From: Mobilicoccus caccae
GTDB taxonomy: Bacteria > Actinomycetota > Actinomycetes > Actinomycetales > Dermatophilaceae
DNA length: 64,000 nucleotides
Assembly (NCBI RefSeq): GCF_030161635.1
Contig: NZ_BSUO01000001.1
Span: forward strand, 2,213,199 to 2,277,198
Direction of reading: 5' to 3'
Of the stretch, positions 1 through 64,000 are shown piece after piece. Within the stretch, counting starts at the first letter, position 1. Each line of letters opens with the position of its first letter. The notes beneath the pieces were generated by a model that saw nothing but the letters and a program-made list of their open reading frames with translations, was not told where the DNA came from and searched no databases. The position numbers and the translations under genes were made by a program.

Positions 1-1064
1 CCGGCGACGCCTCATGGTGGGCGCCGACGTCGTGGCCGCCCTCGCCGTCCTGGCCCTCGTCGGCGCCGCCCTGACCGACACACTCACCGTGCCCGGACTC
101 CTCGTCGTCGCCGCCACGACGTCGACGGCGTTCGTGTGGGCCGACTGCGCCCAGCTGGGGGCACTCCCGGTCATGGTCGGCCTCGACCGGGTCGTCGCGG
201 CGAACGGGGTCGTCTACGCCTGGCGCAACGTGCTGACCGTCGTCGTCCCCCCACTCGCGGGGATCGCCGTGGCCGCCGTGGGAACCACCCCGGTCATCGG
301 CGTGGCCGCCCTCGCCTACGGACTCTCCGCCCTCGTGCTCGCCACGATCGCCGCCCACCACCTCACCGCACCTCGACAGTCCCCCCCGCGACCCCGCGAC
401 CGACCCCACCGATGGCGGCACATCGCTCGTGCGCGCGTTCGGCCGCGACATCGGCGACGGGTTGCGGTTCGTGTGGGCGCACCCGGTCATCCGACCCCTG
501 ACGCTGCTGGGATTCGGCCTCTCCTTCACCGGCGGCGGCGTCCTCGGCCTGCTCGTCGTCTACGCCGTGGACGTCGCGGGCGTCGCGCTACGGGGACTTC
601 CGATCGGAGCACTGTTCGCGACGAGCGCGGTCGGCGGGGTGGTGGGCAGCCTGCTCGTCCCGTGGCTGGGACGGCGCTTCGACGCCGCCCGGATCAGCCT
701 GGTCGCCTACTCCACCAACGCGTTCGCTCTCCTCGTCGTGGTGGCGGTCACCGGCTTCGTCCCGGCGCTGCTCGCCCTGACCTGCTGGTACGTCACGTTC
801 AGCCTGGCCATCGTCAACGGCATCGGCACCCGCGCCCGCCTCACCCCGCTGTCGATGCAGAGCCGGGTCAACGCCGCCGGTCGCATGATCGCCTGGGGCG
901 GGCAGCCCTTCGGCGCGATCTGCGCCGGGGTGATCGCCGAGGCGCACGGGGTGCGGCTCGCCCTGCTGCTGTGCGGAGCCGGGATCGGCGCCACCGTCGT
1001 GCTCGGGTGGCTCTCACCCCTGCGCCACGGCATCCCCGATCACGCGGGTTCGCCCGCGCCGTGA
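1..1064 (+). CDS. MFS efflux transporter, 5'-truncated by window edge and frameshifted
   Basis: Major facilitator permease, probably a drug or metabolite exporter in the inner membrane. The window starts inside the gene: the frame is open upstream of the ATG at 14 and begins with an RRLMVGADVV-type segment typical of the loop before a central MFS helix. Hydrophobic helices follow (for example VVAALAVLALVGAAL and LLVVAATTSTAFVWADC). The first part reads to about base 380, then the hydrophobic C-terminal half (about 211 aa, 429-1064, with VLGLLVVYAVDVAGVAL) continues in another frame. The switch falls at or just after a seven-C run (381-387) and needs a net +1 (or -2) correction. A run-length error is likeliest; a real pseudogene is possible. 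The end is convergent with the hydrolase gene, 4 bp apart. Substrate unknown. Confidence 0.75.
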
Positions 1065-1068
1065 GGAC

Positions 1069-2574
1069 TCAGACCCGCCGCGCGGAGCGTGACCGGTGGA
1101 CGCGGCGGAACTCCTCCTCCGGCAACAGGGTTCCGCCGCCGGCTCGCAGGGAGGTGATACGTCCGGAGGGCTCGCGCGTCGCATGCCACCGCTCCCCGGG
1201 CGCGCCGAACCCCGGTTCGGCCGGCGTCACCAACGTGTCGGCGTCGAGGATGCGCAGTTCCTCGGCGTCGTCGGCCGGGTCGGCCAGGTCCGGGGAGAAG
1301 ACGATGAGCCGGTCGCCGAGCACCCGGATGTCGGTGTGGCCCCACGAGCTGAGGAACCGGCCGGTGAAGCTCGCGGGGTCGATGCCCTCCTCGCGTGCCT
1401 CCTGCGCGGACATCCCGAGCGGGGTACCCTCCGGCCACGCCGAGGACGAGGCGGCCTCGGGCCCCGACTTCTCCAGCGCGAGGCCGATGAGCCGGATCAG
1501 CCCCGCGGCCAGTTCGCTCGCCGGGCCGCCCGCCTGGTTGGTCAGCACGCAGACGACCAGCCCGTCGGTGGGGTCGAGCAGGGTGCGGGTGATGAATCCC
1601 GGGAACCCGCCCGAATGCCCGACCGTGTGTCGCTTGCCGACCTTCTCCAGGACGAGACCGAGGCCGTACCGCCCCTGCTCCTCACCCCGGCGCACGATGA
1701 ACGACTCCGGTCGCTGCATGAGCCGCTTGGTGCCGTCGCTGATCAGGCGGGTGTCGCCGAAGGCGTGGGCGGCGGCGTACGCCGACAGGTCCTCGGCGTC
1801 GGCGACGAACCCCGTGGCCGGCGCGAGGGCGTGGGTCGAGGGGTTGCCGACGACGAACGTGTCGTCGTCGCCGTCGATCCGCATCGAGTGTCCCCACGCA
1901 CACTCCTGCGGCGGCACGTCGTCGATGTCGGGGTGGACCCGGTCCAGGCCGAGCGGGTCGAGGATGCGCTCGCGCACGAACTCGGCGTAGGAACGCCCCG
2001 AGGCCCGCTCGATGACGAGCCCGAGCAGGGCGTACCCGAAGTTGGTGTACTTGAAGTGGGCGTTGGGCACGAGCACGACGCCATGCTCGGTGAGCATCTC
2101 GAGCAGGCGTTCGCGGCCGGGGAAGTCCTCCATGAGCTGCCAGTAGTCGCTGGCGTCGCCGTCGCGTACGACGCCGGCCTGGTGCCCGAGCAGTTCGCGG
2201 ACGGTGATCGACCCCAGTGGGTGCCCCTCGAACTCCTGCACCCACTCCTCGAGCCGGTCGTCGAGGCCGACCAGACCGTCCTCACGCAACTGCATGATCG
2301 CCGTCGCCGTGAACGTCTTGGAGTGCGAGGCGATGCGGAACAGGTGCCGCGTCGTCAACTCCGTGCCCCGTTCGAGATCGGCGCTGCCGAGCGCCGCGGA
2401 GACCACCACCTCCTCCCCGACCCGGATGCAGACCTGCACCCCGGCGATCCGCAACTGCCTGCGCCGCAGGTCGACCCAGGCGATGAGGGCCTCCTGCGCG
2501 TCCCTGACCACCGACGTCAGTCGGTCACGGGCGGCGTCACGGGGCGAGGACGTGGCAGGAGATGTGTCGGGCAT
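1069..2574 (-). CDS. Serine hydrolase, class C beta-lactamase / D-alanyl-D-alanine carboxypeptidase-like family
   Basis: 501-aa penicillin-binding-like serine hydrolase. The SxxK nucleophile motif is SHSK at residues 83-86, the YxN motif is in YTNFGYALLG (about residue 178), and an HxG-type motif occurs in VGHSGGFPGF (about residue 317). After the catalytic domain there is a roughly 120-aa C-terminal region with beta-rich character (FTGRFLSSWGHTDIRVLG), as in EstB or D-aminopeptidase-type members. No signal peptide is visible, so a cytosolic esterase or peptidase is more likely than a cell-wall enzyme. The start is the ATG at 2574. It is transcribed toward the MFS gene. Substrate cannot be read from sequence. 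Confidence 0.85.
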   Translation of the reverse strand: MPDTSPATSSPRDAARDRLTSVVRDAQEALIAWVDLRRRQLRIAGVQVCIRVGEEVVVSAALGSADLERGTELTTRHLFRIASHSKTFTATAIMQLREDGLVGLDDRLEEWVQEFEGHPLGSITVRELLGHQAGVVRDGDASDYWQLMEDFPGRERLLEMLTEHGVVLVPNAHFKYTNFGYALLGLVIERASGRSYAEFVRERILDPLGLDRVHPDIDDVPPQECAWGHSMRIDGDDDTFVVGNPSTHALAPATGFVADAEDLSAYAAAHAFGDTRLISDGTKRLMQRPESFIVRRGEEQGRYGLGLVLEKVGKRHTVGHSGGFPGFITRTLLDPTDGLVVCVLTNQAGGPASELAAGLIRLIGLALEKSGPEAASSSAWPEGTPLGMSAQEAREEGIDPASFTGRFLSSWGHTDIRVLGDRLIVFSPDLADPADDAEELRILDADTLVTPAEPGFGAPGERWHATREPSGRITSLRAGGGTLLPEEEFRRVHRSRSARRV

Positions 2575-2792
2575 GGGCGTCAGTCTCCCTGGTGCGCCTC
2601 GATCGCGAAGGCGTTTCGCGGTGGATACGCAACCGATGCGCCCCGCGCCCGGCGACGGACTTGCCGCATGTCAATACATCACACGAAAAAATCCCGCAGA
2701 AAGGCGGAGAACTGGCGATGAGGAGGGAGTACCCCCGCATTAACACGAACTCACACCCGATGCGGGTGACTCGAGAGAAAGGGCCCATCCGC

Positions 2793-4406
2793 ATGTCCGC
2801 ATCGCCTCCCCGCCGGTCCTCGCTCGGCGTTCGCACGAAGATCCTTCTCGTCGGGGCCATCGGCCTGCTCGGCGCGCTCGCGCTCGCCGGGGTCAACGCC
2901 TGGTCGCTGTCGGCGATGAACGCCGCGGCCGACGAGATCGACGCCGCCTACACCGTTGAGAAGGCGGCACTGCTGGTCCTCGCCGACGCCGAACGCCTCA
3001 ACGGGCACCAGAACGGCTTCCTCCTCGACATCATCGTCAACGGCACCGGGGCCGGTAAGTCCGAGCGCGCCCACTACGAGGAGGCGGCGACGAGCATCGG
3101 GCAACGCCTGGCCTCGTTCCCGCCGCTGCAGAGGGATCTGGGCCGGACATCGCTGGAGGAGACCAGGGCCGGGTACGCCAGGTTCTCGGAGATCGACGGG
3201 CAGATCATGGCCCTGGTCGAGCGTGGCGACGACGCCTCCCTGCGCCGGGCCGACGAGCTGGCCAGGGGCGAGGCGACGCAGGTGGCGGCCCAGATGGAGG
3301 AGGCCATCGACCGACTCATCCAGTCCGCCGAGACCCGCGTCGCGGCGGCCATGGCCGCCAAGTCCTCCACCTCGTCCACGGCGACGGCCGTCATGATCCT
3401 CACCGTCGTGCTGGTGACGGCCCTCCTGGTAGCCGTCTCGCTGCTCATCGCCCGCAAGATCCTTCGGGCGGTGCGCTCGGTGCAGGCGTCCCTGGAGGCC
3501 ATGGGCCGCGGGGACCTGCGGGTCCCGGCGCAGGTCGAGAGCGACGACGAGGTCGGCCGCATGGCCCAGGCCGCCGAGGCCACGCGCCTGTCCATGGCGG
3601 AACTCCTCGGCCAGGTCGGGCAGGTGAGCACGACCGTCGCCGCAGCCTCCGAGCACCTGTCGAGGACCGCCGCCCAAGTCGGGTCGACGAGTGAGAACGC
3701 GACCCACCAGCTCGTCAGCGTGGCAGCGTCGGCCGACGACGTGTCCCGCAACGTGCAGACCGTCGCGGCCGGCACCGAGGAGATGACCGCGTCGATCCGC
3801 GAGATCGCCAAGTCGGCCAACGACGCCGCCGGGGTCGCGGCGCAGGCGGTCAGCGTGGCCGATGTGACGAACAGGACCGTGGGCAAGCTCGGCACCTCCA
3901 GCGCCGAGATCGGCCAGGTCGTCAAGTCGATCACCTCCATCGCCGAACAGACCAACCTGCTGGCCCTCAACGCGACGATCGAGGCCGCGCGTGCCGGCGA
4001 GGCGGGCAAGGGCTTCGCCGTCGTCGCCAACGAAGTCAAGGACCTCGCACAGGAGACCGCCAAGGCGACCGAGGACATCGGCGCCCGGGTCGACGCCATC
4101 CAGCTCGACACCGAGGCCGCCGTCGCCGCGATCGGGGAGATCTCGGCGATCATCGCGCAGATCAACGACACCCAGGCGACGATCGCCTCGGCCGTCGAGG
4201 AGCAGACGGCGACGACCAACGAGATGAGCCGCAACGTCACGGACGCCGCCAGCGGGTCGACCTCCATCGCCGCCAACGTCGCCTCGGCGGCCGGCGGGGC
4301 CCGCCAGGCCACCGACGGCGCCCAGGCCTCCGCCCAGGCAGCCGACGAACTCGCCGGCCACGCGGCCGAACTGCAACGCCTGCTGAGCCGCTTCAGCTAC
4401 TCGTGA
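2793..4406 (+). CDS. Methyl-accepting chemotaxis protein
   Basis: 537-aa chemoreceptor. Short cytoplasmic N-terminus, TM1 (ILLVGAIGLLGALALAGV), an extracytoplasmic four-helix-bundle-type sensor of about 160 aa, TM2 (AVMILTVVLVTALLVAVSLL), a HAMP linker (SVQASLEAMGRGDLRVPAQV), then a long coiled-coil signalling domain. The conserved hairpin tip is present (EQTNLLALNATIEAARAGE followed by GKGFAVVANEVKDLA). The start chosen is ATG 2793, preceded by GAGAGAAAGGG at good distance; upstream in-frame ATGs lack this. No C-terminal NWETF-like CheR tether is seen. No che or flagellar genes are in the window, so this is an orphan receptor. Its ligand is unknown. Confidence 0.93.
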   Translation: MSASPPRRSSLGVRTKILLVGAIGLLGALALAGVNAWSLSAMNAAADEIDAAYTVEKAALLVLADAERLNGHQNGFLLDIIVNGTGAGKSERAHYEEAATSIGQRLASFPPLQRDLGRTSLEETRAGYARFSEIDGQIMALVERGDDASLRRADELARGEATQVAAQMEEAIDRLIQSAETRVAAAMAAKSSTSSTATAVMILTVVLVTALLVAVSLLIARKILRAVRSVQASLEAMGRGDLRVPAQVESDDEVGRMAQAAEATRLSMAELLGQVGQVSTTVAAASEHLSRTAAQVGSTSENATHQLVSVAASADDVSRNVQTVAAGTEEMTASIREIAKSANDAAGVAAQAVSVADVTNRTVGKLGTSSAEIGQVVKSITSIAEQTNLLALNATIEAARAGEAGKGFAVVANEVKDLAQETAKATEDIGARVDAIQLDTEAAVAAIGEISAIIAQINDTQATIASAVEEQTATTNEMSRNVTDAASGSTSIAANVASAAGGARQATDGAQASAQAADELAGHAAELQRLLSRFSYS

Positions 4407-4407
4407 C

Positions 4408-4437
4408 CCCTTCCCGCCCTCACGGCGCGTGGGGGCG
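4408..4437 (+). terminator. Imperfect GC-rich hairpin after the chemoreceptor gene
   Basis: Immediately after the stop codon a CCCGCCC-TCAC arm pairs with GTG-GGGGCGG with one mismatch. No T tract follows, as is usual in this GC range. Candidate terminator only. Confidence 0.4.
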
Positions 4438-4469
4438 GTGGCAGGGGCACCGACGCCTACGCTGACCGG

Positions 4470-4921
4470 ATGCGCATCTGGAGTCTGCATCCCCGCCTGC
4501 TCGACCGTGCGGCGCTAGTCGCGTGCTGGCGCGAGACCCTGTTGGCGCAGAAGGTGCTGCGGGGGCTGACGAAGGGGTACACGCGTCACCCGCAGCTCGT
4601 GCGGTTCCGCGCGGCCTCCGATCCGGTGGCCGCCGTGGCGACGTACCTGTCCGGGATCGCCGACGAGGCGGATCGACGCGGCTACCGCTTCGACCGTGGC
4701 CGCATCGTGATCTGCGAGCCGGTCGCGCCGGAGGCGGTCGCCGCGAACCGCCTGTCGGTCACCACCGGGCAGCTCGAGTACGAGATGGCGCACCTGCGCG
4801 CCAAGGTCATCGCCCGCTCCCCGAGTGGCTCCCCCGCCTGGACGACGCGTCGATCCCGCCGCCGACGCATCCGCTGTTCGTCGCGGTCGACGGCCCGATC
4901 GAGGCGTGGGAGGTCCGCTGA
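4470..4921 (+). CDS. Pyrimidine dimer DNA glycosylase (T4 endonuclease V family), frameshifted in this sequence
   Basis: UV-damage repair glycosylase/AP lyase that starts base excision at cyclobutane pyrimidine dimers. The N-terminus MRIWSLHPRLLDRAALVACW, then RETLLAQKVLRGLTKGYTRHP, is the family signature. The frame runs to YEMAHLRAKVIARSP and then breaks; the expected tail (EWLPRLDDASIPPPTHPLF, ending EAWEVR) continues in the next frame. Adding one C to the run at 4819-4822 restores a 150-aa protein, the usual length. I treat the break as an under-called base rather than decay. The gene stands alone between the chemoreceptor and a terminator-like hairpin. Confidence 0.85.
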
Positions 4922-4926
4922 CAGAC

Positions 4927-4967
4927 GGACAGGGGGCCGATGCCCTCCCGGCACCGACCCCCTGTCC
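4927..4967. terminator. 10-bp perfect inverted repeat downstream of the glycosylase gene
   Basis: Arms GGACAGGGGG (4927-4936) and CCCCCTGTCC (4958-4967) enclose a 21-nt loop, 6 bp after the glycosylase stop. Its place between two convergent reading frames suits a bidirectional terminator. Confidence 0.6.
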
Positions 4968-4978
4968 GACAGGTGGTC

Positions 4979-5053
4979 TCAGTCGCGGCCCTGGCCGCGG
5001 CGGTCCATCGACTCCTGGAGGGCGCGGCGGTATTCACGCTGCTCTTCGGTCAT
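4979..5053 (-). CDS. Possible 24-aa small protein
   Basis: A short frame encodes MTEEQREYRRALQESMDRRG plus four residues (QGRD). It is preceded by a GAGGAG-type ribosome site 8 nt from the ATG (5053) and ends right beside the terminator hairpin. The composition is highly charged and helical. A longer in-frame extension upstream lacks a ribosome site. No function can be assigned; it may be chance. Confidence 0.35.
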   Translation of the reverse strand: MTEEQREYRRALQESMDRRGQGRD

Positions 5054-5408
5054 GACAGAACTCCTCGATGCACGCAGAAAACGAAAAGGTGGCCTGCGCT
5101 GCGACGTCCGGGCGGTGGCGCGGACGGAATCCGAAGGCGCGGGGTCACCGCAGCCGGACTCGGCAGGCGTGGCGGGCTTGTCGCTCCGCACGATCCTCAG
5201 GATCGGTCGAACCGACGTCGCGGCGCAGACACGTCCGCTCTCTGAGACGTCGGTCCCGACAGGCGGACGGTGATCGGCCCACCCACCGCTGACCAGTGCC
5301 GCCCCCGCCCCACCGGATGGCCGGTCTCACAGTCGGATGCCGCTCCGCGCCGACCGGGGCGCGGTAGCCTGGCGGGGCAGGGATATCGGGGAGAGAAAGA
5401 AGGACGAG
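5054..5408. other. Intergenic region, nothing clear
   Basis: About 350 bp between the small minus-strand frame and the small plus-strand gene at 5409. GC-rich with arginine-rich chance frames only. I see no convincing promoter, RNA or repeat beyond the ribosome site (GGAGAGAAAGAAGG) just before 5409. Confidence 0.5.
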
Positions 5409-5591
5409 ATGGCCAATTCTGAAGGCCTCAGCATCGCGTACCGCCTGGGGTGGAACATTCGCCGGATCGCGATGATGTTCCTCGGCCCGGCCCAGCTCGG
5501 CGACCAGGACGACCCGACGCAGCGCCTGCACGCCGAGCGCCGTCGCAAGTCCGCCGAGGCGCTGGCACGCCGGGAGTCCGGCAAGCGCTGA
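5409..5591 (+). CDS. Small conserved-looking basic protein, function unknown
   Basis: 60 aa, beginning [20 protein letters not shown], with a hydrophobic stretch ([10 protein letters not shown]) and a charged tail ([20 protein letters not shown]). A purine-rich ribosome site (GGAGAGAAAGAAGG) lies 5-15 nt upstream, and codon use is coding-like. Short proteins of this form are common beside transport operons in actinobacteria, but I do not recognise a named family. It is monocistronic, about 130 bp before gluA. Confidence 0.6.
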
Positions 5592-5724
5592 CCCGGCGAC
5601 GCCGGTCCGTCCCTGCTCGGCGACGAACCGCCCGTCGCGCCATCGCGACCGTTCACCGCGGACGTGGCCGGGTTGCCCACGGCGGCCCCTGCCCCGCCAC
5701 CACCATGGCCTACTGTTTCGCGCC

Positions 5725-6474
5725 ATGAGCACCTCTGGCACGCCGTTGGTCGTCCTCGACCGGGTCAACAAGCACTTCGGTGACCTCCACGTCCTCAAGG
5801 ACATCGACCTGGTCGTGCACACCGGCGAGGTCCTCGTCGTCATCGGCCCCTCCGGATCGGGCAAGTCGACCCTGTGCCGCACGATCAACCGCCTCGAGAC
5901 CTTCGAGTCCGGCTCGATCACGGTCGACGGCAAACCCCTGCCCGAGGAGGGCAAGGCCCTCGCACGACTGCGGGCCGACGTGGGCATGGTGTTCCAGTCG
6001 TTCAACCTCTTCGCCCACAAGACGATCCTCGAGAACATCACCCTCGGGCCCATCAAGGTGCGCGGCCAGAAGAAGGACGCGGCCGAGAAGCGCGCCATGG
6101 AGTTGCTCGAGCGTGTCGGCGTCGCCCATCAGGCGGAGAAGTACCCCGCGCAGCTCTCCGGCGGGCAGCAGCAGCGCGTCGCCATCGCCCGGTCCCTCGC
6201 GATGGACCCCAAGGTCATGCTCTTCGACGAGCCCACCTCGGCGCTCGACCCCGAGATGATCAACGAGGTCCTCGACGTCATGACCGACCTCGCCAAGTCC
6301 GGCATGACGATGATCGTCGTCACCCACGAGATGGGCTTCGCCCGCAAGGCCGCCGATCGCGTCGTCTTCATGGCCGACGGCCAGATCGTCGAAGAGGCCG
6401 AGCCCGAGACCTTCTTCACCAAGCCGCAATCCGCCCGGGCCAAGGACTTCCTCGGCAAGATCCTCACCCACTGA
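5725..6474 (+). CDS. gluA: Glutamate/polar amino acid ABC transporter ATP-binding protein
   Basis: 249-aa nucleotide-binding subunit of a PAAT-family importer. Walker A is GPSGSGKS, the signature is [15 protein letters not shown], Walker B is [13 protein letters not shown] and the switch His is in VVTHEMGF. The sequence matches the GlnQ/GluA group, and the downstream order (binding protein, two permeases) is the GluABCD order of actinobacteria. It powers glutamate or glutamine uptake. It is first gene of the operon, with only 39 bp to the binding-protein start. Confidence 0.93.
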
Positions 6475-6513
6475 CCACAGAAGCCTCACACCCTCGAGTC
6501 GATGGAGACCACC

Positions 6514-7353
6514 ATGAAGCACACCCCTTTCGGCATCCTCGCCACCACCTGCGCGGCAGCTCTCGCGCTCTCCGCCTGCGGCGCGGGCACCTCCGGCGGC
6601 GGCCAGCCCGGCGGTGGAGCCAGCGGCGGCGGCGACGCGCTCCGGGTCGGCATCAAGTTCGACCAGCCCGGCATGGGCCTGAAGAAGGGCGAGGAGTACA
6701 GCGGCTTCGATGTCGACGTCGCCCGGTACGTCGCCAAGGAGCTCGGCAAGACCCCGCAATTCAGCGAGGCGCCGTCCCCCCAGCGCGAGACCCTGCTCAA
6801 GACCGGCCAGCTCGACATGATCGTCGCGACCTACTCGATCACCGACAAGCGCAAGAACGAGGTCGGATTCGCCGGCCCGTACTTCATCGCCGGCCAGGAC
6901 CTGCTGGTGCGCACCGACGAGAACGCCATCAAGGGCCCGGACACCCTCACCGGCAAGAAGCTGTGCTCGGTCAAGGGCTCCACGCCGGCGCAGAAGGTCA
7001 AGGACGAGCACCCCGACGTGCAGCTGCAGGAGTACGACACCTACTCCAAGTGCGTGGAGGAGCTCGTCAACGGCACCGTCGACGCCCTGACCACCGACGA
7101 CACGATCCTCGCGGGCTACGCCTCCCAGGAGCAGTACTCCGGCAAGCTCAAGGTCGTCGGCAACACCTTCTCCGAGGAGAAGTACGGCATCGGCCTGCCC
7201 AAGGACAACGCCGACATGTGCCAGAAGGTCACCGACGCCCTCAAGAAGATGATCGATTCCGGCGAGTGGCAGAAGATCGTCGACGCCAACTTCGGTCAGG
7301 CCGGCTTCAAGCCCGGGCCGGGCAACCCGCCCACCCCCGCCGCCTGCGGCTGA
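6514..7353 (+). CDS. gluB: Glutamate ABC transporter substrate-binding lipoprotein
   Basis: 279-aa extracytoplasmic solute-binding protein. The signal sequence MKHTPFGILATTCAAALALS ends in a lipobox (LSAC, Cys22), followed by a Gly/Ser-rich linker that tethers the domain to the membrane. The mature part has the SBP_bac_3 fold features (LRVGIKFDQPGMGLKKG, YSGFDVDVARYVAKELGK). The start at 6514 is preferred over 6502 because GGAG lies 6-8 nt upstream of it. Probable ligand glutamate, by operon type. A strong hairpin follows the gene and may allow it to be expressed above the permeases. Confidence 0.92.
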   Translation: MKHTPFGILATTCAAALALSACGAGTSGGGQPGGGASGGGDALRVGIKFDQPGMGLKKGEEYSGFDVDVARYVAKELGKTPQFSEAPSPQRETLLKTGQLDMIVATYSITDKRKNEVGFAGPYFIAGQDLLVRTDENAIKGPDTLTGKKLCSVKGSTPAQKVKDEHPDVQLQEYDTYSKCVEELVNGTVDALTTDDTILAGYASQEQYSGKLKVVGNTFSEEKYGIGLPKDNADMCQKVTDALKKMIDSGEWQKIVDANFGQAGFKPGPGNPPTPAACG

Positions 7354-7364
7354 CCCGTACACAT

Positions 7365-7404
7365 CGGGGTGGCGCACGTCTTCACGCGATCGTGCGCCAC
7401 CCCG
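7365..7404 (+). terminator. 14-bp perfect hairpin between binding-protein and permease genes
   Basis: Arms CGGGGTGGCGCACG (7365-7378) and CGTGCGCCACCCCG (7391-7404) with a 12-nt loop, 12 bp after the gluB stop. It is probably a partial terminator or 3'-end stabiliser inside the operon, a familiar way to make more binding protein than permease. Confidence 0.75.
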
Positions 7405-7450
7405 CTCGCGTCCCTCCCCTCGACCGAGGTCATGGCGAAAGGCGACCCGC

Positions 7451-8131
7451 ATGGGTGAAGTGCTCACCAACTACGACGTGCTCGGCGCGTTCTGGATGAC
7501 GATCAAACTCGCCGTCCTCTCCACGATCGGCGCCCTGGCGATCGGAACGGTCCTCGCGATCTTCCGGCTCTCACCCGTGGGGCTGTTGCGCGGTCTCGGC
7601 GCGTTCTACGTCAACATCGTCCGCAACACCCCGCTGACGCTGATCGTCCTGTTCACGATGCTCGGCGCCCACTCCAACCTGCGCATCCTCGTGGCCGACC
7701 CGAGTTCGCCGACGAGCATCGCCGACACGATCTTCCGTTGGGGCGTCATCGCCCTGGCGCTCTACCACGCGGCGTTCGTGTGCGAGGCGCTGCGCAGCGG
7801 CGTGAACACCATCCCGGTGGGCCAGGCGGAGGCGGCGCGCTCGCTCGGCCTCAGCTTCGGGCAGAACCTCCGGCACGTCATCCTCCCCCAGGCCTTCCGC
7901 GGCGCGATCGTCCCGCTGGGCAACGTCGTCATCGCGTTGACCAAGAACACGACCGTCGTCGCGGTGATCGGCGTCGCCGAGATCGCCTACCTGACCGCCA
8001 CCGTCATGGAGAACGACCCCGGTCTCATCGTGTGGCTCTTCGTCGTCGTCGCCCTCGGTTTCGTCATCCTCACGGTGCCGTTGGGCCTGGCCACGACGCA
8101 CTACGGACGCAAGTTGGCGGTGCAGCGATGA
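7451..8131 (+). CDS. gluC: Glutamate ABC transporter permease 1
   Basis: 226-aa inner-membrane permease of the His/Glu/Gln/Arg/opine type. It has five or so hydrophobic helices, beginning with FWMTIKLAVLSTIGALAIGT. The EAA loop that docks the ATPase is EAARSLGLSFGQNLRHVILP. It starts at ATG 7451 behind GCGAAAGGCGACC. The last codons overlap the next gene (ATGA at 8128), so the two permeases are translationally coupled and should form a heterodimer. Confidence 0.92.
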   Translation: MGEVLTNYDVLGAFWMTIKLAVLSTIGALAIGTVLAIFRLSPVGLLRGLGAFYVNIVRNTPLTLIVLFTMLGAHSNLRILVADPSSPTSIADTIFRWGVIALALYHAAFVCEALRSGVNTIPVGQAEAARSLGLSFGQNLRHVILPQAFRGAIVPLGNVVIALTKNTTVVAVIGVAEIAYLTATVMENDPGLIVWLFVVVALGFVILTVPLGLATTHYGRKLAVQR

Positions 8132-9030
8132 GCGCCGGAGTCGCCCAGTTGTTCGACGTCCCCGGACCTCGGGGACGGATGCTGCAGCGCGTCGCCGCGG
8201 GGGTGCTGATCGTCATCGCCCTCGGCCTCGGAGCCGCGGTGCTGTGGAAGCTCGCGGAGCGCGGCAATCTCGCACCGGCGAAGTGGAGCCCGTTCCTGAC
8301 GTCGGACGTCTGGCAGTTCTACATCGTCCCCGGCCTGATCAACACCCTGTACGCGGCCGCGATCTCGATCGCCCTGGCCAGTGTCCTGGGGCTCCTGCTC
8401 GCCCTCGGGCGGCTCTCCCCCATCGCACCCGTGCGGTGGGTGGCGTCGGTGTTCGTCGAGTTCTTCCGCGCTGTGCCGGTGCTCGTGATGATGTTGCTGT
8501 CGTTCTGGGGGTATCTCGCGTTCGCGGGTCTCCCCTCGGCCTACCTCCCCCTCGCCGGAGTGGTCACGGGTCTGACGCTGTACAACTCCTGTGTGCTGGC
8601 CGAGCTGCTGCGGTCGGGAGTCCTGTCGTTGCCCAAGGGGCAGGCGGAGGCCGGCCTGTCGATCGGCCTCACCCAGGGCCAGACCCTCATGGCGGTGCAG
8701 CTCCCCCAGGCGCTGCGGGCGATGCTGCCCGCCCTCGTGGGTCAGCTCGTCGTCATCCTCAAGGACACCGCGCTCGGCTACCAGATCCTCTACGCCGAGC
8801 TGCTGCGTCAGGCGGAGCGCATCGGGAGCGCCTACTTCAACATCGTTCCCGCGCTCATCGTCATCGCCCTCATCTACATCGCGATCAACTTCGCCCTCAC
8901 CTCGTTCGCGACCTGGCTCGAACACCGCCTCACCACCCACGGCCACGTCGCGGGGGGTGTCCAGGGAGCAGATCCCACCGTCGGCATGGACGACCCGTAC
9001 AGGTCCTCGGTCACCACCGCCCGTCGCTGA
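8128..9030 (+). CDS. gluD: Glutamate ABC transporter permease 2
   Basis: 300-aa partner permease. An N-terminal helix (VAAGVLIVIALGLGAAVLWKL) is followed by a short extracellular loop and the permease core. The EAA loop is QAEAGLSIGLTQGQTLMAVQ. It is longer than GluC because of the extra N-terminal helix and a hydrophilic C-tail, as normal for GluD. The start overlaps the gluC stop by 4 bp. End of the operon. Confidence 0.92.
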   Translation: MSAGVAQLFDVPGPRGRMLQRVAAGVLIVIALGLGAAVLWKLAERGNLAPAKWSPFLTSDVWQFYIVPGLINTLYAAAISIALASVLGLLLALGRLSPIAPVRWVASVFVEFFRAVPVLVMMLLSFWGYLAFAGLPSAYLPLAGVVTGLTLYNSCVLAELLRSGVLSLPKGQAEAGLSIGLTQGQTLMAVQLPQALRAMLPALVGQLVVILKDTALGYQILYAELLRQAERIGSAYFNIVPALIVIALIYIAINFALTSFATWLEHRLTTHGHVAGGVQGADPTVGMDDPYRSSVTTARR

Positions 9031-9087
9031 CAGCGAGCCACCTCCGGTGAGAGCGGGCGGGGTCGTCATCCGGTCCGAGCGGGAAGG

Positions 9088-9687
9088 TCACCGTCCGGCG
9101 GTGTGGCGGGTGAGCACTTCCCACGCCGCGTCGTCGTCGACGAGGTCGAGGGCGACGAGCCCGAGCGCCGTGGCGATCTCCAGACGGATCGCCGCCTCCG
9201 CCAGGGAGACATCGGTGGTCGTGACGTCGTCGCCGGGAACGCCGGTGTCCGGCGGACCGGTCGGTCCCGGGGCTGTCTCGGGGCTCGTCCCCGAAGCCCC
9301 GCGGGCCGTCTCGACGTACGCCTCGACGAGCGAGGCGAGCAGAGCCTCCCGTGCCGGCGGCTCCACCCCGGAGATGGCCGGCGGCGTGCCGAGCAGCAGG
9401 TCCCACAGGCCGCGCTCCTCGCGCGCGAACCGCCGCATCGAGGTGAGCAGAGCGGCCTGCGAGCCACGGTCGAGAGCGGCGAGGAGTTCGCTCGCACCGG
9501 CCTCGTAGATGGCGGTGACGAGAGCCGAGCGAGCCCCGAACTTCGTGTAGACGCACATCGTCGAGCGGCCGGACACCTTGGCCAGGGTGCGCACCGTGAG
9601 GTCGCCGACCCCCTCGCGGCGGACGTGGCCGAGCCCGCCCTCGATGAGCTGCTCGCGGATCGTCGGTGCGGTGACCTCGCTCGTCAT
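9088..9687 (-). CDS. TetR-family transcriptional regulator
   Basis: 199 aa. The N-terminal helix-turn-helix is recognisable (VGDLTVRTLAKVSGRSTMCV, then YTKFGARSALV), followed by an all-helical ligand/dimer domain with a low-complexity Gly/Thr/Pro stretch (about residues 130-155). It is divergent from the membrane-protein gene at 9842, and the palindrome at 9801-9826 lies in the shared promoter region. It therefore most likely represses itself and that gene. The inducer is unknown. Confidence 0.85.
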   Translation of the reverse strand: MTSEVTAPTIREQLIEGGLGHVRREGVGDLTVRTLAKVSGRSTMCVYTKFGARSALVTAIYEAGASELLAALDRGSQAALLTSMRRFAREERGLWDLLLGTPPAISGVEPPAREALLASLVEAYVETARGASGTSPETAPGPTGPPDTGVPGDDVTTTDVSLAEAAIRLEIATALGLVALDLVDDDAAWEVLTRHTAGR

Positions 9688-9800
9688 GCCGGTGGCCTCC
9701 CGTCGATGTCGTGCGCTTCGTATCCGCCTGGCGCGCCCCGCCGTTCAGCCTATCGACAGGTCGTTGCCCCTTGTGCCGGGCCGACGGACGTGGTGCACTC

Positions 9801-9826
9801 ATAACGTTCGTTATATCGAACGTTAT
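9801..9826. promoter_or_regulatory. Probable TetR operator
   Basis: Perfect 10-bp inverted repeat: ATAACGTTCG (9801-9810) and CGAACGTTAT (9817-9826) around TTATAT. It is strikingly AT-rich for this genome. It sits between the divergent TetR gene and the membrane-protein gene, 16 bp before the latter's ATG and just before its GGAGG. Confidence 0.85.
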
Positions 9827-9841
9827 TCCACGGAGGTCACC

Positions 9842-10471
9842 ATGTCCACCGCCCCCTCGACCCACCTCACCCCACCTGCCCCGACCCTCCCCTCGACGCT
9901 GAGCGTCGCCCCGTCGCTCATCACCCTCGCCGGGTGGTCGGGGCTGGCCGCAGCCGCCGTCCTCGTCGTCAACACCGTCAAGCGCGCAGGAATCCTGCCG
10001 CTCGTGCTCGCCACCCAGCTCGTCGCACCCCTGGCGGAGGTCCTCGCGCTCCTCTTCGTCACCGGCCTGTTCCTCACTGCCGGGCGCCGCTCCGGCGGCT
10101 GGGGCCTCGCCGCCTACGCCGCGAACATCACCGCACTCGGGCTGCTCGTCGGCGTCGAATTCGTCATCAACCTCGTCTTCGCGGGGCGCACTCCGGCCGA
10201 GATCGGCGTGCTGCGCTCGGGGTCGCTCGGCATCGCGCTCATCGCCACCTCGGTCGTGTTCCTCCTCGCGACGATCGCCTTCGCGGTGACCATCGCCACC
10301 GATCGGTCCGTGCCCCGAGCAGCGGTCCTCGCCTACGCCGTCGGCGGGATCCTCGTCGCGTCACGGGCATTCGTTCCCGAGTGGGCCCTGCAGATCGGCC
10401 TCCTCACCCTCGCCGGCGGAATCGTCGCCCTGTCCCTCTGGCTCCTCCGCACCGCCCGCACCCACCCCTGA
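9842..10471 (+). CDS. Multi-pass membrane protein under TetR control, function unknown
   Basis: 209 aa with about six hydrophobic segments (for example TLAGWSGLAAAAVLVVNTV, GLLVGVEFVINLVFAG and LIATSVVFLLATIAFAVTIA). ATG 9842 follows CACGGAGGTCAC. No transport signature is recognised; the pattern resembles small DUF-type integral proteins induced by a ligand-responsive repressor. A terminator-like hairpin lies about 50 bp downstream. Confidence 0.75.
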   Translation: MSTAPSTHLTPPAPTLPSTLSVAPSLITLAGWSGLAAAAVLVVNTVKRAGILPLVLATQLVAPLAEVLALLFVTGLFLTAGRRSGGWGLAAYAANITALGLLVGVEFVINLVFAGRTPAEIGVLRSGSLGIALIATSVVFLLATIAFAVTIATDRSVPRAAVLAYAVGGILVASRAFVPEWALQIGLLTLAGGIVALSLWLLRTARTHP

Positions 10472-10520
10472 GCCGGCGCCCGACACCAACCCCCTCACCG
10501 CCGAGCGTCCTCACACACCA

Positions 10521-10559
10521 GAAAGGGCGGCTCTCGCTTCGCGCGAGACCCGCCCTTTC
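10521..10559 (+). terminator. Hairpin terminator between convergent genes
   Basis: Arms GAAAGGGCGG (10521-10530) and CCGCCCTTTC (10550-10559), with a nested CTCGC/GCGAG-type inner stem. It lies between the TetR-controlled gene and the convergent aldehyde dehydrogenase gene. Confidence 0.7.
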
Positions 10560-10670
10560 CGCTGCGCCTTGTCGGCTCTCGAACCCGATCCGCCGAGCCG
10601 ACCGCACCTCCACTACGGGCGCACCTCGCTACGCTCGCCGCACCCTCCGCTGCGCCTTGTCAGCTCTCGA
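10558..10670. repeat. 25-bp direct repeat copying the end of the dehydrogenase gene
   Basis: The segments at 10558-10582 and 10646-10670 differ at one base. Both begin TCCGCTGCGCCTTGTC and end GCTCTCGA apart from the variable base. The second copy contains the stop codon of the aldehyde dehydrogenase gene, so the first looks like a small tandem duplication of that 3' end. Confidence 0.55.
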
Positions 10671-12105
10671 TGTTCGCCATCACATGCTTGATCCGGGTGT
10701 AATCCTCGAACCCGTACATCGACAGGTCCTTGCCGTAGCCCGAGTGCTTGAAACCACCGTGCGGCATCTCGGCCACGAGCGGGATGTGGGTGTTGATCCA
10801 CACGCAGCCGAAGTCGAGCTTGCGCGAGAGGCGCATCGCCCGGCCGAAGTCCGAGGTCCACACCGAACTCGCCAGGCCGTACTGCACGCCGTTCGCCCAG
10901 GCCAGGGCCTGCGCCTCGTCGGTGAACTTCTGCACCGTGATCACCGGGCCGAAGATCTCGTTCTGCACGGCGTCGTCGTCCTGACGCAACCCCGAGATCA
11001 CCGCCGGGCTCAGGTAGTACCCGCCACCGAACTCTTCCAACCGCGTCCCGCCCGCGTCCAGGCTGGCGTGACCGGGCAGCCGCTCGATGAACCCACTGAC
11101 GTGCGCGAGCTGGTCGGCGTTGTTCACCGGGCCCAGCAGCGCATCGTCGTTGTCGGGCTTGCCGACCACCGCCTCCTTGGCGAACGACGCCAGGGCCGCG
11201 ACGAACTCGTCGTGAATGCCCTCCTGGACGAGCACGCGGGTCGCCGCCGTGCAGTCCTGACCCGCATTGAAGTACCCCGCGGTGCCGATGCCCTCGATCG
11301 CCGCCTCGATGTCGGCGTCGTCGAACACCACCACCGGCGCCTTGCCACCGAGCTCCAGGTGAACGCGCTTGAGGTCCTTGGACGCCGACTCCGCCACCTG
11401 CATACCGGCCCGCACCGACCCGGTGATCGACACCATCTGCGGGATCTCGTTCTCGATGAGCGCACGGCCCGTCTCACGGTCACCCGTGACGACGTTGAAC
11501 ACACCCGCCGGGAGGAACTCCGACGCGATCTCAGCCAGGCGCAGCGTCGTCTCGGGCGTGGTGTCGCTCGGTTTGAGGACCACGGTGTTCCCCGCCGCCA
11601 GCGCCGGCGCGAACTTCCAGACCGCCATCATCATCGGGTAGTTCCAGGGCGTCACCTGGCCGATGACACCGATGGGCTCCCGCCGGATCCACGAGGTGTG
11701 CCCGGCCATGTACTCCGCGCTGGCACGTCCCTCGAGGATCCGCGCGGCACCCGCGAAGAAGCGGATCTGGTCGGCCATGACCGGGATCTCCTCCGACGCG
11801 GTCAGCGCGTACGGCTTGCCCGTGTTCTCCGCCTCGAGCTCGATGAGCTCCTGGCCGTTCGCCTCGACGGCGTCGGCGATCTTGAGCAGCGCGGACTGCC
11901 GCTCACCCGGCGTGGCATCGGCCCAGCCCTCGAACGCGCCCGCGGCCGCCTCGTAGGCGCGCCCCACGTCCTTCGCGTTCGACCGGGGAGAGGTCGCCAC
12001 GACCTCACCCGTCACCGGGCTGCGGACCTCGAGGCGCTCGTCGGTGCGGGCGTCGACGTACTCGCCGCCGACGAAGTTCCTGATCTGGCGCGGATTCTGC
12101 GTCAT
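10660..12105 (-). CDS. Gamma-aminobutyraldehyde (4-aminobutanal)-type aldehyde dehydrogenase
   Basis: 481-aa NAD(P)-dependent aldehyde dehydrogenase. It has the Rossmann-type cofactor site, the general base Glu in HLELGGKAPVVVF, and the catalytic Cys in NAGQDCTAATR. The sequence FFAGAARILEGRASAEYMAG and the C-terminal GYGKDLSMYGFEDYTRIKHV are typical of the aminobutyraldehyde dehydrogenase (PatD/YdcW) group, which oxidises 4-aminobutanal to GABA in putrescine degradation. No putrescine transaminase gene is adjacent, so the substrate is inferred from family only. Single gene; the possible operator upstream is listed separately. Confidence 0.85.
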   Translation of the reverse strand: MTQNPRQIRNFVGGEYVDARTDERLEVRSPVTGEVVATSPRSNAKDVGRAYEAAAGAFEGWADATPGERQSALLKIADAVEANGQELIELEAENTGKPYALTASEEIPVMADQIRFFAGAARILEGRASAEYMAGHTSWIRREPIGVIGQVTPWNYPMMMAVWKFAPALAAGNTVVLKPSDTTPETTLRLAEIASEFLPAGVFNVVTGDRETGRALIENEIPQMVSITGSVRAGMQVAESASKDLKRVHLELGGKAPVVVFDDADIEAAIEGIGTAGYFNAGQDCTAATRVLVQEGIHDEFVAALASFAKEAVVGKPDNDDALLGPVNNADQLAHVSGFIERLPGHASLDAGGTRLEEFGGGYYLSPAVISGLRQDDDAVQNEIFGPVITVQKFTDEAQALAWANGVQYGLASSVWTSDFGRAMRLSRKLDFGCVWINTHIPLVAEMPHGGFKHSGYGKDLSMYGFEDYTRIKHVMANIES

Positions 12106-12410
12106 GGGGACTCCTTCGTCTCGCGGACCCGTCGGGGGCGGGGTCCGGCCTACTGGGAACTGTACCGACCGGACGGTTGGACGGCGAGGGTTCGAAGGCA
12201 GGGAGTCCGGTCGACGGCGACGGGCGCAGATCCACCCCAGGGCGCGTGTCGGAGCGTCCTGATCGCTACCGAAGTCTGATGTGCTGCGACGAGAACGCCG
12301 TCAGACTACGGAGGGCGGAGATCCGCTGCGCCAGGTCGGCGTCGACGATCCGGCCCCACACCGGGCGAGGTCGTCGCCGCAGAAGACAAGTTCGAGAGAG
12401 TCGAGGGCAT
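12106..12410. other. Divergent intergenic region with a possible TetR-type operator
   Basis: 305 bp between the dehydrogenase and the adaptor gene. At 12165-12178 an imperfect palindrome ACCG-A-CCGG-A-CGGT resembles operators of many actinobacterial TetR regulators and lies about 60 bp before the dehydrogenase start. Nothing else is recognisable; chance frames only. Confidence 0.4.
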
Positions 12411-13508
12411 GTGAACGTCGTCCGCCGCTACGTGTTCCCTCTGATCTGGATGATCATCCTGGGCGTCATCGCCGCATCGCTGGCCAAGATGGCGTTCTTC
12501 CCGTCGCAGGAGGCGGCGGCGACAGACGACGGGCAACCGACGGCCTCCTTCGAGGAGTACGCGACCGTCCCTGTCTCCCGAGGCGACATCGCGTCGACGA
12601 TGTCACTCTCCGCGACGGTGCAGGCCGACCCCGGCAAGCCCGTCACCGCGACGCACGCCGGCCAGATCAACAAGGTGTGGGTCGAGAACGGCGAACGGGT
12701 CGGCAAGGGCGACCGTCTCCTGCAGGTCCGGGTGCCCAAGGAGCCGGAGCCGGCGCCACCCCTTCCCGCCCCCGCGCCGGCCGCCCCCGGCGCGCCCGCG
12801 CCTGCCGCTCCGGCTGCTCAGGCCCCCGCACCCGCCGCGGCCGGGCCGTCGGACTTCACCTACCACACGCTGCACGCCCCCGGCAGCGGCACCGTGCGCG
12901 GCCTCACGGTGGTCCAGGGGCAGGCGCTCGAGGTGGGAGGTGCCGTGGCCACCCTGTCTCCCGGCACGTACGCGATCGTCGCCGATCTCACGCCCGAGCA
13001 GCAGCTCGAACTCCTCGACCGCGACATCGAGGCCAGTGCCAAGCTCCCCACCAGCTCGGCCGCCGTGAGCTGCTCCTCCCCGAACATCGAGGAGGACGAT
13101 CCCGAGAAGCCCGAGGGTGCACAGAACCCCGCGCCCCCGGCCGTCGATCCCTCGACCGGGATGCCGGCGGCGGAGCAGACGTCCGTGGCCAGCCTGCGCT
13201 GCCCGGTCCCGGCCCGCACCAAGATCGTGCCCGGGTTGTCCGTCACCGTCACGGTCGACCTGGGATCGGCCACCGGCGTGCTGACGGTGCCCACCACGGC
13301 CGTCGAGGGCAGTCTCGCCGACGGCGCCGTCTACCTCATCGACGACGTCGGCGGCGAACCCCAGCGCCACCCGGTCACCCTTGGGCGACGCGGCGAGGGC
13401 GTGGTCGAGGTGAAGACCGGCGTGAAGGAGAACCAGCAGGTCCTCCAGTTCGTCCCCGGCGTCGACAATCCCGACGCGGGCGTCGTCATGGGCGGCCCGC
13501 GCTGGTGA
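12411..13508 (+). CDS. Membrane-fusion/adaptor (HlyD/MacA-like) protein of an ABC efflux system
   Basis: 365 aa. N-terminal anchor helix (YVFPLIWMIILGVIAASL), then a biotinyl-lipoyl-like half (TATHAGQINKVWVENGERVG), an Ala/Pro-rich insert around residues 115-150, the second lipoyl half (APGSGTVRGLTVVQGQALEV) and a beta-barrel region (VPGLSVTVTVDLGSATGVLT). Start GTG 12411. The stop overlaps the ATPase GTG (13505), and the ATPase in turn overlaps the permease, giving a three-gene MacAB-like operon. In a monoderm the adaptor would act on the outer face of the membrane. Substrate unknown. Confidence 0.8.
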   Translation: MNVVRRYVFPLIWMIILGVIAASLAKMAFFPSQEAAATDDGQPTASFEEYATVPVSRGDIASTMSLSATVQADPGKPVTATHAGQINKVWVENGERVGKGDRLLQVRVPKEPEPAPPLPAPAPAAPGAPAPAAPAAQAPAPAAAGPSDFTYHTLHAPGSGTVRGLTVVQGQALEVGGAVATLSPGTYAIVADLTPEQQLELLDRDIEASAKLPTSSAAVSCSSPNIEEDDPEKPEGAQNPAPPAVDPSTGMPAAEQTSVASLRCPVPARTKIVPGLSVTVTVDLGSATGVLTVPTTAVEGSLADGAVYLIDDVGGEPQRHPVTLGRRGEGVVEVKTGVKENQQVLQFVPGVDNPDAGVVMGGPRW

Positions 13509-14311
13509 GCGACGTCGATCCCCGCGTGCCGCTGCTGCGGATGCGCGACGTGACCCGGTCCGTCGAACTGCCCAGCCGCGAGACGCTCCACATCCTGCGC
13601 GGCGTCGATCTCGAAGTCCACCCCGGCGACCACGTCGCGGTCGTCGGTCGGTCCGGCTCCGGCAAGACCACCCTGATGAACCTCCTCGGGCTCATCGACC
13701 GGCAGACCAGCGGCGAGCTGCTCCTGCACGATCAGGACGTCGCCCGGATGAGCGACGGCCGTCGGGCCCGGTTGCGCGGGCGCACGGTGGGGTTCGTCTT
13801 CCAGCAGTTCAACCTGCTGGACGGACGCACCGCGCTGGAGAACGTCATGATGCCGATGCTCTACGGCACGGCCCGGCAGCTCTGGAACCGCGAGCGGGCG
13901 GCGATGGAGATGCTCGACCGCGTCGGACTCGCCGACCGCGCCGATCAGAAGCCGAACCGGCTCTCCGGCGGTGAGCAGCAGCGCGTCGCGGTGGCGCGTG
14001 CGCTCGTGCGGCGACCGACGCTCATCCTTGCCGACGAACCGACCGGCGCCCTCGACGTGACGACCGGCGAGGCCGTCATGGCCCTGCTGGACGAGATCGC
14101 CCGCGACTCCGACGCGGCGCTGGTCACGATCACCCACGACCTGCAGGTGGCCGCCCTGTCCCAGCGCACGTTCCTGCTCGACGAGGGGGTGCTCCACGAC
14201 ATCGACACGACCGGTATGGGCGCCGCGCTGGCGACCACCGAGGGGATCCGAGCCCATCGAGGGGCCGTCACCGCCTCCTCCCTGGGCCGCACGAGCGAGG
14301 ATCTGCCGTGA
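13505..14311 (+). CDS. MacB/LolD-type ABC transporter ATP-binding protein
   Basis: 268 aa. Walker A GRSGSGKTTLMN, Q-loop in VFQQFNLLDGRT, signature LSGGEQQRVAVARAL, Walker B LILADEPTGALD, switch His in TITHDLQ. The LLGLIDRQTSGE and DEPTGALD forms mark the MacB/FtsE (type VII) group. It starts at GTG 13505, overlapping the adaptor stop, and its end overlaps the permease GTG (14308). Confidence 0.9.
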   Translation: MSDVDPRVPLLRMRDVTRSVELPSRETLHILRGVDLEVHPGDHVAVVGRSGSGKTTLMNLLGLIDRQTSGELLLHDQDVARMSDGRRARLRGRTVGFVFQQFNLLDGRTALENVMMPMLYGTARQLWNRERAAMEMLDRVGLADRADQKPNRLSGGEQQRVAVARALVRRPTLILADEPTGALDVTTGEAVMALLDEIARDSDAALVTITHDLQVAALSQRTFLLDEGVLHDIDTTGMGAALATTEGIRAHRGAVTASSLGRTSEDLP

Positions 14312-15527
14312 TCGGGTTCGTCGCCTCGATCGTCGAGGCCTACGGGGAGTTCCGCGTCAACAAGGGCCGCATCCTGCTCTCGCTCGTGGGTGTCGCGTTC
14401 TCGGTGTTCGCGATGACCGCGGTCCTCGGCGGTGGGCGCATGATGACCAACGCCCTGCAGCAGACCCTCGAACGCGACACGGGCCGCCAGACGGTCCTCT
14501 CGATCCAGCCCGCGGGCGGACCCTCGGGCGGTGCCGCCACCGCCGACAGCGCCGAGCGCCGTGACCAGGTGGTGCTGGACGTCTTCGACCGGTTAGGGAT
14601 CACCCATCGCTCCCGGTCGTTCCAGACGCAGGTGCGCGCACAGACCCACCAGGGGGTCCAGGCCGTCCAGACGAACGCCGTCGACCCCTCCTACGCCGAG
14701 ATGTACCGGCTCGAGGTGGACCGCGGACGATGGCTCGCGGACACCGACCGACAGCGACTCGCGCCGGCCGTCGTCATCGACGACCGCCTGTACTCCCGGC
14801 TGGGTCGCCCCGAGCTCGGGTCGGCCACGATGACCGCGTACGGGACGGGCCAGGACTCCGTGCAGATGGTCGTCGTCGGCGTGCTCCCCCGCGGCCCGGT
14901 GCCGAGGACCACCGGCCGTTGACCGCGTTCGTCCACGCGGGAGCCGCCGCCGCGTTGCCGGGCCTCGACCCGGCCACCGTCATGCCCACGTACCTGGCGT
15001 GGGTGCCACCGGAGGCGTCCGACTCCGTACAACAACAGATCCGGCGGCAGCTGGCCAACACCCCGTACGGGTCGTTCGAGGCCTTCCCGATGGGGATCTC
15101 GCTGGAAGACGTGGGGTTTCGCCAGATCGAGTGGGCCCTGCTCGGCATCGCCGGGGTCATCCTGCTCCTCGGCGCGATGGGCCTGGTCAACATCTCCCTG
15201 GTCACCGTGCGCTACCGCATGCGCGAGATCGGCATCCGCCGCTCCTACGGCGCCACCGGACTGCGCATCTTCGTCGGCGTCCTCATGGAGTCGGTGGTGG
15301 CGACGGTCATCGCCGGTGCCGTCGGTGTCACCGCCGCGGTCGCCCTCGTCCGCGCCCCGTTCGTCCTGGACTTCTTCCGCGACCAGGGACTCGTCGACCT
15401 CCCACCGTTCCCCGTGTTCGCCGTCCTCGTGGGGTTGGGCGCCGCCACCACCGTCGGCGCACTCGCCGGCATCATCCCCGCGCTCATCGCCACCCGGGTC
15501 AAGGTCATCGACGCCATCCGGGCGTGA
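14308..15527 (+). CDS. MacB/FtsX-type ABC permease, frameshifted in this sequence
   Basis: Permease partner of the preceding ATPase. N-terminal helix (ILLSLVGVAFSVFAMTAVLG), then a large extracytoplasmic domain, then three C-terminal helices (WALLGIAGVILLLGAMGLVN; YGATGLRIFVGVLMESVVAT; a last one ending TRVKVIDAIRA). The frame breaks after VVVGVLPRG. Adding one C to the five-C run at 14886-14890 joins it to RPGAEDHRPLTAFVHAG and yields 406 aa, the normal MacB permease core length. I read it as one gene with an under-called base. Confidence 0.85.
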
Positions 15528-15560
15528 GCGGCATGTGGTATCACCGCGCTACCATGAGCT

Positions 15561-15764
15561 GTGGCCATGACTCTCAGACTCGACCCCGAGCAGGATGCCA
15601 AGCTCACCGAACTCGCCGCGGCTCAGGGCATCAGCAAGCAGCAGGCCGTCCTGCGACTCATCGACACCGCGGCGTCGCGCGCGACCAGGGAAGAGCGTCT
15701 GCGAGCGATCGCCCAGCGCGTCAAGGACCGCGACGGTGAGCTCCTCGACCGACTCGCCCAGTGA
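15561..15764 (+). CDS. Antitoxin of a Doc-type toxin-antitoxin pair
   Basis: 67 aa (or 65 from ATG 15567), MAMTLRLDPEQDAKLTELAA and so on. The N-terminus looks like a ribbon-helix-helix DNA-binding strand (MTLRLDPEQDAKL, then GISKQQAVLRLIDTAAS), and the charged C-terminal tail would wrap the toxin. It overlaps the toxin start by 4 bp. A TACCAT box lies close upstream and there is no ribosome site, so it may be leaderless. It should autoregulate the pair. Confidence 0.8.
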   Translation: MAMTLRLDPEQDAKLTELAAAQGISKQQAVLRLIDTAASRATREERLRAIAQRVKDRDGELLDRLAQ

Positions 15765-16180
15765 ACTTTCACTACCTGACCGTGGAGGATCTCGCGATCC
15801 TCGCCGCAGAGCTCGGCGTTCCCGATGTCCGCGACAGCGGACTGCTGGACTCGGCAGCGCAGCGGCCGGCCTCGACCGCGTTCGGTGAGGACGCCTACCC
15901 GGATCTGGCGACGAAGGCTGCAGCACTGATGTCGTCCATCGCACGCAACCACGCACTCGTCGACGGGAACAAGCGCCTGGCGTGGACAGCGACCGTCGCG
16001 CTCGGCGACGTCAACGACCACGACCTCGTGCCGCCGTCGATCGATGCCGCCTACGAGCTGGTGATCGCCGCCTCGACCGGGACCGCCGACGTCGATGGCA
16101 TCGCGACGATCCTCGGCCGATGGCTGGTGGCGTTTCCGGTCCTCCCACCGCAGGACGACCCGAGCGACCCGGTCGAGTGA
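15761..16180 (+). CDS. doc: Fic/Doc-family toxin (death-on-curing type)
   Basis: 139 aa, the length of Doc. The Fic motif is HALVDGNKRLAW (HxxxDGNKR), with the catalytic His and the phosphate-binding GNKR present. Doc proteins phosphorylate elongation factor Tu and stop translation; that activity is inferred. The N-terminal YLTVEDLAILAAELG is the usual Doc start. GTG 15761 overlaps the antitoxin stop. No mobile-element genes flank it. Confidence 0.88.
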   Translation: MNFHYLTVEDLAILAAELGVPDVRDSGLLDSAAQRPASTAFGEDAYPDLATKAAALMSSIARNHALVDGNKRLAWTATVALGDVNDHDLVPPSIDAAYELVIAASTGTADVDGIATILGRWLVAFPVLPPQDDPSDPVE

Positions 16181-16244
16181 CGCCCTGCCTCGCCGTCGTG
16201 GGCGATCACGTGTGCCCGTGCCGCGGGATCCGGGGCGGCCCTCC

Positions 16245-18144
<1,900 letters not shown>

Positions 18145-18394
18145 GGCACCATCTTGGCGCTCCGAGGGCGCCTCCGGGCCGCTTGGCCTCGGGAACCTGC
18201 CGGAGGACCCGAAACCGCCGCCGAACGGACGTCACCGCCGACGGATGGCGCGGCGCGTCAGCAGGGGGCCGGAGCATGAAGCGGCGGTCGGCGCAGGCCC
18301 CTGTTCCCGCGCCGACCGCCAGGCCCACCACGGTGACGTGGGGAGCTCATCCGAAGAGGCCGCCGTCGATGGTCGCCCTCCGGATGTCCGGGGG

Positions 18395-18883
18395 CTACGC
18401 GCACTCCAGCTTGAGGGCCTTGAGGGTGGAGTTCGGTGCGACCTCGCACCCGACGCCCGCGGTGCCGAGGTCGACGACGGTCCAGGTGCTGCGCGTCTTG
18501 CGCAGGAGCACGGTGGCCGGGTCGAGCTCGGCGGCCTGCTTGGGCGTGAGGGTGACGCGGGCCCACGAGCCGCTCGTGCGCAGGTCGCGCACGGAGTAGG
18601 CGGAGGCGGCGACGCCCTCGGTGAACTCACTGGAGTGCACCGCCTTGGTCACGGCCTTGAGCGTGGCCGCGCGCTGCAGGGCGGCGGTCGAGCGGCGCAG
18701 TTGAGCGCTGCGCACGACCCGGTACTGACCGGCGGTCTTCGTGGCGACCGTGACGCCCTTCGTCGAGGTGGTGGTGACGCTCTTGGCGGGAGCTGCGGCC
18801 GCCGTGGACGAGGGCGCGGAGGCCATGCCGCTCGCCAGAAGGAGCGCCGCGGTCGTCCCGCAGATGTACCGGCCTGCACGCAT
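18395..18883 (-). CDS. Small secreted protein of unknown function
   Basis: 162 aa. A Sec signal peptide starts MRAGRYICGTTAALLLASGM with an Ala-rich cleavage region (STAAAAPAK). The mature part is Thr/Ala/Val-rich (TLKAVTKAVHSSEFTEGVAA, SWARVTLTPKQAAELDPATV) and has two Cys near the C-terminus (GVGCEV, LECA), perhaps a disulphide. The start at 18883 follows GGAAAGGCGAG; a longer in-frame extension is unlikely. No family recognised. Confidence 0.65.
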   Translation of the reverse strand: MRAGRYICGTTAALLLASGMASAPSSTAAAAPAKSVTTTSTKGVTVATKTAGQYRVVRSAQLRRSTAALQRAATLKAVTKAVHSSEFTEGVAASAYSVRDLRTSGSWARVTLTPKQAAELDPATVLLRKTRSTWTVVDLGTAGVGCEVAPNSTLKALKLECA

Positions 18884-19091
18884 GATCTCGCCTTTCCGAT
18901 CCGAGACACCCCCGGCCTCGCGAACACCCCAATCATCCCGTCTCCGCCGACCTCCAGGAAGCGAATAAGCCCCGCCCGGGATCACAACTCGATGACGTTA
19001 GGATCACCGACCGGACACGGGGCCTGACCTGGGCCTTCGACGGAGTCCGCGGGGCCTGTCCGACCCCCTTTCCACGGGTGCGCGGCGGCGC

Positions 19092-20345
19092 TCAGGCGGT
19101 GGCTGCGGCGAGCTGTCCGCAGGCCCCGTCGATGTCGGATCCGCGGGTGTCGCGCACGGTCGTCGGCACCCCGTGCGCGCGCAACCGCTCGACGAACTGC
19201 TGCATCACTCCGGGCCGGGAGGCCGTCCACTTGCTGCCCGGCGTGGGGTTGAGCGGGATGGGGTTGACGTGCACCCAGCCCGAGCCGCGAGCGGCGAGCT
19301 TCTCGCCCAGCAGGTCGGCCCGCCACGCCTGGTCGTTGATGTCGCGGATGAGGGCGTACTCGATCGAGACGCGGCGGCCGGTCACCTCGAAATAGCGTCG
19401 CGCCGAGTCCAGCGCCTCGTCGACCGCGTACCGGTTGTTGATGGGCACGAGCTCGTCGCGCAGCTCGTCGTCGGGCGCGTGCAGGCTCAGCGCCAGGGTG
19501 ACCGGGATGCCCTCGGCGGCCAGGCGGTCGATGCCCGGCACCAGCCCGACGGAGGACATCGTGATCCCCCGCGCCGACATGCCCAGACCGTGCGGCGCGG
19601 GATCGACCATGCGCCGGATGGCGGCGACGGCCCGCTTGTAGTTGACCAGGGCCTCCCCCATGCCCATGAAGACGACGTTGCTGACCCGCGTCGGCCCGGC
19701 CGCGCCCGCCTCGTCCAGGTCCTCGCCCTCGGGTGCGTCGAAGGCGCCGACCCCGTCGTCGGAGTCGGTCTCGGGGTCGCCGTCGGCCGCGGCGTCCACC
19801 ATGCCGTCACGCAGCATGCGGGAGGCCTCGACGACCTGCGCCACCATCTCCGCGGTGGACAGGTTGCGGGTGAACCCCTCCTGGCCGGTCGCGCAGAACG
19901 GACAGTTCATGCCGCACCCGGCCTGGCTGGAGATGCACACCGTCGCCCGACGCGCGTACCGCATGAGCACGGACTCCACGAGGGCGCCGTCGTGCAGCCG
20001 CCAGACGGACTTGACCGTCGCGCCGCGGTCGGCGCTCAGGTGGCGCACCGGCGTCAACAGGGTGGGCAGCATCGCGCCGACGAGTTCGGCACGGCCCGCG
20101 GCGGGCAGGTCGGTCATGTCGGCCGGGTCGGTCGTGTAGTGCACGAAGTAGTGCCGCGAGATCTGCTTGGCACGAAAGCCCGGGTGGCCGAGCTCGGCGA
20201 CGGCCTTCGTCCGACCGTCCATGTCGAGGTCGGCCAGGTGGGTGGCCGGCATGGGGTTTCCGGGCGGGGAGAACGTCACCTGCCCGGGCGCAGGTCGCCG
20301 ACGCTCGAGGCGCAGGGGAACGGGGCGGTTCGGCGAATCTGTCAC
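19092..20345 (-). CDS. rlmN: 23S rRNA (adenine-2503-C2)/tRNA methyltransferase, radical SAM
   Basis: 417 aa. The radical-SAM cluster CxxxCxxC is Cys144, Cys148, Cys151 (CGMNCPFC). GMGEALVNY and [18 protein letters not shown] are RlmN signatures. The second mechanistic Cys is in [14 protein letters not shown] at the C-terminus. An acidic insert of about 35 residues (around 180-220, rich in D, E, G) interrupts the barrel between the cluster and the GMGEA motif, longer than usual. GTG start. It follows cdsA in the rpsB-tsf-pyrH-frr-cdsA-rlmN order common in actinobacteria. Confidence 0.93.
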
Positions 20346-20375
20346 GGAATCCTCGAGATCGGTCGGATCGGATGG

Positions 20376-21211
20376 TCAGACGAGGAGGGTGAGCACGAGC
20401 CAGGCGCCGGGCGCGGTCACCAGGAGCGAGTCGATGCGGTCCATCAGTCCTCCGTGTCCGGGCAACAGCTCACCGAGGTCCTTGATTCCGAGATCGCGCT
20501 TGAGCATGGATTCGGTGAGGTCGCCCAGCGTCGCGAGTGCGACGGTGACGAGCCCCAGCACGGCCCCGGCGACGATCGACCCACCGAGCATGAGCGGCAC
20601 GGTGAGCATGCCCGCGACGACACAACTCGCGGCCGACCCGGCCAGGCCCTCCCACGACTTCTTCGGGCTGACCGACGGCGCCATCGGGTGCCGGCCGGCG
20701 AGCACCCCGACCGCGTATCCGCCGATGTCGCTGCAGATGGTGACGATGATGAACACCGCGATGCGCATCGGCCCGTCCTCGGCCCGGAGCATGAGGGTGG
20801 TGAAGGCCGCCAGGAACGGCGCGTACGCCACGACGAACACGCCGGCGGTCACGTCGCGCGCCGCGTGGTCGATGCCCAGGACGCTGCGCCAGGTGACCAC
20901 GGCCAGCAGCGTCAACCCGAAGGCCATCATGAGCCCCGGCCCGCCGCCCAGGTAGGCCCCCACGTGCATCGCGACGGTGCCGACCATCACGGGGATCAAC
21001 GGCACCCGGAACCGGCCCGCGGCGAAGGCACGCGACAACTCGGAGACGCCGACGCAGATGGCGGGGATGACGAGCAGCAACCACCCCCAGGGCACGATGA
21101 ACAGGCTGGCGAGCACCAGCGCACCCAGGCCCACCCCGACGCCGATGGCGACGGGAAGGTCGCGCCCCGCCTTGCCGGGGGACGCCGCCTGGTGGTCGCC
21201 GGAGTCGTCAT
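20376..21211 (-). CDS. cdsA: Phosphatidate cytidylyltransferase, frameshifted near its start
   Basis: Makes CDP-diacylglycerol, the precursor of membrane phospholipids. Seven or eight membrane segments. The C-terminal signature is present (SDIGGYAVGVLAGRHPMAPS, SPKKSWEG, then KRDLGIKDLGELLPGHGGLM). The body frame has no start codon before the transmembrane region; the ATG at 21211 lies in the neighbouring frame (MTTPATTRRRPP). Adding one base to the five-G run at 21177-21181 joins them as RRPPGKAGRDLPVAIGVGVG and gives 278 aa. The gene is normally essential, which argues that the shift is an assembly error. It sits 6 bp after frr. Confidence 0.9.
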
Positions 21212-21217
21212 CGTCGA

Positions 21218-21775
21218 TCAGACCTCGAGGAGTTCGGCTTCCTTGCCCTTGAGCAGCGTGTCGATCTGGTCGACGTGCTTCTTGGTCAGGGCCTCGAGTT
21301 CCTTCTCGGTGCGGGCGCCCTCGTCCTCGCCGATGTCGCCGTCCTTGACCATCTTGTCGATCTGGTCCTTGGCGTGGCGGCGCACGTTGCGGACGGCGAC
21401 CTTGGCGTCCTCGCCCTTGCGCTGGGCCATCTTGATGTACTCCTTGCGGCGCTCCTGCGTGAGCTCCGGGAAGATGCAGCGGATCGCGTTGCCGTCGTTG
21501 CTCGGGTTGACACCGAGGTCGGAGTCGCGGATCGACTTCTCGATGGCCGCCATGGCGCCCTTGTCGAAGGGCGTGATGAGCATGGTGCGGGCCTCGGGCG
21601 TCTGGAAGGAGGCGAGCTGCTGCAGGGGCGTCGGGGCTCCGTAGTAGTCGACCATGAGCTTGCTGAACATGGACGCGTTGGCGCGGCCGGTGCGGATCGA
21701 GGCGAGGTCCTCCTTGGCCACCTCGATGGCCTTGTCCATCTTCTCCTCGGCCTCGAACATCGTCTCGTCCAGCAT
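21218..21775 (-). CDS. frr: Ribosome recycling factor
   Basis: 185 aa, full family length. Begins [20 protein letters not shown] and contains [20 protein letters not shown] and [20 protein letters not shown], diagnostic of RRF. It splits post-termination ribosomes together with EF-G. Normally it follows pyrH directly; here about 8 kb of other genes lie between them. Confidence 0.96.
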
Positions 21776-21966
21776 CGCGTACGCCTTTCGCCCTCGTGTG
21801 ATCGCCCGAGTCGGACTCGACCAGGCGACGGAACCCCATGCTGTCAGACCACGGCGCCCGACGCTCGTCCCGGCTCACCGGAAACGATCGGGTGGACCCG
21901 CATCTGCGGTCATCGTCCGTGGCCGACGCGTGGGGCCGGAGGCGTGGGGATGGCACGGGGCGTTCG

Positions 21967-23106
21967 TCAGGTCGTCCCGGGCGCACGAGGTCGACGACGG
22001 AAGGCGTGGACGGCGTGGATGCGGAGTGCCGCGCCGCGCCGCAGGAGGTCGAGTCGGTCGGGGTGGCTCGCCGCAGGATGCCCGCCGGCAGCCACGGCGG
22101 CCACCATCGCCGACGTGGCCGCCCGAGTCGCGGCCGCCGCCGACGGGGTCAGGGTGACCAGCAGGTCGAGATGGGCCAGCAGGTTGGCGAGGTCCAGACA
22201 GGGATCGGTCCAGGCGGCGGTGTCCCAGTCGAGGATCGTCAGGCCGGTGTCGGCAGACACGAGGATCTGCCCGTCGTGCAGGTCGCGGTGCCCGAGGACG
22301 GACGGCGTCTCCGGCGCACGACGCAACGCCCCGATGAGGTCATCGGCCTCGGCGCGCAGCCGCTCGGCGGCGGGGCGCCCCACGGGGGCGAGGGCGCACG
22401 CCGCCCCGACCCACCGATCCAGGGTCGCGGCCTCGTCGGCCAACGTGTGCCGAGGGAGGGCGTCGAGGTCGGCTGACCGCGCCGGTTCGACCGTCGCGAG
22501 CGCGGCGAGGGTCTCGCCCAGCCTCCGCCCGACCTCGGCGGGCAGCACACCGTCGGCCTCGGCCGGTCCGTCCGCGAGCACGCTGCGCAGCGACCTGCCC
22601 GGCGCGGGTGCGAGATCGATGCTGCCGGCGTCCGGATCGACGGCCGTCCGGGCCGGTGGCCGTGGCACGCCGGGAGCCCGCTCGAGCAGCCGTTCCACCG
22701 CGTCGGCCCGCGCCACGGCCCGCCTCGTCGCCTTGGGGGTCGCGAGCTTGCGGAAGCTCCCTCGCTCGTCGCGACGCAGCACCGCGCGCTTGCCCGCCCG
22801 GTGCGCGAGCACCCGCCACCCGTCGGCGACGAGCCCCGTGATCTCCGGCAGCACCGGGTCGTCGGCGACGATCTCCAGCTCGTTCCCGCACAGCCGCGCC
22901 CCCAGGACCCGCCCGTCGGAGGCCTGGAGTTCGAGCACGTATCCCCGAGCGGGATCGGCGAGATCGGCGGGCCAGGCCCGACGCACCGCGCAGCGGTCCC
23001 CGGCGACCGGCACCCCGTCGGCCAGCAGCCGGGCCAGGCCCACGCCGGTGGCGGGGATGGCCAGGGAGGCCGGGGTGGCTGATCGGGCGAGTCCGTCGGC
23101 GGTCAC
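21967..23106 (-). CDS. APH-type phosphotransferase, last gene of glycan operon
   Basis: About 379 aa from GTG 23106. The C-terminal kinase-like domain has the catalytic loop HRDLHDGQILV and the metal-binding LDWDTAAWTDPCLDLANL, as in aminoglycoside/choline/homoserine kinases. The N-terminal half (EIVADDPVLPEITGLVADGW, HRAGKRAVLRRD) is a diverged N-lobe. The start overlaps the stop of the upstream phosphotransferase. In this context the substrate is more likely a sugar or lipid-linked glycan intermediate than an antibiotic. I cannot name the substrate. Confidence 0.75.
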   Translation of the reverse strand: MTADGLARSATPASLAIPATGVGLARLLADGVPVAGDRCAVRRAWPADLADPARGYVLELQASDGRVLGARLCGNELEIVADDPVLPEITGLVADGWRVLAHRAGKRAVLRRDERGSFRKLATPKATRRAVARADAVERLLERAPGVPRPPARTAVDPDAGSIDLAPAPGRSLRSVLADGPAEADGVLPAEVGRRLGETLAALATVEPARSADLDALPRHTLADEAATLDRWVGAACALAPVGRPAAERLRAEADDLIGALRRAPETPSVLGHRDLHDGQILVSADTGLTILDWDTAAWTDPCLDLANLLAHLDLLVTLTPSAAAATRAATSAMVAAVAAGGHPAASHPDRLDLLRRGAALRIHAVHAFRRRPRAPGTT

Positions 23107-24215
23107 CGGTGCGCTCCCACCAGGAGCTGCTGCTCGGCGTGCGCCAGGAGCCGCTCGGTCACCTCCGGCCACTGCGGATGGCGTCGTCGGAAGGGTTCGG
23201 GACCGCGCAGGATCAGGGCCGCGGCGAGCACGGCGGGGTCCACGGAGCGGCCGGCCGCGGGGGTCACCGGCTCGGTGAGCGTCTCGTCCGCCGGGTACCA
23301 CCCCGCCACGATCAGACCCGCGGTCCAGGTCGCCACGTCCCAGCCGAGCGGCCAGAGCCCGGACTGGTCCCAGTCGAGGACGCCGACCCGATCGCCGTCC
23401 ACGACGACCTGATCCGGAGTGAGGTCGCCGTGGGCCCGGGCCCGCTGCACCGCACCGAGCGGGCCTCGGATCCGATCAGCCACATGCGCAGCGCGTTGGC
23501 CCCAGGGCTCGTGCAGCATGCGCAGGCCGCGCACGGCGGCCTCGACGCGGGCCAGGGGCTCGACGCGGCGCCGAGCGGCTCGGTCGTCGCCCGCCTGCCC
23601 GCGCAGCAGGTCGGGCAGCGGGTCGCTCGGCGCCCACGGCCGGCCGGGCTGCCACGGCAGGTCCTGGGCGGGCAGTGCGTGGTGGAGCCGCAGGACGCGG
23701 CGCTTCGTGCCCAGATCCACCACCCCGACCCAGCGGCGGGCGGGGTTGTGGGACAGCGTCGTCACGTCGGCGTGGACGGTCCGCCCACGACCGTCGACAC
23801 CCGGCGGCCAGGCGGAGCGACGGACCGGCCAGCGGATCTGCGACGGCCCGCTGTCCGGATGAAGCCGGGCGAGACCGCTCAACCGGCGGTCGCCGGCGGC
23901 GACGGTGAGGATCAGGCGCTGGTCGGGCAGCTCGTGGCCGGGGAGACCCAGCCGGGCGGCGACGGTCAGATCCTTGTGTCGCTTCGTCCGCCACGGGTCG
24001 TCCGCCAGCACCCGGGCGAGCAGCCACGGACCCCGCCCCGCCGCCGGGCGCAGCACGGCGGTGACCGAGGCACCCGGTTTGATGCGCAGCCGATCGAGGT
24101 GATGCGGCTCCTCACCGAGGGCGTGAAGCGTCTTCTCCAGCCGCAGCGGATCGAGCAGCAGGGCCAGGCCGGGAAGGTCCGGGTGTGCGGCGGCGACGGC
24201 CGCGTCGTCGATCAT
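23103..24215 (-). CDS. APH-type phosphotransferase, fourth gene of glycan operon
   Basis: 370 aa. Catalytic loop AHGDLTPDQVVVDG and metal loop VGVLDWDQSGLWPLGWDVAT. The N-lobe carries LRIKPGASVTAVLRPAAG. Overlaps its neighbours at both ends (ATGA/GTGA junctions), so it is strictly co-translated with the ABC exporter upstream and the second kinase downstream. Two consecutive, clearly different APH-fold kinases suggest two phosphorylation steps or a kinase plus a regulatory homologue. Confidence 0.75.
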   Translation of the reverse strand: MIDDAAVAAAHPDLPGLALLLDPLRLEKTLHALGEEPHHLDRLRIKPGASVTAVLRPAAGRGPWLLARVLADDPWRTKRHKDLTVAARLGLPGHELPDQRLILTVAAGDRRLSGLARLHPDSGPSQIRWPVRRSAWPPGVDGRGRTVHADVTTLSHNPARRWVGVVDLGTKRRVLRLHHALPAQDLPWQPGRPWAPSDPLPDLLRGQAGDDRAARRRVEPLARVEAAVRGLRMLHEPWGQRAAHVADRIRGPLGAVQRARAHGDLTPDQVVVDGDRVGVLDWDQSGLWPLGWDVATWTAGLIVAGWYPADETLTEPVTPAAGRSVDPAVLAAALILRGPEPFRRRHPQWPEVTERLLAHAEQQLLVGAHR

Positions 24216-26017
24216 CGTCGTCCTCCGGTGGTCAGCGAAGTCCTCGGGCGAGCGCCCGGTCGGGGGTCGGGATCGCGGCCGGGCACGCCGCGCTCGACGA
24301 AGATGCCGTCGCGCAGCTCGACGACCCGGTCCGCCAGGTCGAGCAGATCGTGGTCGTGCGTGACCAGGATCGTGGTGCGGCCCTCCGCTAGTCGTCGCAG
24401 GGCAGCGACGACCTCGATCCGGTTGTGTTCGTCCAGCCCGGTGGTGGGCTCGTCCAGCAACAGGAGCCGGGGTTCGCGCAGCAGGGCGCGGGCGATGGCG
24501 AGGCGCTGTCGCTGCCCACCGGACAGGGTCGAGCCCTTCTCGGAGACCTGCTGGTGGATGCCGTGTTCGCTGCGATCGACCAGGGATCCGAGGGCGGCCT
24601 CGCGCAGCGCCCGTTCGACCTGGTCGTCGGTGGCGTCGAGCCGGCCGAGCCGCACGTTGTCGGCCAGGTCGCCCGCGAAGATCGCCGATTCCTGCAGCAC
24701 GACGGCGCAGGCCTCGCGCAGTGAGGTCAGGGTGAGGTTCTGCACGTCGTGCCCGTCGAGCCTGATCTGCCCGTCGTGGGGTTCGCAGAAGCGCAGCACC
24801 AGGTTGAAGAGCGTGGACTTGCCCGCCCCGCTGGGCCCGACGACGGCCACGCGCTCACCGGCGCGGATGTGCAGATCCGCACCCTCGAGCACCGGCGGGT
24901 CGGCGCCGTAGCCGAACGTGACCCCCTGCAGGTCCACGGCCCCGCTCGCGACCCCTCGCCGCCGCGGCGGCAGTGGACGCGCCCACGACCGGTCCTCGAC
25001 CGGGGTCGCCTCGGCCAGGGTGTCGGCGATGCGCTCACCGGAGGCGGCGGCGCGGGCGATGCGACCGGTGTGTTTGGCCAGGTCGCGCAGCGGTTTGAAC
25101 GTCGTCTTCAGATACGTGATGAACACCACGAGCTCACCCGGGGTGATGGCGCCTCGCAGGACGCGCCAGCCGCCGAACGCGAGCACGATCCCGGTGGCCA
25201 CGCCGACGAGCAGATCGGTGCGCCGCTCCAGACCGGCGCTGAGGCGCTTGGCCTTGACGCCGTCCTTGAGACCCTTGACGTTGGCGTTGACGAACCGACT
25301 CCCGAGGTGGCCGCCGAGCTCGTAGGTCTGCACGGTCTGCACCGCCGCGAAGGCCTCGCCCGCGTCGCCCGCCAGCTCGCCCTCGCGTTTGCGCTGCTCC
25401 CGAGAGGCCGAGGTGATCTTGGAGCCGGCGAAACGACCGGACACGAGGATCAGCGGCAGGACGCACAGCACCACCAGGGCCAGGATCGGGTCGAGTACGA
25501 GAACCACCACGATCATGCCGACCACGGTCAGCAGGTTCGCGAGCATCGGGAGACCGGCGGTGACACCGGCCTCCTGGACCCGGCCGACGTCGGTGACCAC
25601 CCGGGTGACGAGGTCACCGGACCGCATGCGGTGATGGAACGACAGGTTGGCCCCGAGGAGTCGCTGATGCACGTGGGCGCGCAGCCGTGTCGTCACTTGG
25701 GCGCCCACGTTCGCGAAGGCGACCGTGGACAGGTAGGCGGCGCCGGCCCGAAGGGCGGCGATGAGCACCACCGCGACCCCGGCGCCGATGAGCAGCCGCG
25801 TCACACCGCCTTCCACCGGTCGGCCGACCACCGCCGGGATGACCCCGTCGAGAACCCAACTCACCGGCCAGGGCTCCAGCAGACGCGCGGCGACCTCGGC
25901 GAGCACGGCGAGGATGCCGAGGAACGCCAGGGGGCCGGACCCGCGGAAGTGCGGCCGCAGAACCTCGATCGTGCGTGCGAGCGCACCCGGTCGGATGCGG
26001 TCCTTGCTCCGGCTCAT
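24212..26017 (-). CDS. ABC exporter, fused permease and ATPase
   Basis: 601 aa half-transporter of the MsbA/lipid-exporter type. Six membrane helices (for example LLTVVGMIVVVLVLDPILAL and LALVVLCVLPLILVSGRFAG), then the nucleotide-binding domain: Walker A VGPSGAGKSTLFNL, signature TLSGGQRQRLAIARAL, Walker B LLLLDEPTTGLDE, switch His VTHDHDLL. ATG 26017 overlaps the stop of the glycosyltransferase. It probably exports the glycan or glycolipid made by this operon as a homodimer. Confidence 0.88.
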   Translation of the reverse strand: MSRSKDRIRPGALARTIEVLRPHFRGSGPLAFLGILAVLAEVAARLLEPWPVSWVLDGVIPAVVGRPVEGGVTRLLIGAGVAVVLIAALRAGAAYLSTVAFANVGAQVTTRLRAHVHQRLLGANLSFHHRMRSGDLVTRVVTDVGRVQEAGVTAGLPMLANLLTVVGMIVVVLVLDPILALVVLCVLPLILVSGRFAGSKITSASREQRKREGELAGDAGEAFAAVQTVQTYELGGHLGSRFVNANVKGLKDGVKAKRLSAGLERRTDLLVGVATGIVLAFGGWRVLRGAITPGELVVFITYLKTTFKPLRDLAKHTGRIARAAASGERIADTLAEATPVEDRSWARPLPPRRRGVASGAVDLQGVTFGYGADPPVLEGADLHIRAGERVAVVGPSGAGKSTLFNLVLRFCEPHDGQIRLDGHDVQNLTLTSLREACAVVLQESAIFAGDLADNVRLGRLDATDDQVERALREAALGSLVDRSEHGIHQQVSEKGSTLSGGQRQRLAIARALLREPRLLLLDEPTTGLDEHNRIEVVAALRRLAEGRTTILVTHDHDLLDLADRVVELRDGIFVERGVPGRDPDPRPGARPRTSLTTGGRR

Positions 26018-28521
26018 CCGACGGCCACCCGTTCGATCTCGGAGGCGGGCGCGGTGTGCGCGGTGTGCCGGCCGGGCCCGGTGGACAGAACACGGTCGCC
26101 CCGGTCGAGCCGCCCCAGCACCCGGTCGACCACGGCCGTCCACGTGAACCGGCGGGTCGCGGCGGCGCGTCCGGCAGCGCCGAGGCGGGCACGCCGTTCG
26201 GCGTCGCGGGCCAGGTCGTCGAGCTCGCGCACGAGTGCGTCGAGGTCTCCGGGCGGGACGAACGCGACCTCGTCCGCGGTGAGGAGGTCGGGCAGGTCCG
26301 CGATCGCCGAGGCGACGGTCGGCAGGCCCGCTCCGAGGTACTCGATGACCTTCAACGGCGAGAAGTACGCGTCGCCGGCCGGATAGGGAGCGCACGCGAT
26401 GTCCGCCCGGGCCAGGAGCCCCGGAATCGCGTCGTGCTCCACGGACCCGACTGTCTCGACCTCGACGCCGGCGGCGCGGGCGCTCGCCACGGTCGAGGCC
26501 AGACTCGGCCCGTCGCCGACGAGCAGGAGCCGGACGGGCGTGCCCGCCTCGCGGAGCCGACCCGCCGCCTGCACGAGCAGGTCGGGGGCGTGCCAGGGCC
26601 GGAAGGTGCCGACGAAGACGACCGTCGGGGGCTGGGCTGCGGAGCCGGTCGCGACCGTGAACCGGTCGGTGTCGACGCCGTTGCCGACGGCCTCGACCGA
26701 CACGCCCGAGAGCTGTCGGGCCCAGTCGGCCACCGGCTCGCTGACCGCGTAGGCGTAGTCGGCGGCGCGCAGGGCACGCACGGTCATGTTCGTCGCGGTC
26801 TCGGCGTCGACGAGCACCCGGTGGGCGCGCTGCTCCTCCACGAGCGGGGCGTTGACCTCCAGTACGGTCCGCGCCCCGGCGGCGCGGGCGGCCTCGAGCA
26901 CCTCGGCGCTCCACAGGCCGTAGCGCTGATAGACCAGGGGTACCGGTTCCTGCGGGTGCGCGGCCCTGGCCCCCGCGACGAGTCCGGCGACGATCCCGGC
27001 GGCCTGCCGGTCCAGGTCCTGCAGCGCTTGCTCGGCCGCGCCCGGAGAGTCGGCCTTCGGGCGGCCGAGTTCGACGGCGACGACGTCCTCCAGCCCGGGC
27101 GGGACCGGACCACCCAGCCGCGCGGCGATCAGCGTGACCCGACGGGCCCGCCGGCACAGCACCCGCAGGACCTCCTGCACGTGCGCCGAGCCGCCCTTGC
27201 GCCCGAAGGCCGGGATGCCGGGGTCGGTGACGACGTAGACGACCTCATCCAGATCACCCAGGTCGCCGAGGTCACCCAGGCGGTCCTCGGCGGTCGGTGC
27301 GGGCCGCGTCACCTCCTCGGTGAGGCTGCGCAGGTGACGTGCCTGGTCATGGATGTCGAAGTGGCGTTCGATGTGGGTGCGTGCAGCGCGGGCCAGGCGC
27401 AGGCGGAGCTCGCCGTCGCCGAGGAGGCGCGTCAGGGCGTCCCCGAGTGCGTCCGAGTCGTGCTCCGGCACCACCAGACCGGTGCTCTCGTGCAGGACGG
27501 CCTCGGGGATGCCCGCCACGGGCGTGCCGACCACGGGGGTGCCCAGTGCCATGGATTCCAGCAGTACGGTCGGCAGCCCGTCGCGATCACCGTCGTCGGC
27601 CACGACGCAGGGAGCGGCGAAGGCCGTCCCGGAGCGGATGAGGTCGATGACCTGGTGCTGGGGCATCGGGCCGTGCCAGGTGACCACGTCGTCGAGCCCG
27701 AGCGCCGTACTGTGCGCGCGCAACTCGGCCTCCAGGGGTCCGGAGCCGGCGATGTCGGCGGTGACGGGATGCCCGGCTGCGCGCAGGTCGGCGATCGCGG
27801 CGAGGAAATCGGGCCAGCCCTTCTTGGCGACGAGCCGCCCGACCCCGACGATGCGCGGGGGACGCTCGGCCGGGGAGCTCCAGGTCAGCTCCTCCAGATC
27901 CATCCCGTTGTAGATCCGCACGACGCGGCTCTCGGGGGCCAGCGTGCGGATCCACTCCGCGGTCATGTCGCTGACGCCGACGACGGCGTCGGCGTCGGTC
28001 AGGACGGCGCGCAGGCGGTCAGGGTCGTTGTCCCCGTGGAAGATGTCCTTGGCGTGGGCGGTCAGCGTCCAGGTCAGCCCGGCCAGAGCTGCGGCGACCC
28101 GGGTGGTGCGCCCGCAGATCGAGGCGAAGTGGGCGTGGAGGTGGTCGCGGTCGTTCTCCAGCGCCCAGCACGCCACATGGACCGCCTGGGCGGCGACGTC
28201 GGACTCCTCGTCGAACATGGCGTCCAGGGCGGGCCCGGGGATCGGCCCGAGCCCCGCGTCGGTGCGCAACCGCCGCAGGCGGCCGAGGGCCTCCCACAGC
28301 CGGGTGTGTCCCTTGACCTCTCGTGGCATCCACGTCACCGGGGCCTGCACGCGGGCGAGGAGGGCGTGGAAGCGGGTGTCGGTGGTGGTGCGCAGCGCGG
28401 CGATGGCGATGTCGTCCCCGGCGGCCTCGCGCGCCAGGATCTCGCGGACGATGAACGTCTCGGAGAACCGGGGGTAGCACTTGACGACGTAACCGATGCG
28501 GCGAGTGGGCTCAGGCGACAT
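26014..28521 (-). CDS. Double glycosyltransferase: two GT4-like (GT-B) units fused in one protein
   Basis: 835 aa. Unit 1 (about 1-410) has YPRFSETFIVREILARE, RIVGVGRLVAKKGWPDFLAA and SMALGTPVVGTPVAGIPEAV. Unit 2 (about 430-835) has a second N-lobe (VVYVVTDPGIPAFGRKGGSA), VVFVGTFRPWHAPDLLVQAA and SPLKVIEYLGAGLPTVASAI. They are joined by a linker with a GDL repeat (LGDLGDLGDLDE) encoded by tandem 9-bp units. It would transfer two sugars in succession on the cytoplasmic face. Sugar and acceptor are unknown. Its N-terminus overlaps the GT28-like gene upstream by 11 bp. Confidence 0.85.
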   Translation of the reverse strand: MSPEPTRRIGYVVKCYPRFSETFIVREILAREAAGDDIAIAALRTTTDTRFHALLARVQAPVTWMPREVKGHTRLWEALGRLRRLRTDAGLGPIPGPALDAMFDEESDVAAQAVHVACWALENDRDHLHAHFASICGRTTRVAAALAGLTWTLTAHAKDIFHGDNDPDRLRAVLTDADAVVGVSDMTAEWIRTLAPESRVVRIYNGMDLEELTWSSPAERPPRIVGVGRLVAKKGWPDFLAAIADLRAAGHPVTADIAGSGPLEAELRAHSTALGLDDVVTWHGPMPQHQVIDLIRSGTAFAAPCVVADDGDRDGLPTVLLESMALGTPVVGTPVAGIPEAVLHESTGLVVPEHDSDALGDALTRLLGDGELRLRLARAARTHIERHFDIHDQARHLRSLTEEVTRPAPTAEDRLGDLGDLGDLDEVVYVVTDPGIPAFGRKGGSAHVQEVLRVLCRRARRVTLIAARLGGPVPPGLEDVVAVELGRPKADSPGAAEQALQDLDRQAAGIVAGLVAGARAAHPQEPVPLVYQRYGLWSAEVLEAARAAGARTVLEVNAPLVEEQRAHRVLVDAETATNMTVRALRAADYAYAVSEPVADWARQLSGVSVEAVGNGVDTDRFTVATGSAAQPPTVVFVGTFRPWHAPDLLVQAAGRLREAGTPVRLLLVGDGPSLASTVASARAAGVEVETVGSVEHDAIPGLLARADIACAPYPAGDAYFSPLKVIEYLGAGLPTVASAIADLPDLLTADEVAFVPPGDLDALVRELDDLARDAERRARLGAAGRAAATRRFTWTAVVDRVLGRLDRGDRVLSTGPGRHTAHTAPASEIERVAVG

Positions 28522-29725
28522 GACAACTCCTGGACGGGCGGTAGGACGAGAACGAGGGGGACGTGAGGTTCCGGGCGCGGGTCACGGCGGCGGAGACTCC
28601 ACCGCGATCGATCCCGGTGCGATCGACGCGGGTCTGCACGGCGGCGTCGACCCAGTCCTGGAGCGCCCCGGTGGTCAACCGATCGGGGTGCAGGACCGAC
28701 AGGTGGCCCTGCGCGGCGAGGGCCTCGGCGCGGACCAGCTGTTCCGCCCGCGGCGTGACCCGCGGCACGACGAGCGCCGGCACGTCGGTGTCGAGGATCT
28801 CGGCGACCGTGTTCGCGCCACCCATGGTGATCACCGCCCTGGCCCCGGTGAGCCAGGCCGCACCGTGCCGGCTGAAGCGCATGACCTGAACTCCCGGCCG
28901 GCCGGCCGCGGCGCGCCTCACGCGGCGGAGCCGGCTCTCCTCCAGCTGCGGCCCGGTGAGCACGAGCAGGTCCATGCCCGCCGGTGGGGTCATCGCGGCC
29001 GCCCGGGCGCAGAGGGCGGCGCCGTCCTGGCCACCGCCGCACATGACGAGGACGTAGTCACGTCCGTCGGTCGCGGGCCGGTGCGCCAAGGCGGCCGTGT
29101 CCTGGCGGTCGGCGGACAGGTAGCCGAGATGGTGCGTCACCGCGGCGCTGGACGCCGCCATCCCCGTGACCCGACGAAGATCGTGGATCCGCCGGTCGCC
29201 GTAGACCCACACCTCGTCGTAGAAGTCACGGACGGCGGCGTCCCCGCCGTCGGCGTGCCACTGCGCCCGGGTGGCCACCGGGTCGTCGAGGACGTCACGC
29301 AGCCCCAGCACCGTCCTCGTGCCCCTGGCTCGCAGCCGGGGCAGGATGCGCTCCAGTTCCTTCCCGAAGCCGCGCGGCGTCTTGTCCACGACGAACAGGT
29401 CGGGCTCGAAACCGTCCAGCGCGGTCTCCAGCAGCGAGCTGCGCAAGGCCACGACATCGCGGAGCCGACCGCGCAGATGACGAGGGGCGTACCCGCCCTC
29501 CCGGTCCTTGCGCAGTCCCGGCAGCACGATCGCCTCGACACCCTCGGGGCGGGGGAACAACCCCACCTCGCTGGCTCCGGTCAGCAGGAGGACGTCGGCG
29601 CCCAGGCCACCGGGACGATCGGTGGCGAAGCCGCGGGCCAGCACCAGGTTGCGGCGCAGGTGGCCGAGGCCCTGGGTGTCATGGCTGTAGAGGACGATGC
29701 GGGGGCGTCGGGGTACGGGGGTCAT
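28511..29725 (-). CDS. GT28/MurG-like glycosyltransferase, first gene of glycan operon
   Basis: 404 aa from ATG 29725 (MTPVPRRPRIVLYSHDTQGL, then GHLRRNLVLARGFA). The GHxxR start and the C-terminal nucleotide-binding half (YVLVMCGGGQDGAALCARAA, GAARAVITMGGANTVAEIL-like, VPRVTPRAEQLVRAEALAAQ) fit the predicted glycosyltransferases related to MurG/UgtP. An upstream in-frame ATG at 29794 is less likely. This gene leads five overlapping minus-strand genes: GT28-like, double GT4, ABC exporter, kinase, kinase. Confidence 0.8.
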   Translation of the reverse strand: MTPVPRRPRIVLYSHDTQGLGHLRRNLVLARGFATDRPGGLGADVLLLTGASEVGLFPRPEGVEAIVLPGLRKDREGGYAPRHLRGRLRDVVALRSSLLETALDGFEPDLFVVDKTPRGFGKELERILPRLRARGTRTVLGLRDVLDDPVATRAQWHADGGDAAVRDFYDEVWVYGDRRIHDLRRVTGMAASSAAVTHHLGYLSADRQDTAALAHRPATDGRDYVLVMCGGGQDGAALCARAAAMTPPAGMDLLVLTGPQLEESRLRRVRRAAAGRPGVQVMRFSRHGAAWLTGARAVITMGGANTVAEILDTDVPALVVPRVTPRAEQLVRAEALAAQGHLSVLHPDRLTTGALQDWVDAAVQTRVDRTGIDRGGVSAAVTRARNLTSPSFSSYRPSRSCHVA

Positions 29726-29903
29726 GCTCACAAGGCTGAGGGACCAACATGAGGTGAACTTGCCGTCGAGAATGAGAAGGCTCTCATGGGCCACGCCGCC
29801 CGGTGTCGGACGTGCTCACACGCCTGGTGATTCGCCTCACAGCCCCGCCCGGACGCCGCAGCAGGACGGCCCGCCGCCGTGGCGTCGAGAGGCACACCGG
29901 TGC

Positions 29904-29930
29904 CGGGGCGACGACGTCGACGTCGCCCCG
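29904..29930 (-). terminator. Terminator of pyrH
   Basis: Perfect 10-bp arms CGGGGCGACG (29904-29913) and CGTCGCCCCG (29921-29930), 7-nt loop, starting 7 bp after the pyrH stop. It separates pyrH from the glycan operon, which therefore probably has its own promoter in 29726-29900. Confidence 0.75.
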
Positions 29931-29936
29931 GGGTCG

Positions 29937-30662
29937 TCAGACCGCGAAGACCTCGGTACCGAGCGGCTCGCCCCGCAGCACCCGCGCGATCGTGCTGTCG
30001 CCCTGCATGGCGAAGACGACCATGGGCAGGCCGTTCTCCATGCACAGGCTGAACGCGGCGGCGTCGACGACCTTGAGGTTGTTCGCGAGGGCGTCGGTGT
30101 AAGAGATGCGGTCGAGCTTCTTGGCGTCGGGGTTGGTGCGCGGGTCGGAGTCGTAGACGCCGTCGACTCCGTTCTTGCTCATGAGCACGGCGTCGCAGCC
30201 GATCTCGAGCGCCCGCTGCGCGGAGACAGTGTCGGTGGAGAAGTACGGCATGCCCGCACCGGCGCCGAAGATGACCACGCGCCCCTTCTCGAGGTGACGT
30301 GCCGCGCGGCGCGGGATGTACGGCTCGGCGACCTGACCCATGGTGATGGCGGTCTGCACGCGGGTGTCGATGCCTTCCTTCTCGAGGAAGTCCTGCAGCG
30401 CAAGACAGTTCATGACCGTCCCGAGCATGCCCATGTAGTCGGCACGGGCGCGCTCCATGCCCTTCTGCTGCAGCTGCGCACCACGGAAGAAGTTGCCCCC
30501 GCCGACGACGACGGCCACCTCGACCCCCTCGTGCACGGCCTCGGCGATCTGCTTGGCGATGCCCTTCACGACGTCGGGGTCGACCCCCATGGAACCGCCC
30601 CCGAACGCTTCTCCGGAGAGCTTGAGCAGCACACGCTTGTAGGCACGCGAGGAGTCGGTCAC
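29937..30662 (-). CDS. pyrH: UMP kinase
   Basis: 241 aa hexameric amino-acid-kinase-fold enzyme converting UMP to UDP. Begins at GTG 30662 ([20 protein letters not shown]), with [20 protein letters not shown] and the acidic metal site region [20 protein letters not shown]. Full length. In most relatives it lies directly between tsf and frr; here it is separated from tsf by two hydrolase genes and from frr by the glycan operon. Confidence 0.95.
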
Positions 30663-30774
30663 GGGTGTCTCCCTGTCAGTCGAGGTCGCGCCTCATGGTG
30701 CCACCGGCGAGGACCGCGCCCCAAACCGGGTCGGTTCACGCCTCGGGCGCACGGGGTGGCCCCGTGGATCCGGC

Positions 30775-31932
30775 TCAGGCGTCGGGCGCGAATCCGGGTG
30801 AGGTCGAGCCCAACCAGGCCAGTGCGCCGGGAAAGTAGGGGGTCCACACCTCGGAGCGGTGACCGCCGGTCGGCAGCACGGTCGGGGTCACCGACAGCGG
30901 CGCCCGGGCCACGTTCACCAGCTCGCGCATGTGTGGCGCGGCCAGGGCGGAGTCCGGCAGGGAGGACAGGACCCACAGGGCCACCGACGGCGGGGCGGAG
31001 CCGGCGAGGTGGATGAGGTCGTACCGTCGCGCCTCCTCGCTGCCGGGCGCGAACGGCACGTAGGGCGTGCTGAAGTCGGGTCGGGCATAGCCTCCGAAGG
31101 AGATCGCGGTGGCGAACGTCTGCGGACGCAGCAGCGTGCTCATGAGCGCGCAGTAGCCGCCGGCGCTGGTGCCGAGCGTCGCCCATGAATCGCGGTCCGC
31201 CTTGACCCTCAGGGTGGAGTAGACCCAGGCGGGCACGTCCTGGGTCACCCAGTCCTCCAGGCGCACGGCGCTGCCGTTGACGCATTCGGTGTCCACTCCC
31301 CCGGCGCCCCAGTACGGGATGACGACGACCGCGTCGCGCACGCGCCGGGCGGCGACCTCGCTCGCCATCGCCTGGTCCATCGCGAACACCGTGAAGTAGG
31401 CCATCGGAGCGGGGTGGAACCCGTGGAAGGTCTCGATCACCGGGTACTCGCGGCGGGCGTTCTCGGGCCGGGTGTAGGAGGGCGGGAACCACACGAGCAC
31501 CGTGCCGGTGTACCCGCTGACCGCACCGCGGACCGTGAACTCCTGATACCCGCCGGAGGTCGTGGGCGTCAGGGAAAGCCGGGTCTTCGCCCGATCGCTC
31601 GTCGGCAGGCCGACCAGCGGCGAGGGTCCGACGTCGCCGGCCACCGCGGTGGCCGGGGCCTCACCCCGTGCGGCCTGGGCCGGGACGACCGCCGAGGGCC
31701 CGGCGTCGGACAGCAGGTCGTTCCAGTCCGAGTACCACCCGTACTGCGCGTTGATCGGGGCGGCGACGTTGAGCACGACGAGCACGACGAGCACCAGGAT
31801 CGCCACGAGACGGCGCACCACCGCGAGGACACCCGGGCCGGCGGCCTTGGGCCAGCGCACCACCACCCAGACGATCGCGAGGACGAACACCACGCGCAGC
31901 GACCACACGAAGACGTCGTCGGTGAACGACAT
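30775..31932 (-). CDS. Membrane-anchored alpha/beta hydrolase (esterase/mycolyltransferase-like)
   Basis: 385 aa from ATG 31932. Two N-terminal membrane helices (VFVWSLRVVFVLAIVWVVVR; LVAILVLVVLVVLNVAAPIN) precede an extracytoplasmic esterase domain. The nucleophile elbow is GTSAGG (WATLGTSAGGYCAL) and a C-terminal His lies in PTGGHRSEVW. This is the putative-esterase (EsterD/antigen 85-like) pattern. Mycolyl transfer is not implied; no mycolate genes are here. Likely a cell-envelope esterase. Confidence 0.78.
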   Translation of the reverse strand: MSFTDDVFVWSLRVVFVLAIVWVVVRWPKAAGPGVLAVVRRLVAILVLVVLVVLNVAAPINAQYGWYSDWNDLLSDAGPSAVVPAQAARGEAPATAVAGDVGPSPLVGLPTSDRAKTRLSLTPTTSGGYQEFTVRGAVSGYTGTVLVWFPPSYTRPENARREYPVIETFHGFHPAPMAYFTVFAMDQAMASEVAARRVRDAVVVIPYWGAGGVDTECVNGSAVRLEDWVTQDVPAWVYSTLRVKADRDSWATLGTSAGGYCALMSTLLRPQTFATAISFGGYARPDFSTPYVPFAPGSEEARRYDLIHLAGSAPPSVALWVLSSLPDSALAAPHMRELVNVARAPLSVTPTVLPTGGHRSEVWTPYFPGALAWLGSTSPGFAPDA

Positions 31933-32067
31933 GGACCGATCCTCTCCCCGGCGCCGGGCGGGCCCACGTCGGGCTCGGCGGCTACACGTACTCGTCGATC
32001 GTCGGTGCAGTTCGCCACCCCCGCACGCCACCTCGACCGACCTTCCAGATCGGAAGATCGCGGATGC

Positions 32068-33051
32068 TCATGAGAATTGCCTGGACGCGGGTGCGTGCGC
32101 CTCAGGTGCGGGACGCCGACCCGCCGCCGTCCGGACTCCCTGGTCGCCCGAGGCTCCCCGGAGCGCGCGCCGGATCCGGCGCACGATGCTCCCGCGCGCG
32201 TCACGGCCCGACCGCGTCGGCAGCAGCGGGTAGACGTGCACGAGGCCGGGGCGCTCGTGCAGTTCGACGTCGACCCCGGCCGCGCGCGCCCGGTCCCGCA
32301 GCAGACGGGCGTCGGGCCAGAGGATGTCGCGCGTGCCGATGAAGATCGTCAGCGGGCCGAGACCGGCGAGGTCGGCGGCGAGAGGACTCACCCTCGGGTC
32401 GTCCAGCGGCAGGTCCGCGCGCCACAGCTCGATCAGGTGACGGGTGCCCTCGACGCCGAGCCAGGGGTCGTGCGGCAGGACGAGCGGGATCTCCGGATGG
32501 CTGAGCGACAGGTCCAGAGCGGGCGCGATGAGCACGGTGCGCGCCACCGCGACCGCATGGTCGTCACGCAGCGTCACCGCCGCCGAGAGGGCGATCTGCC
32601 CACCGGCGGAGTCGCCCGCGAGGCACACGGCGCCGTGTTCCTCCCGCGCACGCACGGCGAGGTCGACGACGACGCGATTGGCCTCCTGCGCCGTTCCGAA
32701 CGGGATGAGGGGGTAGATGGGCACGATCACCGTCGTGCCCGCCTCGGCGGCGATCTGGGCCGCGAGTTGCCAATGCTGGAGCACGATCTCGTTGACCCAC
32801 CCACCGCCGTGGCAGTAGACGACCGCGCTGCGGGCCGGCGTCTCGATCGGCCGGAGGGTGTACATTGCCCACCCCTCGTGCTCGGTCACCTCGACCGCGA
32901 CGTCACGCCGGAGCGTGCGCGGAGGACCGTAGCGCTGGGGACGCAGGGCGCGCTCGGCGACGTGCCGCCGGGCTCCCGGCACCGTCGCGAACACCCGGTC
33001 GGCACGGGCCAGTCGCAGGGCCGGCGGAACGAGGAACTCGGGGATCGACAT
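32068..33051 (-). CDS. Alpha/beta hydrolase, hormone-sensitive-lipase (HSL) family
   Basis: 327 aa from ATG 33051. Oxyanion-hole motif VVYCHGGGWVNE and nucleophile elbow LAGDSAGGQIALSA define the HSL family IV; the acid and base are near GTRDILWPD and PGLVHVYPLLP. Cytosolic; probably a short-chain ester hydrolase. The C-terminal 30 residues are low-complexity (RTAAGRRPAPEAHAPAS). It lies just downstream of the tsf terminator, in the same direction. Confidence 0.82.
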   Translation of the reverse strand: MSIPEFLVPPALRLARADRVFATVPGARRHVAERALRPQRYGPPRTLRRDVAVEVTEHEGWAMYTLRPIETPARSAVVYCHGGGWVNEIVLQHWQLAAQIAAEAGTTVIVPIYPLIPFGTAQEANRVVVDLAVRAREEHGAVCLAGDSAGGQIALSAAVTLRDDHAVAVARTVLIAPALDLSLSHPEIPLVLPHDPWLGVEGTRHLIELWRADLPLDDPRVSPLAADLAGLGPLTIFIGTRDILWPDARLLRDRARAAGVDVELHERPGLVHVYPLLPTRSGRDARGSIVRRIRRALRGASGDQGVRTAAGRRPAPEAHAPASRQFS

Positions 33052-33160
33052 CGGCTCGCTCCGGTTTCGGGGCTGCCGGCGGGACCACCGGCTCGAGGCC
33101 ATCGTGCCCGAGAAACCCGCGCCCTTCGAGCCCGCCGATCACGCCATCACCGGAAACGCA

Positions 33161-33193
33161 GGAGCCCGCCACCCCCAGGGGGCGGCGGGCTCC
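33161..33193 (-). terminator. Terminator of rpsB-tsf
   Basis: Arms GGAGCCCGCC (33161-33170) and GGCGGGCTCC (33184-33193) with a 13-nt loop, 17 bp after the tsf stop. Strong hairpin; should end the rpsB-tsf transcript before the two hydrolase genes. Confidence 0.78.
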
Positions 33194-33209
33194 GATGCGT
33201 GATGAGGAC

Positions 33210-34037
<828 letters not shown>

Positions 34038-34068
34038 CTGGAATCTCGCTTTCGTCGCGGAGGGGTCG

Positions 34069-35079
34069 TCAGGACTGAGCGGGCGTGGAGTCGGTGGTCT
34101 CGGCCTCGGCGACCGCGTCGTTCGCGGCCTCCGGGGTGACCTCCGGGGCGCCTTCGGTGGCGGCCTCGGTCTCGACCGGAGCCTCGGTGGCGCTCGCCTC
34201 GGCGGGGGCCTCACTCGCCGCGTCGGCCGGAGCCTCCGTGGCGGTCTCGACCTGAGCCTCGGCGGGAGCCTCGGTCGCCTGGGCGGGAGCCTGCTCGGCG
34301 CTCTGGTCGCCGGCGAGGAGCTCGCGCTCCCACTCGGCCATGGGCTCGGCGCCACCGTCGACTGCGCTCTCGCCACCGCCGGCGCTCTGGCTGCGGGTCA
34401 TGAGACCGTCGGCCACGGCGTCGGCCACCACGCGGGTGAGCAGCGTGACCGAACGGATCGCGTCGTCGTTGCCCGGGATCTTGTAGTCGACCTCGTCGGG
34501 GTCGCAGTTCGTGTCGAGCACGGCGATGACCGGCAGCTTGAGCTTGCGTGCCTCGGTGACGGCGAGGTGCTCCTTCTTGGTGTCGACGATCCACACCGCG
34601 GAGGGGACCTTGCTCATGTCGCGGATGCCGCCGAGGGTCTTCTCGAGCTTGTCCTTCTCGCGACGAAGGACGAGGAGCTCCTTCTTCGTGCGGCCGCTGC
34701 CGGCCACGTCGTCGAAGTCGATCTCCTCGAGCTCCTTGAGGCGCGAGAGGCGCTTGGAGACCGTGTTGAAGTTGGTGAGCATGCCACCGAGCCAGCGGTG
34801 GTTGACGTAGGGCATCCCGACACGCGTCGCCTGTTCGGCGATGGGCTCCTGGGCCTGCTTCTTCGTGCCGACGAACAGGATCGTGCCGCCGTGGGCGACC
34901 GTCTGCTTGACGAACTCGTAGGCGTCGTTGATGTAGGTCAGCGACTGCTGCAGGTCGATGATGTAGATGCCGTTGCGCTCGGTCATGATGAAGCGCTTCA
35001 TCTTGGGGTTCCAACGACGGGTCTGGTGCCCGAAGTGGACGCCGCTCTCGAGGAGCTGGCGCATGGTGACGACGGCCAT
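34069..35079 (-). CDS. rpsB: 30S ribosomal protein S2 with long acidic tail
   Basis: 336 aa. The S2 core is clear ([60 protein letters not shown]). From about residue 255 an Ala/Glu/Thr/Pro-rich tail of roughly 80 aa follows (repeats like [20 protein letters not shown]). Acidic tails on S2 are common in actinobacteria; this one is on the long side. Confidence 0.96.
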
Positions 35080-35435
35080 GCCGTGTCTCCTTCTTCTCGT
35101 TCCGGTTTCATCGCCCGGCCCGCGGGAGTGCGGAATCGAGCGCCTGGCGCTCCGGCCACCGCCACCGGGATGACCCGGACCCAGGCGGCGCACCCCGGCC
35201 TCGACCGGTCTGGAACGCGCGAATTCCACTGCGAGAAGCCCTGATTCACTCCGGCGTCGAAGTCGGCGACGGTGTTCGGCAGGATCGAGAGCGGGATGGG
35301 ATCCCGATCGACAGCAGTGGTGCCCACATCTTAGTGCGGATCCGCCCCCCGACGCGAATCCCCCCAGGGGTGGGGCAGGTCGCTCGCCGGGGCTCCGCCG
35401 GAGGAGACGCGGCGCTCTCTGGCTAGGCTCCCGTC
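35080..35435. promoter_or_regulatory. Divergent promoter region of rpsB and the aminotransferase gene
   Basis: 356 bp. On the minus strand a TAAGAT box (complement of ATCTTA, 35329-35334) could be the -10 of rpsB, giving a leader of about 240 nt, long enough for ribosomal-protein feedback; I see no recognised leader motif. On the plus strand TAGGCT (35422-35427) could be the -10 of the aminotransferase gene. No clear -35 elements. Confidence 0.35.
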
Positions 35436-36602
35436 ATGGACAGCCCTCTGATCCCCGCCATGCAGCCGTACGCGTCGACCATCTTCTCGAAGATGAGCGC
35501 CCTCGCGGTGCGGACGGGAGCGGTCAACCTCGGGCAGGGGTTCCCCGACGCCGAGGGCCCGCCCTTCCTCGTCGAGGCCGCCGTCCGCGCCCTGCGTGAG
35601 GGACACAACCAGTACGCGCCGCGCCTCGGCGTCCCCGAGCTGCGGACCGCGATCGCCGATCACCAGCGGCGCTTCTACGGCCTGGAGATCGACGCGGACA
35701 CCCAGGTGCTCGTGACGATGGGCGCCACCGAAGGCATCTCGGCCGCGATCCTCGCCCTCGTGCAGCCCGGCGACGAGGTCGTGACGTTCGAGCCGTACTA
35801 CGACTCCTACCCCGCGATGGTCGCCCGCGCCGGCGGCACCCTGCGGCCCGTCCGCCTGCGGTTCCCCGACTTCGCCCTCGACGAGGCCGAGCTGGCCGCG
35901 GCGTTCTCCGACCGCACCCGCATGATCGTGCTCAACACCCCGCACAACCCCACGGGCAAGGTCTTCCGGCGCGAGGAACTCGAGCTCATCGCCGACCTCG
36001 CGCGCCGCCACGACGCGTGGATCGTCACCGACGAGGTCTACGAACACCTCGTCCTCGACGACGTCCCGCACATCCCGATCGCGACGCTGCCCCAGGCCGC
36101 CGACCGCACCCTGACGATCGGCTCGGCCGGCAAGACGTTCTCGATGACGGGGTGGAAGGTCGGCTGGATCACCGGTCCGGCCGAGGGTGTCGCGGCGGTG
36201 ACCTCGGTCAAGCAGTGGCTGACGTTCACCGGGCCGGGCATCTTCCAGTACGCCGTCGCCGAGGGCCTGGCCATGGACGATGCCGGGTACGCCCACCTCA
36301 CCGACGAGTTGCGCGCGCGCCGCGCCCAGTTGCTCGACGGCCTGGCGCAGGCGGGGATCCGCACCAACCACCCCGAGTCCACCTACTTCGCCATCGCCGA
36401 CCTCTCCTCACTCGGAATGCCGGACGCGCTGAGCGGCATGGCGTCCTTCGCGCAGGAGCACGGCGTCGTCGGCGTCCCCGTCGCGGCCTTCCACTCCGGC
36501 GACGCGGTGCAGGAGAGCGCACCGCTGGTCCGCCTCGCGTTCTGCAAGTCCGAGTCGCTGATCGCCGACGGTCTCGAGCGGTTGCAGCGCGCCGCGGTCT
36601 GA
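35436..36602 (+). CDS. Class I/II pyridoxal-phosphate aminotransferase (DapC/kynurenine-aminotransferase-like)
   Basis: 388 aa. NLGQGFPDAEGPPFLVEAA, the PLP-contact NTPHNPTGKVF, the substrate-side DEVYEHL, and the Schiff-base Lys in TIGSAGKTFSMTGWKVGWIT are all present. This subgroup includes N-succinyldiaminopimelate aminotransferase (lysine/DAP synthesis) and kynurenine or methionine aminotransferases, which sequence alone does not separate. Monocistronic; ATG 35436 close behind a TAGGCT box suggests a very short leader. Confidence 0.85.
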   Translation: MDSPLIPAMQPYASTIFSKMSALAVRTGAVNLGQGFPDAEGPPFLVEAAVRALREGHNQYAPRLGVPELRTAIADHQRRFYGLEIDADTQVLVTMGATEGISAAILALVQPGDEVVTFEPYYDSYPAMVARAGGTLRPVRLRFPDFALDEAELAAAFSDRTRMIVLNTPHNPTGKVFRREELELIADLARRHDAWIVTDEVYEHLVLDDVPHIPIATLPQAADRTLTIGSAGKTFSMTGWKVGWITGPAEGVAAVTSVKQWLTFTGPGIFQYAVAEGLAMDDAGYAHLTDELRARRAQLLDGLAQAGIRTNHPESTYFAIADLSSLGMPDALSGMASFAQEHGVVGVPVAAFHSGDAVQESAPLVRLAFCKSESLIADGLERLQRAAV

Positions 36603-36692
36603 TCGTCCACAGCCGATCCGGCCGGCGCCCCGGGTCCACCGTCGAGACGCGGTGGAGGATCGCCGCCGTGCGCCGGGGCCAGGCTCGATCCC

Positions 36693-37283
36693 ATGGATAT
36701 CCTCCCCCTGGCGGTGTCGGTGGCGTTGGTGGGCCCGTTCGGGCTGGTCACCGCCCCGACCGCGCCTGCTCCCGTGGCCGCGCCCCTCGCGGCGGTCGCA
36801 GCCGCCGACGACCCCACACCGGCGGTGCGCACGGATCGGCCGCGGGCCGAGGACGCTCGCGGGCCATGGGCGTCCCCGGTGGACCCTCTGCGTGTCACCC
36901 GTCCGTTCGACGCGCCGGCGCAGAAGTGGCTACCCGGTCACCGCGGTGTCGACCTGCGGGCACCGGCGGGGACGCCGGTCCGTGCCCCCGCCGCGGGGCG
37001 CGTCGCGTTCGTCGGGATGGTGGCCGGCAGACCGGTGCTCTCGATCGACCACGACGACCCCGTCCGGCCCGGCGGCACGCTCCGCACGACGTACGAGCCG
37101 CTGAGGTCGACGCTGATCGTCGGCACGGGCGTTCGCCCCGGTGAGGTCATCGGTGAGGTGCGGGACGACTCGCACTGCGACGGCGGGTGTCTGCACTGGG
37201 GCGCCCGACGCGGCAAGGACTACGTCGACCCGTTGTCGTTGCTGCGTGGGCCGATCCGGCTCTGGACCCCTCAGGCGGGGTAG
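36693..37283 (+). CDS. M23-family (LytM) metallopeptidase, secreted
   Basis: 196 aa. Signal-peptide-like start (MDILPLAVSVALVGPFGLVT), an Ala/Pro-rich linker, then a LytM domain with GHRGVDLRAPAGTPVRAPA (HxxxD zinc ligands) and the HxH-equivalent CLHWGARRG. A short disulphide-type pair (HCDGGCLHW) is present. Probable peptidoglycan endopeptidase or amidase activator. It converges on the DUF3152 gene, whose stop overlaps its 3' end by 13 bp. Confidence 0.85.
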   Translation: MDILPLAVSVALVGPFGLVTAPTAPAPVAAPLAAVAAADDPTPAVRTDRPRAEDARGPWASPVDPLRVTRPFDAPAQKWLPGHRGVDLRAPAGTPVRAPAAGRVAFVGMVAGRPVLSIDHDDPVRPGGTLRTTYEPLRSTLIVGTGVRPGEVIGEVRDDSHCDGGCLHWGARRGKDYVDPLSLLRGPIRLWTPQAG

Positions 37284-38071
37284 GGGTGGGGCAGGCAGCC
37301 GTCGAGGCGCAGGGTCTGCTGGAGCATGATCGGCGCCTTCTCCCCTCGTCCCGGGCAGGCGACGTGTCCGTGCCCGAGGGAATGTCCGACCTCGTGGTTG
37401 ACGAGGTAGGTGCGGTAGGCGTCCAGGTCCTCGCCGTAGTTCTTCGAGCCGTGGACCCACCGCCACGCGTTGACCATGACCTTGCCGGCGTGGTGGCACG
37501 ACAGGCGCCCGTTGGTGCGCAGCGGCGCGCACTTGGCGTCGACGAGGTCGGGGCTGGCGAACATGATGCGGATGTCGGGCTCGACGCCCTGCTTGCGCTC
37601 CTCGGCACTGACGTCCTCGAAGCGGACGCCGTCGCGCGTCTCCCAGCCCCGGTCGTCGGTCAGGTAGCCGCGGACCGCCTCGGGGAATCCGGCGGCGACC
37701 TTCTCGAGGCCACCTTCGATCTCGACGGTGTAGCGGACCACGCGACCGGGCCGGTCCTGCGGCGAGGAGTCCTGCCCGGGGAGGGTGACGACGGTCGTCC
37801 TGCCCGAGCCGGATTCGGGCACGTCCTGCGCGGCGGAGGTCTGCACCTCGGTGCCGTCCTTCTCGGCCTCGCCGTCCGGTCCGGTGGGCTTCGGGGACGG
37901 GGTGGCCGGAGCGGTCGGGGTGGCGGTGATGGGCTGCGCGCCCTCGGGCGCCGCAGCGGTCTCGTCACCCCCGCCGGCGGCACACCCGGAGACGGCCAGG
38001 AGGAACGCGACGGTGGCCGCCGCGATCCCGGTGGGCCGTGGCCTCGCGAGTCGTGCTGTCGGCATGCTCAT
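37271..38071 (-). CDS. DUF3152 zinc-metalloprotease-like lipoprotein
   Basis: 266 aa. Lipoprotein signal (TGIAAATVAFLLAVSGCAAG, lipobox VSGC), Pro/Thr-rich spacer, then the DUF3152 domain with the zinc motif NHEVGHSLGHGHVACPGRG (HExxHxxGxxH type) and the closing APIMLQQTLRLDGCLP (Met-turn region). Found across actinobacteria; substrate unknown. Overlaps the M23 gene tail to tail. Confidence 0.85.
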   Translation of the reverse strand: MSMPTARLARPRPTGIAAATVAFLLAVSGCAAGGGDETAAAPEGAQPITATPTAPATPSPKPTGPDGEAEKDGTEVQTSAAQDVPESGSGRTTVVTLPGQDSSPQDRPGRVVRYTVEIEGGLEKVAAGFPEAVRGYLTDDRGWETRDGVRFEDVSAEERKQGVEPDIRIMFASPDLVDAKCAPLRTNGRLSCHHAGKVMVNAWRWVHGSKNYGEDLDAYRTYLVNHEVGHSLGHGHVACPGRGEKAPIMLQQTLRLDGCLPHPYPA

Positions 38072-38124
38072 CCCTCGATCCGGTCGGCGCCGGAGTGTCT
38101 TCCGGCATCGTGATCCGCGTCTGG

Positions 38125-39168
38125 TCAGGCGCGGGGGTGCGCTTGAGTGTAGGAACGACGGAGGCGATCGGTCGACACGTGGGTGTAGATCTGCGTCGTA
38201 GTCAGGCTTGCATGTCCGAGGAGTTCTTGCACCGTCCGCAGGTCCGCACCTCCCTCGAGCAGATGGGTGGCGGCCGAGTGGCGTAGACCGTGGGGGCTGA
38301 GATCGGGGACGCCGGCAGCGGCCGTGGCCTCGTGGACGACCTCACGGACCCGGCGGGCATCGAGTCTGCCGCCGCGCACGCCGAGGAACAGCGCCGCCCG
38401 GCTCGTCGTGCCAGCGAGCACGGGTCGCCCGTGGACGAGCCACGCCCTGATGGCGTCGCGTGCGGGGATGCCGAAGGGGACGACCCGTTCCTTGTCGCCC
38501 TTGCCGACGACGTGGGCGACCCGCTCGTCCAGGTCGACGTCATCGACGTCGAGCGCCACGAGTTCACCGACACGACACCCCGTGGCGTACAGCACCTCCA
38601 GCACCGCCCGATCACGCAGGGCCACCGCTCGATCCTGGGGGTCTGCGTCTGTGTCGGCCCCAGTGTCTGGGCCGGTGTGGGTGCCTGTGGCCGTGGCCGT
38701 CTCTCGGTCCACGTCTGGAGCCTGCGCCGCAGGCACTGTGGCGGACGGCACGGTGGGGGTGCGCCCGGAACGGGTGGGCTCGCCGGCGAGGAGGGTCTCG
38801 ACCTGGTCGGCGCGCAGGACGCCGGGCAGGGATCGCCCGCGTTTGGGCGAGACGAGTCGCGCGGCGACATCGGTGGGCAGGTGCCCGTCCCGGACGGCCC
38901 AGCGGGAGAAGGCGCGGGCGGCGGCGGCTCGCCGGGCGGTCGTGGATCGTGAGTCGCCGCGTTCGGCGCCGGCCGCCAGCCAGCCCCGCAGGACGGGCAG
39001 GGTCAACGCCGACAGCCCGTGCTCCGTGCCCGTCTGGGCGCGGGCGAACGTCAGGAGGCTCTGGAGGTCCGAGCGGTATCCGCGGATCGTGTGCACCGAC
39101 CGGCCCCGCTCGGCGTCGAGGTGCCGCGCGAACAGGTCCAGCACCCGCTCGTCGGGGGTCGTCGCCAT
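38125..39168 (-). CDS. xerC: Tyrosine recombinase XerC
   Basis: 347 aa. SAM-like N-terminal domain (RSVHTIRGYRSDLQSLLTFA) and catalytic residues: Arg in YATGCRVGELVALD, His-Leu-Arg in SPHGLRHSAATH, His in LLGHASLTTTQIYTHVS with the nucleophile Tyr. It resolves chromosome dimers with XerD at dif. An insert of about 48 residues (131-178, Thr/Ala/Asp-rich, for example TATATGTHTGPDTGADTDAD) separates the two domains. It is longer than usual and looks flexible. It is the downstream neighbour of dprA in the standard order. Confidence 0.9.
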   Translation of the reverse strand: MATTPDERVLDLFARHLDAERGRSVHTIRGYRSDLQSLLTFARAQTGTEHGLSALTLPVLRGWLAAGAERGDSRSTTARRAAAARAFSRWAVRDGHLPTDVAARLVSPKRGRSLPGVLRADQVETLLAGEPTRSGRTPTVPSATVPAAQAPDVDRETATATGTHTGPDTGADTDADPQDRAVALRDRAVLEVLYATGCRVGELVALDVDDVDLDERVAHVVGKGDKERVVPFGIPARDAIRAWLVHGRPVLAGTTSRAALFLGVRGGRLDARRVREVVHEATAAAGVPDLSPHGLRHSAATHLLEGGADLRTVQELLGHASLTTTQIYTHVSTDRLRRSYTQAHPRA

Positions 39169-39278
39169 GTCGCCACCGTTCCAGGCCGGGCCGGTGATGC
39201 CAAGGCGACGCACCGGCGGCGCCGCGCCCAGCGGACCCCGGGCGCCGGCGGCCGGTCGGCCGGTCGGCCGAAGAACGC

Positions 39279-39719
39279 TCATGCCGTACGCCATCCGGCG
39301 TCGGTGCGCCGGGCGTACCCGAGCAGCTCCAGCCGTCCGAGGGCGGCCCGGACCGACTGTTCGGACTCCCCCGCGACGACCGCGAGCTGCTCGACGCTCG
39401 ATCCCGACCGTCGGGGCAGGGCCTCGAAGACCCGCCGGTCGGTGCCCTCGAGACCGTCCCCGGCCCGCGGTGGCGCGGTCTTCTCGGGGGCCAGGTCGGC
39501 GCCCATCACCCCGATGAGTTCGACGATCTCGTCGGCGTCGGTGACCAGCTGGGCCATCCCGGAGCGGATCATCTCGTGACAGCCGACCGACGCGATGGAG
39601 GTGACCGGGCCGGGCACCGCGAGGACCACCCGGTGATGCGCGGCGGCCGTCCCCGCGGTGTTGCGGGATCCGGACCGTCGGCCCGCCTCGACGACCACCG
39701 TGCCGAGGGTCATCGTGGC
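39279..39719 (-). pseudogene. dprA: dprA, 3' fragment (146 codons)
   Basis: C-terminal part of the DNA-processing protein DprA: ATMTLGTVVVEAGRRSGSRN, TAGTAAAHHRVVLAVPGPVT and the C-terminal winged-helix-like DML1 region (LEGTDRRVFEALPRRSGSSV). It continues in frame from the 5' fragment at 47152-47904; together they make 397 aa. The 7,432-bp transposon sits between codon 251 (Ile) and codon 252 (Ala). The fragment has no start of its own apart from an internal ATG (39713), so DprA function should be lost. Confidence 0.92.
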
Positions 39720-39750
39720 GTTTCATGGGTGTCGCCCCGAGGTCGCGCAC

Positions 39751-39760
39751 TGTCGCGGAC
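39751..39760 (+). repeat. Subterminal motif, left end of transposon
   Basis: TGTCGCGGAC, 31 bp inside the left end, followed by TCA and, some bases on, CTGAC. The same decamer recurs near the right end in the same orientation; a candidate recombinase-binding site. Confidence 0.45.
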
Positions 39761-39869
39761 TCAGTGGCCTGACTGCGATAGGAGCAAGATCAGTGGGCGT
39801 GTCGCGCACGGTGGAGATGGTGTGGTCTCTCTACGTTGAGCGAAGTCATCAGCACACCCGGGAGCAGCC

Positions 39870-41063
39870 TTGACCACGTACCGAGCCTTTGCGATCCGCC
39901 TTCCATCTGGGGTTCGTTATTGGACTGTCCTAGATGAGCGGCACCGTGTGGTCACTGAGGTCGACGAGTACCTGATTCATCGGCGGTTGGGCACCGATGC
40001 CGCCGAGTCCACCACTCAGGCGTACGCGATCGGGCTGGCACTATTTCTCGACTGGTGCGACTCGATCGGCAAGGCCCCGGCCGACTCGGTCCCTTACCTT
40101 GGTCGGTTTGTCTACTGGCTCCAACACGCGAGCCCTGTCAAATCCGCCGCGACGACGACACTGGTGCGTGCCGAGCGTCGGGTCAACGCGGTGCTCTCCG
40201 CTGTCCGTGGTTACCTGCGCCATCAGGCGTCGATCGGCCGGCTACCCCACGCTGTGCTGGCGGGGCTATATGACGATTTCACGAGTCCCGTTCCGGGACT
40301 GGCCGATTTCGACCCCGGGTTTCAGCACCGCCCGCGTGCCCGCCACCGTTTGCAGGAGCCGCCGTCGTTGGTTGACAACGCCACGGATGATGAGGTGCTC
40401 AAGCTACTCACCGCCGCCACCAATCCGCGGGACCGGTTCATCATCATCGCGATGTGGCGGATGGGACTGCGCCGAGGCGAGGTGACTGGGCTGCGTCGAG
40501 AGGATGTTCACTTCGTGGCGCGCGCGACACGGCTCGGTTGCGGCGTCGAAGGGCCGCACCTGCATGTGCGCCGACGCGAGAACCCGAACAGGGCGCTTGC
40601 GAAGTCTCGGCGCCCGCGCGTGGTTCCTGCGGACTGGCTCGTGGTTCAGGCCCACGACCAGTACATGTCGGTGCTCGCCGACTTGGCTTCGGATCGACGG
40701 TCGGACTTCGTGCTGGTCAACCTGTTCCGAGAACCTGTCGGCTCGGCGATGCGACCGGACGCGATCAACGCCCTGCTCGATCGGCTGTCCCAGCGCAACG
40801 GCTGTGACCGGCGCATCCGTCCGCACATGCTGCGGCACAGCTTCGCCACGAACACGCTGGCCGCCGGAGCGACCCTCGATGTCCTCAAGGAGCTGCTCGG
40901 TCATGCCTGGGTCGCGTCGACCGAGGTGTACGCCCACCCCTCGCCCGAGCGGTTGCGAGCAGCAGTGGAGGCCGTGGCCACGCAGCGCGCGGCGGGCGGC
41001 GAGATGGTGGGGTCTGCGGCTGCCACAGGCTCCGGTTCGGCGTCGACCCTGGGGTCGGCGTGA
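39870..41063 (+). CDS. tnpA: Transposase TnpA, tyrosine recombinase
   Basis: 397 aa. N-terminal SAM-like region (STTQAYAIGLALFLDWCDSI) and a catalytic domain with Arg in MWRMGLRRGEVTGL, His-x-x-Arg in RPHMLRHSFATNTLAAGA, His in LLGHAWVASTEVYAHPS and the nucleophilic Tyr. It acts with TnpB to cut and join the element ends. The stop overlaps the tnpB ATG (41060). The Ala/Gly/Ser-rich C-tail is weakly conserved. Confidence 0.88.
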   Translation: MTTYRAFAIRLPSGVRYWTVLDERHRVVTEVDEYLIHRRLGTDAAESTTQAYAIGLALFLDWCDSIGKAPADSVPYLGRFVYWLQHASPVKSAATTTLVRAERRVNAVLSAVRGYLRHQASIGRLPHAVLAGLYDDFTSPVPGLADFDPGFQHRPRARHRLQEPPSLVDNATDDEVLKLLTAATNPRDRFIIIAMWRMGLRRGEVTGLRREDVHFVARATRLGCGVEGPHLHVRRRENPNRALAKSRRPRVVPADWLVVQAHDQYMSVLADLASDRRSDFVLVNLFREPVGSAMRPDAINALLDRLSQRNGCDRRIRPHMLRHSFATNTLAAGATLDVLKELLGHAWVASTEVYAHPSPERLRAAVEAVATQRAAGGEMVGSAAATGSGSASTLGSA

Positions 41064-43539
41064 CGATCGTCGCGCTGTCCGCTGCGGAGACCGGCCCCGC
41101 GGAACTGCCGCAGCTCGAAGGGGTCCGAGCCGCGATCCGACCCGGATTCCTCGTCGAGTGCGGCTGGGATGCCGAAAGCGGCGTCCTGTCACCTCCACGC
41201 GATCACCCTCTACTCGGGCTGCGAAAGTGTGCCCGCCAGGGGTGCCTCGCCGGGGTTCGCTCACACCACGTCGAGCTGTGCAAGACCTGTGAGGCAAGGC
41301 ACCGGTCGTCCGGCATGAGCCTGGCGGAGTTCGTGCTCGACACCAGCGTCACCAGGAGATCCAACCGGGGCGAGCGGCTGTGCATCGTTCCTCGCTGCGA
41401 ACGTCCGTCCCACACCTACGAGACCCTCTGCTCTACCCATTGCACGGCTCGCATGCTTCACCGGGAGCTCAGCGCGAGCGAGTGGATCCGCCAAGAACAG
41501 CCGACGCCTCTCCCTTCCCACGGACCCTGCCGAGTCACCGGATGCATCAGGGTGGCGGCGATGCGCGTCGGACTGTGCACCCCACACGGAACCCGGTGGG
41601 GCGTCGATCGCCGGTCGGGGCTAACCTCGCGAGACAAAGACGCACTGGCGGAGTGGATCACTCGGCAGCAGCCGATCGGGGTCGACCACCTCGTGATCCT
41701 TACGGGGCTGCCCGACCGGCTCATCGCCGAGATCCTTCTCGGGCTGCAGCACCGGTGCGACGAGGGCACCCGCACGCCGCTGACGGTGCTGCGGGCAATG
41801 GTGAGTTCCGCTCGCGCCGCAGCGGTCGACAACCTTCCCGACCTCAGTCGGGTAAGGACCACCCGGAAGAGGCACGACGCCGAGGCCCTGGCCAGGAGTC
41901 TGGCCACCAGCGTCCGCAGGGCCATGGCCACCCCCGAGAGTGAGTTCGCACTCGATGTGTGGGACCTGGCCACCTTCGGCGCGAGAGGGATGCTGGACTT
42001 CACGGCGATCAGCCAGTCGTGGCTGCGCGATGCCGCGAAGCATTGGGCGGCCGAGGATCTGCCGCTGCACCGAGGACGACAGTCCGGGGCCACAGCCAAG
42101 GGGGTGATTGGGGCACTGGTCTACCTGTCCGAGAGCTTGCGCAGCACCCGTGAGGACCACGGCGAGGACCCAGCCCGGCTGGGCCGGCGGGACATCGTGA
42201 ACTTCAGCAACCGGCTCAAGCACTTCGAGCACACCGGATCCATGACCGCCCTGACCAGGCTGCGGACGATCCGCTGGGTCCGCCGCGCGCTGGACGACGC
42301 GAGGGGCTTCCACACTGCCAGCGGGGGGTCCTGCTCGCCGACCTGCCTCACGACTTCAAGGTGACGAGGGCCGACGTGCCCGCCGAGCCGGCCCGTGACG
42401 AGCCGGGGCGGGACGTGCCTCCGTCGGTGCTGCGCACCATCGCGGACAACCTGCACGTCCTGGAGGACCGCTCCGGACGCAGCGAGCGAGTCGTGGCCGA
42501 GCTCCTGATCGAGACCGGCCGGCGCCCGGACGAGATCTGTGCGCTGCGCTACCACTGCCTGCGCCAGGACGCCCAGGGCAAGTACGTCCTGGTCTACGAC
42601 AACTCCAAGGCCAACCGGCCCGAGCGACGTCTGCCGATCGCCGACGCGACCGCCCAGCTGGTCCGAGGCCAGCAGGAGCACGTCCGAGCCACCTACCCGT
42701 CCACCTCGCTCGAGCAGGTCGCGCTGTTCCCTCGCGACTACCGCAACCGCGACGGGAAGCGACCCCTCACCGCAGTGAACTTCGGCGACGCTCATCGCAA
42801 GTTCATCGACCTGATCGCCGACCAACTGTGCGACGCCGACGGCAGCCCCTACCCGGCCCGGGAGGTCGTGCCGTACTCCTACCGGCACTCCTACGCCCAA
42901 CGGCACGCCGACGCCGGCACCGCCCCGGACGTGCTGCGGGACCTGATGGACCATCGATCGATCAACACGACCATGGGTTACTACCGGGTCAGCGAGAAGC
43001 GGACCCGGGGCGCGATCGACATGGTGGCCACCCACCAGTTCGATGGGCAGGCACGGCCGGTGCTCGGCGCGGTCGGCGGCCTGCTCAGCCACGAGCACGC
43101 GCGGCTGCGGGTGGGGCAGGTCGCCGTCCCGTTCGGCACCTGCACCGAGCCGTCCAATGTCAAGGCCGGTGGGCATGCCTGCCCGTTCAAGTACACCTGC
43201 GTCGGGTGCGGGCACTTCCGCAGCGACGCCTCCTACCTGCCCGAGCTCAAGGCCTACCTCCAGCAGCTGCTCGCCGACCGTGAGCGGCTGCTGGCGGCCG
43301 ACGAGCTGCAGGATTGGGCGCGACGGAAGGTCATCCCGGCCGACGAGGAGATCACCCAGCTGCGTGGGCTGATCCGTCGCATCGAGGCCGACCTGCAGGA
43401 CCTGACCGACGCCGACCGCGCCACCATCGAAGACGCCGTGGCCGTCGTCCGGGCCGCCAGGGCCACCGTCAGCCTGGGGATGCCACAGGTGCGGCCCGCA
43501 GCGACCAGGAAGAGAGACACCGATGCCGTCGACGACTGA
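41060..43539 (+). CDS. tnpB: Transposase TnpB, large tyrosine recombinase, frameshifted in this sequence
   Basis: Two reading frames form one protein. The N-terminal part (to about 42327) carries several Cys/His pairs (CARQGCLAGVRSHHVELCKT, CIVPRCERPSHTYETLCSTH, CRVTGCIRVAAMRVGLCTPH), a zinc-ribbon array. The C-terminal part has the integrase core: Arg in LIETGRRPDEICALRYHCLR, His-x-x-His/Arg in PYSYRHSYAQRHADAG, LMDHRSINTTMGYYRVS with the Tyr, then a Cys-rich tail (CPFKYTCVGCGHFRSDASY). Adding one base to the six-G run at 42323-42328 joins SGG to VLLADLPHDF and gives 826 aa. Typical TnpB-type architecture. Confidence 0.83.
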
Positions 43540-44113
43540 CACGACCGCCGGGCTGGCGCCAACCACAGGCGATGCGCTGCTCCAGGCCCGCCGCCGTGAC
43601 GTCGAGCGGCGCCGACGCCAGGTACACGAGGCCCTCCGCGGGCTGCTGGCCACCGGGGACGAGATCACCCTCTCCTCGGTCGCTCGCCACGCCCGGGTAC
43701 ACCGCTCCTTCCTGCATCGTCACCCCGACCTGCGGGCCGAGGTCATCGCCGCCGCCGACACCCCACCGGCACAGCTCCTCCCGTCCTCGAACGCCAGCGT
43801 GTCCAAGCGGTCCCTGCAGGCCGAGAACCTCAACCTGCGCGAGACCAACCAGCGGCTGCGCCAACACATCAGCGACCTCGAGGAACGACTCTCTGAACTG
43901 CTCGGCGAACAGGTCGCGACCCGCTGCGGACTGGGCGTCGACACCAGCCAAGCCCAGCTCCAGCGTCAGGTCGAGAACCTCGAGCAAACAGTTGCCGATC
44001 TGCGCGGCACCCTCGCCGACCGGCAGGACGAGCTCGACGCTGCGCGGCAAGCCAACCGGCAGCTTCTCACCAGCCTCAACCAGCCGGCGCCCCCTAGAAT
44101 GAGGGCCGACTGA
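43523..44113 (+). CDS. tnpC: TnpC-like accessory protein of the transposon
   Basis: 196 aa. N-terminal helical DNA-binding-like part (EALRGLLATGDEITLSSVAR, HARVHRSFLHRHPDL) and a long coiled coil (AENLNLRETNQRLRQHISDL, ERLSELLGE, LQRQVENLEQTVADLRGTLA). This is the usual third gene of Tn554-type modules, thought to influence transposition efficiency and orientation. It overlaps tnpB by 17 bp. Confidence 0.78.
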   Translation: MPSTTDTTAGLAPTTGDALLQARRRDVERRRRQVHEALRGLLATGDEITLSSVARHARVHRSFLHRHPDLRAEVIAAADTPPAQLLPSSNASVSKRSLQAENLNLRETNQRLRQHISDLEERLSELLGEQVATRCGLGVDTSQAQLQRQVENLEQTVADLRGTLADRQDELDAARQANRQLLTSLNQPAPPRMRAD

Positions 44114-44135
44114 GGCCCACCTGGAAGGACCACAC

Positions 44136-46283
44136 ATGCCACTGGATGTGGTGTACGGCGAAAGCCGTGACCGAACCGCGGCGCAAGCCTTGGCGCAGGC
44201 GCTGCGCGAGGTCGTCACGGACGGGACGGTGTATCTCGGCTACCCCGTGCTGGCCACGGCCGACGAACGGGTCGAAGTCGACGCCCTGCTCGTCTCCAGC
44301 TCCCACGGCTTGGTGGCCTTCTTGCTGCCGGACAGCACGCCCAGCGGCCCGGACGACTGGACGGACCTCATCCGGGATCAGGATCGCCTCTACAGCGTCC
44401 TGGAGAGCCACCTTGGGCGACACGAGGCTCTTCGACGTGGGCGGCGACTCGCGATCCATCCTGAGACCGCGACTGTGTTCAGCGTTCCCGTTCCTCCAAG
44501 CGAAGATGTGCACGAAGGCACGTACATCGCGCTCCACCAGGTCGCTGACTGGCTGCGCGGGCTCTCGGGGATCGACCCTGACCTTGAGCGCGCACTCCAC
44601 GCCGCGCTGCAGCGCGTGTCAACAATCAAGCCGAGCAAGAAGCGCACCAAGGTCACCAAAGCAAGCTCCCGCGGGGCGGTTCTCAAGGTCATCGAGGCCG
44701 GCATCGCCAACCTCGACCGATGGCAGAAGCAGGCCGCCATCGAGAGCCCAGAGGGCCCTCAGCGCATTCGCGGGCTGGCCGGCTCCGGCAAGACCGTGGT
44801 GTTGGCGCTCAAGGCCGCGTACTGGCACGCCCAGAATCCTGACTGGCGCATCGCCGTCACCTTCGCCTCCCGCGCCCTGTACCAACAGTTCGACGACCTC
44901 ATCACTCGGTTCAGCTTCGAGCACAGCAACGACAAACCCGACCCCGACAAGCTCAAGGTCATCCACTCCTGGGGCTCACGCGGCCGCGCTGGCGTGTATA
45001 GCACCATCGCTCATGCCCTCGGCGTCGAACCGCTCGACTTCCTCACCGCACGCAAGAAGTACGGCATGGACGCGGCCTTCCAGGGCGCCTGTGCGGAGCT
45101 CCTCGCCGTCGCCACCACGGCAACCCATGTGCCGCAGCTGTTCGACGCCGTGCTCATCGACGAAGCCCAAGACCTACCACCCGAGTTCTTCCAGCTGGTC
45201 TACCTGTGCACCACCGAGCCGAAGCGGATCGTGTGGGGCTACGACGAACTACAGCGCCTCTCCGAGGCGGCCATGCCCAGCACCGACGAACTCTTCGGTA
45301 CCGGACCGCGAGGCGAAAGTCGCGTGACCCTCCAAGCCGCCCCCGACACACCACGTCGTGACATCGTTTTGCCGGTTTGCTATCGCAACACTCCGTGGGC
45401 ACTGGCCACCGCCCACGCTCTCGGCATCGGCGTGTACCGCAAGGGCGGGCTTCTCCAACACCCGGATGACCCCACCTTGTGGACCGAGATCGGCTACAAC
45501 GTGGTGAACGGCCATCTGCAGGCCGGCGCCGCCGTCACCCTCAAGCGGTCCACCGACAGCGCCCCCAAGTACTTCGCGGAGCAACTGGTCACGGACGACG
45601 CGGTGGTGCTGCAATCGTTCCCGGACGAGGCAGCCCAGGACCTGTGGGTGGCCGACCAGATCGCGACCAACATCAGCACCGACGAGCTCGAGCCCGACGA
45701 CATCCTCATCGTCCTGCCCGACACCTACCGGGCCAAGACCCGGGGCCCCCGTCTGATGAAGATGCTCCGCGAGAGGGGGATCGCCTCGCACCAGGTCGGA
45801 GTCACTACCAGCGCGGACGAGGTGTTCCGGCCAGACTCCGTGGCGTTGGCCCACATCTACCGCGCCAAGGGCAACGAGGCGCCCATGGTGTACGTGGTCG
45901 ACGCCCAACACTGCGCCACTGAGTTCAACGCGGTGACGCGCCGCAACATCCTCTTCACAGCCATCACACGAAGCCGCGCCTGGGTGCGCATCTGCGGCCA
46001 CGGCGACCTCGTCGACGTCATCGTCGACGAGGCACAGCAGGTGGTCGACTCGCAGTTCCAGCTCAAGTTCCGGATACCCACCGACGACGAGTTGCGTCGC
46101 CTTCGCCACCTGCACCGCGACCGCCCAGCCGAACAGGAGGCCAGCGTCCGCAGGAACACGAGCCGGCTCGTCTCGTTTCTTGAGGCCGTGGATCGAGGCG
46201 AGATGGACGTGCACGATCTGCCTGACGATGTGCAGGCTCGGCTCGCCCAGCTTCAGCAAGAGCTCCCCGGTGACGACGACTAG
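44136..46283 (+). CDS. SF1 (UvrD/DUF2075-like) helicase with NERD-like N-terminus, transposon cargo
   Basis: 715 aa. N-terminal domain with VEVDALLVSSSHGLVAFLLP resembles the core of NERD nuclease domains (E-x-D-h-h-h-h), but the expected E-x-K is absent, so a degenerate nuclease. Helicase motifs: Walker A GLAGSGKTVVLALKA (about residue 211), motif II VLIDEAQDLPP (about 340), motif III-like GYDELQRLS, motif IV PVCYRNT, and motif VI TAITRSRAWVRICGHG. No four-Cys Fe-S pattern. Predicted ATP-driven nucleic-acid translocase. Forms an overlapping pair with the DUF2290-like gene. Role in phage defence is inference. Confidence 0.82.
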   Translation: MPLDVVYGESRDRTAAQALAQALREVVTDGTVYLGYPVLATADERVEVDALLVSSSHGLVAFLLPDSTPSGPDDWTDLIRDQDRLYSVLESHLGRHEALRRGRRLAIHPETATVFSVPVPPSEDVHEGTYIALHQVADWLRGLSGIDPDLERALHAALQRVSTIKPSKKRTKVTKASSRGAVLKVIEAGIANLDRWQKQAAIESPEGPQRIRGLAGSGKTVVLALKAAYWHAQNPDWRIAVTFASRALYQQFDDLITRFSFEHSNDKPDPDKLKVIHSWGSRGRAGVYSTIAHALGVEPLDFLTARKKYGMDAAFQGACAELLAVATTATHVPQLFDAVLIDEAQDLPPEFFQLVYLCTTEPKRIVWGYDELQRLSEAAMPSTDELFGTGPRGESRVTLQAAPDTPRRDIVLPVCYRNTPWALATAHALGIGVYRKGGLLQHPDDPTLWTEIGYNVVNGHLQAGAAVTLKRSTDSAPKYFAEQLVTDDAVVLQSFPDEAAQDLWVADQIATNISTDELEPDDILIVLPDTYRAKTRGPRLMKMLRERGIASHQVGVTTSADEVFRPDSVALAHIYRAKGNEAPMVYVVDAQHCATEFNAVTRRNILFTAITRSRAWVRICGHGDLVDVIVDEAQQVVDSQFQLKFRIPTDDELRRLRHLHRDRPAEQEASVRRNTSRLVSFLEAVDRGEMDVHDLPDDVQARLAQLQQELPGDDD

Positions 46284-46947
46284 GGCTCTGCACCAAGGGC
46301 TCGACACCCTTCTGACGGCGCTGCTGGACTCGGGTTTGGCCCTGGAGATCAACGGTCTTGCCGTCGACAGACGCCGCGTCACGTGGCAGCCAAGACAATC
46401 CGCCGGCCCGTTCCTGGGGTACCGGCAGCACGCCACCGTCGAGCAATACCTGTTGTGGCTTGCCAACGGCGACTATTGCGCAGTACTGCTCGATGGCAGC
46501 CTGCTTCAACTCACATACGATGTCGACGGCGGGCAGGTCTCCGGCCACCGGCTGGCGTACATCCCCTGTCCCTACGAACTCGCCCAGGATCTTCTCGACG
46601 AAGGCTTCTCCATCGAGGATCTTGTTCGCTTCTACGAGGCAAGCCCAACAGACGCGGTAGCCCTCCGCTCACCTGTTCGGTTCGACTACGACCCATCCGC
46701 AGCCAAACCCGGGCACCCTGCTTCCCACTTCACCATCAACTCCGCCGCATGCCGTATCGCATGCGTCGCCCCTATACACATGGGGCGATTCGTCGATTTC
46801 ATCTTCAGGCACTTCTATCCGGATCAGCACCGCGACCACCCGGAGCTGTTCGCTCAGGCTGAGTCTCACGTCGGCCCCGCAGTCATCGCCGACGACGACC
46901 GAGCGGCCCCTCACATCGCGTGGGCCACTGGCAAGGCAACAGGCTGA
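46270..46947 (+). CDS. DUF2290-like protein, partner of the helicase
   Basis: 225 aa from GTG 46270, overlapping the helicase stop by 14 bp. Conserved-looking block: SGHRLAYIPCPYELAQDLLD, then LRSPVRFDYDPSAAKPGHPA, SHFTINSAACRIACVAPIHM and FVDFIFRHFYPDQ. I recall this pattern as DUF2290; assignment is from memory. No catalytic motif is evident, although conserved Arg, Asp, His and Cys residues could form an active site. Strict coupling to the helicase argues for a complex or a shared pathway. Confidence 0.68.
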   Translation: MTTTRALHQGLDTLLTALLDSGLALEINGLAVDRRRVTWQPRQSAGPFLGYRQHATVEQYLLWLANGDYCAVLLDGSLLQLTYDVDGGQVSGHRLAYIPCPYELAQDLLDEGFSIEDLVRFYEASPTDAVALRSPVRFDYDPSAAKPGHPASHFTINSAACRIACVAPIHMGRFVDFIFRHFYPDQHRDHPELFAQAESHVGPAVIADDDRAAPHIAWATGKATG

Positions 46948-47151
46948 ACCTTCGACGCGCCAACCCGAGACTTGCTGGCGGTGAGCGGCAAGGCCGGGCT
47001 GCCTCAATGCCTGGGGCCAGCAGAAACGACGCCCTACGCCGGGACCGTTGCGACGCACCGCCCCAGGTGACCGACACATGTCGCGGACGCATTTAGCCGT
47101 CTGACCAGCAACGACGTGCGTATACACGCACCTCTCCCCCACAGAAAGGTC
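46948..47151. other. Non-coding right end of the transposon
   Basis: 204 bp after the cargo. Contains the second TGTCGCGGAC (47079-47088) and a hairpin GTGCGT-ATAC-ACGCAC (47116-47131) close to the right junction. It presumably holds recombinase-binding sites and the terminator for the cargo genes. Confidence 0.5.
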
Positions 47152-47904
47152 GATGAGGCGGTTGCGCAGCAGGAAGCGCGACTTGAGCGACGCCGATCCC
47201 GGCGGCATCTCACTCACGAGCGCCCCCACGTCGGCGATGTGCCCCAGCAGCCGATGGTGGGCGGCCGGGTAGGGCCGGTCGACGCCGCCCGCGAGGACGG
47301 CCACCGTCTGCCCTTCGACGGCGAGGACACCCCGGTGTGCTGCCGCGTCGATCCCGAACGCACCGCCGCTGACGACGGTGACCCGGCGGTCGGCGAGTCC
47401 GGCCCCGATGTCGGCGGCGACGTGCTCGCCGTAGGCTGTGGCCGCACGCGCGCCGACGACGGCGACGCTGCGCCGGGTCGCCGCGGCCAGGTCCAGGGGG
47501 CCGCGGACCCACAGCAGGAGCGGCGGCGCGTCCAGGACGTCGAGCCCGGCCGGCCACTCCCGGTCGTCGGGAGTGACGAGGCGAGCCCCACAGCCCGCCG
47601 CGTCGTCGAGGACCTGGTCGAGGTCGAGCTGGGCCAGACGCGGACGGAACCGGTCGAGGGAGGACTCCGCGCGGATCGTCAACGCCTCGAGGGCCTCCAC
47701 CGGCCCCAGCTCCCGCACCAATCGGGAGGCCACGGGGTCGCCCGGCTCGGCCAGGACCGACCAGGCCACCCGCGCCAGCCGGGTGGGGTCGGTGTCTGCT
47801 ACGACCCGGCGCAGGACGTGGTCACCCGGCCGCGGCTCGGCCCGGCGAGGGATCGGGGACAGGGGAAGAGTCATCGGGTGTTCTCGATCCGTCGAGGGGT
47901 TCAT
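47152..47904 (-). pseudogene. dprA: dprA, 5' fragment (251 codons)
   Basis: N-terminal and Rossmann-fold core of DprA: SAM-like N-domain, then RSVAVVGARAATAYGEHVAA and VTVVSGGAFGIDAAAHRGVL, VAVLAGGVDRPYPAAHHRLL and PPGSASLKSRFLLRNRLI, where the coding sequence meets the transposon. Read-through into the element adds about 160 unrelated residues. ATG 47904 overlaps the comM stop. DprA loads RecA on incoming single-stranded DNA; without the C-terminal part it is probably inactive, although the ssDNA-binding core is largely retained. Confidence 0.92.
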
Positions 47905-49193
47905 GCCGCCACTCCTGCCTGGGTGCGGAGCCCGAGTGCCAGACCCACGTCGTCACGACCGGGACCGGACGCCCCGCGCAGGTCGGCGAGCGTCCAGGCG
48001 ATGCGCAGTACCCGGTCGTAGCCGCGCAGCGTGAGGGCCCCTCGGTCGAGGGCGGTGTCGAGGTCGTTCGTGATGGACCGGGACAGCCGGAGCCCGCGAT
48101 CGCGGAGCAGCGGCCCGGGAACGTGCGCGTTGAGGTGCCGTCCGTGGGCGGCGAGCCGGGTGCGCTGGGCTTCCCGCGCCGCCGCCACTCGCGCGGCGAC
48201 GGTGGCGCTGTCCTCCGCGGGCTCCTCCACGGACGCCACGCGACGGACGGCGGACACGCGCAGCTGCAGATCGACCCGGTCCAAGAGTGGACCGGCCAGC
48301 TTGCCCAGGTAGTCACGGCGGACCTTGGACGAGCACGAACACTCCAGCCCTTTGCCGTCGGCCTTCCCGCAGGGACACGGGTTGGCGGCCAGCAGCAGTT
48401 GGAAGCGGGCCGGAAATCGCGCTGCGGACCGTTGTCGGGCGATGACGACTTCTCCGGACTCCAGTGGCTGGCGCAGCGACTGCAGCACCGAGCCCGGAAA
48501 CTGCGGAGCCTCGTCGAGGAACAGGACGCCGGCGTGGGATCGCGAGATCAAGCCCGGCCGCACGATCCCGCTCCCTCCTCCGATGACCGCGACGGGCGAG
48601 GTCCCGTGGTGCGGGGCCACGAACGGCGGCCGGCGCAGCAGGTGTCCGCCCGCGAGCAGGCCCAGCACCGAGTGCACGGCGCTGACGGTGAGCGCGTCCT
48701 CGTCGCGCAGGTCGGGGAGCAGCCCCGGCAGGCACTCGGCGAGCATGGTCTTGCCGGCTCCGGGCGGGCCGACCATGAACAGGTGATGCCCACCGGCGGC
48801 GGCCACTTCGAGCGCCATTCGCGCCTCGGGCTGACCGACGACCTCGCGCAGGTCACGCCCTCTCGGGACGAGGGTGGTGACCTCCGGCGGAGGGCTCTCG
48901 TCCTCGTGCGGCTCCCCCTTGGAGACGGCGATATGACGTGCCGCGACCTGCCCCAACGACGCCGCGCCGATCACCTGGATCCCCGAGACCAGCGCTGCCT
49001 CACGCATGTTGGCGAGGGGGACGACGGCCTTCTCATACCCGGCGTCGCGGGCGGCGAGCACCAAGGGCAGGACTCCGGTGACCGGCCGGATCGACCCGTC
49101 GAGCCCGAGTTCGCCCAGGTGGACGACCTCGTCGGCGACGGCAGCCGGGACGAGACCGGCCGCCACCATGACCGCCACGGCGATCCCCAGGTC
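47901..49193 (-). pseudogene. comM: comM, 3' fragment
   Basis: Most of the AAA+ Mg-chelatase-like ComM (YifB) helicase: Walker A VGPPGAGKTMLAECLPGLLP, Walker B SHAGVLFLDEAPQFPGSVLQ, zinc-type CPCGKADGKGLECSCSSKV, and sensor motifs. It lacks the first 83 codons, which lie at 61247-61495 on the far side of a 12-kb element. Joining at the shared GACCTG gives HFDLGIAVAVMVAAG in frame and 511 aa in total, normal for ComM. ComM drives branch migration during natural transformation. Confidence 0.93.
49188..49193. other. Left attachment core of the comM element
   Basis: CAGGTC, the 6-bp identity shared with 61247-61252. It marks where the serine integrase crossed over; the integrase start codon is 28 bp away. 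Confidence 0.8.
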
Positions 49194-49203
49194 TAAGTGT
49201 CGT

Positions 49204-49217
49204 CAAGTACATACTTG
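49204..49217. promoter_or_regulatory. Palindrome between attachment core and integrase start
   Basis: CAAGTA-CA-TACTTG, perfect 14-bp palindrome, AT-rich against its surroundings and 4 bp before the integrase ATG. It could be an operator for integrase control or part of the attP arm bound by the integrase. Confidence 0.5.
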
Positions 49218-49221
49218 AGTC

Positions 49222-50631
49222 ATGGGGAACCGAGCAGCGATCTACACGCGCATCAGCCGAGACGCAGACGGGCGCGCGCTCGGCGTCACCCGGCAGGAGG
49301 AGGACTGCCGCACCCTCGCCAATCGGCATGGACTGACCGTCGTGGAGGCGTTCACCGACAATGACATCGGCGCATCGACGCGGAGCAGGAAGCGGCGCCG
49401 TCCGGGGTACGAGTCCATGCTCGACGGCGCGCGTGAGGGCCGGTTCGACGTCGTCCTCGCCTACAGCAACAGCAGGTTGACCCGACGGCCGCTCGAGCTC
49501 GAGGACCTCATCACGCTGCACGAGAAGCACGGCACGCGGGTCCTGACGGTGGTGAGCGGGAACGACGATCTCGGCACGGCTGACGGGCGGATGGTGGCTC
49601 GCATTAAGGCGTCAGTGGACGCGGCCGAGGCAGAGCGGGTATCCGAGCGTGCCCGCCGCGCCAAGGACCAACGGGCGCTTTCCGGGACGCCCCTGGGTGG
49701 GCGGCGACCGTACGGGTACGAGCCGGGCGGCATGGTTGTCCGAGACGATGAGGCCGCCCGCGTCCGTGAAGCCACCGAGGAGATCCTCGCGGGTGGGTCC
49801 ATCCGGGGTCTTGTGGCCCGGTGGAACCGGGAGGGTGTGCCGACCTCGACAGGAAACAAGTGGGGGGCGTCGGCGCTGCGGGTGATGCTGCTCCGCCCGC
49901 GGAACGCTGGCTTGATGAAGCACCGGGGCGACATCGTCGGCAAGGCCGCGTGGCCCGCCATCGTCCCAGAGGAGCAGTGGCGGGCCGTCGTCGATCTGCT
50001 CACGAACCCGACTCGGAGGACGACGCCCGGACCGGAGCGGAAGTACCTGGGGTCCGGCCTGTTTCGGTGCGCCGCGTGCGGTCAGACGGTGATCGGTGGA
50101 TTCACCAACGGGCACCTCGTGTATCGGTGTCGGCCGGGGTGCGTGAGCAGAGGGATGCTCGACGTGGACGATCTGGTGACTGGCGTCATCGTTGAGCGTC
50201 TGCGACGGCCGGACTTCTCGGATGCGCTCGCGGGGGCTGCAGCGCCGGGCGTGGACGTGGCGGCCCTCGAGCTGCGGACGACGGTGCTGCGCGACCGGTT
50301 GGACCGCCTCGCGATGGACTACGCCGAGGGGCACGTTGATGCCCAGCAGCTCGCCGTCGGGTCCAAGGTGCTGCGAGCCCAGCTCGCCGAGGTGCGAGAG
50401 CGGATCTCCGCGGCGTTCCAGGGGACGGCCCTGACGGGGATCGCAGACGCCCCCGACCCTGGTGACGCGCTCATGCGTGCCGACCTAGCCCGGCGGCGTG
50501 CCGTCCTCGACGCGCTCGTGGTCGTGACGTTGGTCAAGTCGGAGCGGGGGCGGCCGAAGGGCTGGACGCCGGGGGACAGTTATTTCCGGCCCGAGACGAT
50601 GAAGTTCGAGTGGAAGGGCGCGACGTCGTGA
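49222..50631 (+). CDS. int: Large serine integrase
   Basis: 469 aa. Resolvase-type catalytic domain with the nucleophile Ser12 in AAIYTRISRDADGRALG, then RQEEDCRTLANRHG and SRLTRRPLELEDLI; recombinase domain (RRPYGYEPGGMVVRDDEAAR); zinc ribbon around residues 282-305 (CAACGQ ... YRCRPGC); coiled-coil segment and C-terminus. This is the integrase of phage/island type that recombines attP and attB directionally. Position beside the left core and the exact comM disruption identify it as the integrating enzyme. A directionality factor is not recognised. Confidence 0.93.
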   Translation: MGNRAAIYTRISRDADGRALGVTRQEEDCRTLANRHGLTVVEAFTDNDIGASTRSRKRRRPGYESMLDGAREGRFDVVLAYSNSRLTRRPLELEDLITLHEKHGTRVLTVVSGNDDLGTADGRMVARIKASVDAAEAERVSERARRAKDQRALSGTPLGGRRPYGYEPGGMVVRDDEAARVREATEEILAGGSIRGLVARWNREGVPTSTGNKWGASALRVMLLRPRNAGLMKHRGDIVGKAAWPAIVPEEQWRAVVDLLTNPTRRTTPGPERKYLGSGLFRCAACGQTVIGGFTNGHLVYRCRPGCVSRGMLDVDDLVTGVIVERLRRPDFSDALAGAAAPGVDVAALELRTTVLRDRLDRLAMDYAEGHVDAQQLAVGSKVLRAQLAEVRERISAAFQGTALTGIADAPDPGDALMRADLARRRAVLDALVVVTLVKSERGRPKGWTPGDSYFRPETMKFEWKGATS

Positions 50632-51017
50632 CGAACGGCAATGGGCGCGAGGCGTTGTTCCGCGAGCTGAACGGCAAGCTCGAGGTGCCGGAGGGGACGG
50701 TGCGGGTCGTGTGCATGAAGCACGAGCGTCCCAAGCGTCTGCTGCTGGCGCTCCCCGGTGCTGACGGGTGGACCCTCTCTGCGATGCGGGGGTACGCGCC
50801 TGGGACGTCGGACGAGACGTCGGGGAGTCCGCACGTGGAGCGGGGCGGGGCGCGTCTGCCGTTGGGTCAGGGTCGGGTCGGGGACGTGGTGGTGATGCCG
50901 TGTCCGAGTTGTTCTGCCCGCCCGCGGGTGACGTTCGAGCGGGTGTGTCGCGTGTTGGACCTTGCGAGATCCGCTGGGGCGGTGAAGGTTCCGCTTTCGG
51001 TCTTTGACCGGCGGTAA
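50628..51017 (+). CDS. Hypothetical protein with Cys pairs
   Basis: 129 aa from GTG 50628, overlapping the integrase stop (GTGA). Cys residues (VVCMKHERPKR; MPCPSCSARPRVTFERVCRV) suggest a zinc-binding fold. Small basic zinc proteins beside serine integrases are sometimes directionality factors; there is no direct evidence here. Function unknown. Confidence 0.6.
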   Translation: MTNGNGREALFRELNGKLEVPEGTVRVVCMKHERPKRLLLALPGADGWTLSAMRGYAPGTSDETSGSPHVERGGARLPLGQGRVGDVVVMPCPSCSARPRVTFERVCRVLDLARSAGAVKVPLSVFDRR

Positions 51018-51209
51018 CGCTGCCGGACCGGAGCGACGCGACACCGTAGAATCGGAGTCACCAGGCCCATCGAGCGCGTGCATCAAGTCACACGTGCTGC
51101 GGATGCCCTGGGGGCAGACTCACGAGACGCCACCGGCCAGAGCCGACGAGTCGTGGGACCGAGGTCCTCCATCGGGACCTCGATTCCACCGTGCTCGGAC
51201 GGAGTCACA

Positions 51210-51455
51210 GTGCCCACACAGCATCTCAAGTCTCGCGAGACCCTCGCCCTCGCCGGCCGCATCGCCGCCCTCTCCCGGTCTCGCACCGCCGACGACGCTG
51301 AGTTCATCGACACCCGCCGCCGCCACAAGGAATCCGCGCTCGCGGATCACATCAGGGCTGTCGTCGACGCCGCTCCCCCACTGACCGACGAGCAGCGCGA
51401 GCGCCTCGTCGTCCTTCTCCGCCCCTCCGCGACGAACGGGTGTGCAGCGCGATGA
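51210..51455 (+). CDS. Small hypothetical protein
   Basis: 81 aa from GTG 51210 (VPTQHLKSRETLALAGRIAA). Helical and charged (FIDTRRRHKESALADHIRAV). A longer form from ATG 51078 is possible but its N-terminus looks non-coding. Stop overlaps the next ATG (ATGA). The 190 bp upstream may hold the promoter of the rightward operon; I see no firm boxes. Confidence 0.55.
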   Translation: MPTQHLKSRETLALAGRIAALSRSRTADDAEFIDTRRRHKESALADHIRAVVDAAPPLTDEQRERLVVLLRPSATNGCAAR

Positions 51456-51781
51456 CGACACAGGAAAGCCGCCCGCTCCCCAGCAAGGCGGCCATCCCCA
51501 ACAACCACTCCCATCGTACCCGCGTCGGCGGTGAGCTCACCCTCGACGTCCGTGGCGCTGCATCGCACGAGATCGTCTCCCGACTGCACGAGGTGCAGCG
51601 CATCCCCGCCGGCACCGTCGTCGAGCTCGACGTGGACGGCGCGTCCGAGTGGACGCCGTGCGTCGGCGATGCCGTGCGTGCAGCCGGCCGCCGCGCGAAC
51701 TTCGTGGTGACGTCGGCTGACGGTCTCGCCCTGTCGCGCTGGCACGCCGCCCTGACCGAGACCATGGAGTGCGACCGGTGA
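51452..51781 (+). CDS. Hypothetical protein, STAS-like pattern
   Basis: 109 aa. The alternation in GGELTLDVRGAASHEIVSRL, GTVVELDVDGASEWTPCVGD and RRANFVVTSADG resembles the beta-alpha order of STAS/anti-sigma-antagonist-like domains, but the match is weak. Coupled at both ends by ATGA/GTGA overlaps. Confidence 0.55.
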   Translation: MTTQESRPLPSKAAIPNNHSHRTRVGGELTLDVRGAASHEIVSRLHEVQRIPAGTVVELDVDGASEWTPCVGDAVRAAGRRANFVVTSADGLALSRWHAALTETMECDR

Positions 51782-52077
51782 ACCGGCGTCGAGGCCCCTG
51801 GTGGGTCCACTGCTACCCGGTCGGCGACCACGGCCGTTGGCTCGTCCTGCGGGGCGTCCGCGGCCCCCTGCTCGCCCGCTACGGCGTGCCCGCGACGTAC
51901 TGCGCCGCCCGGCGCGGCGTGGTCGTCCTGGCCCGCCGGCGGAGTGACGTCGAGGCCGTCCTCGAGGCCGTCGGCGCCCGGCTCGTGATGCACCAGAGCG
52001 TGCCGAACGCGACGGTCGCCCAGGTCGTGCCCACCCCCGAGGCGATGCAGCTCGAGTTGCTGGGGGGTGCCGCATGA
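51778..52077 (+). CDS. Hypothetical protein
   Basis: 99 aa from GTG 51778 (VNRRRGPWWVHCYPVGDHGR). Basic with aromatic residues near the N-terminus and a compact predicted alpha/beta fold (RSDVEAVLEAVGARLVMHQS). Overlaps the preceding stop and the ATPase start. No family recognised. Confidence 0.55.
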   Translation: MNRRRGPWWVHCYPVGDHGRWLVLRGVRGPLLARYGVPATYCAARRGVVVLARRRSDVEAVLEAVGARLVMHQSVPNATVAQVVPTPEAMQLELLGGAA

Positions 52078-53398
52078 GCTTCGCCGACTACCCGGATGTT
52101 GACGTCCCACCGCCCTACGACGACGAGCCCACCGACCCGTACGACGTCATCCGCAAGAGACTCGTCCCCGGGGGCACGTTCATCCTCGACGCCCCTGACA
52201 CCGTCCCCGCCATCTGGGGCGAGGGCGACCGTGTCCTCTGGGCGGAGGGTGAGGCCCTCATCATCGCCGGCCCGTCGGGCGTCGGTAAGACGACGCTCGC
52301 CGGACAGCTCGTCCGCGGTCTCCTCGCCGACGACGCGGGCGATGTCCTCGGCCTACCCGTACGACGCCGACGCCGCGTCCTCTACCTGGCGATGGACCGC
52401 CCCCGGCAGGCCGCCCGAGCCCTCCGCCGCACCCTCGACAAGCTCACCCGCGACGGCCTCGACACGCGCCTCATGTTCTGGCCCGGCCCGCCGCTCGCCG
52501 ACATCGCGCGCCACCCCGAGACCCTCCTCGCTCTCGCCCACGCCGCCGACGCGGACGTCATCGTCGTCGACTCCGTCAAGGACGCGGCCGTCGGCCTCTC
52601 GGACGACGAGGTCGGCGCCGGCTACAACCGCGCCCGGCAGATGGTCCTAGCCCACGGCATCGACATCCTCGAGCTGCACCACCTCGTCAAGCGCGGCGCG
52701 AACGGGTCCACCCCGACCGCCCTCACCGACCTCTACGGGTCCGTATGGATCACCGCCGGTGCCGGGTCCGTCGTCCTCCTGTGGGGCGAGGCCGGCGACC
52801 CCCTCGTCGAGCTCAAGCACCTCAAGCAGCCCGTCGAGGACGTCGGCCCGCTCAAGGTCCTCCATGACCACACCCTCGGCGAGTCCACCGTCTACGACGC
52901 CACCGACCTCCTCTCACTCGCTGCCCGTCCCGGCGGCGTCACCGCCAAGGACGCCGCCAAGGTGATGTTCGACAAGGACAAGCCCAGCCCCGGCGAAGTC
53001 GAGAAGGCCCGTCGGAAACTCCGGTCCCACGGCCGCCGGGGAGAGCTCCGTGAGGAGGCTGGGGACGACGCGAGCAGGACCCCCGCACGGTGGTTCACGA
53101 CCGCGCCGGGGACCCTCACGGCTACCCTCACGGCCCCCGAAAACCGTGAACCCCTCACGACCCCCTCACGACCCTCACGGGTGAGTGAAGAACCCCAGGT
53201 CAGGCACCTCACGCCTACCCTCACGGACCTCACGCCGGGGGACCCTCACGGTTTCCCCCCTCCTGTAAGGAGGGGGAAACCGAGGTCCTGTCCCCGTCAT
53301 CCGCCTGCAACGTGTGCGGCGACCCGCTCCACAGGGCTCTGATCGCGGCCGGCGAGACCGTCCATCCCACCTGCGACGAGATCGGAGGTGGCCGATGA
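52074..53398 (+). CDS. RecA/DnaB-like AAA ATPase, probable replication protein (RepA-type), frameshifted near its end
   Basis: Walker A in EALIIAGPSGVGKTTLAGQL, Walker B-type DVIVVDSVKDAAVG, and a RepA-like TALTDLYGSVWITAGAGSVV. This is the hexameric ATPase fold used by plasmid/phage replication initiator-helicases. The visible frame ends at 53342, but an alternate frame encodes a tail with CNVCGDPLHRALIAAGETVH and PTCDEI (zinc finger), which such proteins often carry. Adding one G to the run at 53272-53276, which also perfects the local hairpin, joins them to 441 aa. The 3' part contains a CCTCACG repeat array. Coupled to the next gene. Confidence 0.78.
53114..53250 (+). repeat. Iteron-like array of nine CCTCACG units
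   Basis: Direct copies start at 53114, 53126, 53153, 53164, 53173, 53207, 53219, 53228 and 53244; most are preceded by AC or C. Inverted copies CGTGAGG occur at 53049-53055 and 54002-54008. The copies fall in all three codon phases (Thr-Leu-Thr, Pro-Ser-Arg, Pro-His-Gly), so the conservation is at DNA level. Candidate replication origin or initiator-binding array inside the ATPase gene. Confidence 0.65.
53251..53280. repeat. 14-bp-arm hairpin directly after the repeat array
   Basis: Arms GTTTCCCCCCTCCT (53251-53264) and AGGAGGGGGAAAC (53268-53280) around GTA. The arms pair perfectly if the right G run were six, the same correction that restores the ATPase frame. Possible origin structure; it cannot be a terminator for the upstream gene if the frame continues through it. 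Confidence 0.6.
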
Positions 53399-53730
53399 CG
53401 ATGACGTACCCCGGCCTCAAGCCGGCGCCGAGGCCCGGCCGCTGCGCGTTGCACGACCGGGAGCCTCTGACGCCGAGCGGCACCTGCCCGTGGTGCCGGT
53501 CCGAGGCCCTCGCCGCGACGCCGCCGCCAGTCCCTGGCCCGCTACGTCCAGCACGACCGGGCGAGCTCACCGAGTCCATCCCGACCATCACCAAGCGAGA
53601 GAAGTACGTGATGCAGGAACGCCACTACCGCCCGTCCGCCCACCTGAACGACTCCGTACGTGAAACGTCCCTCTCACGTACGAGCGGTGTGACCAACACC
53701 ACATTGACGACCGAGGAGGACCGGCCGTGA
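53395..53730 (+). CDS. Small zinc-ribbon-like hypothetical protein
   Basis: 111 aa (MTMTYPGLKPAPRPGRCALH). CALHDREPLTPSGTCPWCRS has two Cys pairs of zinc-ribbon type; the rest is Pro-rich and charged. Starts ATG 53395 in an ATGA overlap with the corrected ATPase stop. The 28-bp palindrome at 53655-53682 is inside its 3' end. Function unknown. Confidence 0.6.
   Translation: MTMTYPGLKPAPRPGRCALHDREPLTPSGTCPWCRSEALAATPPPVPGPLRPARPGELTESIPTITKREKYVMQERHYRPSAHLNDSVRETSLSRTSGVTNTTLTTEEDRP
53655..53682. promoter_or_regulatory. 28-bp palindromic site, copy 1
   Basis: Arms CGTACGTGA (53655-53663) and TCACGTACG (53674-53682) with a 10-bp centre. The second copy (57932-57959) has identical arms and the same total length. 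Copy 1 lies 45 bp before the GTG of the next gene and upstream of the terminase genes. Candidate operator or recombinase site. Confidence 0.7.
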
Positions 53731-53993
53731 CCGGACAACACGAGCACCTCGTCGTGCCCGTCATCGTCGCCACCGTCTGTCGCGTGGGCGGCGTCGAGCT
53801 CGGCGTCACCGCCCACCCGCACGACCACATCGACCCGGCCCGCCCGGAGGACGGGTGGAACCCGTGGCCGGTCATCGTCGACCCGACCATCCCGCGGCGC
53901 CTACGCGTCGACCGCATCACCTGGCCCGAGCACGAGCAGGTCGGCCCCCTGCCTGATCCCATCCGTGACCGCATCCGAGGAGGACGACCGTGA
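53727..53993 (+). CDS. Hypothetical protein
   Basis: 88 aa from GTG 53727 (VTGQHEHLVVPVIVATVCRV). Acidic with His residues (HPHDHIDPARPEDGWNPWPV). Overlaps its neighbours by GTGA on both sides, just before the small terminase. No family recognised. Confidence 0.55.
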   Translation: MTGQHEHLVVPVIVATVCRVGGVELGVTAHPHDHIDPARPEDGWNPWPVIVDPTIPRRLRVDRITWPEHEQVGPLPDPIRDRIRGGRP

Positions 53994-54860
53994 CTGACGA
54001 CCGTGAGGGGGTTTCCACCAGCGCTGAAAACCCCGCTGAAACCCCGAAGGGGGTCGCCCACCCAAGTACCCGGCGGACGTGCGGGAGGCCGCTGTAGCCC
54101 TTGCTGGGGAGGTTGGGCCGTCCGAAGCGGGGAGACGGTTGGGTGTTCCAGCTGGGACGGTGCGGACGTGGTGTCGTGCTGCGGGGGTGAAGGTGGCGGA
54201 GGCGCCGTCGGCGGAGCGGACGGCGGTCGCCCGCACGTTGGCCGCGGAGCGCCGGGCCGAGCTGCAGCGGGTGGCGGTCGAGGAGCTCGAGGGCCCGTTG
54301 CGTGCTGCGCTCGGTGACGTTGCTCGTCGTCTTGATCTGCGGCGGGCGTTGACGGATGGGATTGCGGACGCGCCGGAGGAGGACCTCGAGGCGGTCATGG
54401 ACGTCAAGACGATGACGGTGCGTGCGGAGATCGAGGCCGGCGACTTGGGACGGCTGCTGCGCAAGGTGCGGCTGCTCGAGGTCGGGACGGGCATGACGAC
54501 GGAGCAGACCGTGCGGTCCCTGTCCACGCTGCTGCGGGACCGTGCCCTCGTCGGTCAGGCGCAGGTCGCGGCGGAGGGGGCGTGCCCGGCGTGCGGTCGC
54601 TCCGGTGACGGGGGTTCGACGGCCTCGTGGTCGAGCGGTACGGCGTGGCGATGCCCGGGTTCGAGGCCCGTCTCGTCGAGGTCGAGCCGGTCACCCCCGG
54701 CACGACGGTGGTCACGTTGTTCGAGGCGTCCCGGCTCGTCGACCGGCAGGGACGGCAGGTCATGCACGAGGGCCGTCCGCTACGCGACCCGCGTCTGGCC
54801 GAGGACGGGTCGATCGTCATCGAGGCCGAGGTCATCGACGAGGAGGAGGGCGAGGTATGA
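53990..54860 (+). CDS. Probable terminase small subunit (HTH protein), two frameshifts in this sequence
   Basis: Corrected product about 290 aa. The N-terminal piece (from GTG 53990, VTDDREGVSTSAENPAETPK) joins KYPADVREAAVALAGEVGPS and the helix-turn-helix AGRRLGVPAGTVRTWCRAAG. The last part, VVERYGVAMPGFEARLVEVE to EAEVIDEEEGEV, is in a third frame. Adding one G at the five-G runs 54049-54053 and 54610-54614 unites them; a zinc pair CPACGRSGDGGFDGL then appears. Position immediately before TerL (ATGA overlap) and the HTH suggest the DNA-recognition subunit that selects the packaging site. Confidence 0.68.
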
Positions 54861-56326
54861 GGGTGATCCGGTCGGAGTACGAGGCCACAGACAAGCAACG
54901 CGATTTCCATTCTGCGACAGAGCCGTTGGTGCTGTTCGGGGGCAGCGCCGGTGGTGGCAAGAGCAGGAGCGTGCGGGAGGAAGCCCTGTCGTTTGCGTCG
55001 GCGGTGCCGGGGTCGCGGCAACTCATCCTGCGGCGGACATTTCCCGAGCTGGCACGCTCCCACGTGCAGGCCTTCCGCCTGGAGTTGCCCGTTGAGTTGG
55101 GCGTGTACGCCGAGGCCGCGCATGAGGTCCGCCTCCGGAACGGCAGCGTGGTCGAGCTCGGGCACCTCCAACATGAGGGCGACGTGCAGCGGTACCAATC
55201 CGCCGAGTACGCAAGGATTTACGCGGACGAGGCGACCCAGCTCACGCAGTTCCAGTTGACGTACATGCAGTCCAGATTGCGTGTCGCCGGTCCGGTGCGG
55301 GACCGCATGGCCGAGCTCGGTCTCGTGCCCGCGATGCGGATGACGGCGAACCCGGGCGGCGTCTCGCACGCGTGGGTCAAGGCCCAGTTCATCGACCCGG
55401 CGCCGCCGGGGACGACGTTCACGCCGCCTGCCACCCTGGAGGACCCGAACCCGGCCGCCCGCCGGTTCATCCCGGCCCGCGTGACGGACAACCCTCACAT
55501 CGACGCGTCGTACGTCGACCGGCTGAACGGTCTCGACGAGGACACGAGACGCGCTCTCCGCGACGGGGATTGGGACGTTTACGCGGGCATGGCGTTCGGG
55601 GAGTGGCGGCGTGAGGTTCACGTCGTCGACCCGGCGCGGATGCCTGGCCCGGACGAGCTTGCCGCATACCCCCGCGCTGTCGGGTGCGACTACGGCCTGT
55701 CGGCGCCGTTCGCGGCAGTGTGGTTGGCCCGGCTCGGCGACGGGCTGCTGTACCTGTACCGGGAGCGGTACGCGCCCGAGCTGACACCACACGAGCAGGC
55801 CGAGCAGATCAGGGACGCGGAGACGAGGGCGGAGAGGGACCGGCCGTGCCCGGTCGCGCTCGACCCGAGCACGTGGGCGCGCAACCCGCACCACGTCACC
55901 CGTCACCCAGGCCGCACCATCGGTGACCTCGAGCAGGGACCGCCGCCCGGTTCCATCGCCGCCGCCTACCGTGACGTCCTCGGCGGCCGGGTGGAGAAGG
56001 CCGACAACGACCGCATGGCCGGCGTCGCGCTGCTCCGCGACAAGCTCAGAGTCCGCGACGACGGCGCCCCGCGGCTCGTCGTCTCGTCCGCGTGTGTCGA
56101 GACCATCCGCACGTTGCCGAGCCTCCCGCGTGACCCGCGCCGGCCCGAGCTGTACCTGTCGACCGGGGTGGAGGACCATCTCGCCGACGCGCTCACCTAC
56201 GGCGCCAAGGTCCTCGCCGCCGCCCCGGCCACACTCCCCGAACCGGCTGGCATCGGCCGCTTCGCCGAGGGGTACGGCCCGGTCATCCCCACCGCCACCC
56301 GCGGTATCGCCAACATGCGATTCTGA
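54857..56326 (+). CDS. terL: Terminase large subunit (phage DNA-packaging motor)
   Basis: 489 aa. ATPase: Walker A LVLFGGSAGGGKSRSVREEA (about residues 30-40), adenine-binding QRDFHSATEP upstream, Walker B ARIYADEATQLTQFQ, coupling motif TANPGG. Nuclease (RNase H fold): VGCDYGLSAPFAAVWLARLG supplies the first Asp, a second acidic residue in VALDPSTWAR and a third near VEDHLADALTYG. Full-length with intact motifs. In a self-sufficient phage a portal gene would follow; here only small unknown genes follow. Confidence 0.92.
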   Translation: MRVIRSEYEATDKQRDFHSATEPLVLFGGSAGGGKSRSVREEALSFASAVPGSRQLILRRTFPELARSHVQAFRLELPVELGVYAEAAHEVRLRNGSVVELGHLQHEGDVQRYQSAEYARIYADEATQLTQFQLTYMQSRLRVAGPVRDRMAELGLVPAMRMTANPGGVSHAWVKAQFIDPAPPGTTFTPPATLEDPNPAARRFIPARVTDNPHIDASYVDRLNGLDEDTRRALRDGDWDVYAGMAFGEWRREVHVVDPARMPGPDELAAYPRAVGCDYGLSAPFAAVWLARLGDGLLYLYRERYAPELTPHEQAEQIRDAETRAERDRPCPVALDPSTWARNPHHVTRHPGRTIGDLEQGPPPGSIAAAYRDVLGGRVEKADNDRMAGVALLRDKLRVRDDGAPRLVVSSACVETIRTLPSLPRDPRRPELYLSTGVEDHLADALTYGAKVLAAAPATLPEPAGIGRFAEGYGPVIPTATRGIANMRF

Positions 56327-56340
56327 GAGGAGACACCCCA

Positions 56341-56618
56341 TGCCCGACGCACTCGACGCCCTCGTCCGTCCAGACGACAACGACAAGCGCGAGAAGCCCC
56401 AGCCCGGCCGCACCATCCGGTGCCAATCCTGCGGGTCGCGTGTGCCCGTCGAGGACCGCGCCGCCATCCGCCGGCACGCGCACGGCCGCTGCGTTCTGTC
56501 TGAGACCCTCGAGGCCGCGCACGAGCAGGTCCGCGAGGAGGTGACCGTCACGCATGCCGCCCTCGCTGCGCCGGTCGTCGGGTCCGATCTCGGGCACCTG
56601 CGCGACATGGCCTTCTGA
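56341..56618 (+). CDS. Small zinc-finger-like hypothetical protein
   Basis: 92 aa. RCQSCGSRVPVEDRAAIRRH followed by AHGRCVLSETLEAA forms a CxxC...H...C type site. Starts ATG 56341 behind GAGAGGAGACACCCC, 14 bp after terL. Function unknown; not recognised as portal or scaffold. Confidence 0.6.
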
Positions 56619-56700
56619 CCGTCGAAGGGTTGTCGGAGCCCTCCACTAGTCTGTGACTCAGATCACATCGAACGATCCACTACAGGAAAGGGGGCGCGTA

Positions 56701-57018
56701 ATGCGTTCCACCACAGTTCATTTCGCAGAGGGTCCGGTGTTGACCGGGCAGCGCACCAAGGCCGAAGACGGCACCGAGTCCGTGACCGTTGGCGGCCTCG
56801 ACCGGGAGCTCGCCGACAAGCTCGTCACGATCGTGGAGGCGCTCACCGGCGCCACCATCGAGACCGACGACAAGGGCACCGTGACGACGGAGAAGCCGAA
56901 GACCGAGACACCCAAGGGCGCCGCGACGGAGCTGTCCGCCAGAGCCCGCGCCGAGCTGGCCCAGGTCGAGCAGCAGCGCGCACTCGACGAGTGGGAAAAG
57001 ACGGGGGCTCTCCGATGA
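56701..57018 (+). CDS. Small hypothetical protein with DNA-binding-like charge pattern
   Basis: 105 aa from ATG 56701, preceded by AGGAAAGGGGG. MRSTTVHFAEGPVLTGQRTK, then VTVGGLDRELADKLVTIVEA, then Lys/Thr/Glu-rich linker and a C-terminal helix (ARAELAQVEQQRALDEWEKT). Coupled to the next gene by ATGA. Confidence 0.55.
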   Translation: MRSTTVHFAEGPVLTGQRTKAEDGTESVTVGGLDRELADKLVTIVEALTGATIETDDKGTVTTEKPKTETPKGAATELSARARAELAQVEQQRALDEWEKTGALR

Positions 57019-57530
57019 CGACCATCACTGACGCCACCGTCGAGGCCGTCGAGCCGTTCGACGTGGAGCGGGAGTGCTACGTGCGCCTCGTCGGCCCCGA
57101 GACCAAGGTCGCCGCCCGCAACGAACTCGGCGGCGTCGTCCTCGGAGGCGAGGTGATCCGGTGCTCCGTCGTCACCGCGCGGTTCTTCGTCGACGCGCTC
57201 CGCGGCGTGGCCTGCGACGGGCAGGGTGTGAAGCTCGAGGGCCGCGACCTGCCGGTGTGGGCGCGGGGCCGGACGACCCTCTCGGCCGAGGAGGCGTCGA
57301 GCCAGACGTCCGGCCAGGACTTCCGCCGACCCGCGCTCCGCAACGGCGACCCGATCGAGTTCGCCGCCGCAGATGAGACCGACGGCCAGCTTGTCACGGT
57401 GAGGTTGACGCGCGTCACACTCGAGGACGCCCTCGGCCACACCTACGAGCCCGGCGCGACGATCCGCGGCCGGCGCCAGTACCTCGACAAGTTCGTCGCC
57501 CGAGGACGCGCTGAGCTCGTCGAGGCGTAA
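57015..57530 (+). CDS. Hypothetical protein, last gene of the rightward packaging operon
   Basis: 171 aa. FDVERECYVRLVGPETKVAA, ALRGVACDGQGVKLEGRDLP, LVTVRLTRVTLEDALGHTYE: mostly predicted beta strands, possibly a small virion-like or decoration fold, but I find no signature. It ends about 90 bp before a strong hairpin. Together with its neighbour it is the only candidate for a structural protein in the element. Confidence 0.55.
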   Translation: MTTITDATVEAVEPFDVERECYVRLVGPETKVAARNELGGVVLGGEVIRCSVVTARFFVDALRGVACDGQGVKLEGRDLPVWARGRTTLSAEEASSQTSGQDFRRPALRNGDPIEFAAADETDGQLVTVRLTRVTLEDALGHTYEPGATIRGRRQYLDKFVARGRAELVEA

Positions 57531-57619
57531 CAGGCCCGGCCGGGCGGCCCCATCCTTCCCGCACGGCCGTCGGCGCGCCGCCTTGGTCATCATGAGGCGT
57601 TCACGGGCGGAGCGCCGCC

Positions 57620-57658
57620 GAGGCCGGCGTCGCGTAGTGGAAGCGCGACGCCGGCCTC
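57620..57658 (+). terminator. 15-bp perfect hairpin ending the packaging operon
   Basis: Arms GAGGCCGGCGTCGCG (57620-57634) and CGCGACGCCGGCCTC (57644-57658), 9-nt loop. Longest perfect stem in the window; separates the terminase operon from the RHH/recombinase pair. Confidence 0.8.
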
Positions 57659-57692
57659 ACCCATTCCCGTTGCGATGCCGGAGGATTCACAC

Positions 57693-57920
57693 ATGAAGAT
57701 CACCGTGGAGTTCACCACCGACGAGTTCGAGACGATCACGGCCGCCGCCCGCCGGGAGGGAACGACGGTGGAGGAGTTCACCCGCTCCGCCGTCCTCGAC
57801 GCCGTCACCCGCGCCGGAGCCGCAGACGTGCTCGACAGGGTCCTCGAGGCGACCGTCGACGATCCCGACGACGAGGTGCTGCGGCTCGCCGTGGAGCACG
57901 CGCGCGACCGTCTCCGTTGA
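57693..57920 (+). CDS. Ribbon-helix-helix (Arc/CopG-like) protein
   Basis: 75 aa from ATG 57693 with GGAGGA 8 nt upstream. MKITVEFTTDEFETITAAAR, then EGTTVEEFTRSAVLDAVTRA has the strand-helix-helix pattern; acidic C-tail. It lies just before palindrome copy 2 and could be the repressor that binds it. An unpaired antitoxin is the alternative; no toxin is adjacent. Confidence 0.65.
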   Translation: MKITVEFTTDEFETITAAARREGTTVEEFTRSAVLDAVTRAGAADVLDRVLEATVDDPDDEVLRLAVEHARDRLR

Positions 57921-57931
57921 ACACATCACCC

Positions 57932-57959
57932 CGTACGTGAACCGCTCAATTCACGTACG
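57932..57959. promoter_or_regulatory. 28-bp palindromic site, copy 2
   Basis: Arms CGTACGTGAA (57932-57941) and TTCACGTACG (57950-57959) with an 8-bp centre. It ends 9 bp before the recombinase ATG and overlaps a TACGCT box (57955-57960) that could be a leaderless -10. Same arms as 53655-53682; the central dinucleotides differ (TC versus CT). Confidence 0.7.
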
Positions 57960-57968
57960 CTCGACGGC

Positions 57969-58622
57969 ATGGGGGACAACGCCACGACCACGAAGGCACT
58001 CGGCTACGTCCGGGTGTCCACGAACGAACAAGCATCATCCGGGCTCGGACTCGGCGCCCAGCGCACCACCATCACGGAACGCTGCTCCGCCCGCGGATGG
58101 GACCTGGTAGACGTCGTCGCAGACGAGGGTCTCTCCGCGTCGACGCTCCGCCGTCCCGGCCTGACGACCGCACTTGACCGGATGGCCGCGGGTGAGGCGG
58201 ACGTGCTCGTCGTCGCCAAGCTCGACCGTCTCTCCCGGTCCCTGCGGGACTTCATCGACCTGCGGGACCGTGCCGCGGCCGGTGGGTGGGGGCTCGTCAT
58301 CCTCGACGTCGCCCTCGACATGTCCACCCCTTCGGGGCAGCTCACGTCCAACGTCCTTGCGTCCGTCGGGGAGTTCGAGCGCGCCCTCATCTCCGCTCGC
58401 ACCCGCGACGCTCTCGCAGAGGCCCGCAAGCGCGGTGTCCGGCTCGGCCGGCCGCCGGAGATCCCCGACCACGTCGCCGCTCGCATCCGGGGCCGTCGTG
58501 CCGCCGGTGACAGCTTGCGGAGGATCGCCGCGGACCTCACCGCCGACGACATCCCGACCGCCCGCGGGGGTGCGGTGTGGTCGCCGTCGAGCGTGCAGAC
58601 CGTTCTCAAGTCCGAGCGGTAG
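57969..58622 (+). CDS. Small serine recombinase (resolvase/invertase family)
   Basis: 217 aa. Catalytic Ser in LGYVRVSTNEQASSGLGLGA, then VVAKLDRLSRSLRDFIDL, the dimer helix NVLASVGEFERALISARTRD, and a C-terminal HTH-like DNA-binding part (DSLRRIAADLTADDIPTARG, then WSPSSVQTVL). Length fits resolvase/invertase rather than integrase. In phage-derived elements such enzymes invert or resolve DNA. No obvious inverted gene pair is present, so the target is unknown; the 28-bp palindromes are candidates. Confidence 0.85.
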   Translation: MGDNATTTKALGYVRVSTNEQASSGLGLGAQRTTITERCSARGWDLVDVVADEGLSASTLRRPGLTTALDRMAAGEADVLVVAKLDRLSRSLRDFIDLRDRAAAGGWGLVILDVALDMSTPSGQLTSNVLASVGEFERALISARTRDALAEARKRGVRLGRPPEIPDHVAARIRGRRAAGDSLRRIAADLTADDIPTARGGAVWSPSSVQTVLKSER

Positions 58623-58652
58623 GGGCGCAGGTCGGAGCGATAGGGTCCGGTC

Positions 58653-59456
58653 GTGGCCAAGGATGCAGAGCAGCAACGGAAGTCACGCGAAATCGCGGTG
58701 ACGCGAGCAGGGGTCGTCTCCATCCCGGCGTTGGCATCGCTGGCAACCGGGGTGGGGACCTACCTCTACGGGTGGCAACAGCCGGCGGAAGTCCTGGGAG
58801 CTGTCAGCGCGGCCGGAACCGTCGCCGCGGCCGTGGGTGCCTTGTGGATCGCCGTCACCGACATGCAACGGCGAGAGCGCGACGACGCCGAGCGCAAGAG
58901 GTTGAGCCAGGACGCCGAGGCCCAGCGTGCCGCGGTCGTCGTGGTCCGGACCCGCACCCGAGCACCGTGGGATGAGCAGCCCGGCACCATCAGGCCCGTC
59001 GTCACCAACTTCGGTGAGCGGGCGGTGCTCGACGTCTACGTACAGGCCGTGTGGTGCCTAGAGCCTCCGCGATGGCACGAGCCCTACGCGCTGGTCTTCC
59101 ACGACGCGCCCGTGCCACGCATACACGAGGACGTACTCAGGCCGGATGAGACCCTCGGGACCGGCGTCGACACGGTGACTGCGGCTGGTCCCACCCTCGG
59201 GGCGCTCCGCGCCGACTTCGCGGGCGTTCCCCCGGCTCAGGGGCCGCCGAAGTCTGAGCCGTTCGGCACGGTGGTGTCGGTGGTGCGATGGCGCGAGCGG
59301 TCGGGCACCCGCTGGGAACGCGTGGAGGACGGGCTCCCGCGCCGTCTTGACGAGGACGGTCCCACGCCTCTGCCGGATGGGGCCGTCGTCCTGTGGGATC
59401 GGGACGACTCGATGAACCGGGAGAAGTACCTCAAGTCGGTGCGCACGACGTCGTGA
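58653..59456 (+). CDS. Two-helix membrane protein with large cytosolic domain, unknown
   Basis: 267 aa from GTG 58653. Two N-terminal helices (AGVVSIPALASLATGVGTYL and VLGAVSAAGTVAAAVGALWI) and a charged coiled segment (DMQRRERDDAERKRLSQDAE) precede a soluble domain (VTNFGERAVLDVYVQAVWCL). Possible superinfection-exclusion or immunity cargo; inference from position only. Confidence 0.6.
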   Translation: MAKDAEQQRKSREIAVTRAGVVSIPALASLATGVGTYLYGWQQPAEVLGAVSAAGTVAAAVGALWIAVTDMQRRERDDAERKRLSQDAEAQRAAVVVVRTRTRAPWDEQPGTIRPVVTNFGERAVLDVYVQAVWCLEPPRWHEPYALVFHDAPVPRIHEDVLRPDETLGTGVDTVTAAGPTLGALRADFAGVPPAQGPPKSEPFGTVVSVVRWRERSGTRWERVEDGLPRRLDEDGPTPLPDGAVVLWDRDDSMNREKYLKSVRTTS

Positions 59457-59508
59457 CCTTGTGGATGCCCAGACCCACGGGGAGCGGCTTGAGCGAGATC
59501 GTGAGTGC

Positions 59509-59715
59509 ATGATGAACACGAGCAGCATCGAGGCCCTCGACCGCGTCCTCGACGATCAGGAACACCGCGTGTGCCTCCTCGCCGGCCGCGTGGTGTGCCG
59601 GGCGTGCGGCTCGGACATCGTCCCGGTGACGGCTGTGGGGATCGCCGCGGAGAAGATCACCGCACACCTCAACAGGTGGTGCGCCGTCCTCCCAGAGGGA
59701 GGCATCGGCTGTTGA
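59509..59715 (+). CDS. Small hypothetical protein with CxxC
   Basis: 68 aa from ATG 59509 (or 59512), MMNTSSIEALDRVLDDQEHR, CLLAGRVVCRACGSDIVPVT. A CRACG knuckle and two later Cys could bind zinc. Last rightward gene of the element. Confidence 0.5.
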   Translation: MMNTSSIEALDRVLDDQEHRVCLLAGRVVCRACGSDIVPVTAVGIAAEKITAHLNRWCAVLPEGGIGC

Positions 59716-59725
59716 CCGGCTCGGG

Positions 59726-59932
59726 TCACCTCAGGCGCAGATGGGTGATGGCGTAGGCCATCGAAGCAACGGGGACGAGGATGACCCAGGGTGACGTGGT
59801 GCTCACGATGGAGCCGACGATGCCCACGACGATGAACACGAGTGACGCGGCCAGCATGGCCACGTTGAACATGTCCCACCTGGGAGTGCGGTCAGTCCGC
59901 GTCGACGTCGCTCCCCTGCTCGTCGTCGTCAT
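59726..59932 (-). CDS. Small two-helix membrane protein
   Basis: 68 aa. Polar N-terminus (MTTTSRGATSTRTDRTPRWD) then two hydrophobic segments (NVAMLAASLVFIVVGIVGSI; PWVILVPVASMAYAITHL). Its start overlaps the 3' end of the upstream 328-aa gene by about 40 bp, so the pair is co-expressed. Confidence 0.6.
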   Translation of the reverse strand: MTTTSRGATSTRTDRTPRWDMFNVAMLAASLVFIVVGIVGSIVSTTSPWVILVPVASMAYAITHLRLR

Positions 59933-60878
59933 CGTGGTACCCCTGTCGGTGTCCGGTGACTTCCAGGATCGTCCAACTGCGTTTCGTGCGCCCGTTGGGG
60001 CTGGTGACTTCCTCGCGGATCAAGAACTGGAAGATGTCGTCCTTGCGAAGGGGGAGACCTCGGTCGACCCGTTCCAGGAAATCGTAGTCTTCCATGATCG
60101 CCTTGCGGGACCCTTCGAGGGTCACGATCTGCCACTTGGAGTTGTCGTCGAAGTCAACACTCTTCAGGCGCCCCTCCACCTCAAACGTCCTCTCCTGCGA
60201 GTCTTCCGAGTCCTGGGGCTCAGGGCGGGCCGCCCGGTAGTCGTCGGTAGTCGCCTCGACCACTACCGGCGAGGACTCGGTGATCTCCTCGGACGTCTGA
60301 GTGGCGCCGCCTTCGCGAACCTCAAGAACATCTGACCGGCCAGCGAGGGGCGCCATGATCTTCCCGAGGGCGCGACGCGTTCGACGCTTCTGGGACTGCA
60401 GGGCCTTCCAGGCGGCGGTGGGAATCTCCTGGGACTCCCCATCCGACCACGTGACCTTGGTCGTGCCGGTCGGAAGATGGTCGAACGAGCTGACCGTGAC
60501 GCGAAGGCTGCGGATGCTCACCCGTAGAGCGGTCGCAATTCCGGCCGCGCCCCCGCCAGCAACGGTCAATGCACCGAACGGGTCCTGCTGAGCTGCATGG
60601 ATGAGCGTGTCGACCACGACCGAACCCTCACGGATGGGTCTGACCAGAACCTCCGGGGGTGGGCCATCTCCGAGGCCACGTTCCGCCGAGAGGCTGCCCA
60701 CGAACTCCGCCATTCCCTGCAAGGCCTCCCCCAGGAGTGCCGCGTTCATCACCTGCAGCTCTCCGTCGAGGTCGCGGAATCTGAGCTGCACCACCCCATC
60801 CCCCTCCGTGTCCCTGGCCTGGAGAGGAGCGTCATCGACACGACTCATTTGGATCGATCCCCCTGGTTCAGACTGCAT
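59892..60878 (-). CDS. Hypothetical cargo protein, 328 aa
   Basis: Begins at ATG 60878 or 60848 (MSRVDDAPLQARDTEGDGVV). N-terminal beta/alpha region (LRFRDLDGELQVMNAALLGE, REGSVVVDTLIHAAQQDPFG), a short hydrophobic Gly/Ala segment (GALTVAGGGAAGIATALRVS), then an acidic linker and a C-terminal beta-rich part (RTFEVEGRLKSVDFDDNSKW, IVTLEGSRKAIMEDYDFLER). Ends in an Asp-rich tail. Not recognised. Leftward cargo with its membrane-protein partner, opposite to the rest of the element. Confidence 0.65.
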   Translation of the reverse strand: MQSEPGGSIQMSRVDDAPLQARDTEGDGVVQLRFRDLDGELQVMNAALLGEALQGMAEFVGSLSAERGLGDGPPPEVLVRPIREGSVVVDTLIHAAQQDPFGALTVAGGGAAGIATALRVSIRSLRVTVSSFDHLPTGTTKVTWSDGESQEIPTAAWKALQSQKRRTRRALGKIMAPLAGRSDVLEVREGGATQTSEEITESSPVVVEATTDDYRAARPEPQDSEDSQERTFEVEGRLKSVDFDDNSKWQIVTLEGSRKAIMEDYDFLERVDRGLPLRKDDIFQFLIREEVTSPNGRTKRSWTILEVTGHRQGYHDDDDEQGSDVDAD

Positions 60879-60908
60879 GCCCTCATGTCAGCCTAACCCG
60901 TTGAAGCT

Positions 60909-61163
60909 CTAGCGTGCTGCGCTGGAAGCGGTCAAGCGGCGCCGATGTTTGAGCACGGATCGCCGGCGTCGGAGGCCGAGCGCCCGGTCGTGCTGTGCCG
61001 CGTGCCACCCGTTGCACCAGGCGATGCCCTCGGGCGTCGGCGCACGATGTGGGGTGTGGTGGGCGGGGACGCCGTCGATGTAGGCGATGGCGCCGTCGAC
61101 GAACGCGTCGCGCACGGACGGCGTCGTCATCGGTTCCATCGTGATCGGGTCCACGCTGGGCAC
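60909..61163 (-). CDS. Small hypothetical protein at the right end of the element
   Basis: 84 aa from GTG 61163, with AGGAGG 9 nt upstream. VPSVDPITMEPMTTPSVRDA, FVDGAIAYIDGVPAHHTPHR, GIAWCNGWHAAQHD, then an Arg-rich tail. Leftmost promoter-proximal gene of the leftward set, only 83 bp from attR, where excisionase or immunity genes often lie. No family recognised. Confidence 0.55.
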   Translation of the reverse strand: MPSVDPITMEPMTTPSVRDAFVDGAIAYIDGVPAHHTPHRAPTPEGIAWCNGWHAAQHDRALGLRRRRSVLKHRRRLTASSAAR

Positions 61164-61246
61164 CCTAGCCGCCCTCCTGCCCGCGTATGCACCAGGTGAG
61201 ATACGATCGCCATCCCAATCTATGACCGCGTTTGCGTGTCGTTTGA

Positions 61247-61252
61247 CAGGTC
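61247..61252. other. Right attachment core of the comM element
   Basis: CAGGTC, identical to 49188-49193. Joining the flanks across one copy restores comM in frame. Confidence 0.8.
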
Positions 61253-61495
61253 GAAGTGGCTGCCCGCCTTGGGCAGCGAGGCCGGCGACAGGTTGACCGT
61301 GACGCGCCGGTTGGGCACGGGCAGACCGCTGTTGCCACCGGCCGCCTTGATGCGGTCCGCGGACTGTCGGCACGCCGTATCGGGCAATCCGCCGATGACG
61401 AAGGCCGGCAGGCCCATGACGATGTCGGCCTCGATGTCCACGGCCGCGCCCTCGAGACCGGTCAGCGTGACACTGCGCGTGCGTCCGACGGCCAT
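61247..61495 (-). pseudogene. comM: comM, 5' fragment (83 codons)
   Basis: MAVGRTRSVTLTGLEGAAVD, then IEADIVMGLPAFVIGGLPDT and RRVTVNLSPASLPKAGSHFD: the N-terminal S5-like/ChlI domain of ComM. It then runs into the element and stops within about ten codons. ATG 61495 overlaps the yraN stop (TGATG), the usual coupling. The remaining protein is at 47901-49193. Confidence 0.93.
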
Positions 61496-61857
61496 CACGC
61501 CACCGCCACGAGGTGTTCGAGGTCGGCCGGGCCGGACGAGCCGCGCAGGACGGCGATGACGTCGATGCGGATCTCGCGGGTGCCCGTGTCGGGGTGGGCC
61601 TCGAGCCAGCATCCGGCCAGTCGTCGCAGCCGCGCCGCCTTCACCGGCGTGACGGCCGCGGCCGGTCCGCCGTAGTCCTCGTGTCTTCGGGTCTTCACCT
61701 CGCACACGACCAGGCAGTCGTCCAGGCGGGCCACGAGGTCGATCTCGCCGACCTCGCAGCGCCAGTTGCGGTCCAGAACCGTGAACCCCGCATCGCGCAG
61801 GTAGCGGGCGGCGAGGCGCTCGCCGTACTCCCCCAGGGCTCGTCGTCGATCAGTCAT
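61495..61857 (-). CDS. yraN: YraN family (UPF0102) endonuclease-like protein
   Basis: 120 aa from ATG 61857 with GGAGGTGACC upstream. ALGEYGERLAARYLRDAGFT, NWRCEVGEIDLVARLDDCLV and VCEVKTRRHEDYGGPAAAVT carry the D-E-x-K nuclease-like core. Function poorly known. Upstream partner of comM. Confidence 0.92.
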   Translation of the reverse strand: MTDRRRALGEYGERLAARYLRDAGFTVLDRNWRCEVGEIDLVARLDDCLVVCEVKTRRHEDYGGPAAAVTPVKAARLRRLAGCWLEAHPDTGTREIRIDVIAVLRGSSGPADLEHLVAVA

Positions 61858-62140
61858 TCGGTCACCTCCGCCGCTCAGCCTCGTGGGCGGGGCGGAGGCC
61901 CGGATCCGGTCGTGCGACCGCTGTGGAAACCGCTCGGAGCGGTCGGAGCTGGGGACGAAGCGCCGACGTACTGACGGCACGCGAGGCTCGTGCACGCTGG
62001 AGCCGACGACACGCCCACCGCCACCCGCGGCATCGCGCATCTGCGTGATTCAGGCCGACGTGGGTGGGCGGGTCGGCGGCTGCCATGCGCACATGAGGCC
62101 CGCCCCGCGCGGCTCAGGCGCGCGCCGGGCCCTCAGCGCG

Positions 62141-62458
62141 TCAGAACTTGCCGTCCTCAGGCACTTCGAGGTCGTTCTTGGCGAGCTCTTCGATGTTGAC
62201 GTCCTTGAAGGTGACGACCCGCACGTTCTTGACGAACCGCGCCGGACGGTAGACGTCCCACACCCACGCGTCGGACATGCTGACGTCGAAGTACACCTCG
62301 CCGGAGTCGGAGCGCACCTTCACGTCGACGGCGTTGCACAGGTAGAAGCGCCGCTCGGTCTCGACCACGTGCGTGAACAGTCCCACGACGTCGCGGTACT
62401 CCCGATAGAGCTGCAGCTCCATCTCCGTCTCGTACTTCTCGAGGTCCTCGGAACTCAT
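62141..62458 (-). CDS. DUF2469 family protein
   Basis: 105 aa. [20 protein letters not shown] and [20 protein letters not shown] are the hallmarks of this actinobacterial family, nearly always between rnhB and yraN. Function unknown. ATG overlaps the rnhB stop. Confidence 0.92.
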
Positions 62459-63261
62459 GTCAGCCTCACCTTCACCGACCCATCATGGCCCATGCCGGGT
62501 CGCCTCTCCGTAGCCATCGTCGCCTGTGCCGGATCCTCCCCGAGCAGACGCCACGACCTGCGGTGATGCCCGCAGGGACCGTGTCGCAGCAGGGCGGCCC
62601 GATGTTCGGGGGCGGCGTAGCCCTTGTTGATCGCCCAACCGTACTCGGGCACCTCGTCGGCCAGCGCGACCATGCGGGCATCCCGCTCGACCTTGGCGAG
62701 CACGCTGGCGCCGGCGACGCTGGAGCACGTCATGTCGGCCTTGATCCGGGTGCGCACGGGCGGGATCGACACCTCCGGCCACCGAGGCTGCGGCCGCGCG
62801 GCGACGTCGAGGTCGAGGGTGAGCTGCGCTGAACTCACCGGCGGCGTGAGCCAGTCGTGGTTGCCGTCGAGCAGGACGACGTCGGGCACGACCCCGCACT
62901 CGGCCAAGGCGCGCAGCCCGGCGAGCCGCAGCGCCGGGAGGATGCCGAACTCGTCGATCTCCTCGGGGCCGGCATGGCCGACGGCGAACGTGTGCGCCCA
63001 CCTGCGCACACGCGGCGCGAGCGCCTCACGGGTGGCGGGGGGCAGAAGTTTGGAGTCCTTGAGACCGGCCGGCGCGGTGGGGGTGTCCAGCCGGACGACC
63101 ACGACGCCGACGGAGACCGGACCCGCCAGAGCACCACGGCCGACCTCGTCCATCCCGGCGACCAGGGTGTGCCCGGCGCGCAGGAGTTCTCGTTCGATGC
63201 GCAGGCTGGGCCGACTCGACGGACGCGTCGTCCGTCGCCGTGGTGCGGGAGCAGAGGTCAC
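62455..63261 (-). CDS. rnhB: Ribonuclease HII
   Basis: 268 aa. [20 protein letters not shown] supplies the first acidic residues (Asp-Glu), [10 protein letters not shown] the next, with [20 protein letters not shown] and [18 protein letters not shown] completing the active site. Removes RNA from RNA:DNA hybrids, including single ribonucleotides. Basic N-terminal extension of about 25 aa. Overlaps the lepB stop. Confidence 0.95.
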
Positions 63262-64000
63262 GGGGTTCCAGCGCCCGAGGGGGCCGGGGATACCGCGGCC
63301 GAGGGGGCCGGGACGTTCTGGAACGTGCCCTTCGGCTCGCCCAGCCAGGTCAACCGGTTGAGCGGCCAGACGATCGCGAACGCGCGCCCGACGACGTTGT
63401 CGACAGGTACCGACCCGACCAGGCCCGGGTCTCCGTCGCCCTCCTGGTACCGGGAGTCACGCGAATCCGAGCGGTGATCGCCGAGGACCCACAGCCGCCC
63501 CTGCGGGACGACGACGTCGAAGTCGACCTGGGTCGGGGCGTCGCCGGGGTGCAGGTACGGCTCCTCGACCGGGACCCCGTTGACCGAGATCGGACCGCCC
63601 ACGGTGCCGCTGACGCGGTCTCCGGGCATGCCGACGATGCGCTTGATGAGGTGGTTGCCCTCGTCCTCCGGCAGCAGACCCACCCAGGTGAGCACGTTGT
63701 TGATCGTGCCGGCGACGCCGTCCTGCGGCGTGGGGGGCACGACGTCGGGCTCGAGCCAGCCACCGGATCCTCGAAGACGACGATGTCGCCCCGTTCGAGG
63801 TCGAAGGGTCCGGGAGTCAACTTGCTCACCAGGACCCGGTCGTCCTTGACCAGGGTGCTCATCATCGAGGCCGAGGGGATCCAGAACGTCTGCACCAGCC
63901 ACGTCTTGGCGATGAGGGAGAGGACCACCGCCAGGGCGACGACGATGACGATCTCCTTGACGAACACGAACAGGGAGTGCCAGAGGGACCCACCGCGGTC
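63258..64000 (-). CDS. lepB: Signal peptidase I, frameshifted and cut by the right window edge
   Basis: Membrane-bound type I signal peptidase. N-terminal helix ([30 protein letters not shown]), catalytic Ser in [20 protein letters not shown], then [10 protein letters not shown], where the frame breaks. [16 protein letters not shown] and the catalytic Lys region [15 protein letters not shown] continue in the next frame. One missing G near 63763-63764 explains it. The frame is still open at 64000, so the N-terminus is outside. An essential gene; the break is very probably an artefact. Confidence 0.88.

What the first reader, a model, noticed from the sequence alone, without database searches (positions are those of the whole stretch)
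44136..46947. Helicase plus DUF2290-like pair as transposon cargo: candidate anti-phage system
The only non-transposition genes of the dprA transposon are a 715-aa SF1 helicase with a degenerate NERD-like N-terminal domain and a 225-aa partner, overlapping by 14 bp. Helicase-centred gene pairs on mobile elements are a typical form of defence module. The partner's block around SPVRFDYDP, with the His, Cys and Arg residues after it, looks conserved without a known activity.
Basis: partly seen in the sequence, partly recalled or inferred. Interest (0 to 1): 0.75.

Follow-up and report, generated by a model that had tools for sequence, protein, structure and literature searches.

The report
Helicase–DUF2290 phage-defence pair on transposon
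The two cargo genes of a transposon that broke into the DNA-uptake gene dprA closely match "Helicase + DUF2290", an anti-phage system already shown to block phage T7 in the laboratory but whose mechanism is unknown; this copy is a new, apparently intact member with few novel features.

Summary
Window 44136-46283 encodes a 715-aa SF1 (UvrD-type) helicase and 46270-46947 a 225-aa DUF2290 protein. They overlap by 14 bp and are the only non-transposition genes of a 7.43-kb TnpABC (Tn554-like) element inserted in dprA. The anti-phage interpretation is well supported but not new. Both proteins match the PADLOC models of the Helicase-DUF2290 system, and a tested member inhibited phage T7 (Rousset et al. 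2022). The pair is kept together in 49 of 53 fetched loci and the two proteins co-diverge (Mantel r 0.94). It is absent from 146 close relatives. It lies on plasmids or beside type I/IV R-M, BREX, AbiE and ShosA genes, and its neighbours are strongly enriched in defence families against control regions. The helicase's N-terminal domain has a PD-(D/E)XK/NERD-like topology but lacks the catalytic E-x-K in 45 of 45 homologues. DUF2290 gives a confident model without a detectable relative among solved or viral structures, and carries an invariant D/R/D/H/H/R set, as an uncharacterised effector might. Best mechanism (inferred): the helicase senses or processes phage DNA and controls DUF2290 as effector. 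Closest whole-length structural resemblance of the helicase: human Schlafen-11 linker plus helicase.

The parts
39721..47150 (+). TnpABC (Tn554-like) transposon inserted in dprA, 7430 bp (ends +-2 bp); carries the pair as its only cargo
   Evidence: dprA of four relatives is collinear with window up to 39720 and from 47151
44136..46283 (+). SF1A UvrD-like helicase, 715 aa; residues 1-160 a PD-(D/E)XK/NERD-like domain without E-x-K, residues ~160-640 the helicase core, C-terminal helical tail
   Evidence: PADLOC PDLC03002 3.4e-215; Pfam UvrD; AF2 pLDDT 86.9; UvrD Z 19.6, SLFN11 Z 17.0
46270..46947 (+). DUF2290 protein, 225 aa, GTG start, overlaps helicase stop by 14 bp; proposed effector
   Evidence: PF10053 1.7e-31; PADLOC PDLC02998 1.4e-32; AF2 pLDDT 87.6; invariant residues
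39870..41063 (+). tnpA, tyrosine recombinase, 397 aa (vehicle, not part of the defence pair)
   Evidence: PF00589 4.1e-23
41060..43539 (+). tnpB, tyrosine recombinase; one gene in relatives, here split into two frames (41060-42364, 42361-43539) by a frameshift near the G6 run at 42323-42328
   Evidence: relatives with one frame: L109, and L132 with 844 aa
43523..44113 (+). tnpC, DUF6262, 196 aa; ends 22 bp before the helicase start
   Evidence: PF19776 1.9e-11

Best explanation
The pair is a Helicase + DUF2290 anti-phage system carried as the cargo of a TnpABC transposon. SHOWN: two-gene operon, homology to the described and tested system, strict co-occurrence and co-divergence, accessory distribution, defence and mobile neighbourhood, intact helicase motifs, degenerate N-terminal nuclease-like domain. 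INFERRED: the two proteins form a complex; the UvrD-type motor binds and travels on DNA structures made during phage replication (free ends, ssDNA, stalled forks); the dead nuclease-like N-terminal domain serves as scaffold or regulator and not as nuclease; DUF2290, with its invariant acidic, His and Arg residues, is the effector (most likely cleaving or modifying a nucleic acid) and is held inactive until the helicase engages its substrate, in the manner of HamAB or GajAB. That it is a defence system: about 0.93. That DUF2290 is the catalytic effector under helicase control: about 0.55.
For: Family: PADLOC helicase 3.4e-215 and DUF2290 1.4e-32; the same models take the enteric, cyanobacterial, Acinetobacter and Lactococcus pairs; T7 inhibition by a member (PMC9122126). 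Unit: helicase directly upstream in 49 of 53 fetched loci and in all plasmid hits read; the exceptions (L053, L057, L077, L080) have lost or truncated the pair; 14-bp overlap conserved; distance matrices r = 0.94, 0 of 5000 permutations reach it, and it holds within actinobacteria (0.84) and within the rest (0.89). Accessory. Context: pair inside a BREX operon (L030), next to type I R-M (L034, L028, L037), mREase_IV (L038), AbiEi/AbiEii (L029), ShosA (L035); 117 neighbours hit 171 PADLOC models against 3 models for 116 control ORFs. Effector idea: E-x-K missing in 45 of 45 helicases; D75, R137, D139, D141, H149, H153, R162 kept even in the distant Lactococcus protein.
Against: No phage or biochemical test of this copy. 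No physical complex shown. DUF2290 catalysis rests on conservation only; its fold matched nothing. The published test showed T7 inhibition without a mechanism.
Confidence: 0.85

Rival explanations
1. The helicase alone is the weapon: it strips or unwinds phage replication intermediates, and DUF2290 is only a targeting or loading subunit that binds DNA, RNA or a phage protein.
For: All helicase motifs are intact, and UvrD-like motors of similar fold unwind or displace (UvrD Z 19.6). The DUF2290 fold has no enzyme match.
Against: Invariant D, R, D, H, H, R residues in DUF2290 are more typical of a catalytic or ligand site than of a plain adaptor; the helicase's own nuclease-like domain is dead, so an effector is otherwise missing.
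Confidence: 0.3
2. Schlafen-like logic: the helicase half (N-terminal domain plus SF1 core) is the counterpart of the SLFN11 linker plus helicase, acting as an ATP-regulated ssDNA sensor, not as a strand-opening helicase, and DUF2290 is an RNase in trans that stops translation (abortive infection).
For: Best Foldseek matches of the helicase model are SLFN11 and SLFN14 (E 7e-14 to 5e-11); 9erd aligned over model 1-621 to SLFN11 403-899, Z 17.0, rmsd 5.2, 419 residues, i.e. linker (354-576) plus helicase (577-901) as bounded in PMC9482658.
Against: UvrD/PcrA cores score as high or higher for the helicase part (Z 19.6), there is no sequence match to the Schlafen helicase family in Pfam, the N-terminal domain was not modelled and searched alone, and nothing shows RNase activity of DUF2290.
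Confidence: 0.15
3. Not defence: a repair or plasmid/transposon-maintenance helicase pair that helps the element replicate or transpose.
For: It lies 22 bp behind tnpC in the same direction, and relatives sit on plasmids.
Against: The same pair occurs in unrelated vehicles (plasmids of several kinds, a BREX operon, P4-like satellites in PMC9122126), related TnpABC elements carry other cargo such as an EcoRI methylase with GmrSD_N/HNH (L132), and a member blocks T7.
Confidence: 0.05

Closest known systems
Helicase + DUF2290 (Rousset et al. 2022, PMC9122126; PADLOC Helicase-DUF2290; DefenseFinder Rst_Helicase+DUF2290)
   Same: Same two protein families, same order, same operon layout, mobile and defence context; full-length profile matches.
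   Different: Actinobacterial branch, about 37% (helicase) and 27% (DUF2290) identical to an enteric pair; vehicle is a TnpABC transposon in dprA, not a P4-like satellite or prophage; not tested on phages.
Hachiman (HamAB) and Gabija (GajAB)
   Same: Two-gene, helicase-plus-effector logic; GajB is also UvrD-like; weak GajB profile matches (7e-6).
   Different: HamB is SF2 and HamA a known nuclease; GajA is a TOPRIM nuclease; DUF2290 matches neither. Works-like comparison only.
Human Schlafen-11/-14 (linker plus SF1 helicase)
   Same: Whole-length fold resemblance of the helicase model.
   Different: No Slfn-core RNase domain, no sequence match; resemblance of predicted structure only.
Tn554-like TnpABC elements
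   Same: tnpA and tnpB tyrosine recombinases plus tnpC (DUF6262), cargo behind tnpC, site-specific insertion in a conserved gene.
   Different: Target is dprA, not radC; cargo is a defence pair, not antibiotic or metal resistance (comparison with Tn554 from own knowledge).

Membership tests
Helicase-DUF2290 system | Helicase of the PADLOC 'Helicase' family, full length | tested here: met
   PDLC03002 714 bits, residues 3-707, profile 2-704 of 707
Helicase-DUF2290 system | DUF2290 protein | tested here: met
   PF10053 109.7 bits over cut-off 25; PDLC02998 111 bits
Helicase-DUF2290 system | Genes adjacent and codirectional, helicase first | tested here: met
   14-bp overlap, same layout in 49 of 53 fetched loci
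Helicase-DUF2290 system | Direct sequence comparison with the tested K. pneumoniae SB5961 proteins | not tested
   That sequence was not fetched; membership rests on the profiles, which also match an E. coli plasmid pair at 988 bits
Helicase-DUF2290 system | Protects against phage (T7 for the published member) | not testable with these tools
   Published for another member only
Active NERD / PD-(D/E)XK nuclease (helicase N-terminal domain) | Catalytic D plus E-x-K | tested here: not met
   D49 invariant but [DEQ]xK in 0 of 45 homologues
SF1A UvrD-like helicase | Walker A, Walker B (DEAQD), motif VI, UvrD fold | tested here: met
Schlafen group III | Slfn-core RNase plus linker plus helicase | tested here: not met
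   No region for a Slfn core in the 715 aa: model 1-621 aligns to SLFN11 403-899 only; no Schlafen match in Pfam
Tn554-like TnpABC transposon | tnpA, tnpB, tnpC in order with clean, site-specific insertion | tested here: met
   tnpB carries a frameshift here

The most novel reading that the evidence does not exclude
The pair is a bacterial two-protein counterpart of Schlafen-11: a helicase half with a Schlafen-linker-like N-terminal domain senses replication-associated ssDNA, and DUF2290, a protein of a so far unseen enzymatic fold, acts in trans as the effector (for example an RNase) that ends infection.
Probability: 0.15. Interest if true: 0.75.

Novelty: new member of a known kind. Interest (0 to 1): 0.33.

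Why it matters
It shows that the Helicase-DUF2290 system, described from P4-like satellites and prophages, also travels in actinobacteria in a TnpABC transposon that inactivates dprA. It turns a gene pair of unknown mechanism into clear tests: the N-terminal nuclease-like domain is dead throughout the family, so attention should go to DUF2290, whose invariant D75, R137, D139, D141, H149, H153 and R162 are ready targets and whose predicted fold has no known relative.

Tried and rejected
1) Nuclease activity of the helicase N-terminal domain: rejected, E-x-K absent in all 45 homologues. 2) Fold of DUF2290: PDB by Foldseek best E 0.15, VIA-align best Z 5.3, within the chance range stated by the tool, BFVD best E 0.21, PDB sequences none relevant, no second Pfam family; so no function by fold. 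A missing match does not prove a new fold. 3) H93-R94...P101 as catalytic: doubtful, because the genome scan was seeded with HRLA..P.P, so their invariance in that set is by construction; in an unseeded set the Lactococcus protein lacks H93-R94. I therefore rest on D75, R137, D139, D141, H149, H153, R162. 4) DUF2290 in phages: no hit in 50,697 phage records with two queries; one IMG/VR contig. 5) Solo DUF2290 genes as another system: L053, L057, L077, L080 are decayed or truncated pairs. 6) The E. coli plasmid pair was not found in E. coli chromosomes by near search. 7) Most loci of the pair do not carry TnpABC, so the pair and the transposon are not bound to each other.

Full report
What is there. 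The window holds, on the + strand, a 715-aa helicase gene (44136-46283) and a 225-aa gene (46270-46947) that overlap by 14 bp. The helicase matches Pfam UvrD families and the partner matches DUF2290, PF10053, at 110 bits against a cut-off of 25. Both match the PADLOC models of the Helicase-DUF2290 defence system: the helicase at 714 bits over nearly its whole length, DUF2290 at 111 bits.

The vehicle. Alignment of the window with intact dprA of four relatives gives collinear sequence up to 39720 and again from 47151, so the inserted element is 39721-47150, 7430 bp within 2 bp. It holds tnpA, tnpB, tnpC (DUF6262) and the pair, nothing else. In the relatives the insertion point reads TCATCG-TCG-CGATGA, an inverted repeat in the codons for the conserved RNRLIATM stretch of DprA; such a site suits a tyrosine recombinase. 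tnpB is one gene in relatives (844 aa in L132; one frame in L109) and is split here by a frameshift near a run of six G, so the element may be immobile now, unless this is a sequencing error.

A known system. Rousset et al. 2022 (PMC9122126, read) describe an ATP-dependent helicase with a DUF2290 protein from a P4-like satellite hotspot that specifically inhibits phage T7, and found it again in Vibrio and Bacillus prophage hotspots. A review (PMC10952713) lists its domains and says that the role was not explored, and I found no later mechanism paper in the library held. The PADLOC models that match the window also match the pairs on an E. coli plasmid, in Acinetobacter, Nostoc and Lactococcus.

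One unit under selection. One scan of GTDB genome contigs gave 52 DUF2290 loci and one scan of viral contigs gave one. The helicase lies directly upstream in 49 of these 53; in L062, L068 and L085 it is split into two open frames. In L053, L057, L077 and L080 the pair is decayed or truncated. The 14-bp overlap is the commonest spacing and typical of actinobacteria. Distance matrices of the two proteins correlate at 0.94, with 0 of 5000 permutations as high, and at 0.84 and 0.89 within the two main groups. Common descent of linked genes gives much of this; it shows that the two travel together, not that they touch.

Accessory and among defence genes. The own genome has one copy and 0 of 146 relatives have any; 3 of 396 genomes of the phylum have a strong helicase match. 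One of these, G403, appears to be the same contig as the Acidimicrobiaceae record L035 (contig length 35,850 in both), which places the window in Actinomycetota. Neighbours read from annotated plasmids include a BREX operon that encloses the pair (L030), type I R-M (L034, L028), AbiEi/AbiEii and a tyrosine recombinase (L029), and an abortive infection protein (L032). Among 117 neighbour ORFs within 7 kb in 15 actinobacterial loci, 171 PADLOC models are hit, led by type I methylase and specificity subunits; 116 ORFs from 16 arbitrary actinobacterial regions hit 3 models. Model counts are inflated by redundant models, but the contrast is large. Named cases include ShosA (L035), type I R-M (L037) and a type IV restriction enzyme (L038).

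Anatomy of the helicase. AlphaFold2 with 45 sequences gave pLDDT 86.9. Residues 1-160 have the order a-b-b-b-a-b of PD-(D/E)XK/NERD domains; D49 and A50 are invariant, but no sequence of 45 has [DEQ]xK where the catalytic pair should be. The core fits UvrD (4c2t, Z 19.6, rmsd 3.3 over 368 residues, model 160-638), while the first Foldseek hits are human SLFN11 and SLFN14. With the SLFN11 monomer 9erd the alignment runs from model 1 to 621 against SLFN11 403-899 (Z 17.0, rmsd 5.2, 419 residues), that is, linker plus helicase as bounded in PMC9482658. The N-terminal domain was not searched alone, so this is a lead and not a finding.

Anatomy of DUF2290. AlphaFold2 with 46 sequences gave pLDDT 87.6 and pTM 0.86. 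Nothing in the PDB or among viral models matched, nor did any solved sequence. D75, R137, D139, D141, H149, H153 and R162 persist in a set that was not chosen by a motif, down to the Lactococcus protein; the HRLA..P.P block is invariant in the large set partly because the scan was seeded with it.

How it most likely works. Shown: operon, family, context, intact motor, dead nuclease-like domain. Inferred: the motor recognises DNA made during phage replication, the N-terminal domain and motor hold DUF2290, and DUF2290 acts as effector on release or activation. The alternatives are that the motor itself disrupts phage replication with DUF2290 as adaptor, or a Schlafen-like scheme with RNA as target.

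Verdict. A real, apparently intact defence pair and a new member of a known kind. The new points are modest: the actinobacterial TnpABC vehicle in dprA, the family-wide loss of the N-terminal catalytic residues, the unmatched DUF2290 fold with its invariant residues, and the Schlafen-like whole-length resemblance of the helicase.

Noticed in passing
window 42323-42328 (within 41060-43539): tnpB is split into two frames near a run of six G; relatives have one gene (L132, 844 aa; L109). Frameshift mutation or homopolymer error.
   Followed up: partly
window 39279-39720 and 47151-47904 (minus strand): dprA is cut in two by the element, and the own genome shows no second match to the dprA C-terminal part, so DprA function is probably lost.
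   Followed up: partly
window 39720/47151: In intact dprA of relatives the insertion point is an inverted repeat, TCATCG-TCG-CGATGA, in the conserved RNRLIATM codons; other dprA insertions were not surveyed.
   Followed up: partly
L132:3166-10096: A related TnpABC element carries an EcoRI-type adenine methylase and a GmrSD_N-HNH protein behind tnpC, another restriction-like cargo. TnpABC elements may be a general defence vehicle in actinobacteria.
   Followed up: no
L035:12959-14598: ShosA homologue 2-3 kb downstream of a Helicase-DUF2290 pair in an Acidimicrobiaceae MAG, followed by a 237-aa gene without a PADLOC match.
   Followed up: partly
L030:5792-8645: In Thioflavicoccus mobilis plasmid pTHIMO01 the pair is nested inside a BREX operon, between the methyltransferase and the PglZ/BrxL genes.
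   Followed up: no
L053:9866-12293: In a Crocosphaera MAG a DUF2290 gene without helicase lies next to a comM-like gene; comM also flanks dprA in the window.
   Followed up: no
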